Part shown: piece after piece, positions 1 to 43,188 of the stretch
Layout of the letters: the number at the start of each line of letters is the position of its first letter
Position numbering within the stretch: the stretch's first letter is position 1
DNA from: an uncultured Burkholderiales bacterium
Lineage (GTDB): Bacteria; Pseudomonadota; Gammaproteobacteria; Burkholderiales; Burkholderiaceae_C
Assembly: GCA_937873395.1 (NCBI GenBank)
Contig: CALMYH010000093.1
Span: 1-43,188 of the forward strand
Direction of reading: 5' to 3'
DNA: 43,188 nucleotides
Notes under the pieces: model-generated
Told to the model about the DNA's origin: nothing
What the model saw: only the letters and a program-made list of their open reading frames with translations
Databases searched by the model: none
Translations under genes and position numbers: made by a program

Positions 1-2
1 GG

Positions 3-1052
3 CGGGTGACCGTGAACGCCGCCCAGTTGGGAGGCTATGTGGCCTACCGCCTGCCGGACCGGCAGGGAGCAGGCCATGTGTTTGCGCGCCTCGCCCGCCT
101 GGACCTGCCGTCCACCGTCGCCACCGAAGTCGAGGCGCTGCTGGAGCAGACCAGCAGCGTGCCTGCGCTGGACATCGAGATCGATGATTTTGTCCTCAGG
201 GGCTTTCATCTCGGCCGTCTTGAACTGCGCGCCAGCAACCGGGGTGGTCGGGAAGACCGTGACTGGCGGCTTGAGCGCCTGCGCCTGAAGGTTCCCGAGG
301 CCCAGCTCCAGGCCAGTGGCAACTGGGCCCGGGCGCCCGGTGCGCCACCGGCTCGCCCCCGTGCCACCGGGCTGAGCTTCCGCCTCGACATCGACGACTC
401 CGGCCTGCTGCTGGAGCGATTTGGCCATCCGGGTGTCGTGCGCGGTGGCCAGGGTCACATGGAAGGGCGCATCGGCTGGAGTGGATCGCCCCTGGCCATG
501 GACCCTGCCAGCCTCGACGGCCAGATTTCGGCCGACTTTGCCCGCGGCCAGTTTCTGAAGGTCGATCCCGGCGCGGCGCGACTGCTGGGCGTGCTCAACC
601 TGCAAGCTTTGCCCCGCCGCCTGGCACTGGACTTCAGGGATGTGTTCTCGGAAGGTTTCTCCTTCGACTTCGTGCGCGGCAATGCACGCATCGAGAGCGG
701 TGTCATGCAGACCAACAACCTGCAGATGAAGGGAGTGAATGCGGCGGTGCTGATTGAGGGGCAGGCCGATATCCGCCGGGAGACGCAGGACCTGAAGGTG
801 GTGGTGGTGCCCGAGATCAATGCCGGCACCGCATCGCTGATCGCGACCGCGATCAATCCGGTGGTCGGCATCGGCACCCTGGTCGCCCAGTTCCTGCTCA
901 GCCAGCCCTTGCAGGCGGCCAACACCCAGGAGTTCCGCATCAGCGGCACCTGGGCGGATCCGCAGGTCGAGAAAGTGGCGCGCCCACCGCCGCCGGCCAC
1001 GCTTTCGGGCGAAGCCGATCGCCCGCCTTCCGCACCGGCACCGGTGGAGTAA
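3..1052 (+). CDS. YhdP/AsmA-like envelope protein, C-terminal part (partial)
   Basis: The frame is open to the left edge, so only about 350 C-terminal residues are present; the GTG at 6 is probably internal. The visible part alternates hydrophobic and polar residues as in beta-rich AsmA/TamB-type proteins. A stretch around residues 230-305, including DFVRGNARIESGVMQTNN, GVNAAVLIEGQADI and ATAINPVVGIGTLVAQFLL, resembles the conserved C-terminal region of the YhdP family (DUF3971/AsmA-like). Known members are large, inner-membrane-anchored proteins that span the periplasm and take part in phospholipid traffic to the outer membrane. The tail is Pro-rich. The family call rests on pattern memory and is fairly secure; the specific function is inference. 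Confidence 0.75.
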   Translation, partial: RVTVNAAQLGGYVAYRLPDRQGAGHVFARLARLDLPSTVATEVEALLEQTSSVPALDIEIDDFVLRGFHLGRLELRASNRGGREDRDWRLERLRLKVPEAQLQASGNWARAPGAPPARPRATGLSFRLDIDDSGLLLERFGHPGVVRGGQGHMEGRIGWSGSPLAMDPASLDGQISADFARGQFLKVDPGAARLLGVLNLQALPRRLALDFRDVFSEGFSFDFVRGNARIESGVMQTNNLQMKGVNAAVLIEGQADIRRETQDLKVVVVPEINAGTASLIATAINPVVGIGTLVAQFLLSQPLQAANTQEFRISGTWADPQVEKVARPPPPATLSGEADRPPSAPAPVE

Positions 1053-1095
1053 ATTCGGTGCTCTCCCAGCAGCCCACCCCCACCCAGGAGATGCC

Positions 1096-1902
1096 ATGAA
1101 AGTCGCTGCCATCCAGATGGTGTCCGGTGTCAACCTTGATGCCAATCTCGGCGAAGCGCTGCGCCTGCTGAGGCAGGCGGCTGCCTGCGGGGCTGAACTG
1201 GCGGTGTTGCCGGAGTACTTCTGCTTCATGGGGCACCGGGACGAGGACAAGTTGGCCATCGCCGAGGTCCCCGGCGCAGGCCGCGTGCAGGAATTTCTTG
1301 CTGCCGCCGCGCGCGAGCTCGGTCTCTGGGTCGTGGGCGGCACGCTGCCCCTGGCCACGGACGATCCCGGGCACGCGGCCAACGCGTCATTGACCTTCGA
1401 TCCCCTGGGGCGTCCGGTGACGCGCTACGACAAAATCCACCTGTTTCGCTACGACAACGGGCGCGAGCGCTACGACGAGGCGGCCGTGCTGCGCGCTGGC
1501 GACACCCCGACCGGGTTCGACTGCACCGCCGCCGATGGCCAGGTCTGGCGCGTCGGCCAGAGCGTCTGCTACGACCTGCGCTTTGCCGAGCTGTACCGGG
1601 TGCTGGCGGCCGATGTGCTGCTGGTGCCCGCCGCCTTCACCTTCACCACCGGCCAGGCCCACTGGGAAGTGCTGCTGCGCGCCCGCGCCATCGAGAACCA
1701 GGCCTATGTGATCGCCAGTGCCCAGGGCGGCACACACGAGAACGGGCGGCGCACCTGGGGCCACAGCATGATCATCGATCCCTGGGGCGAAGTCCTGGCC
1801 ATGCAGGCCGCAGGCAGCGGCGTGGTGGCGGCCGACCTGGACCGGCAACGGCTGCATGCCGTGCGAGAGCAGCTTCCCTCTCTGCAGCACCGGCGTCTCT
1901 GA
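1096..1902 (+). CDS. carbon-nitrogen hydrolase (Nit1/Nit2-like amidase)
   Basis: This 268-residue protein has the nitrilase-superfamily catalytic triad in the expected order: Glu40 in LPEYF, Lys113 in RYDKIHLF and Cys158 in SVCYDLRFAELYR. The DLRFPELYR-like sequence after the cysteine is typical of the Nit1/Nit2 branch, whose members hydrolyse deaminated glutathione or alpha-ketoglutaramate (omega-amidase); the exact substrate cannot be read from sequence. It is probably cytoplasmic, with no signal peptide. The ATG at 1096 follows an AGGAG motif at 1087-1091. It lies 43 bases after the YhdP-like gene and 14 bases before the kinase gene, so the three may be co-transcribed. In Burkholderiales a nit gene commonly follows the yhdP-type gene. 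Confidence 0.88.
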   Translation: MKVAAIQMVSGVNLDANLGEALRLLRQAAACGAELAVLPEYFCFMGHRDEDKLAIAEVPGAGRVQEFLAAAARELGLWVVGGTLPLATDDPGHAANASLTFDPLGRPVTRYDKIHLFRYDNGRERYDEAAVLRAGDTPTGFDCTAADGQVWRVGQSVCYDLRFAELYRVLAADVLLVPAAFTFTTGQAHWEVLLRARAIENQAYVIASAQGGTHENGRRTWGHSMIIDPWGEVLAMQAAGSGVVAADLDRQRLHAVREQLPSLQHRRL

Positions 1903-1916
1903 GCCTGCGAGCCGGC

Positions 1917-3974
1917 GTGACCACCTCGACCCGCGCGACGGAGCCGTCTGCCAGCACCGGACGAAACCCTTTGCGTTCGCGCCGCTGGCTGCTGTGGGGT
2001 GCGCTGCTGCTGCTGGTCGGCCCGCTGCTGGGTGTGCTGGTTTTCCTGGCGGCCGCTTACGAGGAGGGGCGCGACCAGGCGGCACTCGAGCGCGACGCCG
2101 AGGCTCTGGCCAGCGACATGCGCAGCGCCCTGTTTCGCAACGTGCAGACCTTGCAGTCGCTGCACAGCGTGGCGCCGACGCCCGGTTCCTGGATTGGCGC
2201 GGCGGCCGAAGTGCTGCAGCGGCACCGCGAAATGGTTCGGCTTGAATGGCGTGATCCGGAGCGCCGGCTGCTGGTCGCCAGAGACAGCGCCTACACGGGC
2301 GATCTTTTCGGCGCCATGGCCAGGGCCCAGTCGCTGGCCCAGATGCGGCAGGCCTGCGACACCGCGCAACGGCTCTCGGGTCCGGCCTTTTCGCCCAGCT
2401 ACTTCTGGCCCATGGGTGACGGCACGGGCTTTGAGCTCATCGACATGTGTCTCCCGTTGGCGCGAGCCGGACAACCCAGCGGCTTTCTGGTGGTCAGTTA
2501 CACCTTGCCCGGGATACTCGGTGAACTGACCGATCGTGAGCGCATGCGGGGGCGTTCGCTGGCCTTCACCGAACCCGACGGGACCCGCCTGGCCCTTCAC
2601 GGCAGCGTCTCCGACCAGGGGCGCCTGCAGCGGGCCGGTGCGCTGCTCGACCTGCCCGGGCACACCCTGATGCTTCGCCTGGAGGGCCCCCGCATCGTTG
2701 GCCGAGGCTTTTTTGGCCTGTTCCCCAATCTGCTGACCGCAGTGGTGGGCCTCCTGTCGCTCTCCCTGCTGGCGGTGCTGATCCTGCTCGGGCGCGACAT
2801 GCGCAGGCGCCAGCGTGTCGAACACGAATTGGCCGACGCGCTGGCATTCCGGCAGGCCATGGAGAACTCGCTGATCACTGGCCTGCGCGCGCGCGACATG
2901 CAGGGGCGCATCACCTATGTCAATCCCGCCTTCTGCCAGATGGTCGGGCACAAGGCCGAGGAGCTGGTGGGCACCGGCTTTCCTTTTCCCTGGTGGCCGA
3001 GTGAGCTGGCCGAAGAGTATGGGCAGCGTCAGGCGGTGCGTCTGGCCGGGCAGACCCTGCCGCGCGAGGGCTACGAATCGGTGTTCCAGCGCAGCGACGG
3101 TACCCGCTTTCCGGTGCTTGTCATCGAGGCACCCCTGCTGGACGCCCAAGGCGTGCAGACCGGCTTCATGGGCGCGATCCTCGACCTGACCGAGCAGCGC
3201 CGCATCGAGGAACTCAACCGCGCTTCGCAGGAGCGGCTGCAGGCCACGGCCCGATTGGCGACGGTGGGCGAGATGGCGTCGCTGCTCAGCCACGAACTCA
3301 ACCAGCCCCTGGCCGCGATCTCCAGCTACGCGACCGGCAGTCTCAACCTGCTGGAGCAGTCGGGCCCGCCGCTGCAAGGCGATGTCCGGCAGGCCATCGC
3401 CCGCATTGCCGAACAGGCCGACCGCGCCGGTCGGGTGATCAAGAGTGTCGCCGACTTCGTGCGCCGTCGGGATCAGGTGCGGGAAGCCGTCGCCCCGGCC
3501 GACCTGGTCGAGGCGATTCGTCCCTTGCTGGATCTTCAGGCCAAGAAGCAGGGTATCCGGCTTCAGATCCGGGTCGCTCCCCGGTGTCCGTCGGTGGTGT
3601 GTGACCGGACCATGATCGAACAGGTGCTGCTGAATCTCGCGCGCAACGGCATGCAGGCCATGCCGGTCGGTGAGCCGCCCATGGCCTCCGGTCTTCGCTT
3701 GCTGGCCATCGATGTGGGCCCGGTGCAGCGATCGACGGCCGGGGAGTCCGGCCGTACCTGGGTCGAGTTTGCCGTCACCGACCACGGACAGGGCCTCAGT
3801 GACGAGGCCAGGGAGAAGCTGTTCACCCCCTTTTTCACGACCAAAGTCGAAGGCATGGGCCTGGGGCTGAGCCTGTGCCGGACGGTCGTGGAGCAGCACG
3901 GCGGTTCCCTGACCTATGACGCCGCCCTGCCGCAGGGTACCCAGTTTCGCTTCCGCCTCCCGGTGGGGCAGTGA
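1917..3974 (+). CDS. PAS-domain sensor histidine kinase, DctS-like
   Basis: This 685-residue membrane kinase starts with GTG. It has a first transmembrane segment at about residues 24-47, a periplasmic sensor region to about 265, a second membrane segment at about 267-290, a PAS domain at about 305-425, and a HisKA dimerisation helix with phospho-acceptor His459 in SHELNQPLAAI. The HATPase domain ends with GMGLGLSLCRTVVEQHGG. The architecture and the HELNQPL H-box match DctS/TodS-like kinases that usually work with a FixJ/LuxR-type regulator controlling C4-dicarboxylate or similar uptake. No response regulator lies next to it, so its partner must be elsewhere. The ligand is unknown. Start choice: the GTG lies 14 bases after the nit stop with no strong ribosome site, so the first residues are uncertain. 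Confidence 0.85.
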   Translation: MTTSTRATEPSASTGRNPLRSRRWLLWGALLLLVGPLLGVLVFLAAAYEEGRDQAALERDAEALASDMRSALFRNVQTLQSLHSVAPTPGSWIGAAAEVLQRHREMVRLEWRDPERRLLVARDSAYTGDLFGAMARAQSLAQMRQACDTAQRLSGPAFSPSYFWPMGDGTGFELIDMCLPLARAGQPSGFLVVSYTLPGILGELTDRERMRGRSLAFTEPDGTRLALHGSVSDQGRLQRAGALLDLPGHTLMLRLEGPRIVGRGFFGLFPNLLTAVVGLLSLSLLAVLILLGRDMRRRQRVEHELADALAFRQAMENSLITGLRARDMQGRITYVNPAFCQMVGHKAEELVGTGFPFPWWPSELAEEYGQRQAVRLAGQTLPREGYESVFQRSDGTRFPVLVIEAPLLDAQGVQTGFMGAILDLTEQRRIEELNRASQERLQATARLATVGEMASLLSHELNQPLAAISSYATGSLNLLEQSGPPLQGDVRQAIARIAEQADRAGRVIKSVADFVRRRDQVREAVAPADLVEAIRPLLDLQAKKQGIRLQIRVAPRCPSVVCDRTMIEQVLLNLARNGMQAMPVGEPPMASGLRLLAIDVGPVQRSTAGESGRTWVEFAVTDHGQGLSDEAREKLFTPFFTTKVEGMGLGLSLCRTVVEQHGGSLTYDAALPQGTQFRFRLPVGQ

Positions 3975-4044
3975 GGCGTGCGCTGGACGCCGCGCGCAAC
4001 GGGTAACATGATGCCCACCGGCCTGTGAGCCCTGGTGCCCACCC

Positions 4045-4365
4045 ATGGACGACGGAAACAGCCCCTACGACCCCGAACTTGGTGACTGGCAGACGCTTAT
4101 CACGGTGTTCAGCCCCACCGAGGGCCTTCTGCTGCGCGGCCTGCTTCAGGCCGCCGGTGTGCCTGCGGCCGTGGCCGACGTGCATCTGGTGCAGACCCAC
4201 AGCCTGCTCGCACCGGCCATCCCGGTGCGGGTCCAGGTGCCCGAGCGTCGCCTGGCACGGGGCCAGGAGGTGCTGGCTGCCTTCGAGCGGGGCGAGTACG
4301 GTCTGGACGAGGCCACCTTTCAGGATCCTTTGAACGGGCCTCGGCATGGAGGAGACACCGGATGA
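4045..4365 (+). CDS. DUF2007-type putative signal-transducing small protein
   Basis: This 106-residue soluble protein contains a short alpha/beta segment (LITVFSPTEGLLLRGLLQAA, then VQVPERRLARGQEVLAAFE) resembling the DUF2007 family, small domains related in fold to PII-like or ACT-like proteins. No catalytic motif is visible. The stop codon overlaps the start of the following oxidoreductase gene as ATGA at 4362-4365, so the two are translationally coupled. No convincing Shine-Dalgarno motif precedes the ATG at 4045. The role is unknown; the family assignment is moderately sure. Confidence 0.65.
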   Translation: MDDGNSPYDPELGDWQTLITVFSPTEGLLLRGLLQAAGVPAAVADVHLVQTHSLLAPAIPVRVQVPERRLARGQEVLAAFERGEYGLDEATFQDPLNGPRHGGDTG

Positions 4366-6050
4366 GCCCGCACGTGCCCCAAGAGCTTCAGACCTTCGAC
4401 CACATCGTCATCGGCGCGGGCACCGCCGGCTGTCTGCTGGCCAACCGGCTGAGCGCCGACCCGACCCGTCGGGTGCTGCTGGTCGAGGCCGGTCGCAAGG
4501 ACGACTACCACTGGATACACATTCCGGTGGGCTACCTGTATTGCATCGGCAACCCGCGCACCGACTGGCTCTACCAGACCGAACCCGATGCCGGGCTGAA
4601 CGGGCGGCGCCTGCGTTACCCGCGTGGCAAGACCCTGGGCGGCTGCTCCAGCATCAACGGCATGATCTACATGCGCGGCCAGGCACGCGACTACGACGGC
4701 TGGGCCGCGCTGACAGGGGACGACCAGTGGCGCTGGGAACACTGCCTGCCGGACTTTCGGGCCCATGAGCACCACCACCGGCTCGACGCCGAGAACGATG
4801 GCCTGTCCGACCCGCTGTTCGCGGCGCTGCATGGGCACAAGGCCACCGGCAGCACCGGCGAGTGGCGGGTGGAGAAGCAGCGCCTGCGCTGGGACGTGCT
4901 GGATGCCTTCGCCGAGGCCGCCCGGCAGGCCGGCATCCCGGCCACGCGCGACTTCAACGGGGGCAACAACGAGGGTGTGGGCTATTTCGAGGTCAACCAG
5001 AAGGTCGGCTGGCGCTGGAACGCCTCCAAGGCGTTTCTTCGACCGGCGCTGCAGCGGTCCAACCTGACCGTCTGGACCGAGACCCAGGTCGAGCGGCTGA
5101 CGCTGGCACGCGACGCCTTTGGCGCGCTGCGCTGCTCCGGGGCTGAACTGCGTCGGGGCGGGCAGCGGGTGGTGGTGGCGGCCACGCGCGAGGTGGTACT
5201 CAGTGCCGGCAGCATTGGCTCGGTGCAGATCCTGCAACTGTCGGGCATCGGGCCGGGGGCGGTGCTGCAGGCCGCCGGGGTCACGTTGCAGCACGAGCTG
5301 CCGGGCGTGGGCGAGAACCTGCAGGACCACCTGCAGATTCGCTCGGTCTACAAGGTGCAGGGCGCCAAGACCCTCAACACCCTGGCCAGCTCGCTCTGGG
5401 GCAAGGCCCTGATCGGACTGGAATATGCGCTCAGGCGCAGCGGACCCATGAGCATGGCGCCCAGCCAGCTCGGCGCCTTCACCAGGAGTGACCCGTCACA
5501 GCCGCATGCCAACATCGAGTACCACGTGCAGCCGCTGAGTCTGGATGCCTTCGGTGAGCCGCTGCATCCGTTCCCGGCCTTCACCGCCAGCGTCTGCAAC
5601 CTCAACCCCGGCAGCCGCGGGCATGTGCGCATCCGCTCGCCGCGTAGCGAGGACGCGCCGGCCATCGCGCCCAACTACCTGAGCACCGATGAAGACCGCC
5701 AGGTGGCGGCCGACAGCCTGCGCGTGACGCGGCACATCGTGGGTCAACCCGCCATGGCCAAATACCGGCCCGAAGAGTTCAAACCCGGGCCCCAGTACCA
5801 GAGCGACGAGGAGCTGGCCCGCCTGGCCGGCGACATTGCCAGCACCATTTTTCACCCGGTGGGTACGACCAAGATGGGACGGGCCGACGACCCGATGGCG
5901 GTGGTCGACAGCCACCTGCGGGTGCGCGGCGTGGCCGGCCTGCGGGTGGTGGATGCGGGTGTCATGCCCACCATCACCAGCGGCAACACCAACAGCCCGA
6001 CGCTGATGATTGCCGAGAAGGCGGCACGCTGGATCCTGACCGGGGCCTGA
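4362..6050 (+). CDS. GMC-family FAD-dependent oxidoreductase (choline/alcohol dehydrogenase-like)
   Basis: This 562-residue flavoprotein starts with the FAD-binding Rossmann motif HIVIGAGTAGCLLANRL at residues 14-30, then VLLVEAG. The GMC signature region follows (RYPRGKTLGGCSSINGMIYM), with the second signature around GSIGSVQILQLSGIGP. The C-terminal active-site region has the catalytic His in IFHPVGTTKMG and the Asn in SGNTNSPTLMIAEKAA. Length and motifs fit choline dehydrogenase (BetA) and aliphatic alcohol dehydrogenase (AlkJ) relatives. The substrate cannot be decided: there is no betB or transporter beside it, so BetA is not assumed. It overlaps the upstream small gene by 4 bases and ends 18 bases from a convergent gene. 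Confidence 0.88.
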   Translation: MSPHVPQELQTFDHIVIGAGTAGCLLANRLSADPTRRVLLVEAGRKDDYHWIHIPVGYLYCIGNPRTDWLYQTEPDAGLNGRRLRYPRGKTLGGCSSINGMIYMRGQARDYDGWAALTGDDQWRWEHCLPDFRAHEHHHRLDAENDGLSDPLFAALHGHKATGSTGEWRVEKQRLRWDVLDAFAEAARQAGIPATRDFNGGNNEGVGYFEVNQKVGWRWNASKAFLRPALQRSNLTVWTETQVERLTLARDAFGALRCSGAELRRGGQRVVVAATREVVLSAGSIGSVQILQLSGIGPGAVLQAAGVTLQHELPGVGENLQDHLQIRSVYKVQGAKTLNTLASSLWGKALIGLEYALRRSGPMSMAPSQLGAFTRSDPSQPHANIEYHVQPLSLDAFGEPLHPFPAFTASVCNLNPGSRGHVRIRSPRSEDAPAIAPNYLSTDEDRQVAADSLRVTRHIVGQPAMAKYRPEEFKPGPQYQSDEELARLAGDIASTIFHPVGTTKMGRADDPMAVVDSHLRVRGVAGLRVVDAGVMPTITSGNTNSPTLMIAEKAARWILTGA

Positions 6051-6068
6051 GGTGGCGCGCGGGCCCGG

Positions 6069-6428
6069 TCAGCGCAAGCGGCCGATGTAGCGGTTGGCCA
6101 GGGCCGCCTGCGCGCCTGAAAGCGGGCTTTCTTCTGCCGGCTCGCCGGCGGGGACCGGCGGCACAGGCGTCGGCGAGCGCGGGCCGGTCCAGACCGGTCG
6201 GGTGGCGGCCATGCGGCTGTCCAGCAGTCCCTCGACCCGGTCGGCCAGGGGCAGCAGTTCGTCTATCTGGTCGCTGCGGGCTTTTTCGCGGGCAAAGGCG
6301 ATGATGGCGCGCGCATATTCGGCATTGGTCGCCATCCATTCGGTGTCGGTCACACGGCCGGTCTTGCGGCGCAGCAGCACGTGCATGTGCGCGGCGGCCG
6401 CCAGCAGATCGGAATCGGATGCGGGCAT
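6069..6428 (-). CDS. unrecognised 119-residue protein with sigma-54 promoter
   Basis: I do not recognise a family. The chosen start gives a protein beginning MPASDSDLLAAAAHMHVLL. It has a helical N-terminal two-thirds rich in Ala, Arg and Glu, then a Pro-rich linker (about residues 81-95) and a short C-terminal helix ending NRYIGRLR. There is no signal peptide or membrane segment, so it is probably cytoplasmic. A longer open frame extends upstream to 6845, but that part is not protein-like and crosses the promoter. The ATG at 6428 lies about 28 bases after the start site predicted from the -24/-12 element at 6466-6481. The gene converges with the GMC oxidoreductase gene, leaving an 18-base gap. 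The promoter suggests control by RpoN and an NtrC-type activator, possibly in response to nitrogen or hydrogen. Confidence 0.6.
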   Translation of the reverse strand: MPASDSDLLAAAAHMHVLLRRKTGRVTDTEWMATNAEYARAIIAFAREKARSDQIDELLPLADRVEGLLDSRMAATRPVWTGPRSPTPVPPVPAGEPAEESPLSGAQAALANRYIGRLR

Positions 6429-6465
6429 GGGGAGCTTTCTGTGGTTCCAACGACCCGGTGAAATC

Positions 6466-6481
6466 AGCATTTCCCGTGCCA
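6466..6481 (-). promoter_or_regulatory. sigma-54 (RpoN) -24/-12 promoter
   Basis: Read on the minus strand the element is TGGCACGGGAAATGCT, matching the consensus TGGCACG-N4-TTGC[A/T] at all positions except one T of the -12 box, with the invariant GG and GC exactly 10 bases apart. The predicted start near 6456 gives a leader of about 28 bases before the ATG at 6428. Two NtrC-like palindromes lie upstream on the same strand. Confidence 0.65.
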
Positions 6482-6511
6482 GCCGACTGTGTGACCGAGG
6501 GTAAGCCCCGA

Positions 6512-6528
6512 TGCACAGCACTGGTGCA
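6512..6528. promoter_or_regulatory. NtrC-like activator site 1
   Basis: TGCACA-GCACT-GGTGCA is a near-perfect match to the NtrC enhancer consensus TGCACC-N5-GGTGCA. It is centred about 64 bases upstream of the start predicted from the sigma-54 promoter at 6466-6481. Its left half overlaps a possible plus-strand -35 box (6512-6517). A HoxA-type NtrC relative is an alternative ligand, given the hydrogenase cluster next door. Confidence 0.5.
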
Positions 6529-6558
6529 AACACGTACATTCTCAGCACTCGCGAACGG

Positions 6559-6574
6559 TGCACCGCACTGCGCA
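6559..6574. promoter_or_regulatory. NtrC-like activator site 2 (weaker)
   Basis: TGCACC-GCAC-TGCGCA repeats the left part of site 1 (TGCACNGCACTG in both) and has a degenerate right half. It is centred about 110 bases upstream of the predicted sigma-54 start site, a typical enhancer distance. The spacer is one base shorter than in the consensus, so affinity would be lower. Confidence 0.35.
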
Positions 6575-6666
6575 ACGCGGGGGACCGAGGAGACAACCCA
6601 GTCCACCAAAAAAACAGCCAGGCAAACGACAGCACAGCGTCCCCCAGAGATGCCCGATCGCTCCAG

Positions 6667-6693
6667 CCGACCCGTGTGGGTCGGTTTTTTTTT
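6667..6693 (+). terminator. intrinsic terminator
   Basis: CCGACCC (6667-6673), loop GTGT, GGGTCGG (6678-6684), then nine T. It acts on plus-strand transcripts only. It separates whatever is transcribed rightward here from hypA at 6791, so hypA must have its own promoter between about 6694 and 6790 or depend on read-through. I could not place a convincing promoter in that interval. Confidence 0.85.
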
Positions 6694-6790
6694 GTCCAGA
6701 CCTTCTCGGGCTGTCCGAGCTTCACGCCAGATCCATCGAGTCTCCACACCGAGGAGCGGATCAGGCAGGATATGTCCATGGAGGTGTCCG

Positions 6791-7138
6791 ATGCATGAAG
6801 CGAGTCTGGCCGGCGGTGTGCTGCAGCTGGTGGATGACGCCGCACGACGCGAGGGCTTTTCGCGCCTGATCGAGCTGCGGCTGGAGGTCGGCCAGCTCGC
6901 TGGGATCGACTTGCACGCCCTGCGCTTTGCGCTGGAGAGCCTGGCGCCTGGCACGATCCTGGCCGGGGCCCGGATCGTCATCGAAGAACCGCCGGGGCTG
7001 GCCTTTTGCCTGCCCTGCGGTCAATCGGTGCGGATCAGCCAGCGCGGCGACGCCTGTCCCCTCTGTGCCGGTTACCAGCTTCAACCCACGGGAGGCATGG
7101 AATTGCGCGTGGTTGACATGCGGGTGAGCGATGATTGA
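6791..7138 (+). CDS. hypA: hydrogenase nickel-insertion protein HypA
   Basis: This 115-residue protein, normal for the family, delivers nickel with HypB to the hydrogenase large-subunit precursor. The start is fixed by the conserved N-terminal MHE (His2 is the nickel ligand) and a GGAGG at 6780-6784; a longer open frame upstream is not protein-like. The structural zinc site is visible as C73-x2-C76 and C89-x2-C92. It is the first gene of the hyp-hox cluster, 23 bases before hypB. It is cytoplasmic. Confidence 0.95.
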   Translation: MHEASLAGGVLQLVDDAARREGFSRLIELRLEVGQLAGIDLHALRFALESLAPGTILAGARIVIEEPPGLAFCLPCGQSVRISQRGDACPLCAGYQLQPTGGMELRVVDMRVSDD

Positions 7139-7161
7139 AGCAAGCTTGAAGGAGGCAGACC

Positions 7162-8181
7162 ATGTGTGTCGTGTGCGGATGCAGTGACAACAGCCCGGCC
7201 CATGCCCGGCCTGTGCAACAGGCCGGCGGTGAGCCCGGTGTGATCGCGGTGAACCCGGCCAATGGCGACCTGCACTTCGGGACCGGCGCGGCGCGCGTGT
7301 CGGTGCCGGGCATGAGCCAGGAACGGGCGATCAAGCTGGAGACCGACATCCTGGGCGCCAACAACCGCGTGGCGCAGCAAAACCGCGCGCACTTCGAGGC
7401 GCACGGCGTGACCGCGCTGAACTTCGTCTCCAGTCCCGGTTCGGGCAAGACCACGCTGCTGTGCGCCACCATCGAGGCGCTCAAAGCCCGGCAGCCCGGC
7501 CTGCACGTGGCCGTGATCGAGGGCGACCAGCAGACCAGCTTCGACGCCGACCGCATCCGCGCCACCGGTGCACCCGCCATCCAGGTCAACACCGGCAAGG
7601 GCTGTCACCTGGATGCGCCCATGGTGGCCGAGGCGTTTGCGCAGCTGCACACGCATGAACATGCCCACGATCATTCGCACGACCATGGGCATGACCACCA
7701 CGACCATGCGCACGGTCACCACCACCATCATCACCACGAGGCCCACAGCCTGCTGTTCATCGAGAACGTCGGCAATCTGGTCTGCCCCGCCGTGTGGGAC
7801 CTGGGCGAAGCGGCCAAGGTGGCCATCCTCTCGGTGACCGAGGGCGAGGACAAGCCGCTGAAATACCCCGACATGTTCGCGGCCTCGCAGCTGATGATCC
7901 TGAACAAGACCGACCTGCTGCCGCATGTGACGTTCGATGTCGCGCGCTGCATCGACCTGGCCCGGCGCGTGAACCCGGCCATCGAGGTGATCCAGCTGTC
8001 CGCCACCACCGGCGAAGGCATGGACGCCTGGCTGCACTGGTTGGAGCACAAGATGGGTGCCCTTCATCACCACCACCACGAACCGGTGACGGACCAGAAC
8101 GCGTTGCAGGCCCGGGTGTCGCAGCTCGAAGCTGAGCTGGCCCAAGCCCGGGCAGCTTTGTCCAAGGTGTCGTCGACCTGA
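7162..8181 (+). CDS. hypB: hydrogenase nickel-insertion GTPase HypB with internal His-rich insert
   Basis: This 339-residue GTPase loads nickel into the hydrogenase large subunit together with HypA. The high-affinity metal motif CVVCGC is at residues 2-7, the P-loop SPGSGKTT at 91-98, and the G-domain metal ligands Cys148-His149 and Cys208 (in NLVCPA) are present. NKTD at about 248-251 is the guanine-specificity motif. The His-rich region that many HypBs carry near the N-terminus is here placed inside the G domain, residues 163-195, between MVAEAFAQL and [11 protein letters not shown] second run of five His (302-306) precedes a short predicted coiled coil (about 312-337) at the C-terminus. 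The start ATG follows GGAGG at 7151-7155. Confidence 0.95.
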
Positions 8182-8194
8182 CGGTCGCACCGCC

Positions 8195-9334
8195 ATGAAC
8201 CCTTCCGTGCTCGCTGTCGGCGCCTGGCTCAAGAACGCGGCCTGCCTCGTTCTCGATGGCCGAGCGCACTGGTCGCCAGTGCACGGCGACCTCAGCGATC
8301 CGGCGGCCTGTGCGGCGCTCGAAGCCTCGGTGCAGGCGCTGCTGCTGAAGGCAAGAATCGCGGGCGCGCCGGTGCAGGCCGTCGCGCACGACCTGCACCC
8401 CGACTTCTTCAGCACGCAACTGGCCATCACCACCGCCGACGCGCTGGGCGTGTCGGCCATCGGCGTTCAGCACCACCACGCACACCTGGCGGCGGTCATC
8501 GCCGAGCATGGCATCGAAGGACCGGTGATGGGGCTCGCGCTCGATGGGGTCGGGCTGGGCGCGGACGGCAAACCCTGGGGCGGCGAACTGCTCTGGCTCG
8601 ACGGCCCACGTTGGCAGCGCCTGGGCCACCTGCAGCCGCTGGCCCTGCCCGGTGGTGACCGCGCGGCGCGCGAGCCCTGGCGCATGGCGGCCAGTGCGCT
8701 GCACGCCATGGGGCAGGGCGATCAGATCGTTCCGCGTTTTGCTCTGGCGGTGGGAGAATCGGTGGCGGCGGGTGTGCGCCAGATGCTCGACAAGCACCTG
8801 AACTGCCCGATGACCAGCAGCGCCGGCCGCTGGTTCGATGCCGCCGCCGGCGCGCTGGGCCTGTGCCACCACCAACGGGACGAGGCCCAGGCGGCGATCG
8901 CGCTGGAGCAGGCCGCGGACCGTGCCCTGTCGCTTCGCCCAGACTTGCCTCCGCTGGCCGGTGCGGTGTTGCATGCCGACGGCCGCATCGATCTGCGCCC
9001 CGTGCTCGCCCAGCTGTTCGACGCCACCGATGCCGATGCGACGGCGGCCGGTTTCCACCTGTCGCTGGCCGATGCGCTGGCCGTGGCGCTCATCACCGCT
9101 GCGCGTCAACGCGGCATCCGAACCGCCGCTCTGGGCGGTGGCTGCTTCTTCAACCGCATCCTGCGTCAGCGCACCGTGCGCCGCCTGGTCGATGCGGGAC
9201 TCACTGTCTACCTGCCGGGTCCGCCCGGCTGTGGCGATGCCGGGCTGGCCGTCGGCCAGGCCTGGGTCGCCGCGCATCAACTCGCGAGACCCACAACACA
9301 ACCCCCCGCCCTGGAGACCGTCCCATGTGCCTAG
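8195..9334 (+). CDS. hypF: short-form carbamoyltransferase HypF (HypF1-like)
   Basis: HypF uses carbamoyl phosphate and ATP to make the cyanide ligands of the NiFe site by carbamoylating HypE. Only the C-terminal Kae1/TsaD-like carbamoyltransferase domain is present (379 residues against about 750 for full HypF). The HHHAH motif is at 93-97, followed by the ALDGVGLG nucleotide-site motif and GGCFFNR near the end. The N-terminal acylphosphatase domain, two zinc fingers and YrdC domain are absent. This matches HypF1 of Cupriavidus necator (394 residues), so it is probably a natural short form, not a pseudogene. The ATG is 13 bases after hypB, and the gene overlaps hypC by 10 bases. A full-length HypF may exist elsewhere in the genome. 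Confidence 0.88.
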   Translation: MNPSVLAVGAWLKNAACLVLDGRAHWSPVHGDLSDPAACAALEASVQALLLKARIAGAPVQAVAHDLHPDFFSTQLAITTADALGVSAIGVQHHHAHLAAVIAEHGIEGPVMGLALDGVGLGADGKPWGGELLWLDGPRWQRLGHLQPLALPGGDRAAREPWRMAASALHAMGQGDQIVPRFALAVGESVAAGVRQMLDKHLNCPMTSSAGRWFDAAAGALGLCHHQRDEAQAAIALEQAADRALSLRPDLPPLAGAVLHADGRIDLRPVLAQLFDATDADATAAGFHLSLADALAVALITAARQRGIRTAALGGGCFFNRILRQRTVRRLVDAGLTVYLPGPPGCGDAGLAVGQAWVAAHQLARPTTQPPALETVPCA

Positions 9335-9564
9335 CCATTCCCGCGCTGCTGGTGGAAAAGCGCCCCCACGACCAGGCCCTGGTCGAACTGGGCGGCATCC
9401 GCAAGCCCGTCTCCATCGCGCTGGTGCCCGAAGCCAAGGTCGGTGACTACGTCATCGTTCACGTGGGCCACGCGATCGGGGTGCTCGACCCCGAAGAAGC
9501 GCAGAAGACCCTGGCGATGTTTGCCGAGATGCAGGCGGTGCAAGCCGCGGAGGCCCAGTCATGA
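9325..9564 (+). CDS. hypC: hydrogenase maturation chaperone HypC
   Basis: This 79-residue protein starts MCLAIPALLV. Cys2, exposed after Met removal, is the conserved residue that carries the Fe(CN)2CO unit with HypD and contacts the HoxH precursor. The start lies inside the 3-prime end of hypF (10-base overlap) and the stop overlaps the hypD start as ATGA at 9561-9564, so translation of F, C and D is coupled. The length is normal for the family. Confidence 0.95.
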   Translation: MCLAIPALLVEKRPHDQALVELGGIRKPVSIALVPEAKVGDYVIVHVGHAIGVLDPEEAQKTLAMFAEMQAVQAAEAQS

Positions 9565-10895
9565 AATACATCGACGAATTCCGCGACGGCGCATTGGCGA
9601 AACACATCGCCGAACGCATCGCCGCCGAAGTGAGGCCCGACCACCCCTACCGCTTCATGGAATTCTGCGGCGGCCACACGCACGCGATCAGCCGCTACGG
9701 TGTGCTGGAACTGCTGCCGCCCAACGTGCGCATGATCCACGGCCCGGGCTGCCCGGTCTGCGTGCTGCCCATCGGTCGCGTGGACCTGGCGATCGAACTC
9801 GCCTTGCAGCACGACGTGATCCTCTGCACCTACGGCGACACCATGCGCGTGCCGGCCTCCGGCGGTCTTTCATTGACCAAGGCCAAGGCGCGCGGCGGCG
9901 ACATCCGCATGGTCTATTCGGCCGGCGACGCGCTGCAAATGGCGCGCAACCACCCGGACAAGCAGGTGGTGTTCTTCGCCATCGGTTTCGAAACCACCAC
10001 GCCGCCCACGGCGCTGGTGATCCGCGACGCGGCGCGCGAGGGGTTGAAGAACTTCAGCGTCATGTGCAGCCACGTGCTGACCCCGCCGGCGATCCGCGCG
10101 ATCCTCGATGGTGGCCGACCCAGCGCCGGGCCGCCCCAAGCTGGGTCAGCCCCCCCGGCGGGCAGCGACCACTGCGAAGCAGGGGAGCGTGGGGGTGATT
10201 GTTCGCACGAGACTGCCGAGATCGAAGGCTTCGTCGGCCCGGCGCACGTCAGTGTCGTCATCGGTTCCGACCCGTACGCGAAATTCGCTCAGGAGTACCA
10301 GAAGCCAGTCGTCATCGCCGGCTTCGAGCCGCTGGACGTGCTGCAGGCCATTCTGATGCTGGTGCGCCAGGTCAACGAAGGCCGCGCCGAGGTCGAGAAC
10401 GAGTTCACCCGCGCCGTCACGCCACAGGGCAACCTCAATGCCCAGGCGGTGATGGACGACGTCTTCGAGCTGCGCGAGGCCTTCGAGTGGCGCGGCCTGG
10501 GCACCATGCCGCTGTCGGCGCTGCAGATCCGCGCCAAGCACCGCGACCACGACGCCGAACACCGCTTCAACCTGGGCTACCGCAGCGTGCCCGACAACAA
10601 GGCCTGCGAATGCGGCGCCATCCTGCGCGGCGTGAAAGAGCCGCGCGACTGCAAGATCTTCGGCACCGTCTGCACACCCGAGAACCCCATCGGTTCCTGC
10701 ATGGTCTCCAGCGAGGGCGCCTGCGCCGCGCACTACACCTACGGACGCTTCCGCGATGTACAGGTGGTCACCCCCTGCGCCGCTTCGCGGCTTCCCCCTC
10801 TCTCGCCTTCGGCGGGAGGGGGACGGCACCAGAGGCCCGGCGAAGCCGGTTCCTCGGTGCCCCTGGATGGGGCGTCTGCGGTCATGGAAAGTTGA
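9561..10895 (+). CDS. hypD: hydrogenase maturation protein HypD carrying two repeat-derived segments
   Basis: HypD is the iron-sulfur scaffold on which HypC/HypE assemble Fe(CN)2CO. The essential motifs are present: FCGGHTHA with Cys36, GPGCPVC with Cys64 and Cys67, and the C-terminal [4Fe-4S] cysteines in ACECG, RDCKIFGTVC and GSCM. The protein is 444 residues where the family has about 370-385. The excess has two sources. Residues about 184-213 (SAGPPQAGSAPPAGSD and following) are encoded by a palindromic repeat inserted between AIRAILD and the conserved GFVGPAHVS. The last 45 residues after GRFRD are encoded by a second repeat that runs to the stop. Both keep the frame open. Whether the product is active cannot be judged from sequence. 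hypE starts 1 base after the stop. Confidence 0.9.
   Translation: MKYIDEFRDGALAKHIAERIAAEVRPDHPYRFMEFCGGHTHAISRYGVLELLPPNVRMIHGPGCPVCVLPIGRVDLAIELALQHDVILCTYGDTMRVPASGGLSLTKAKARGGDIRMVYSAGDALQMARNHPDKQVVFFAIGFETTTPPTALVIRDAAREGLKNFSVMCSHVLTPPAIRAILDGGRPSAGPPQAGSAPPAGSDHCEAGERGGDCSHETAEIEGFVGPAHVSVVIGSDPYAKFAQEYQKPVVIAGFEPLDVLQAILMLVRQVNEGRAEVENEFTRAVTPQGNLNAQAVMDDVFELREAFEWRGLGTMPLSALQIRAKHRDHDAEHRFNLGYRSVPDNKACECGAILRGVKEPRDCKIFGTVCTPENPIGSCMVSSEGACAAHYTYGRFRDVQVVTPCAASRLPPLSPSAGGGRHQRPGEAGSSVPLDGASAVMES
10118..10198 (+). repeat. GC-rich palindromic repeat, copy 1 (inside hypD)
   Basis: It shares the core GCGCCGGGCCGCCCCAAG, CCCCC..GGGCAGCGACC and AGCGTGGGGG with the copy at 40980-41055 in the same orientation. 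I estimate about 80% identity by eye over about 75 bases. It is inserted in frame in hypD. Confidence 0.75.
10771..10873 (-). repeat. GC-rich palindromic repeat, copy 2 (3-prime end of hypD)
   Basis: It begins CCCCCTGCGCCGCTTCGCG, identical in its first 19 bases to the start of the copy between hoxY and hoxH. A strong internal hairpin is formed by CCCCCTC, TCTCGCCTTCGGCG and GGAGGGGG. It lies in the orientation opposite to copies 1, 4 and 5 and supplies the last 40 or so codons and probably the stop region of hypD. Confidence 0.65.
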
Positions 10896-10896
10896 C

Positions 10897-11955
10897 ATGA
10901 AAAAGACCTACACTCGCCCGCTGGACATCAGACACGGCCGCATCGACATGGGCCATGGCGCTGGCGGCAAGGCCGCAGCGCAGCTGATCGAGGAGCTGTT
11001 CCTGCCCGCGCTGGACAACCCCTTCCTGCGCCAGGGCGACGACGGTGCGGCGTTGCCCCTGCCGGTGTTCCCCGAAGGCCCAGGGCAACTGGTGATGGCG
11101 ACCGACGGCCACGTGGTCTCGCCCCTCTTCTTCCCCGGTGGCGACCTCGGCTGCCTGGCGGTGCACGGCACGGTCAACGACGTCGCCATGATGGGTGCGC
11201 AGCCGCTGTACCTGAGCGCCAGCTTCATCATCGAAGAGGGTTACCCGCTGGCCGACCTGCAGCGCATCGTGCAGAGCATGGGCGCGGCCGCGCGCGAGGC
11301 GGGTGTGCCGGTGGTCACCGGTGACACCAAGGTGGTGGAGCAGGGCAAGGGCGACGGCGTGTTCATCAGCACCACCGGCGTGGGCGTGTTGCCACCGGGT
11401 GTCGTGGTCAGCGGCCGCAACGCGCGGGCGGGTGACGTGATCCTGCTGTCGGGCACCATCGGCGACCACGGCGTGGCGGTGCTGTCGCAGCGCGAATCGC
11501 TGGCCTTCGAAACCACGATCGTGAGCGACACCGCCGCGCTGCACACCCTGGTGGCCGACCTGATGACCGCCGCCCCCGGCGCGGTGCGCGTGCTGCGCGA
11601 CCCCACGCGCGGCGGCCTGGCGACCACGCTCAACGAAATCGCGCGCCAGTCCGGCGTCGGCATGCGGCTGCAGGAGGCGGCCATTCCCGTCAAGCCACAG
11701 GTGGACGCAGCCTGTGAACTGCTGGGTCTGGACCCGCTGTACGTGGCCAACGAAGGCAAGCTGATCGCCATCGTCGCGCCCGAAGCGGCCGAAGCCGCGC
11801 TGGCCGCGCTGCGCGCCCACCCGCTGGGTGCAGACGCCGCACGCATCGGCGAGGTCACCACCGACCCGCATCACTTCGTGCAGCTGGATACCCGATTCGG
11901 TGGCCGACGCGTGGTGGACTGGCTCAGCGCTGAACAGTTGCCACGCATCTGCTGA
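10897..11955 (+). CDS. hypE: hydrogenase maturation protein HypE
   Basis: HypE dehydrates the thiocarboxamide on its C-terminal cysteine to a thiocyanate, the source of the cyanide ligands, using ATP. The 352-residue product ends in PRIC, with the acceptor Cys352 as the last residue. The N-terminal DMGHGAGGKAAAQLI motif is the PurM/SelD-type nucleotide loop and ATDGHVVSPLFFPGGDLG follows. The start at 10897 has GGAAAG about 6 bases upstream; a longer frame beginning at 10756 only reads through the repeat at the hypD end. It lies 1 base after hypD and about 100 bases before hoxF. Confidence 0.95.
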   Translation: MKKTYTRPLDIRHGRIDMGHGAGGKAAAQLIEELFLPALDNPFLRQGDDGAALPLPVFPEGPGQLVMATDGHVVSPLFFPGGDLGCLAVHGTVNDVAMMGAQPLYLSASFIIEEGYPLADLQRIVQSMGAAAREAGVPVVTGDTKVVEQGKGDGVFISTTGVGVLPPGVVVSGRNARAGDVILLSGTIGDHGVAVLSQRESLAFETTIVSDTAALHTLVADLMTAAPGAVRVLRDPTRGGLATTLNEIARQSGVGMRLQEAAIPVKPQVDAACELLGLDPLYVANEGKLIAIVAPEAAEAALAALRAHPLGADAARIGEVTTDPHHFVQLDTRFGGRRVVDWLSAEQLPRIC

Positions 11956-11986
11956 TGCGCACCGGTCGGCTTCCCCGACACCGTCA

Positions 11987-12014
11987 TCGACCTGAGATCT
12001 TCCATGCCTACAAT
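11987..12014 (+). promoter_or_regulatory. possible sigma-70 promoter for hoxF
   Basis: TCGACC (4/6 to the -35 box), a 16-base gap, then TACAAT (5/6 to the -10 box) at 12009-12014 lie about 43 bases before the hoxF GTG, in the only sizeable gap between the hyp and hox genes. No -24/-12 element is visible here, unlike the RpoN-dependent promoter known for the Cupriavidus soluble hydrogenase. This is a weak prediction. Confidence 0.3.
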
Positions 12015-12056
12015 CGACCGGAGCTTGGTTTCTGTCTTTCCGCCCAGGATTTGCAC

Positions 12057-13895
<1,839 letters not shown>

Positions 13896-13902
13896 TGGCG
13901 CC

Positions 13903-14589
13903 ATGTCCAGGGAAAGCTTCGACTTCGACGGCCAACCCGTCCCCCTGCAGGCCGGCGACACCATCCTGCAGGCCGCGCGGCGCGCCGGACACGAAGTGCC
14001 GCACCTGTGCTGGCACGAAAGCGTGTCGGGCAGCGCCTCCTGCCGGCTGTGCACCGTGCTGGCCGACGGCCGGCCGGTGGCGGCCTGCGTCACGCCCGCG
14101 GTCGCGGGCCAGCGGGTGGAGTGCCACACCGACGCCCTGAAGACGCGGCGCCTGCACCTGCTGCAGATGCTGTTTGTCGAAGGCAACCACTTCTGCCCCG
14201 GCTGCGAGAAGAGCGGCAGCTGCCAGCTGCAGCACCAGGCCGAACGCGCCGGCATGACCGACCTGCACTACGAGGCGCTCAACCCCGACAGGCCGGTGGA
14301 CGCCAGCCACCCCGACGTCTGGTTCGAGCCCAACCGCTGCATCCTCTGCCAGCTCTGCGTGCGCGCCAGCGACGAGCTCGACGGCAAGCGGGTGTTCGCC
14401 ATCGGCGGCCACGGCATCGGCGCCAAGCTGCTGATCGACAGTGAAAGCGGCCGGCTCGGCGACAGTCGCCTGGCGGTGGAAGACCGCGCCGCCCACATCT
14501 GCCCGGTGGGTGCGCTGCTGCCCAAGCGCGTCGGCTTTGCCCAGCCCTACGGCGAGCGCACTTTCGACGATGCGGAGACGCGCGGATGA
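13903..14589 (+). CDS. hoxU: NAD-reducing hydrogenase diaphorase subunit HoxU
   Basis: This 228-residue iron-sulfur protein links HoxF to the hydrogenase module and corresponds to the N-terminal part of NuoG (Cupriavidus HoxU has 234). The [2Fe-2S] ligands are C36, C47, C50 and C62. The His-ligated [4Fe-4S] site has H96, C98, C101 and C107. The second [4Fe-4S] site has C146, C149, C152 and C200. All twelve expected ligands are present. Start: ATG 13903 follows GGGGGA at 13887-13892; an upstream in-frame ATG at 13855 lies within hoxF. The stop overlaps hoxY as ATGA. Confidence 0.95.
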   Translation: MSRESFDFDGQPVPLQAGDTILQAARRAGHEVPHLCWHESVSGSASCRLCTVLADGRPVAACVTPAVAGQRVECHTDALKTRRLHLLQMLFVEGNHFCPGCEKSGSCQLQHQAERAGMTDLHYEALNPDRPVDASHPDVWFEPNRCILCQLCVRASDELDGKRVFAIGGHGIGAKLLIDSESGRLGDSRLAVEDRAAHICPVGALLPKRVGFAQPYGERTFDDAETRG

Positions 14590-15116
14590 CTGCAGAAACG
14601 TCACCCCGCAAGTGGCGCGTCGCCACGGTCTCGCTGGCCGGCTGCTTTGGCTGCCACATGTCCTTCCTCGACATCGACGAGCGCCTGTTCGGGCTGATCG
14701 AGCGCATCGAATTTGACCGCTCGCCACTGACCGACATCAAGACCGTCGGTCCCTGCGACATCGGCCTGATCGAAGGCGGTCTGTGCAACGCCGAGAACGT
14801 GGAGGTGCTGCGCGCTTTCCGCGACCAGTGCCGGGTGCTGGTGGCCGTGGGCGCCTGCGCCATCACCGGCGGCCTGCCCGCGCTGCGCAACCACCTGGAC
14901 GTGGGCGAGATGATGCAGGCCGTCTACGGCGAGGTGCCGAACGACCCCGAGCTGCCGCTGCCGCTCAACCGCGTGCGGCCCATCCACGAGGTCGTGCAGA
15001 TCGACCACGCGCTGCCCGGCTGCCCGCCACCGGCCGACGCCTTCTGGCAGTTGCTGCAGGACCTGATGGCCGGGCGCGAGCCCGCCTTGAACAAGGGGTT
15101 GATCCGTTATGACTGA
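14586..15116 (+). CDS. hoxY: NAD-reducing hydrogenase small subunit HoxY
   Basis: This 176-residue subunit holds the proximal [4Fe-4S] cluster between the NiFe site of HoxH and HoxU. The ligands are C20 and C23 (AGCFGCHMSF), C91 (GACAITGG) and C146 (PGCPPPAD). It lacks a Tat signal, as expected for a soluble enzyme. It is somewhat shorter than Cupriavidus HoxY (209), mostly at the N-terminus. The ATG overlaps the hoxU stop. The following 105-base gap to hoxH contains a palindromic repeat. Confidence 0.95.
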   Translation: MTAETSPRKWRVATVSLAGCFGCHMSFLDIDERLFGLIERIEFDRSPLTDIKTVGPCDIGLIEGGLCNAENVEVLRAFRDQCRVLVAVGACAITGGLPALRNHLDVGEMMQAVYGEVPNDPELPLPLNRVRPIHEVVQIDHALPGCPPPADAFWQLLQDLMAGREPALNKGLIRYD

Positions 15117-15123
15117 ATGGGCC

Positions 15124-15200
15124 ACCCCCCTGCGCCGCTTCGCGTCTTCCCCCCAAGGGGACGCAGCCTGTGGCCGGGCCAAGCCCGTTCCACGGCTGCC
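15124..15200 (-). repeat. GC-rich palindromic repeat, copy 3 (between hoxY and hoxH)
   Basis: It begins with the same CCCCCTGCGCCGCTTCGCG as copy 2, continues TCTTCCCCCCAAGGGGACGC and ends in GGGCCAAGCCCG. It fills most of the hoxY-hoxH gap, so it should form a hairpin in the mRNA between the two hydrogenase-module subunits and could affect their relative expression. Confidence 0.7.
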
Positions 15201-15221
15201 CCGCCACGGAGGTACTCGGAC

Positions 15222-16742
15222 ATGACTTCCTCTTCGCTGGAATCGGCTGCAAACCCCGAGGGCCTGCGCCGCATCGTGATCGACCCGGTCTCGCGCGTCG
15301 AAGGCCACGGCAAGGTCACGCTGCTGCTGGACGAGCAGAACCGCCTGCAGCAGGTGCGGCTGCACATCGTCGAGTTCCGTGGCTTCGAGCAGTTCATCGT
15401 CGGCCGGCCTTACTGGGAGGTGCCGGTCCTGGTGCAGCGCCTGTGCGGCATCTGCCCGGTCTCGCACCACCTGGCCGCGTCCAAGGCACTGGACCGCGTG
15501 GTCGGCGGCTGGCCGGTGCCCGAGGCCGCCGACCGCATCCGCCGGCTGATGCACTACGGCCAGATCGTGCAGAGCCACGCGCTGCATTTCTTCCACCTGT
15601 CCTCGCCCGACCTGCTGTTCGGCTTCGGTGCCGACGTCGCGCAGCGCAACATCGTCGGTGTGGCGATGGCCCACCCCGAGGCCGCGCGCCAGGGCGTGAT
15701 GCTGCGCAAGTTCGGCCAGGAAGTGATCCGCATCACCTCGGGCAAGCGGGTGCACGGCACCGGCTCGGTGCCCGGCGGCATGAACCGGGCCGTGGCGCGC
15801 GAAGACCGCGACACGCTGCGCGCGCAGCTGCCCGAGGTGCTGGCCTGGGCCGAGGGCGCGGTGGACCTGGCCCAGCGCCTGCACACCGGCCTGCCATCCG
15901 CCTACGAACACTTCGGCGAAACGCCCGCGGCCATGATGTCCCTCATCGGCCCCGGCGGCGCGATGGAGCTGTACGACGGCGCGCTGCGCCTGCGCGAGGC
16001 CGACGGCCGCATCGCGGTCGACGGCTTCGAGGACCAGCGTTACCGCGAGCTGATCGACGAGGCGGTCAAGCCCTGGACCTACATGAAGTTCCCCTACCGC
16101 CGCGCGCTCGGACCCGAGGTCGGGTGGTACCGCGTGGGCCCGCTGGCGCGGCTGCAGAACTGCGACCACATTCCCACGCCGCGCGCCGAGGCACGCCGCC
16201 AGGCTTTCGTGGCCGCGCACGGTGGCCGGCCGGTGCACGCGGTGCTGGCCACGCACTGGGCGCGCATGATCGAGCTGCTGCACGGCGTGGAGGTGATCGC
16301 GCAGCTGCTGGACGACCCCGCCATCCTCGGCGGCCCGCTGCAGGCCGCGGGCGAGCGCCAGCGCAGCGGTGTCGGCATCATCGAGGCGCCGCGCGGCACG
16401 CTGATCCACGAGTACGAGGTCGGTGACGACGATCTGGTCAAGAGCTGCAACCTGATCGTCTCGACCACGCACAACAACCAGGCCATGAACGAGGCGGTGC
16501 GCTCGGTCGCGCTGCAGTACCTCGACGGCCAGACCATCACCGAGCCCCTGCTCAACCACCTGGAAGTTGCCATCCGCGCCTACGACCCCTGCCTGTCCTG
16601 CGCCACCCACGCGCTGGGCCAGATGCCGCTGTCGGTGACGCTGCGCGACGCAAAAGGCGAGGTGCTGGACCACGTGCTGCGCTCGTCCACCGGCGAGACG
16701 CAGCGCGGCACCACGCCGCACCCGATGGAACGGGCACAGTGA
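15222..16742 (+). CDS. hoxH: NAD-reducing hydrogenase large (NiFe) subunit HoxH precursor
   Basis: HoxH carries the NiFe(CN)2CO active site that splits H2. The four nickel ligands are C75 and C78 in RLCGICPVSHH and C457 and C460 in DPCLSCATH. Processing is expected after His463, releasing a C-terminal peptide of 43 residues beginning ALGQMPL. Cupriavidus HoxH (488 residues) loses 24, so this propeptide is about 19 residues longer. Start: ATG 15222 has ACGGAGG at 15206-15212; a longer frame from 15117 only translates the repeat. The last bases overlap the hoxW start (GTGA). Confidence 0.95.
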   Translation: MTSSSLESAANPEGLRRIVIDPVSRVEGHGKVTLLLDEQNRLQQVRLHIVEFRGFEQFIVGRPYWEVPVLVQRLCGICPVSHHLAASKALDRVVGGWPVPEAADRIRRLMHYGQIVQSHALHFFHLSSPDLLFGFGADVAQRNIVGVAMAHPEAARQGVMLRKFGQEVIRITSGKRVHGTGSVPGGMNRAVAREDRDTLRAQLPEVLAWAEGAVDLAQRLHTGLPSAYEHFGETPAAMMSLIGPGGAMELYDGALRLREADGRIAVDGFEDQRYRELIDEAVKPWTYMKFPYRRALGPEVGWYRVGPLARLQNCDHIPTPRAEARRQAFVAAHGGRPVHAVLATHWARMIELLHGVEVIAQLLDDPAILGGPLQAAGERQRSGVGIIEAPRGTLIHEYEVGDDDLVKSCNLIVSTTHNNQAMNEAVRSVALQYLDGQTITEPLLNHLEVAIRAYDPCLSCATHALGQMPLSVTLRDAKGEVLDHVLRSSTGETQRGTTPHPMERAQ

Positions 16743-17224
16743 GCCAATCCGTGCCGCCGCTGCTGGTGGTGGCCTGGGGCAATCCCAGCCGGGGCGACGA
16801 CGCGCTCGGGCCGCTGCTGGCCGAACGCTTGCTGGCCCACATGCAGGACACTCAAGTTGCGGACCGCGTGGAGGTGCTGACCGATTTCCAGCTGCAGGTG
16901 GAGCACGCGCTGGACTTGGTGGGCCGGGAGCGTGTGTTGTTCGTGGATGCCGCGCTCGACCTGGCCGAGCCGTTCACCGTGCGCCCGCTGCAAGCCGCGC
17001 GCGGCGCCGGCATCGGCAGCCATGCGCTCGCGCCCGAGGCGGTGCTGCAGGTCTACCAGGACCTGCACCGTCAGCCGCCGCCATCCGCGACCCTGCTGGC
17101 GATCCGTGCATCGGCTTTCGATTTGGGCAGCACGCCGGGCGCCGGGGCGCTGGCCGATATGGAACTGGCCCTGGACTGGGCTTGCCGCTGGCTGCACGGA
17201 CACCCGCTGACTGCGACCCGGTGA
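16739..17224 (+). CDS. hoxW: hydrogenase maturation endopeptidase HoxW
   Basis: This 161-residue M52-family protease removes the HoxH propeptide after nickel insertion. It starts with GTG overlapping the hoxH stop, which couples protease and substrate synthesis. The metal/nickel-sensing residues expected for HycI/HybD relatives are visible: Asp20 or Asp21 in WGNPSRGDDALG, Asp70 in LFVDAALD and His95 in IGSHALAPE. Position and specificity class fit HoxW of the soluble hydrogenase rather than the membrane-bound enzyme's HoxM. Confidence 0.92.
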   Translation: MSQSVPPLLVVAWGNPSRGDDALGPLLAERLLAHMQDTQVADRVEVLTDFQLQVEHALDLVGRERVLFVDAALDLAEPFTVRPLQAARGAGIGSHALAPEAVLQVYQDLHRQPPPSATLLAIRASAFDLGSTPGAGALADMELALDWACRWLHGHPLTATR

Positions 17225-17234
17225 CAATGCGGGC

Positions 17235-17993
17235 ATGGAATTGTTTCTGGTCTCGCTGGCCTCGCTGTTCGCCGGTTTTGTCGATTCGATCGTCGGGGGC
17301 GGTGGGCTCATCCTGGTGCCTGCGCTGTTTGCCGTTTTTCCCAACACCCACCCTGCAACCCTGTTTGGGGTCAACAAGAGCGCGTCCATCTGGGGCACGG
17401 CGGCGGCCACGGTGCAGTACGCGCGCCGCGTGCACATGCCCTGGAGCGCGCTGCTGCCGGCGGCAGCGGTGTGCTTTGCCGGCTCCATGGCCGGTGCCTG
17501 GGCGGTCACCGTGGTGTCGCCCGACTTCCTGCGCCGGGTGCTGCCCGCCATCCTGATCGCGGTTCTGATCTACACGCTGGCGCGCAAGGACCTGGGTCGC
17601 CACCACACCCCGCGTTTTGCCGGCCGGCGCGAAGCGCTGGCCGCCGCTACCCTGGGTCTGACCATCGGCTTCTACGACGGCTTCTTCGGTCCGGGTACCG
17701 GCAGCTTTTTTGTTTTCCTGTTCGTGCGCTGGCTGGGGTACGACTTCCTTCACGCCAGTGCCAGCGCCAAGCTGCTCAACACCACCTCCAACCTGGCCGC
17801 CCTCTTGCTGTTCGCGGCCAAGGGCCATGTCTGGTGGCATTTCGCCGTGGTCATGGCGGTGGCCAACGTCGTCGGCAGCCTGCTGGGCACGCGGCTGGCG
17901 CTCAAGCACGGCAGCGGCTTCGTGCGCGGTGTCTTCCTTGTGGTGGTCAGCGCCCTCATCCTCAAGACCGGCCACGACGCCTGGATCCGTTGA
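17235..17993 (+). CDS. TSUP (TauE/SafE) family permease
   Basis: This 252-residue integral membrane protein has about eight hydrophobic segments. Family features include FVDSIVGGGGLILVPAL at residues 15-31 and the internal repeat GFYDGFFGPGTGSFFVFLFV at about 143-162, followed by AKLLNTTSN. TSUP proteins move anions such as sulfite, sulfoacetate or other small organosulfonates. It lies 10 bases after hoxW and may be transcribed with the hydrogenase genes, but nothing shows a role in hydrogenase maturation and it is not a NiCoT or HupE nickel carrier. It converges with mrdA, with a gap of 6 bases and no visible terminator between. Confidence 0.88.
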   Translation: MELFLVSLASLFAGFVDSIVGGGGLILVPALFAVFPNTHPATLFGVNKSASIWGTAAATVQYARRVHMPWSALLPAAAVCFAGSMAGAWAVTVVSPDFLRRVLPAILIAVLIYTLARKDLGRHHTPRFAGRREALAAATLGLTIGFYDGFFGPGTGSFFVFLFVRWLGYDFLHASASAKLLNTTSNLAALLLFAAKGHVWWHFAVVMAVANVVGSLLGTRLALKHGSGFVRGVFLVVVSALILKTGHDAWIR

Positions 17994-17999
17994 GGTCGC

Positions 18000-19955
18000 T
18001 CAGGGTGCCGTGACCGGGTCCTGTGGCCATGCGATTTCGCTGGCCTTGAGCGGCGTGCCGATCGGTACGCCGGCCTGCCCCTTCTGGACCGCCGCCATGT
18101 CCTGCGGATTGGGATACTGGTCCATCAGAAGGTAGTCGAATACCCGCCGGGCGATCGGGGCGGCATGGGCAGAGCCAAACCCCGCGTTCTCGACGATGAC
18201 GGCCAGTGCCACGCTGGGGTTCTCGGCCGGTGCGAATGCCACGTACAGCGAGTGGTCGCGCTGGTGTTCGGCCAGTTTCTCGGCGTCGTAGCGGTCCTTC
18301 TGCCCGATGGTGACGGCCTGGGCGGTTCCCGTCTTTCCGCCGCTGCGGTAGCCCGCCCCTGTAAACACCCGGGCCGCCGTGCCGCTGACGGTGGAATCTT
18401 CCATCGCTTTCAGCACGGCCCCGAGGTTTTCGGGCCGGTACCGCAGATCCGTGCCCCGGGGGTCGGAGAGCAGGGTGCGTTCCCGCGTGACCACGTCCTG
18501 GACCGCCAGTGCCACGTGCGGTGTGTGTCGCACGCCGCCATTGGCCAGTGTGGCCATGGCGTGGGCCAGTTGCAGAATGGTGAAGTTGTTGTAGCCCTGA
18601 CCGATGCCCAGCGAGATGGTCTCGCCCGCGTACCAGCGCTGCTGTTCCGGCCGGCGGTAGGTCTGGCGCTTCCAGGCCTGGCTGGGCAGAACGCCGCGCA
18701 CTTCTCCGCGCAGATCGATGCCGGTGAGCTGTCCGAACCCCAGGGGTTTCATGAAGTCGTGGATGGCATCCACCCCCATTTCGTTGGCCAGCGAGTAGTA
18801 GTAGGCGTTGCTGGACTGGACGAGGCTGTGGTGCAGGTTGGTCGGTCCGGTGGCGCGGCCCCGGAAGCGGTGGCTGCCCAGCATCCAGTAGCCTGGGTCG
18901 TTGATCACGGTCTGCGGCGTGCGCCTGCCGGTTTCCAGTGCCGCCAGGGCCATGAACGGTTTGTAGGTCGATCCGGGCGGGTAGGTGCCCCTCAAGGCGC
19001 GGTTGAGCAGGGGTTTGTCGATGGATTCGTTGAGGGCACGCCAGTTGTCGACGTCAATGCCCTCGACGAACAGGTTGGGGTCGAAAGTGGGCTTGGACAC
19101 AAAGGCCAGCACCTCGCCGTTGCGCGGGTCGATGGCCACCAGCGCCCCCCGCCGATCACCGAACATGTCCTCCACCAGCCTCTGCAGCCGGATGTCGATC
19201 GACAGCACCAGGGTGTTGCCCGGCACCGCAGCGGTGCTGGCCAGCAGGCGCACCGCGCGGCCGCCAGCCGAGGTCTCCACCCGCTCGAATCCGGTGGTGC
19301 CGTGCAACTGCCGCTCGAAACTCTGCTCGGCACCGAGTTTCCCGATGTGTTCGGTGCCCCGGTAATTGGCCTGGTCCTCTTCCGGCCAATCCTCGATCAT
19401 CTCCTTTTCGCGCCGGTTGATGCGGCCGATGTAGCCGACCACGTGACTGGCGGTTTCTCCATGGGGGTAGTGCCGGATCAGCCGTGCCCGCACCTCCACC
19501 CCCGGGAACCGGTAGCGCTGGGCGGTGAAGCGGGCCACCTCCTCATCGGTCAGGCGGGTGCGTATCGGCAGGGAGTCGAAACGGCGGGATTCCTCGCGCA
19601 GCTGCCGAAAACGACGCCGGTCCCTGGGCTGGATGTCGACCACCTCGCTCAGCGCGTCGATGGTGGCCTCCAGGTCCCTGACCCGGGACGGGGTGATCTC
19701 CAGCGTGTAGGCCGAGAAGTTGGTGGCCAGCACGTAACCATTGCGGTCGACGATCTGCCCCCGGTTGGGCACCACCGGCAACACCGCCGTGCGGTTGCTT
19801 TCCGCCTGGGCCATGAGTTGCTCGTGCTTGCTGACCTGAAGGTAGACCATGCGCGCCACCAGCAGGCCGAAGGCGAACAGCACCGCCAGCGCGGCCACCA
19901 GCACCCGCAACCGGAACCGGTCCAGGTCGGCCTCGACATTGCGCAACTCTGTCAT
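18000..19955 (-). CDS. mrdA: penicillin-binding protein 2 (elongasome transpeptidase)
   Basis: This 651-residue class B transpeptidase cross-links peptidoglycan during lateral wall growth with RodA and MreBCD. A single N-terminal membrane anchor is at about residues 16-36. The catalytic motifs are Ser329-T-Y-Lys332 in PPGSTYKPFMALAALE, the SSN motif in QSSNAYYYSLA and KTG in SGGKTGTAQAV. It starts 15 bases after mreD. Unlike many betaproteobacterial mre operons, no rodA follows; the next gene is a convergent permease. Confidence 0.96.
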   Translation of the reverse strand: MTELRNVEADLDRFRLRVLVAALAVLFAFGLLVARMVYLQVSKHEQLMAQAESNRTAVLPVVPNRGQIVDRNGYVLATNFSAYTLEITPSRVRDLEATIDALSEVVDIQPRDRRRFRQLREESRRFDSLPIRTRLTDEEVARFTAQRYRFPGVEVRARLIRHYPHGETASHVVGYIGRINRREKEMIEDWPEEDQANYRGTEHIGKLGAEQSFERQLHGTTGFERVETSAGGRAVRLLASTAAVPGNTLVLSIDIRLQRLVEDMFGDRRGALVAIDPRNGEVLAFVSKPTFDPNLFVEGIDVDNWRALNESIDKPLLNRALRGTYPPGSTYKPFMALAALETGRRTPQTVINDPGYWMLGSHRFRGRATGPTNLHHSLVQSSNAYYYSLANEMGVDAIHDFMKPLGFGQLTGIDLRGEVRGVLPSQAWKRQTYRRPEQQRWYAGETISLGIGQGYNNFTILQLAHAMATLANGGVRHTPHVALAVQDVVTRERTLLSDPRGTDLRYRPENLGAVLKAMEDSTVSGTAARVFTGAGYRSGGKTGTAQAVTIGQKDRYDAEKLAEHQRDHSLYVAFAPAENPSVALAVIVENAGFGSAHAAPIARRVFDYLLMDQYPNPQDMAAVQKGQAGVPIGTPLKASEIAWPQDPVTAP

Positions 19956-19970
19956 GCTTCCCCCACGGTT

Positions 19971-20501
19971 CTAGAGGGGTCTGTTTTCATCGGGGTCGGG
20001 CGCTCGTCGCTGGGGCGCCAGCAGCACCACGCTGACCAGTGGCCAGAGCGCGGTCTCGATGAACGGAGCCAGAAAGAACGACCAGCCCGGAAACGTGCCT
20101 CCCGAGGCCATGCGCACCACCAGCACCAGCAGATGGGCCGCCAGGAACAGCGGGAACACCTGGACCGCCTGCGTCGGCACGGCGAACCACAGCAGGCGCC
20201 GGTGCATGGCCACGGCGAAGTAGGCCATCACCGTGTAGGCCAGGGCATGCTGACCGAACAGGGCGCCCTGATGGACATCCAGCAGCAGGCCGGACACGAA
20301 GGCCACGCCCACACCGATGCGCAAGGGCTGATGCACGCACCAGAACACCAGGGTCACGGCCAGCAGATCGGGCACCCAGGCGGCCCGTCCCCACAGACCC
20401 ATGTTGACCACCATGTTGATGGTCAGGGCTGCCACCAGGCTGGCCCAGATGAAGACCCGGTTGGCGGGCAACAGCAGCTGCTGTCCGGGGCGCATGATCA
20501 T
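19971..20501 (-). CDS. mreD: rod-shape protein MreD
   Basis: This 176-residue inner-membrane protein has five or so hydrophobic helices. It is part of the MreBCD scaffold that positions the PBP2/RodA wall synthase. The start is set by the ATGA overlap with the mreC stop at 20498-20501; a longer upstream frame is not protein-like. The hydrophobic profile and the segment GLLLDVHQGALFGQHALAYTV (split across two helices) are typical of the family. Confidence 0.93.
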   Translation of the reverse strand: MIMRPGQQLLLPANRVFIWASLVAALTINMVVNMGLWGRAAWVPDLLAVTLVFWCVHQPLRIGVGVAFVSGLLLDVHQGALFGQHALAYTVMAYFAVAMHRRLLWFAVPTQAVQVFPLFLAAHLLVLVVRMASGGTFPGWSFFLAPFIETALWPLVSVVLLAPQRRAPDPDENRPL

Positions 20502-21448
20502 GGCGCGCTCCGGTTGATGGGGCTGCCGGGCACCGGCCTGTCCCGCCTTTGTCGCCCTGTTGCCTGCTCGGGTTCGGGCGGCGGTGGCAATTGTGCGCCG
20601 ACAGGTTGCAGCACCAGCACATGCAGGGCACCCTGGACGCGCGCCAGCGGTTCGCACTGGACCCGCGTGAACGAAGACTCGGCGCGGCGCTCAATGCGGG
20701 AGACTCGGGCGACAGGCAGTCCCGGGGGATAAACGCCGTCGATGCCGCTGGTGGTCAACAGGTCGCCTTCCTCGATGTCGGCACTCGCCAGCGTGTGACG
20801 CAATTCCAGGCCGTCTCCTGCCGCCGAAGGTTGACCGAAGGCCACGCTGCGCACCCCGGTGCGAACGTTGAGCACCGGAATGGCCTGGTCACGATCGATC
20901 AGCAGGGTCACTTCGGACACCAGGGGATAGACGCGGGTGACCTGCCCCAGCACCCCCGATTCGTCGACCACCGGAGAGCCCGCTTCGATGCCGTGGGTCT
21001 GCCCCCGGTCGATGACGATGCGCCGCGAAAAAGGGTCCGCCGTGTCGTACAGGACCTGGGCGCCCATGGCCGGGCTGCTGATGCGGTCACGCATCAGCAG
21101 CAACTCCCGCAGCTGTCGGTTCTCCTGCTCCAGTTGTTCCAGCTGAAGGTGGCGGTCGGCCTGCGCGGCCAGGCGACGCAGCGCTTCGGCCTCGGTTTGC
21201 TGGGCGCGGTGCAGGCTGGTGAAGTAGTTGCCGACGTTGCCTGCGGCCTGGATCGGTCGCATCACGGTCCATTGCACCGGATACAGCGCGGTCGCGATCG
21301 CCGCGCGCAGGGGTGGGGTCAGTCCCAGGCGGAGGTCGGCCACCATCAGGAACACGGAAACGGCGCTGAAGACCACCAGTTTGGACAGCGCCGACGGTCC
21401 TTGCCTGAAGAAGGGCGGCGGCGTGCGGTCCAGGGTGCCCAGTGGCAT
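20498..21448 (-). CDS. mreC: rod-shape protein MreC
   Basis: This 316-residue protein has one N-terminal membrane anchor (about 22-40), a coiled coil (about 82-118, with LEQLEQENRQLRELLLMRD) and a periplasmic beta-rich domain with VIDRGQTHGIEAGSPVVDE and GDLLTTSGIDGVYPPGLPVA. It links MreB and MreD to the transpeptidase. The C-terminal tail after about 280 is Pro/Arg-rich and probably disordered. It starts 48 bases after mreB. Confidence 0.95.
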   Translation of the reverse strand: MPLGTLDRTPPPFFRQGPSALSKLVVFSAVSVFLMVADLRLGLTPPLRAAIATALYPVQWTVMRPIQAAGNVGNYFTSLHRAQQTEAEALRRLAAQADRHLQLEQLEQENRQLRELLLMRDRISSPAMGAQVLYDTADPFSRRIVIDRGQTHGIEAGSPVVDESGVLGQVTRVYPLVSEVTLLIDRDQAIPVLNVRTGVRSVAFGQPSAAGDGLELRHTLASADIEEGDLLTTSGIDGVYPPGLPVARVSRIERRAESSFTRVQCEPLARVQGALHVLVLQPVGAQLPPPPEPEQATGRQRRDRPVPGSPINRSAP

Positions 21449-21496
21449 GTCGGTGGCGGGCTCGGGGCGGGGTGGGCGCTGCGGACCCGAGCGGGC

Positions 21497-24684
<3,188 letters not shown>

Positions 24685-24686
24685 AC

Positions 24687-26150
24687 ATGAGCAACCAGAA
24701 ACAAGCTTCCCTGCTGGTGCAAGGTTACGAAGTCGTGATCGGCTTCGAGACCCACGCCCAATTGGCCACGAAGAGCAAGATCTTCAGCCGCGCCCCCACG
24801 GCTTTCGGCGCCGAGCCGAACACCCAGGCTTGCGCGGTGGACCTGGCCCTGCCGGGCACCTTGCCGGTGATGAACCGCGAAGCGGTGGCGCACGCCATCC
24901 GCCTCGGTCTGGCGCTGGGCTCGCACATCGCCGAGCAGAGCGTGTTCGCGCGCAAGAATTATTTCTACCCCGACCTGCCCAAGGGCTACCAGATCAGCCA
25001 GTTCGAGATCCCGGTGGTGCAGGGCGGCGAGGTGTCGTTCTTTCTGGGTGATGAAAAGAAAACCGTGCGCCTGGTGCGCGCGCACCTGGAGGAAGACGCC
25101 GGCAAGAGCCTGCACGAGGACTTTCATGGCCTCTCGGGCATCGACCTCAACCGCGCCGGCACGCCGCTGCTGGAGATCGTCACCGAGCCCGACATCCGCT
25201 CCAGCGCCGAGGCCGTGGCCTACGCCAAAGAGCTGCACAAGATCGTGACCTGGATCGGAATCTGCGACGGCAACATGCAGGAAGGCTCGTTCCGCTGCGA
25301 CGCCAACGTCTCGGTGCGCAAGCCGGGCCAGCCCCTGGGCACCCGCCGCGAGATCAAGAACCTGAACTCGTTCAAGTTCATGCAGCAGGCAATCGACTAC
25401 GAGGTGCGCTGGCAGATCGAGCAGATCGAGGACGGCCACGCCATCGAGCAGGCCACGGTGCTGTTCGACCCGGACACGGGCGAGACGCGCGCCATGCGCA
25501 CCAAGGAAGACGCGGCCGACTACCGCTACTTCCCCGACCCCGACCTGCCGCCGCTGGTGATCGCCCGCAGCTGGGTGGATGAAGTGAAGGCGTCCATGCC
25601 CGAACTGCCGCGCCAGATGGCCGAGCGCCTGGTGACCGAGTATGGCCTGCCGGAATACGACGCGACCACGCTGACGCAGAGCCCGGCCATGGCGGCCTAT
25701 TTCGAGACCGCGGCCAAGGCCAGCGGTCAGGCCAAGATGGCCAGCAACTGGATCATGGGCGAGATCTCGCGCCGGCTCAACAACGAAGAGAAGGACATCG
25801 CCCAGGTGCCGGTCAGCGCCGACACGCTGGCCGCGCTGCTCAAGCGCATCGCCGACGGCACCATCTCCAACAACGCCGCCAAGCAGGTGATGGATGCGCT
25901 GTGGGCGGGCGAGGGGCAGGACGTCGACGCCGTCATCGAAGCCAAGGGTCTCAAGCAGATGAACGACAGCGGCGCGCTGGAGAAGATCATCGACGAGGTG
26001 ATGCTTGCCAACGCGCCCATGGTCGAGCAGTTTCGCGCTGGCAAGGACAAGGCCTTCAATGCGCTGGTGGGCCTGGTCATGAAGGCCAGCAAGGGCAAAG
26101 CCAATCCGCAGCAGGTCAACGACGTGCTGCGGAAGAAGCTGGGTGGGTGA
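24687..26150 (+). CDS. gatB: Asp/Glu-tRNA amidotransferase subunit B
   Basis: This 487-residue subunit binds the mischarged tRNA, activates it with ATP and performs the transamidation. [16 protein letters not shown] at the N-terminus, [16 protein letters not shown] and [13 protein letters not shown] are family hallmarks. The C-terminal YqeY-like tail domain is complete, ending [10 protein letters not shown]. The stop directly abuts the stop of a convergent gene, with no intergenic base. Confidence 0.97.
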
Positions 26151-26858
26151 TCAGCGACCGGCGCCGGCCATCTGTGACCAGAGCCGGCGCAGATTCGCCA
26201 GCTCTTCGTCGAAGCGTTCGTTGATGCGGCGCTTCTCCTGGTCCTGCTCGGTCAGGAAGCGCTTTTGGACCAGCACCTGTTGCTCGTTGTCTTCGAGTTT
26301 GCGCCTGAGCCAGGCCGGCACACGCGTCGGATCGCTCTGGTAGAACTCCAGCTCCAGGTCGATTTCGCGCCGCTGCTCGGCCAGGGCCTGTTCCCGTTTC
26401 CTGACGGCTTCGATCACCTCGTCCACCTGGGCCAGCACTGCGGCCCGTTCGCGGTCGTGCGCGTCCTGGTTGGGGTAGCGGATCAGCAAGGCCCGCTCTC
26501 GGCGCCGCTCCTCGTTCGCCCGGGCGCGCGCCTCTTCTTCGGCGCGTTGCTGGGCCTGGATGCGGGCCCGTTCCTCGGCGGTGTAGCTGGGAGGGACCAC
26601 GCGTCTGAGGGTGCCGCTGGGTCCGAGTTCGCGCTGTTCCCGATCCAGGCATTCCGGAATCGGTCGGTCCGATGTCAGACGCCTGCCCTGCGCATCGATG
26701 CAGGTGTAGATGCCCGCGCGGTTGGGTTGTTGGCCCTGCGCCAGCGCCAGGGGGCTGCCCACGGCCAGCATCACCAGCCAGACCGGCCAGTGTTTTCGGA
26801 AGACGAGGGGCTTGGGCAGATGACTCAAAGGCAGATCCGGTTCACTCGTGGACGCCAT
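26151..26858 (-). CDS. DUF4124-domain periplasmic coiled-coil protein
   Basis: This 235-residue protein has a hydrophobic segment at about residues 24-40 ending LALAQ, probably a Sec signal with an unusually long cytoplasmic leader. The DUF4124 module [20 protein letters not shown] follows at about 49-68. The rest (about 90-230) is highly charged and helical, with Glu/Arg/Gln-rich coiled-coil segments. The function is unknown. It overlaps the end of pyrE by 17 bases on the same strand, so the two are probably co-transcribed. Confidence 0.8.
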
Positions 26859-27552
26859 ACCGCTGGCGATAGGCCAGCACCCGGTCGCGGTGCTGCCCCA
26901 GATCATCCCCGGCATGTGCATCCAGATACTGCAGCAAATCGGCCAGACGCGCAATGGCGCAGACCGCCATGCCGAGTTCGCGTTGCACATACTGGACAGC
27001 GCTGTGATCCACATCGCGCAGCGCGCCGTCGGGGCCGACCTCGGTGGCCTTCTCCTGCCGGTCCAGGGCAATGGCCACGGCATGCGGCGTGGCGCCTGCG
27101 GCCCGGATCAGCGCAATCGACTCGCGCGCGGCGGTGCCGGCGCTCATCACGTCATCCACGATCAGCACCCGGCCCTTGAGCGGTGCCCCCACCAGCGTAC
27201 CGCCTTCGCCGTGGTCCTTGGCTTCCTTGCGGTTGTAGGCAAAGGGCACGTTGCGGCCCAGGCGGGCCAGCTCGATGGCCACGGCGGCACCGAGCGGAAT
27301 GCCTTTGTAGGCCGGGCCGAAAATCATGTCGAATTCGATGCCACTGGCCATCAGGGCCTGTGCATAGAATCGGGCCAGACGGCCCAGTTTGGCGCCGTCG
27401 TCGAACAGCCCGGCGTTGAAGAAGTAGGGGCTCATGCGCCCCGCCTTGGTCTTGAATTCGCCAAAGCGCAGCACGCCGGCGTCGACGCAGAACTGCACGA
27501 ATTCCTGCGCCAGCGCGCCCCCGGCCGCCGCCGTGTCCTTGTCCGACCCCAT
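26842..27552 (-). CDS. pyrE: orotate phosphoribosyltransferase
   Basis: PyrE makes orotidine monophosphate from orotate and PRPP in pyrimidine synthesis. The 236-residue product has the PRPP-binding motif [16 protein letters not shown], the orotate region [17 protein letters not shown] and the flexible-loop residues [14 protein letters not shown]. Start: ATG 27552 has AAGGA at 27564-27560, 7 bases away. That site lies inside the start region of the divergent xth gene. Length and motifs are normal. Confidence 0.95.
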
Positions 27553-27562
27553 GGGAGTGTCC

Positions 27563-28354
27563 TTGTTCAAACTGACCAGCCTCAACCTCAACGGCATCCG
27601 ATCGGCCACCAGCAAAGGGCTGGAGGCCTGGCTGGCCACACATGCGCCCGATTGTATTTGTGTCCAGGAAGTCAAGGCCCAGGCGCCGGATGTGAGCGGC
27701 CGCTTCGAGGCGCTGGCCGGTCTGCAGGGCCATTTCCACTTTGCCGAGAAAAAGGGCTACTCGGGCGTCGGGGTCTACACCCGCCACGAGCCCACCGACG
27801 TGCTCACCGGTTTCGATGGCGGCGAGTTCGACGCCGAGGGCCGCTGGGCCGAGCTGCGCTTTGACACCCCCAGGCGCAAGCTGTCCATCGTCAGCGCCTA
27901 TTTCCCCAGCGGTTCGTCGGGCCCCGAGCGGCAGGAGGCCAAGTACCGGTTCCTGGACCTGATGTTCCCGCACCTGATGGCGCTCAAGGGTCAGCGCGAG
28001 TTCATCGTCTGCGGCGACGTCAACATCGCCCACACCCAGAACGATCTGAAGAACTGGAAGGGCAACCAGAAGAACAGCGGTTTCCTGCCCGAAGAACGCG
28101 CCTGGATGACCCGGCTGCTGACCGAAGGCGGCCTGGTCGACGTCTACCGCCGCCTGCAGCCCGAGACCACCGAGGCCTGTTACACATGGTGGAGCAACCG
28201 GGGCCAGGCCTATGCCAAGAACGTGGGCTGGCGGCTCGACTACCACTTGGCCACCCCGGCGCTGGCCGAGACGGCGCGCAGCGAGGCCATCTACAAGGGC
28301 GAGAAGTTCAGCGACCACGCGCCGCTGACCGTCGAGTACGGCTTCAAGGTCTGA
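27563..28354 (+). CDS. xth: exodeoxyribonuclease III / AP endonuclease
   Basis: This Mg-dependent EEP-fold nuclease repairs abasic sites. Motifs in order are [18 protein letters not shown] (catalytic Glu), [21 protein letters not shown] and the C-terminal [11 protein letters not shown]. The start is uncertain: TTG 27563 gives [11 protein letters not shown] and has GGGAG at 27553-27557, 5 bases upstream, while ATG 27551 and GTG 27557 lack a ribosome site. I chose TTG (263 residues). The gene is divergent from pyrE with interleaved start signals. A perfect 8-bp hairpin lies 75 bases after the stop. Confidence 0.92.
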
Positions 28355-28428
28355 ACCCGCCGTACCCGGGAACCACACCGCCGGTGAGCGATGCTGCCGA
28401 CAACCGCGCTGGCCGGGTGGGGCACTGG

Positions 28429-28449
28429 CTGACCGCTGGTGGCGGTCAG
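28429..28449. other. hairpin downstream of xth
   Basis: CTGACCGC (28429-28436), loop TGGTG, GCGGTCAG (28442-28449) form a perfect 8-bp stem. No T-run follows on either strand, so it is not a classical intrinsic terminator; an mRNA-stabilising or factor-dependent end structure is possible. Confidence 0.4.
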
Positions 28450-28475
28450 GGCGGGTATCCGCTGGATGGGATGGG

Positions 28476-28512
28476 TGTATTGGGCCCGGCTCTGATCCAT
28501 CTGTCCAATACA
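28476..28512. promoter_or_regulatory. inverted repeat upstream of LysR gene, possible operator
   Basis: TGTATTGG (28476-28483) and CCAATACA (28505-28512) form a perfect 8-bp inverted repeat with a 21-base spacer, 58 bases before the LysR start. A further GGTATC at 28523-28528 partly repeats the right arm in inverse. LysR-type regulators often bind such sites and control their own genes; the link is inferred from position. Confidence 0.4.
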
Positions 28513-28569
28513 AATGAGTCACGGTATCATCTGGATTAGAGATGACTGACTGGGCTCCTGTTCTCTTCC

Positions 28570-29505
28570 ATGGAAATCCGACAGCTGCGTTACTTCGTCG
28601 CCATTGCCGACTGCGGCAGCTTCACCAAGGCCGCCGAGCGGGTTTATGTGGCGCAGTCGGCCCTGAGCCACCAGCTGGCGCAGCTGGAAGACGAGCTGGG
28701 CGTGCGCCTGTTCAGCCGCTCTCGCCGGGGCGTCGAGCTGACCGAGGCCGGCCAGCGCTTCCTGCCGCACGCGGTGTCCATCCTGCGCCAGGTCGACGAG
28801 GCCGTGGCCAGTGCCCGCCACCGCAGCGAGGCGCTGACCGGCAAGGTGGTGTTCGGCATCCCGCACAGTGCGTCCAACGCGCTGGCCTTGCCGCTGCTGC
28901 GCGAGGTGCACGAGCGGCACCCGGGCATCGAGCTGGAGCTGACCGAAGAACTCACCGGCAACCTGCTGCGCCAGCTGCGCGCCGGCCAGATCCAGCTGGC
29001 GGTGCTGTTTGACGACGGGCACCTGGATGGTCTGTCGGTCACGCCGGTGCTCAGCGAACGGCTGTGCCTGATCGAGCCGGCGACCTCCCGCCCTGCCGCG
29101 CGGGCTGCCCTGAGCCTGAAACAAGCGCTGGCCGAACCCCTCATCCTGCCGGCCCAGCCCCACGGGGTCCGGCCCATCATCGAATCCGCGGCGGCGGCGG
29201 CCGGCCTGCCGCCGCCCCAGGTCTATGCCGACATCAGCTCCATCAGCATCCTGCGCACCACGCTGCTGGCCGGTCTGGGGCGCACCCTGCTGCCGGTCAT
29301 GCCGCTGCAGGCCGAAATTGCGGCCGGGCAGCTGCGTGCGACGCCGGTGACAGAGCCGCCGCTGGAGCGGGTGCTGACCCTGTGTGCGTCGGCCCACATT
29401 CCCCGGTCGCCGGCCTGCCAGGCCGTGGCCGAGCTGGCGGTGGGGCTCATGCAGCGCCTGGCCCGGGACGGGCACTGGGTGGGCGCGCGGGTGCGGGAAG
29501 GGTGA
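28570..29505 (+). CDS. LysR-family transcriptional regulator
   Basis: This 311-residue regulator has the winged helix-turn-helix at residues 1-60 (MEIRQLRYFVAIADCGSFTK, then AQSALSHQLAQLEDELG) and a periplasmic-binding-type effector domain from about 90. The DNA-binding part resembles Nac/Cbl-type members, but the effector cannot be inferred. It lies 71 bases upstream of, and co-directional with, a tartrate/D-malate dehydrogenase gene, which is a plausible target. Confidence 0.9.
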   Translation: MEIRQLRYFVAIADCGSFTKAAERVYVAQSALSHQLAQLEDELGVRLFSRSRRGVELTEAGQRFLPHAVSILRQVDEAVASARHRSEALTGKVVFGIPHSASNALALPLLREVHERHPGIELELTEELTGNLLRQLRAGQIQLAVLFDDGHLDGLSVTPVLSERLCLIEPATSRPAARAALSLKQALAEPLILPAQPHGVRPIIESAAAAAGLPPPQVYADISSISILRTTLLAGLGRTLLPVMPLQAEIAAGQLRATPVTEPPLERVLTLCASAHIPRSPACQAVAELAVGLMQRLARDGHWVGARVREG

Positions 29506-29576
29506 GGCCACAATATTCCCCCCGTGGCGCGTGGCTCTATCATCGACCTCTTTCTTCCACCCGTTTTCCCGAGACC

Positions 29577-30656
29577 ATGAGCAAGACCCACCGCATCGCC
29601 GTCATTCCGGGCGACGGCATTGGCAAGGAAGTGATGCCCGAAGGCCTGCGCGTGCTGCAGGCCGCCGCCAGCCGCTTTGACATCCCGCTGGACCTGACCC
29701 CGATCGACTGGGTCAGCTGTGACCACTACCTGGCCCACGGCGAGATGATGCCCGCCGACTGGAAGCAGCAGCTGCAGGGCATGGACGCGCTGCTGTTCGG
29801 TGCCGTGGGGTGGCCGGCCACCGTGCCCGACAACGTCTCGCTCTGGGGCAGCCTGCTGAAGTTCCGCCGCGAGTTCGACCAGTACATCAACCTGCGCCCG
29901 GTGCGCCTGTTCGAAGGCGTGCCCTGTCCGCTGGCCGGCCGAAAGCCCGGCGAGATCGACTTCCTGATCGTGCGCGAGAACACCGAGGGCGAATACACCA
30001 ACCTCGGCGGCATCATGTACGCTGGCACCGAGCGCGAGATCGTGATCCAGGAGTCGGTGTTCAGCCGCCACGGCACCGACCGCGTGTTGCGCTACGCCTT
30101 CGAGCGCGCCGCCGCGCGGCCGCGCCAGCACCTGACGGTGGCCACCAAGAGCAACGGCATCGCCATCAGCATGCCCTGGTGGGACGGCCGCGCCGACGCC
30201 ATGGCGCAGGGCTACCCCGGCGTCACGGTGGACAAGCAGCACATCGACATCCTGACCGCGCGTTTCGTGCTTCAGCCGCAGCGTTTCGACGTCGTGGTGG
30301 CCAGCAACCTGTTCGGCGACATCCTGTCCGACCTGGGGCCGGCCTGCACCGGCACCATCGGCCTGGCCCCCTCGGCCAACCTCAACCCCGAGCGCCAATT
30401 CCCGTCCCTGTTCGAGCCGGTGCACGGCTCGGCGCCCGACATCTACGGCCAGAACATCGCCAACCCGATCGCCATGATCTGGTCGGCCGCCCTGATGCTG
30501 GATTTCCTGACCGACGGCCAGGGCGCCGGCCGAGCCGCGCACGACGCCATCGTCCAAGCCATCGAGACCGTGTTGCGCGAAGGTCCGCGCACGCGCGACC
30601 TGGGCGGCAGCGCCAGCACCACCGAGATCGGCCAGGCCATCGCGGCGCTGATCTGA
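29577..30656 (+). CDS. tartrate dehydrogenase/decarboxylase or D-malate dehydrogenase
   Basis: This 359-residue member of the isocitrate/isopropylmalate dehydrogenase family uses NAD+ and a divalent metal. IAVIPGDGIGKEVMPEGLRV is the N-terminal signature, RENTEGEYTN and TKSN carry substrate residues, and SNLFGDILSDLGP has the metal-binding aspartates, followed by GSAPDIYGQNIANPIAM. The local sequence fits the TtuC/DmlA branch rather than LeuB. Tartrate and D-malate activities often coexist and cannot be separated by eye. It may be controlled by the LysR protein just upstream. Confidence 0.88.
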   Translation: MSKTHRIAVIPGDGIGKEVMPEGLRVLQAAASRFDIPLDLTPIDWVSCDHYLAHGEMMPADWKQQLQGMDALLFGAVGWPATVPDNVSLWGSLLKFRREFDQYINLRPVRLFEGVPCPLAGRKPGEIDFLIVRENTEGEYTNLGGIMYAGTEREIVIQESVFSRHGTDRVLRYAFERAAARPRQHLTVATKSNGIAISMPWWDGRADAMAQGYPGVTVDKQHIDILTARFVLQPQRFDVVVASNLFGDILSDLGPACTGTIGLAPSANLNPERQFPSLFEPVHGSAPDIYGQNIANPIAMIWSAALMLDFLTDGQGAGRAAHDAIVQAIETVLREGPRTRDLGGSASTTEIGQAIAALI

Positions 30657-30667
30657 GGGCCGATCGC

Positions 30668-31315
30668 ATGCTGCGCTACCAGACCGTCCCGGTCACCCCC
30701 TTCGCCCAGAACTGCTCCATCGTCTGGTGCGACGAGACCCGCGAGGCCGCGGTCATCGACCCCGGCGGCGAACTTGATCGGCTGATCGCCGTGGCCGGCC
30801 AGCTGGGCGTCACGCTCAAGGCCATCTGGCTGACCCATGCCCACATCGACCACGCCGGCGGCACCGCCGAGCTGGCCCGGCGCCTGGACCTGCCCATCGT
30901 CGGCCCCCACCCGGGCGACCAGTTCTGGATCGACGGCCTGCCGCAGCAAAGCGCCATGTTCGGCTTCCCGCCGGCCGGGCATTTCACGCCCACGCGCTGG
31001 CTGGCCGACGGCGACACGGTGCAGATCGGCCACTGCACGCTCAACGTGCGCCATTGCCCGGGTCATACCCCGGGTCATGTGGTGTTCCACTCACGCGAGG
31101 CACAACGTGCGTTTGTGGGCGACGTGCTGTTTGCTGGCAGCATCGGCCGCACCGACTTCCCCCAGGGCAACCATGCCCAGCTGATCAGCAGCATCAGGGA
31201 GCGGCTGTGGCCGATGGGGGACGAGACGGTGTTTATTCCCGGTCACGGGCCGGAGAGCACCTTTGGCGAGGAGCGGCGCTTCAATCCCTACGTGGCCGAC
31301 GGCCGCCCGGGTTGA
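30668..31315 (+). CDS. MBL-fold hydrolase (glyoxalase II-like)
   Basis: This 215-residue metallo-beta-lactamase-fold protein has the metal motif LTHAHIDHAGG, then GHTPGHVVFHS, FVGDVLFAGSIGRTDF and the final PGHGPESTFGEE. The compact length matches the YcbL/GloB-like small hydrolases rather than full glyoxalase II (about 255). The substrate is probably a thioester but unproven. It starts 11 bases after the dehydrogenase stop; an upstream frame is not coding. Confidence 0.88.
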   Translation: MLRYQTVPVTPFAQNCSIVWCDETREAAVIDPGGELDRLIAVAGQLGVTLKAIWLTHAHIDHAGGTAELARRLDLPIVGPHPGDQFWIDGLPQQSAMFGFPPAGHFTPTRWLADGDTVQIGHCTLNVRHCPGHTPGHVVFHSREAQRAFVGDVLFAGSIGRTDFPQGNHAQLISSIRERLWPMGDETVFIPGHGPESTFGEERRFNPYVADGRPG

Positions 31316-31325
31316 CAGGGGCTGC

Positions 31326-32204
31326 TCAACCGCGTCGCGCGGCCTCGTACAAGCCCTGCACCTTCGGCACATTCGCTTCCAGTTCGCGGATGCGGTTCGG
31401 GCCGCTGGGGTGTGTGGACAGGAAGGCCGGTCCGCCGCTTCCGCCGGCGCGGGCCATCTTCTGCCACAGGCTGACGCTGGCCTGCGGCCGGTAGGCGCCG
31501 CGGGCGGCCAGCTCCAGGCCGACCAGATCGGCCTCGGTTTCGTCGTCGCGGCTGTATTTGAGGGTGAGCAGCTGGGCCCCCAGACCGGCGGCCAGGTTGC
31601 CCAGATCGCCCAGGCCCAGCAGGGCTGCGCCCAGGCGGAGGCCGGTGTCGGTGGCGGTGCTTTTGGCCAGCCGCGAGCGGGCGTGCTCGCGCAGGGCATG
31701 GGCCATTTCGTGGCCCATGATCATCGCCGCTTCGTCGTCGTCCAGCTTGAGCTGTTCCAGGATGCCGGTGAAGAAGGCGATCTTGCCGCCCGGCATGCAG
31801 AAGGCATTGATCTGGTCGCTGCGGATGAGCTGGACCTGCCATTGCCAGCCGCGGGCCCGCGGGTTCCAGGGCTCGGCATGCGGGATCAGGCGACGGGCGA
31901 TGGCGCGCAGACGCTGCACCTGCGGATCGCTGTCGGGCAGCAGCGCGCCCTGCCGGCCGGCATCCCGCATCATCTGGGTGAACTGCTGCGCGGCAGCGTT
32001 TTCGAGCACGTCGGCCGGCACCAGGCGGCGCATGCGCGAAGGTGCACCCACGTTCACCTGGCCCAGGGCCGGTGGTGCGGCCACCGAGGCCGTGGCGGCA
32101 GCCGCCGCCAGCAGGAAGCCACGCCGGGACGACCAGCGGTGGCTGTCGGGGGCATCGGGAGCGGCCGGTGTGTGGCCGCTGCGCAGGTCACAGATGAGGC
32201 ACAT
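31326..32204 (-). CDS. M48-family metalloprotease with twin-arginine-type signal
   Basis: This 292-residue protein contains the zinc-protease motif GHEMAHALREHARS and a third ligand region DETEADLVGLELAA, as in the M48 peptidases Oma1/LoiP/BepA involved in envelope quality control. The N-terminus has a CLIC pair at residues 2-5 and then SSRRGFLLAAAAATASVAAP, a good twin-arginine signal. The chosen ATG 32204 gives that leader; an earlier ATG at 32294 would overlap the divergent gene. It converges with the MBL hydrolase gene with a 10-base gap. Confidence 0.87.
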   Translation of the reverse strand: MCLICDLRSGHTPAAPDAPDSHRWSSRRGFLLAAAAATASVAAPPALGQVNVGAPSRMRRLVPADVLENAAAQQFTQMMRDAGRQGALLPDSDPQVQRLRAIARRLIPHAEPWNPRARGWQWQVQLIRSDQINAFCMPGGKIAFFTGILEQLKLDDDEAAMIMGHEMAHALREHARSRLAKSTATDTGLRLGAALLGLGDLGNLAAGLGAQLLTLKYSRDDETEADLVGLELAARGAYRPQASVSLWQKMARAGGSGGPAFLSTHPSGPNRIRELEANVPKVQGLYEAARRG

Positions 32205-32251
32205 GTGCAAATGATAAGAGCGCGCGGCCGGATCGTCGGCACAATGTCGGC

Positions 32252-33841
<1,590 letters not shown>

Positions 33842-33851
33842 GGGCCTGGCG

Positions 33852-33907
33852 GGCGGGCATGCTTCACCCGGGCTTTACCTGCGCGACAAACATGTGACAT
33901 GCCCGCC
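33852..33907. repeat. 10-bp perfect inverted repeat between ampG and the response regulator
   Basis: GGCGGGCATG (33852-33861) and CATGCCCGCC (33898-33907) enclose 36 bases. No T-run follows, so it is either a structure at the end of ampG mRNA or an operator for the regulator gene 43 bases further on. Confidence 0.45.
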
Positions 33908-33949
33908 GGGCAAGCTGCCGCCATGAAAAGCAGCCGCTACACTGGGGCC

Positions 33950-34666
33950 ATGCCGACCCCTTTGCTGATGATCGAGGACGATGCGCGCCTGGCGCAGATG
34001 GTCTCGGATTACCTCGCCCAGTCGGGTTTTGAGGTCACCCACGCGCCGGACGGCGAGCAGGGCCTGGAGCAGTTGCCGCTGGTGCAGCCCGAACTGGTGA
34101 TTCTGGATCTGATGATGCCCGGTATCGACGGTCTGGAGGTGTGCCGCCGCATCCGCGCCCTGCCGGGCGATACCGCGCGTGTGCCCATCATCATGCTGAC
34201 CGCCAAGGGAGACCCGATGGACCGCATCATCGGGCTCGAACTGGGGGCTGACGATTACCTGCCCAAACCTTTCGAGCCGCGCGAACTGCTGGCGCGCATG
34301 CGGGCGGTGATGCGCCGCCGCGGCGAAGGAGCGCCGGGCAGCGTGCAGCGCAGCACGCCGGTGATGCGCTTCGGCTCTCTGGAGATCGACCGCGACGCCC
34401 GCACGGTGACGGTCGGGGGCAACGCCTGCGAGCTCACCTCCTACCAGTTCGACCTGCTGGTGGCCATGGCCGAGCGCGCCGGTCGGGTGCTGACGCGCGA
34501 CCAGATCATGGAGGCGGTGCGCGGTCGCGAGCTGGAGGCCTTCGACCGTTCCATCGATGTGCACATCGGCCGCATCCGCAACGCCATCGAGGCCGACAGC
34601 AAGGAGCCCAGGCGTATCCTGACGGTGAGAGGCGTCGGTTACGTGTTTGCCAGACAACAGGAATGA
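33950..34666 (+). CDS. OmpR-family response regulator
   Basis: This 238-residue regulator has a receiver domain (IEDDARL acidic pocket, phospho-acceptor Asp53 in VILDLMMPG, Thr84, Lys106 in DDYLPKPF) and a C-terminal winged helix (about 135-235) with YQFDLLVAMAERAGRVLTRDQI. It resembles the RstA/OmpR group. An earlier in-frame ATG at 33923 is possible, but MPTPLLMIEDD is the usual kind of start. The stop overlaps the kinase gene as ATGA. Confidence 0.92.
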   Translation: MPTPLLMIEDDARLAQMVSDYLAQSGFEVTHAPDGEQGLEQLPLVQPELVILDLMMPGIDGLEVCRRIRALPGDTARVPIIMLTAKGDPMDRIIGLELGADDYLPKPFEPRELLARMRAVMRRRGEGAPGSVQRSTPVMRFGSLEIDRDARTVTVGGNACELTSYQFDLLVAMAERAGRVLTRDQIMEAVRGRELEAFDRSIDVHIGRIRNAIEADSKEPRRILTVRGVGYVFARQQE

Positions 34667-35907
34667 ACAGCCCTCTGGGTCAGAAGCTCTATCTGCGCAT
34701 CTGGCTGGCGGTGGTGGCCGCGGTCACGGTGCTCACGTTGGTGGTGGGCTGGCTGTGGCAGGAAGCGCTGGATTTCGAGCGCGAACAGAACGAGAACCGG
34801 GCCGGCCGCGTGATCGTGGTGCGCAATGCCGCTGGCGATGTGCTGGGCCAGGCGCCTGCGATGGCGGTGCGTGTGCCCGGCGAGGGCCTGGAGTTCCAGG
34901 TCACCATGAAAGACGGACAGACCTTGTATGTGCAGTTGCCGCGCCCGTCTCGCCCGACGACCGGCCCGGTGCCGACACGGCGGACCCAGGCCTGGCTTCA
35001 GTCGCCGGCCGGGTTTGCCTGGCTGCTGGGTCTGGTGGCCCTGGCGGTGGCCCTGGGTGCCTACCCGATCGTGCGGCGCCTGACTCAGCGTCTGGAGCGG
35101 CTGCAGAAAGGCGTCGAACGCTGGGGTGAGGGCGACCTGTCGACCCGCTTGCCGGTGCAGGGGCAGGACGAAGTGGCCTTTCTGGCGCAGCGCTTCAATG
35201 CCGCCGCCGAACGGGTCCAGACCTTGTTGCAGTCCCACAAGACCTTGCTGGCCAATGCCTCGCACGAGCTTCGGTCGCCGCTGGCGCGGATCCGCCTCGG
35301 CCTCGAACTGCTGGGTCCGCAGGCGGGTGACAGCCGCCAGCGGACCGAGATCGCGCGCAGCATCGATGAGCTCGACCAGCTGATCGACGAGATTCTGTTG
35401 GCCAGCCGCCTGGACCTGCGCGACGCGAACGATTCGAGCGCCCTGGGACCGACCGAGGAGGTCGATATGGTGGGGCTGGCGGCCGAAGAGTGTGCCCGCA
35501 CCGGCGCGGAGCTGGACATTGCACCTGGAGTCTCACCCTTGCTGGTGCAAGGGCACCCGAAGCTGTTGCGTCGGCTCATGCGCAACCTGCTGGAAAACGC
35601 GCGCCGCTACGGGCGACCGGACACCTCGGGGGCCGGCCCGACGCGCGAAGAAGTCAGGATGGCTCTGTGGCGGGAACCGGGCGGTGGCATCTCCCTGGCG
35701 GTGGAGGACCGTGGTCCGGGTGTACCAGCGGAGCATCGGGACCGGATATTCGAACCGTTTTTCCGCCTGCCCGGCAGCAGCGAGCGTGAAGGGGGGGTTG
35801 GTCTGGGGCTGGCGCTGGTGCGCACCATTGCCGAGCGGCATGGCGGCCGGGTGCGTTGCGATGCCCGGGAAGGCGGCGGGGCGCGATTTGTCCTGACGCT
35901 GCCCTGA
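34663..35907 (+). CDS. sensor histidine kinase paired with the OmpR-family regulator
   Basis: This 414-residue kinase has two membrane segments (about 12-32 and 116-135), a small periplasmic domain, HAMP (about 136-190), His201 in ASHELRSPLARIRLGLELL and an HATPase with NLLENARRYG, EDRGPGVP and GVGLGLALVRTIAERHGG. The order resembles RstB/CpxA/EnvZ-type kinases. The stimulus is unknown; proximity to ampG suggests an envelope signal, by inference only. The overlap with the regulator marks them as a pair. Confidence 0.92.
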   Translation: MNSPLGQKLYLRIWLAVVAAVTVLTLVVGWLWQEALDFEREQNENRAGRVIVVRNAAGDVLGQAPAMAVRVPGEGLEFQVTMKDGQTLYVQLPRPSRPTTGPVPTRRTQAWLQSPAGFAWLLGLVALAVALGAYPIVRRLTQRLERLQKGVERWGEGDLSTRLPVQGQDEVAFLAQRFNAAAERVQTLLQSHKTLLANASHELRSPLARIRLGLELLGPQAGDSRQRTEIARSIDELDQLIDEILLASRLDLRDANDSSALGPTEEVDMVGLAAEECARTGAELDIAPGVSPLLVQGHPKLLRRLMRNLLENARRYGRPDTSGAGPTREEVRMALWREPGGGISLAVEDRGPGVPAEHRDRIFEPFFRLPGSSEREGGVGLGLALVRTIAERHGGRVRCDAREGGGARFVLTLP

Positions 35908-36018
35908 ACGACAAAGTTTTGGCTCGGGAATGTCGCCGCCCAGACCAGTTTGACGACCTTCTGACGGCTGTTGGGTGATATTACCCACGTTTTCGGGCCG
36001 TCTCCCCCAAACAGGGGA

Positions 36019-36048
36019 TTGGCATCGGGCGATGTCGCAGCGCACAAT
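36019..36048 (+). promoter_or_regulatory. possible sigma-70 promoter of candidate small RNA
   Basis: TTGGCA (5/6) at 36019-36024 and CACAAT (4/6) at 36043-36048 are 18 bases apart, predicting a start near 36055, upstream of a strong terminator in a stretch with no gene. Confidence 0.35.
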
Positions 36049-36054
36049 ACTTCC

Positions 36055-36195
36055 GTTGCTGTCACAACCCTGCCGCCGGCCCCGCGAGGTATTTTGCCCG
36101 AGGGGCCGGTTTCGGCGCCCGGGCATGAGTGTCACCGAATCCCAACGACGTCCTTCCAAGGACTTTTGCAGGCCACCGCAAGGTGGCTTTTTTTT
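36055..36195 (+). ncRNA. candidate structured small RNA
   Basis: The 359-base stretch between the kinase gene and the zf-CHCC gene has no convincing protein gene but holds three hairpins in a row. These are CCGGCCCC (36076-36083) with GGGGCCGG (36102-36109), GTCCT (36150-36154) with AGGAC (36159-36163), and the terminator at 36172-36195. With the promoter-like boxes at 36019-36048 this predicts an RNA of about 140 bases. I do not recognise it as 6S, tmRNA, SRP or RNase P RNA. The rest of the stretch (35908-36018) has only a short TGGGT-GATATT-ACCCA hairpin. Confidence 0.4.
36172..36195 (+). terminator. intrinsic terminator
   Basis: GCCACC (36172-36177), tetraloop GCAA, GGTGGC (36182-36187), then eight T. 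It is oriented for plus-strand transcripts. It lies 265 bases after the kinase stop, which favours a separate short transcript over the end of the two-component operon, though both are possible. Confidence 0.85.
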
Positions 36196-36266
36196 GCGCT
36201 TGTCAGCGAAGGCCCGACACCCGCGGGCATGGCCACGTGTTCGCGGCGTGCCTCAGGGTGGTTGCA

Positions 36267-36473
36267 TCAATGCCCGTGGGACAGCGTCTCCCCGGCCTTG
36301 AGCCGGTACACCGTCCCGCAGTAGGGGCAACGGGCCTCGCCGGAGCGGGCCACGTCCAGATAGACCTTGGGGTGGCTGTTCCACAGCTTCATGTCCGCCT
36401 TCGGGCTGGGACAGAAGATGCCGCCATGGGCATTGAGGTCCGACGCGGCCAGTTCGACTTCAGGTTTGCTCAT
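36267..36473 (-). CDS. zf-CHCC zinc-finger protein
   Basis: This 68-residue protein has a C-H-C-C zinc site: Cys21, His34 (in NSHPKVYLD), Cys49 and Cys52 (in RCPYCGTVYRL). This is the zf-CHCC domain found in the mitochondrial complex I subunit NDUFS6 and small bacterial proteins. Start: ATG 36473 gives MSKPEVELAA; an in-frame ATG at 36497 would overlap ilvE. It follows ilvE by 20 bases and is probably co-transcribed. The function in bacteria is unclear. Confidence 0.85.
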   Translation of the reverse strand: MSKPEVELAASDLNAHGGIFCPSPKADMKLWNSHPKVYLDVARSGEARCPYCGTVYRLKAGETLSHGH

Positions 36474-36493
36474 GACAGTCCCGCTGCGGTCGT

Positions 36494-37432
36494 TCAAACT
36501 CGGGTCAGCCAGTGGGCGTATTTCGGATTGCGACCACCGACGATATCGAAGAAGGCGCTTTGCACCTTCTCGGTGATCGGGCCGCGGCTGCCGCTGCCCA
36601 GTTCGATGCGGTCCAGTTCGCGGATCGGTGTCACTTCGGCGGCGGTACCGGTGAAGAAGGCTTCGTCGGCGATGTAGACCTCGTCGCGGGTGATGCGCTT
36701 TTGCACGATGTCCAGGCCCAGGTCCTTGGCGATGTGGAACACCGTGTTGCGGGTGATGCCGTTGAGCGCGCCGGCCGACAGGTCCGGTGTGTAGATCACG
36801 CCGTTCTTGATCACGAAGATGTTCTCGCCCGCGCCTTCGGACACGAAGCCCGAGCTGTCCAGCAGCAGGGCTTCGTCGTAGCCCTCGTCGGTCACTTCCA
36901 TGTTGGCCAGGATGGAGTTGGTGTAGTTGCTCACCGCCTTGGCCTGCGTCATGGTGATGTTGACGTGGTGGCGGGTGTAGCTGCTGGTCTTGACGCGGAT
37001 GCCGCGTTTGAGACCCTCCTCACCCAGGTACGCGCCCCAGGCCCAGGCGGCGACCATCAGGTGCACGGTGTTGCCCTTGGGGCTCACGCCCAGCTTCTTG
37101 TCGCCGATCCAGGTCAGCGGGCGCAGGTAGCAGGACTCCAGCCGGTTCTCGCGCACCACGGCGCACTGGGCCTCGTTGACCTGTTCCTTGGTGAAGGGAA
37201 TGGTCATGCGCAGGATCTTGGCGCTGTTGAACAGGCGGTCGGTGTGCTCCTGAAGGCGGAAGATGGCGGTGCTGCCGTCGGCCGTCTTGTAGGCACGCAC
37301 GCCCTCGAAGGCGCCGCAGCCGTAGTGCAGGGTGTGGGTCAGCACATGGATCTTGGCATCGCGCCAGTCGACCATCTGGCCATCCATCCAGATCTTGCCG
37401 TCGCGGTCGGACATCGAAGGAATCGGGGACAT
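36494..37432 (-). CDS. ilvE: branched-chain amino acid aminotransferase
   Basis: This 312-residue fold-type IV PLP enzyme performs the last step of Leu, Ile and Val synthesis. The PLP-binding Lys165 is in TQAKAVSNYTNSILA. LHYGCGAFEGVRAY, YLRPLTWIG and DEALLLDSSGFVSEGAGENIF are family motifs. An alternative ATG seven codons in (MSDRDGKIWMDGQ) is possible. The gene is followed by the zf-CHCC gene. Confidence 0.95.
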   Translation of the reverse strand: MSPIPSMSDRDGKIWMDGQMVDWRDAKIHVLTHTLHYGCGAFEGVRAYKTADGSTAIFRLQEHTDRLFNSAKILRMTIPFTKEQVNEAQCAVVRENRLESCYLRPLTWIGDKKLGVSPKGNTVHLMVAAWAWGAYLGEEGLKRGIRVKTSSYTRHHVNITMTQAKAVSNYTNSILANMEVTDEGYDEALLLDSSGFVSEGAGENIFVIKNGVIYTPDLSAGALNGITRNTVFHIAKDLGLDIVQKRITRDEVYIADEAFFTGTAAEVTPIRELDRIELGSGSRGPITEKVQSAFFDIVGGRNPKYAHWLTRV

Positions 37433-37468
37433 CGGGTTTGCCTCTCGGTTTTGGGAAATCGCCCGATT

Positions 37469-37903
37469 TTACGGCTCGCCGGTGGCATCGTCGGCTGGTG
37501 AGGCGTCCTGGCGATCGATGTGCTGCAGCCTTCCATGGTGGAAGCGAAGGCGCAGCGTGCGCCCCTGGATGTCGTGCCAGACAAAGGTCTCGCTGTTGTC
37601 GGAGAGGCTGCTGTCGTCCCGCTTGCCCAGGCAGGCCGCCTGACGGATCACCTCGTGCATGGGCATGCCCGGGCGCAGCCTTCCCTGCAGTGCCCGCACA
37701 TCGGCCACTGCGCCCACAGGACGCCCGGCCGCCGCGCGCAGCAGGCGCAGCAGTTTGGTGAAGTGCAACAACACCCAGAAGCAGCTCATGAGCAGCGCCA
37801 GCAGCAGGCCGGGCCAGCCGTAGGTCCGCCAGCCGACGTAGCACAGGGCCAGCACCAGGGCCGGAAGCAGCAAGGATCGCAGGGCAGGGGGCAGCTGGAA
37901 CAT
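37469..37903 (-). CDS. small membrane-anchored hypothetical protein
   Basis: This 144-residue protein, not recognised, has a hydrophobic N-terminal half with two close helices (about 9-27 and 29-50). A soluble tail follows with LRPGMPMHEVIRQAACLGKRDD and a small beta-rich end, FVWHDIQGRTLRLRFHHGRL. It lies between radA and ilvE on the same strand, 12 bases after radA, so co-transcription is likely. The C-terminal part resembles small lipoprotein-like beta folds, but no function can be given. Confidence 0.75.
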   Translation of the reverse strand: MFQLPPALRSLLLPALVLALCYVGWRTYGWPGLLLALLMSCFWVLLHFTKLLRLLRAAAGRPVGAVADVRALQGRLRPGMPMHEVIRQAACLGKRDDSSLSDNSETFVWHDIQGRTLRLRFHHGRLQHIDRQDASPADDATGEP

Positions 37904-37915
37904 GGGTCGCTCGGG

Positions 37916-39289
37916 TCAGAGGCCGCGCACCAAGGCCATGGCCTCTTCGATGCGCTCGACGGGATGGATGCTCAGGCCTTCGAAGGCCTTGTCGTTCTTC
38001 TTGGGCGCGTTGGCCTTGGGCACCACGGCCACGCTGAAACCGAGCTTGGCGGCCTCCTTCAGGCGCTCCTGCCCGCGCGGGGCCGGGCGCACCTCACCGG
38101 CCAGGCCGACTTCGCCGAAGGCGATGAAGCCCTTGGGCAAGGCCTTGCCACGCAGGCTGCTGGTGATGGCCAGCATCACGGCCAGGTCGGCCGCCGGTTC
38201 GCTGATGCGCACACCGCCCACCGCGTTGACGAACACGTCCTGGTCCATGCAGGCGACTCCGGCATGGCGGTGCAGCACCGCCAGCAGCATGGCCAGGCGG
38301 TCACGCTCCAGACCCCCGCTCGGGCGCGGGGGCGAGGGACCGCCGCTGTCGACCAGGGCCTGGATCTCGACCAGCAACGGGCGGGTGCCTTCGAGCGTCA
38401 CCAGCACGCAGCTGCCGGGAACGGGTTCTGCATGTTGCGAGAGAAAGATGGCGCTCGGGTTGCTCACGCCCTTGAGGCCCTTCTCGGTCATGGCGAACAC
38501 GCCAATCTCGTTGACCGCGCCGAAGCGGTTCTTGATGGCGCGGATCAGGCGGTAGCTGCTGTGGGTGTCGCCCTCGAAGTACAGCACGGTGTCGACCATG
38601 TGCTCGAGCACGCGCGGGCCGGCCAGCGCCCCCTCCTTGGTCACGTGGCCGACCAGCACGATGGCGGTGCCGCTGGCCTTGGCGGCGCGCGTGAGGTGGG
38701 CCGCGCATTCGCGCACCTGCGCCACCGAACCCGGCGCGCTCGTCAGCTGCTCGGAGTACACGGTCTGGATCGAGTCAATGACCGCGATCGCGGGCTTCTG
38801 GGCTGTCAGCGTGGCCAGGATCTTCTCCAGCTGGATTTCCGCCAGCACCTTGACCTGGGAGCCGTCCAGTCCGAGGCGGCGCGAGCGCAGAGCGACCTGG
38901 GCGCCCGACTCTTCGCCCGTCACATAGAGCGTAGGCAGCTGCTGCTTCTGCAAGGCATCCAGGGCCTGCAGCAGCAGGGTCGACTTGCCGATGCCGGGGT
39001 CGCCACCGATCAGCACCACGCCGCCTTCGACGATGCCGCCGCCGAGCACACGGTCCAGCTCGCCGATACCGGTGGGCGTGCGAGCGACATCGGTGGCCTC
39101 GATGTCAGCCAGCGTGGTGACCTCGCTGGCGGGGGCCAGGGCGGCAAAGCGGTTCTTCGATGGGGTGGCGCTCTCGGCCACGGATTCGATCAGGGTGTTC
39201 CAGGCGCCGCAGTGCGGGCATTTGCCCAGCCAGCGCGGGCTGGTGCCGCCGCAGTCGTTGCAGGTGAAGAGGGTTTTTTCCTTGGCCAT
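37916..39289 (-). CDS. radA: DNA repair protein RadA
   Basis: This 457-residue RecA-like helicase promotes branch migration in recombination repair. The N-terminal zinc finger is C10-x2-C13 and C24-x2-C27. The Walker A motif GDPGIGKST is at 96-104, the RadA-specific KNRFG motif is in IKNRFGAVNEIGVFAM, and the C-terminal Lon-protease-like domain is complete (GGLERDRLAMLLAVL to the end). Start: ATG 39289; the frame is open far upstream but that part is antisense to the next gene. Confidence 0.96.
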   Translation of the reverse strand: MAKEKTLFTCNDCGGTSPRWLGKCPHCGAWNTLIESVAESATPSKNRFAALAPASEVTTLADIEATDVARTPTGIGELDRVLGGGIVEGGVVLIGGDPGIGKSTLLLQALDALQKQQLPTLYVTGEESGAQVALRSRRLGLDGSQVKVLAEIQLEKILATLTAQKPAIAVIDSIQTVYSEQLTSAPGSVAQVRECAAHLTRAAKASGTAIVLVGHVTKEGALAGPRVLEHMVDTVLYFEGDTHSSYRLIRAIKNRFGAVNEIGVFAMTEKGLKGVSNPSAIFLSQHAEPVPGSCVLVTLEGTRPLLVEIQALVDSGGPSPPRPSGGLERDRLAMLLAVLHRHAGVACMDQDVFVNAVGGVRISEPAADLAVMLAITSSLRGKALPKGFIAFGEVGLAGEVRPAPRGQERLKEAAKLGFSVAVVPKANAPKKNDKAFEGLSIHPVERIEEAMALVRGL

Positions 39290-39342
39290 GTGGGCGGCAA
39301 TATAGTCGAGTCCCCTTCCCATGTCCGTTCCGACCGGTTTCC

Positions 39343-40485
39343 ATGCCCCGCACTTTTGAGGATGATCCCCGCTTTCGAGTCGATCCGGCCGATGCGTCTT
39401 CCGCCCCCGATCCGTTGGCCGGTCGCCAGCTCCGACCCATGGCCAGGACCGCCGGGTCGTCGGAGGCCGGCCAGGCTTGGCAGCAGCAGCTGGCCCGGCT
39501 GGAGCGACTGCAGCGGCAGATCGACGATCTGGAGGTCCTGGCCAGACAGGAGCGGGAATGGCGTCAGCGCGAGCTGCAGCCTTTGCGGCAGCGCCGACGC
39601 GAACTCGCGGTGGGCCTGGCGCAGGGCCTGGCAGAGCGGCTGCACGACAAGGCCCTGAGCGAGCGGCAGCGGCAGGTGGCGAGGCAACGGGTGTGCGACC
39701 TGGCCGCGCAGATGGCCGACGAGGGGGATACCGCCATGCGTGACCTGCACGACCGCCACAGCCCGCGCAGCTGGCAGCAGCGCCGCCGCGAGGCGGCACA
39801 GGACCTGCGGCTGCGACTGGAGGCGCGCCTGGGCGAGGTGCTGGACCTGGGCGAAGTCCCGCTGAGCCCGGAACTGGTCTGGCGGGTGGGCCTGGAGAAG
39901 CTGCGCGAGCTGCGGGAGGGAAGGCGTGGGCAGCGCCAGGCGCGCGCCCAGGCCCGGCAGGCCGGCCGTGCACCGGCGGCCGCCCAGGACGCTGCGCAGG
40001 CCCAGGCGGCCGAAGCCGATCAGACCCTGCGACAGCTCTACCGGCAGCTGGCCAGCGCCTGGCACCCGGACCGCGAACCGGACGAGCAGGAGCGCCAGCG
40101 CAAGACCGTGCTGATGGGGCAGGCCAACGCGGCCTATGAGCGGCGCGACCTGCTGTCCCTGCTTCGTCTGCAGGAACTGGCGGTGCAGGACGGCATGACC
40201 GGCGGGGGGCAGACCCCGGCCGATGAGCGCCTGGCCGCCATGACGTTGCTGCTCAGACGGCAGGTGGCCGAGCGCGAGCGGGCCCGGGCCGCCCTGCAGT
40301 CCGAGCTGGGGCTGGAGTTTGACCTGCCTCTGGGTCAGGCGGCCCAGCCGCAGACCTTGGCCGCTGACCGGCAGGCCAAGCAGCAGGCGTTGCAGCGGGC
40401 CGTTCAAGCACTGGAGCGCGATCGGGACAGCCTGGACAGTTGGGCAGACCTCAAGCGCTGGCTCAACGCGCCCTGGGCTGCCTGA
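39343..40485 (+). CDS. J-domain protein with long coiled-coil N-terminus
   Basis: This 380-residue protein is very rich in Arg, Gln, Glu and Ala. A long charged helical region covers about residues 42-165. The J-domain signature HPD is at 241-243 in SAWHPDREPDEQERQRK, preceded by the helix TLRQLYRQLA. The J domain is therefore internal rather than N-terminal. It presumably recruits DnaK to an unknown client. A final helical region (about 285-375) follows. It is divergent from radA with a 53-base gap and converges with the nitronate monooxygenase gene. Confidence 0.82.
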   Translation: MPRTFEDDPRFRVDPADASSAPDPLAGRQLRPMARTAGSSEAGQAWQQQLARLERLQRQIDDLEVLARQEREWRQRELQPLRQRRRELAVGLAQGLAERLHDKALSERQRQVARQRVCDLAAQMADEGDTAMRDLHDRHSPRSWQQRRREAAQDLRLRLEARLGEVLDLGEVPLSPELVWRVGLEKLRELREGRRGQRQARAQARQAGRAPAAAQDAAQAQAAEADQTLRQLYRQLASAWHPDREPDEQERQRKTVLMGQANAAYERRDLLSLLRLQELAVQDGMTGGGQTPADERLAAMTLLLRRQVAERERARAALQSELGLEFDLPLGQAAQPQTLAADRQAKQQALQRAVQALERDRDSLDSWADLKRWLNAPWAA

Positions 40486-40495
40486 GGCCAGTGCC

Positions 40496-41614
40496 TCAGT
40501 CGCCGAAGCCGCGCAACAGCTGCCGGGTGATGTCGCCCGCGGGCAGCGCCTGACAGCCGCTGGCGTTCTGGCCCGACCAGAGGGGCGAGAAGTCGCCACG
40601 GCCCTGTTGTTCCCAATGGGCGCGCAGGGGGGCGATGGCCGCAGTGGCGGTGGGGAAGGCGGGCGCGGCCGGGTTCAATGGACCGAGTTCGCGCATCACG
40701 CGGTTGACGATGCCGCGCGCTGGCCGGCCGGAAAACAGCGTGGTCAGGGCGGTGTGTCGGGCCGTCTCGCTTTGCAGTGCGGCCCGGTGGATGGCGCTGG
40801 TGCTGGCTTCGTCGCTGCACAGGTAGGCGGTGCCCACCTGCACACCCGACGCGCCCAGTGCCAGCGCCGCGCGCACACCCGTCGCATCGGCAATGCCGCC
40901 AGCGGCGATCACCGGGACCTGCACCGCAGCCACGACCTGCGGCAGCAGGGCGAAGAGACCCATTTGGGACGTGAGCAGATCCGGCGCCGGGCCGCCCCAA
41001 GCCGGATCAGCCCCCTCGGGGGGCAGCGACCCGCGCAGCGGCGGAGCGTGGGGGCGCAGGAACATGCCGCGGTGGCCGCCGGCTTCAAGGCCTTGCGCGA
41101 TCACCGCATCAACACCTTGTGCCTCCAGCCACAGCGCCTCGTCCACCGTGGTGGCCGACGACAGCACCACGCTGCCCCAGGCCTTGACCCGGGCCAGCAG
41201 GTCGGGTGCGGGCAGACCGAAATGGAAGCTGACGATGGGCGGCCGGAAGGGCTCCACCACGTCGGCCACGGCGTGGCTGAAGGGCACGCGGCCGGCGCCG
41301 GCCGGCACGGCATTGATGTCCAGTCCGGCCTCCGCGTAGAACGGTGACAGGGCTTCGCGCCAGCGGGCTTCGCGTGCGGGATCGGGAAGAGGCGGCGTGT
41401 GGCAGAAGAAGTTGACGTTCCACGGGCGGTCGGTGCCGTTTGAGAGCGTCTGCAGTTCCTGCGTCAGCGCCTCGGGCGACAGCATGGCCGCGGGCAGGGC
41501 ACCGATCCCGCCAGCAGCGCAAACCGACAGGGCCAGTGCCGAGCCTTGTGATCCGGCCATGGGGGCCTGCAGCAGCAGGCGGTCGACGTTCAGGCGTTGG
41601 GCGAGCGAGTTCAT
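40496..41614 (-). CDS. nitronate monooxygenase-like flavoprotein with repeat-derived insert
   Basis: This 372-residue TIM-barrel FMN enzyme of the NMO/2-nitropropane dioxygenase family has LLQAPMAGSQGSALALSV at the N-terminus, WNVNFFCHTPPL, GLEAGGHRGMFL, VIAAGGIADATGVRAALALG and GVQVGTAYLCSDEA with the FMN phosphate site. These enzymes oxidise alkyl nitronates. Residues about 187-212 (RPHAPPLRGSLPPEGADPAW and following) are encoded by a palindromic repeat between GMFL and the conserved MGLFALLPQ. The frame stays open. The likely uninterrupted length is about 346. Confidence 0.87.
   Translation of the reverse strand: MNSLAQRLNVDRLLLQAPMAGSQGSALALSVCAAGGIGALPAAMLSPEALTQELQTLSNGTDRPWNVNFFCHTPPLPDPAREARWREALSPFYAEAGLDINAVPAGAGRVPFSHAVADVVEPFRPPIVSFHFGLPAPDLLARVKAWGSVVLSSATTVDEALWLEAQGVDAVIAQGLEAGGHRGMFLRPHAPPLRGSLPPEGADPAWGGPAPDLLTSQMGLFALLPQVVAAVQVPVIAAGGIADATGVRAALALGASGVQVGTAYLCSDEASTSAIHRAALQSETARHTALTTLFSGRPARGIVNRVMRELGPLNPAAPAFPTATAAIAPLRAHWEQQGRGDFSPLWSGQNASGCQALPAGDITRQLLRGFGD
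40980..41055 (+). repeat. GC-rich palindromic repeat, copy 5 (inside the nitronate monooxygenase gene)
   Basis: It has the same orientation and same core as copy 1: GCGCCGGGCCGCCCCAAG, CAGCCCCC..GGGCAGCGACC and GGAGCGTGGGGG. The host gene is on the opposite strand, yet remains open through it. Confidence 0.75.
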
Positions 41615-41679
41615 GCCGCCATTGTCGGTCGGTCCAAGGGTCTCAGGGATAACCCCTGTTTGGCGAAGACCGAAAAAAC

Positions 41680-41695
41680 ATTTAATATATTAAAT
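41680..41695. promoter_or_regulatory. AT-only palindrome, probable HpaR operator
   Basis: ATTTAATATATTAAAT is a perfect 16-bp palindrome made only of A and T in GC-rich DNA, 13 bases before the hpaR start. It overlaps the likely -10 region (TTGGCG at 41660-41665 could be the -35). MarR-family proteins bind palindromes of this size, so autoregulation by HpaR is the simplest reading. The divergent nitronate monooxygenase gene starts 66 bases away and could be affected too. Confidence 0.6.
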
Positions 41696-41708
41696 AAATT
41701 CGAGCGCC

Positions 41709-42197
41709 ATGAGCCAACCCGAGCACGCCCCTTCCTTTGCCCACCGCAACCTGCCGCGCCTGTTGCTGGAGGCGCGCGAGGCCGTGATGCAGCACACCCG
41801 CCCGAGCCTGCGCGAGCACGGCCTGTCGGACCAGCAGTGGCGCGTGTTGCGGGTGCTGGGCGAGCACGCGGGTGACCCGGCCGGCGTGGAGACCGGCCGG
41901 GTGGCGCGCGAGGCGCTGCTGCTGGGCCCCAGCCTGACCGGCGTGCTCACCCGCATGGAGCGCGATGGCCTGATCAGCCGCAACCGCTGCCCGCAGGATG
42001 CACGCCGCACCGTGGTGCGCGCCACGCCGGCCGGTCTGGCCCTGGTCGGCAAGCTGTCGCAGACCATCGAGTCGCACTACCAGTGGCTGGAGTCGCAACT
42101 GGGCAAGGAACGGCTGGCCCAGCTGTATGCGCTGCTGGATGATGTGATCGCGCTGGAAGCACCGGATGGCGTGAGCGCGGACGGAACCGAGGAATGA
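41709..42197 (+). CDS. hpaR: MarR-family regulator HpaR
   Basis: This 162-residue winged-helix protein has LSDQQWRVLRVLGEHAG, a recognition region LGPSLTGVLTRMERDGLI and the wing RTVVRATPAG. Its position directly before hpaG1 and hpaG2 identifies it as the repressor of 4-hydroxyphenylacetate/homoprotocatechuate degradation, relieved by pathway aromatics in known systems. It lies 10 bases before hpaG1, so it is probably the first gene of the catabolic operon and represses itself through the palindrome upstream. Confidence 0.88.
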   Translation: MSQPEHAPSFAHRNLPRLLLEAREAVMQHTRPSLREHGLSDQQWRVLRVLGEHAGDPAGVETGRVAREALLLGPSLTGVLTRMERDGLISRNRCPQDARRTVVRATPAGLALVGKLSQTIESHYQWLESQLGKERLAQLYALLDDVIALEAPDGVSADGTEE

Positions 42198-42207
42198 GAG
42201 ACCCCAC

Positions 42208-42852
42208 ATGAAACCCGATGCCTACCTGCCCCGCGGCACCGTCTACGGCACGCTGCTGAACTTCCGGCGCGAGCACGCGCTGTGGACGCCTCGCATGAGC
42301 GAAGCGCCCTACAAGGCGCCGCCGCAGGCGCCGGTGCTCTACATCAAGACCGCCAACACCTTCACGCACAGCGGGCAGGGCATTGCGGTGCCCGAGGGTG
42401 TGGCTGAAGTGGAGGTGGCGGCCAGCCTGGGCCTGGTGGCCGGCGAGGGCGGCCGGGTGGCAGGTGCCGTGCTGTTCAACGACGTGGCGATCCCGCACGA
42501 GAGCTACTACCGCCCGCCGGTTAAGTACCGCTGCGTCGATGGTTTCCTGGGCGTGGGCGACGCGGTCCGGCCGCTGGAATCCCTGGCCGCCCTGTCGTCG
42601 CTGGTGCTGGAGCTGCGCGTGAACGGTGTGATGCGCCAGCGCACCGCATTGGCCGACCTGGTGCGCGATGCTGCCACGCTCTGGGCCGATGTGAATGCCT
42701 TCCAGTCGATGCGGCCGGGCGATGTGCTGATGCTGGGCACCGACTGCCTGGAGGACGGCACGAGGCCGCGCGTCCACGCCGGTGACGCGGTCGAGATCAC
42801 CGCCACAGGCTTCGCGCCGCTGGTCAACCACTTTGTGCAGGAGGCCACATGA
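42208..42852 (+). CDS. hpaG1: homoprotocatechuate pathway isomerase/decarboxylase, N-terminal subunit
   Basis: This 214-residue FAH-family protein corresponds to one half of the fused HpaG of E. coli, which decarboxylates 5-oxo-3-ene-1,2,5-tricarboxylate and isomerises the product. GTVYGTLLNFRREHALW, PVLYIKTANTFTHSG and VEVAASLGLV are typical, with DGFLGVGDAVRPL later. Some acidic metal ligands of active FAH-fold enzymes seem poorly conserved in this half. The stop overlaps the next gene as ATGA. Confidence 0.85.
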   Translation: MKPDAYLPRGTVYGTLLNFRREHALWTPRMSEAPYKAPPQAPVLYIKTANTFTHSGQGIAVPEGVAEVEVAASLGLVAGEGGRVAGAVLFNDVAIPHESYYRPPVKYRCVDGFLGVGDAVRPLESLAALSSLVLELRVNGVMRQRTALADLVRDAATLWADVNAFQSMRPGDVLMLGTDCLEDGTRPRVHAGDAVEITATGFAPLVNHFVQEAT

Positions 42853-43188
42853 AACGCGCCCGCATCGCCTGGGCCGGCGCGGTCCACGACGCCATCGAGA
42901 ACAACGGCGAACTCGAACTGCTCACGCCCGCTTTCCTGGGCCGCCGTCTCGGTTTCGACGACGTGGTCTGGCTGCCGCCGCTGGCGCCCCTCAACCGCCC
43001 GCGCACCGTGCTGGCCCTGGGCCTGAACTACGCCGACCACGCAAAAGAACTCGCCTTCAAGGCGCCCGAGGAGCCGCTGGCCTTCGTCAAGGGCGAAGGC
43101 TCTCTCACGGGCCACAAGGCCTTGACCGTGCGTCCCGATGGCGTGCAGTTCATGCACTACGAATGCGAGCTGGCGGTGGTGATCGGCA
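42849..43188 (+). CDS. hpaG2: homoprotocatechuate pathway isomerase/decarboxylase, C-terminal subunit (partial)
   Basis: The gene starts at the ATGA overlap with hpaG1 and runs off the right edge after about 113 codons. The visible part, MKRARIAWAGAVHDAIENNG, VLALGLNYADHAKEL, AFVKGEGSLTGH and MHYECELAVVIG, is an FAH-family sequence with the metal-binding Glu pair in YECELAVVIG. The two half-genes are translationally coupled here instead of fused. The rest of the hpa pathway presumably follows. Confidence 0.85.
   Translation, partial: MKRARIAWAGAVHDAIENNGELELLTPAFLGRRLGFDDVVWLPPLAPLNRPRTVLALGLNYADHAKELAFKAPEEPLAFVKGEGSLTGHKALTVRPDGVQFMHYECELAVVIG

Follow-up and report, generated by a model that had tools for sequence, protein, structure and literature searches.

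The window, i.e., the whole 43,188-nt stretch of DNA that was analysed here, carries a hyp operon and has Hydrogenophaga and other Comamonadaceae as its relatives. Its own genome (G000) comprises 3.7 Mb in 183 contigs, with a contamination of 0.85%. The neighbours of hypD match HypA, HypB, HypF, HypC, and HypE, and beyond the hyp genes, the matches are to subunits of the hydrogenase or NADH-dehydrogenase type and to a maturation protease. For the window hypF (8195-9334), the match covers no more than the C-terminal half of the HypF model (positions 390-740 of 741). HypD acts in the maturation of [NiFe]-hydrogenases and is not known to be required for viability. In the window, HypD is matched by the PF01924 profile in two stretches that flank an insert (E 8e-150), by the TIGR00075 profile on either side of it (E 5e-139), and by the structure PDB 2z1d, to which query residues 6-185 and 221-395 were aligned with the insert between them. 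In an alignment of 34 sequences, C36, C64, C67, C349, C351, C364, C371, C380, and C388 are invariant, in line with the earlier observation that the catalytic cysteines are intact. Both the profile matches and the conserved cysteines place the protein in the HypD family. The same alignment contains no invariant column from L182 to G223, with T218 nearly invariant, and the position of the insert in this alignment suggests that it lies in a surface loop. The genes and repeats discussed are collected in Table 1.

Table 1. Positions of hypD, the nitronate monooxygenase gene, and their repeat features in the window
Feature	Position	Strand	Remarks
hypD with insert and repeat-derived tail	9561-10895	+	ORF, 444 codons; PF01924, TIGR00075
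E1 repeat in hypD, core read as RPSAGPPQAGSAPPAGSDHCEAGERGG	10114-10196	+	net insertion of 84 nt = 28 codons relative to empty sites
Stem A of the hypD E1 copy, arms GACCCAGC (10117-10124) and GCTGGGTC (10140-10147)	10117-10147	+	variable, covarying stem
Tract resembling an L004-type hypD-hypE junction	10758-10902	+	42/45 informative sites; sliding identity
E2 repeat read as the HypD C-terminus	10770-10866	+	fold z -3.1 (99-nt stretch)
Second E2 copy of the window	15126-15202	+	between genes; 9 nt past the stop of a hydrogenase small-subunit-like gene upstream
Nitronate monooxygenase gene with E1 in frame	40496-41614	-	373 codons including stop; PF03060, residues 10-367
Other E1 copy of the window, lying antisense to nitronate monooxygenase and translated in its frame	40976-41055	+	same flanking residues in G058

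The sequence-only reading had proposed that HypD contains an in-frame repeat insert and ends in a second repeat. This was borne out, i.e., there is a net insert of 28 codons, and 45 residues follow the motif GRFRD. The two stretches had been taken for one kind of repeat, but they belong to two different families, here referred to as E1 (the insert) and E2 (the tail), and two separate in-frame arrivals of palindromic repeats in HypD are supported. Copies of both had also been placed between genes of the window; this holds for E2, but not for E1, whose second copy lies inside the reading frame of nitronate monooxygenase.

The distance from ILDG to GFVGPAH is 126 nt in the window vs 42 nt in G038, G058, L002, and G046, and 48 nt in G053. 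Among the 81 HypD listed (the window and 80 public loci), only the window and L001 carry the insert, the hypD of L001 being identical to that of the G059 locus. With the insert missing in 79 of the 80 public loci and the tail in 78 of 80 (among the matches listed), these segments are not what most homologues have, and the insert was rejected as a common HypD segment. Within the genus, 13 of 67 genomes matched HypD with an E value of 1e-100 or lower; six of these (G000, G006, G063, G059, G020, and G026, the last cut by a contig end) carry the insert and seven lack it. Because the insert is found in six genomes, an assembly error, which had been considered earlier, was rejected. In a tree of 15 HypD cores, the insert-bearing genes stand in two places and two changes are needed, so loss or transfer took place; a single vertical insertion does not suffice to explain this 15-row tree, in which the HypD with the insert are not monophyletic. 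In other hyp operons (L001, L008, and L018; around 2700-2990), one to three E1 copies are located immediately upstream of hypD.

Searches of the own genome, with the hypD copy as the query for E1, returned at least 56 matches to E1 and at least 41 to E2; these are lower bounds, since 40 of 94 (E1) and 40 of 76 (E2) candidates were scored in these first searches. A core pattern of E1 gave 62 matches in the own genome vs none for a reversed control pattern. It is present in 64 of the 67 genus genomes; of 250 genomes sampled from the family, 71 contain it (49 of 126 genera), with at most 13 copies per genome outside the genus in this sample. E1 units are often arranged in tandem, and the modal spacing is 84 nt, which accounts for 38 of the 82 intergenic spacings measured in five genomes. 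Divisibility by three applies to 43 of these 82 intergenic spacings and to 4/4 in-gene spacings. An array in L273 (G004; 985-1532) has a spacing of 118-119 nt, not 84. The E1 consensus starts with CGGATCCGGC, finishes with GTGGGGGC, and is free of stop codons in all three plus frames and in two of the three minus frames.

E1 qualifies as a palindromic hairpin by the covariation of its stem A, with a total stability that is not above that of shuffles. Stem A, as read from the consensus, has 81.0% of its cells paired over 157 units, compared to a mean of 62.7 and a maximum of 64.7 for 200 shuffles and to at most 43.3% for slid versions; 264 cells are changed on both sides, many of the units being related copies from arrays. 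Stems B and C are nearly invariant (96.0 and 97.8% paired), with stem C slightly above its shuffles and stem B no better than its own. RNAalifold did not recover stem A on E1, and four E1 copies were not more stable in fold energy than their shuffles (z -0.57, -1.16, -0.89, and +0.63, the last for the GcvT copy, which folds worse than the shuffle mean). An origin of the stem arms from the target site was dropped, since the GcvT insertion shows none by eye. As regards a target-site duplication, the HrpA insertion in G058 is flanked, again by eye, by CCGGC (left) and CCAGC (right), and the HypD and GcvT sites show no clear-cut duplication. A known structured RNA was also rejected, as neither E1 nor E2 gave a gathering-score match to Rfam 15 in 10 sources (79,455 bases). 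The sole Rfam matches were two xanthine (NMT1) riboswitches in L094:131-330, which lie in opposite orientation about 90 nt apart.

For the placement of the repeats, genes were called by codon usage, E1 and E2 copies of fewer than 45 aligned nt were discarded, and copies with an identical context were merged; the loci L158 and L166 (G000), L242 and L251 (G006), and L289 (G004) were fetched for E1 and held no kept copy. In the own genome, 65 E1 copies were classified, of which 44 are intergenic, 18 are located in 14 genes, and three overlap a gene end. Twenty of the 44 intergenic copies end 0-9 nt from the stop of a convergent gene, and the next gaps, of 90-97 nt, fit second units of arrays. Single copies are hosted by HypD, nitronate monooxygenase, MetX, acyl-CoA dehydrogenase, Rep, CobQ, GcvT, MeaB, CobO, and an OHCU decarboxylase/amidohydrolase fusion, and two copies each by HrpA, an M20 peptidase, and an acyl-CoA synthetase; PutA has two E1 sites on two contigs and was counted as one gene. 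A family profile spans or flanks E1 in 13 of the 14 host genes, e.g., PutA is matched at 221-421 and then at 424-540, and HrpA up to 606 and then from 604, while the segment of the M20 peptidase that precedes the insert had no family match. Fifteen of the in-gene copies run along the gene and three against it. The phenomenon is thus wider than first noted, with more than a dozen enzyme genes carrying E1 in frame; the 13 host genes other than hypD had escaped the sequence-only reading.

With the same gene caller, in-gene E1 copies were found in G058 (14 of 88) and G006 (5 of 28), and none among 17 copies in G005 and 64 in G004 (0/81 together); copies overlapping a gene end numbered three in G058, one in G006, two in G005, and one in G004. 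The places covered were 20 of 23 neighbourhoods in G004, 24 of 25 pattern places in G006 (its HypD copy excluded), and 17 of 17 in G005. Because the in-gene share differs between genomes treated with the same caller, in-gene copies are a trait of some lineages and not simply a product of the caller. In G058, 10 of the 13 E1 host genes were scanned for families and nine matched, including an FtsY-like SRP54 GTPase, a RecQ-type helicase (two copies), biotin carboxylase, and GlnE; host L395 had no family match. The in-gene copies of G006 are defined by the gene calls.

For HypD, GcvT, and HrpA, E1 is an insertion relative to empty sites in relatives. The GcvT site is filled in G000 alone among the 30 loci read, with a net 84 nt. 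For HrpA, where 11 of 30 loci were read, the site holds 168 nt (two units) in G000, 84 nt in G058, and 90 nt in G006, and is empty in the eight others; G010 HrpA has an unbroken match across the site. At the HrpA, PutA, and nitronate monooxygenase sites, the flanking residues are equal or nearly so in G000 and G058.

E2 is a repeat family distinct from E1 and has a different placement. Of its 38 copies classified in the own genome, all lie between genes (37) except the hypD copy, which lies in a gene; 29 of the 38 start at most 14 nt after a codirectional stop. Two E2 copies are more stable than their shuffles (z -3.1 and -5.6). After GRFRD, where the window HypD continues for 45 residues, 11-12 residues are present in four complete insert-bearing relatives and 9-16 in the other relatives read. 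The E2 tail was found in 3 of the 81 HypD (among the matches listed), namely, in the window, L004, and L006, with the L004 locus being identical to the G044 locus. The tail of L006 (Tepidimonas; about 4119-4335) comprises 73 residues, is 28 codons (84 nt) longer than that of the window, and has an additional GC-rich stretch ahead of its main E2 part.

The tract around the window tail that resembles L004 has flanks that are mostly G006-like, i.e., 59 of 66 informative sites upstream and 26 of 40 downstream, with 7 of 66 and 14 of 40 being L004-like. Informative sites within E2 are biased, as G006 has no E2; in the part of the tract outside E2, 16 of 19 informative sites are L004-like, in an alignment that is uncertain where gene ends differ in length. 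As the non-repeat flanks, too, are L004-like, a separate E2 insertion in the lineage of the window seems less likely. The HypD tail is most simply accounted for by a short recombination tract (about 145 bp) that is similar to another hyp lineage; we infer the direction of its transfer and the manner in which the hypD stop was lost.

For E1, insertion relative to empty sites, continuity of the reading frame, host genes of known protein families, and the lack of amino-acid constraint were all observed. We infer that E1 is mobile and has a means of moving, and consider it likely, with good confidence, that the following account holds as a whole. E1 would be a mobile, hairpin-forming repeat that is normally intergenic and often sits immediately past a stop codon. 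When landing in a gene, it would usually add about 28 Pro/Gly/Ala/Ser/Arg-rich residues without breaking the protein, because the unit is mostly 84 nt, a multiple of three, and is stop-free in all but one of the six frames. In some Hydrogenophaga lineages (G000, G058, and G006 of the five examined), copies whose landing site was a variable protein stretch appear to have been kept, and the HypD insert would be such a tolerated, unconstrained segment that was not selected as a peptide. E2 would be a different element, normally a hairpin past a stop, that was brought into hypD by a short recombination tract and is translated there because no stop precedes it. A bolder reading, to which we give somewhat less than an even chance, is that E1 uses genes as a habitat by means of a stop-poor 28-codon unit with its own covarying stem, and that in part of Hydrogenophaga its niche has widened from the 3' ends of genes into housekeeping enzymes, with tandem multiplication and passage between species by short recombination tracts.

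How the HypD insert has changed over time bears on the alternatives. Over 10 pairs of five complete inserts, pN/pS is 1.24, compared to 0.12 for the HypD core, while pS is 0.096 vs 0.341. As a protein segment, the insert thus evolves neutrally, and as DNA it changes slowly; since pS is low, its DNA is not simply drifting, and the reason could be a constraint on structure, gene conversion, or a recent spread. In the 20 codons on each side of the insert, pS is 0.23 and 0.23 between the two insert-bearing groups, vs 0.34 and 0.36 when empty sisters are compared to the second insert-bearing group, which is a weak hint of spread by short tracts. The low pS, together with the stem A covariation, would fit a constraint on the nucleic acid, under which E1 hairpins act in the transcript or the DNA (e.g., in 3'-end processing, the nucleoid, or recombination) and the peptide is a by-product. 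However, repair within the palindrome or gene conversion may produce covariation as well, E1 overall folds no better than shuffles (the GcvT copy in particular), and seven of 13 genus HypD manage without the insert, so we hold this alternative to be possible but unlikely.

Much less probable is that HypD has come to use the repeat-derived segments functionally, e.g., as a linker or an interaction segment. The sequence-only reading had raised such a domestication next to mere tolerance, and the retention of the insert in six of the 13 genomes of the genus that match HypD strongly and its slowly changing DNA could be read in its favour. Against it stand the unconstrained amino-acid changes, the near relatives without the insert, the presence of the tail in only three of the 81 HypD listed, and the variation of E1 frames and orientations from gene to gene; since other genes read the repeat in various frames and in either orientation, no peptide is conserved among them. 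Domestication is therefore not supported, whereas tolerated insertion is well supported, with the core of HypD under purifying selection and the insert-bearing proteins probably functional. A sequencing or binning error, or chance open frames across two adjacent genes, is hardly credible: although the own genome is fragmented and slightly contaminated, several E1 copies lie at contig ends, the E2 tail occurs on a window-type HypD core in one genome only, and the PutA counted twice on two contig ends may be one gene, the HypD, HrpA, PutA, and nitronate monooxygenase insertions are found again in other genomes at the same residues, the same caller finds no in-gene copy in G004 and G005, and in 13 of the 14 own hosts, both sides of the insert match one and the same family.

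Tolerated insertion of E1 resembles what is described for palindromic elements that are read in frame in Rickettsia and Wolbachia (RPE and WPE; PMC10969869, PMC3767692, and PMC4224334, in the parts of these papers that were available). Judged by description and behaviour, E1 appears to work like RPE: it is palindromic, in frame in unrelated genes (18 of 65 copies, in 14 genes), shares sites between orthologues, and is also intergenic. In contrast to RPE and WPE, E1 is mostly 84 nt in length (84 in HypD and GcvT, 84 or 90 per unit in HrpA) rather than 100-150, is GC-rich, has a host outside Rickettsiales, lies in many copies directly past stop codons, and shows tandem in-gene copies, a variable covarying stem, and both orientations. 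The available part of a review of MITEs (PMC10969869) lists ERIC, BOX, QMITE1, and others as readable as protein parts, and E1 is similar to these as a small non-autonomous repeat; however, its ends are, by eye, not inverted copies of each other, so that the terminal inverted repeats of MITEs are lacking. PMC2755013, in the part available, treats only CRISPR. In the titles and abstracts of open-licence papers, no literature on such in-frame elements in Burkholderiales was found.

REP and REPIN elements are short hairpins by gene ends that are present in many copies and often form arrays. E1 and E2 are like them in being short, multi-copy hairpins by gene ends, often in arrays, but E1 enters reading frames as well. 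The PF01797 profile (RAYT, Y1 transposase) is matched in 56 of the 67 genus genomes and in neither G000 nor G058, the two that are richest in the E1 pattern, and none of the eight RAYT loci read (of 58 places listed) holds E1 or E2; mobilisation of E1 by RAYT is thus unsupported. MIRU-type repeats are located at stop-start junctions in mycobacterial operons and lengthen the upstream reading frame. At the hypD-hypE junction, E2 is comparable to MIRU by position, not by sequence, in extending the upstream frame of an operon, whereas 29 of the 38 E2 copies follow an intact codirectional stop.

Hydrogenophaga is a free-living genus. High-frequency in-frame palindromic elements are described, in the literature available in part, for Rickettsia and Wolbachia, and the same outcome is met here in a betaproteobacterial genus that is GC-rich. 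As close species, tandem copies, remnants, and empty sites are available for comparison, the emergence of lasting protein segments from selfish repeats becomes directly testable. Annotators should be aware that Pro/Gly/Ser-rich stretches of Hydrogenophaga proteins are in some cases repeat DNA and not domains. If the use of genes as a habitat were true, protein-coding palindromes would have arisen a second time, independently and outside the intracellular Rickettsiales, and E1 would be a live source from which new protein segments emerge.

The MetX loop provides a further view of E1 in different species. The motif YRYSTQDVEFQIESYLRYQ is present in 26 of 30 MetX loci, and these 26 were read. In seven of them the loop contains a recognisable E1, namely, in G000, G033, G027 (shortened), G019 and G035 (reversed), G046 (two units), and G056 (three units); 15 loci have a 46-residue loop without E1, and four have other longer loops, one of which (G030) shows a weak E1 match (E 0.003). 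Across the MetX loci of the genus (L321-L350), the loop before this motif is a hotspot for E1, which differs between species in the number of units (one to three) and in orientation and is shortened in one case.
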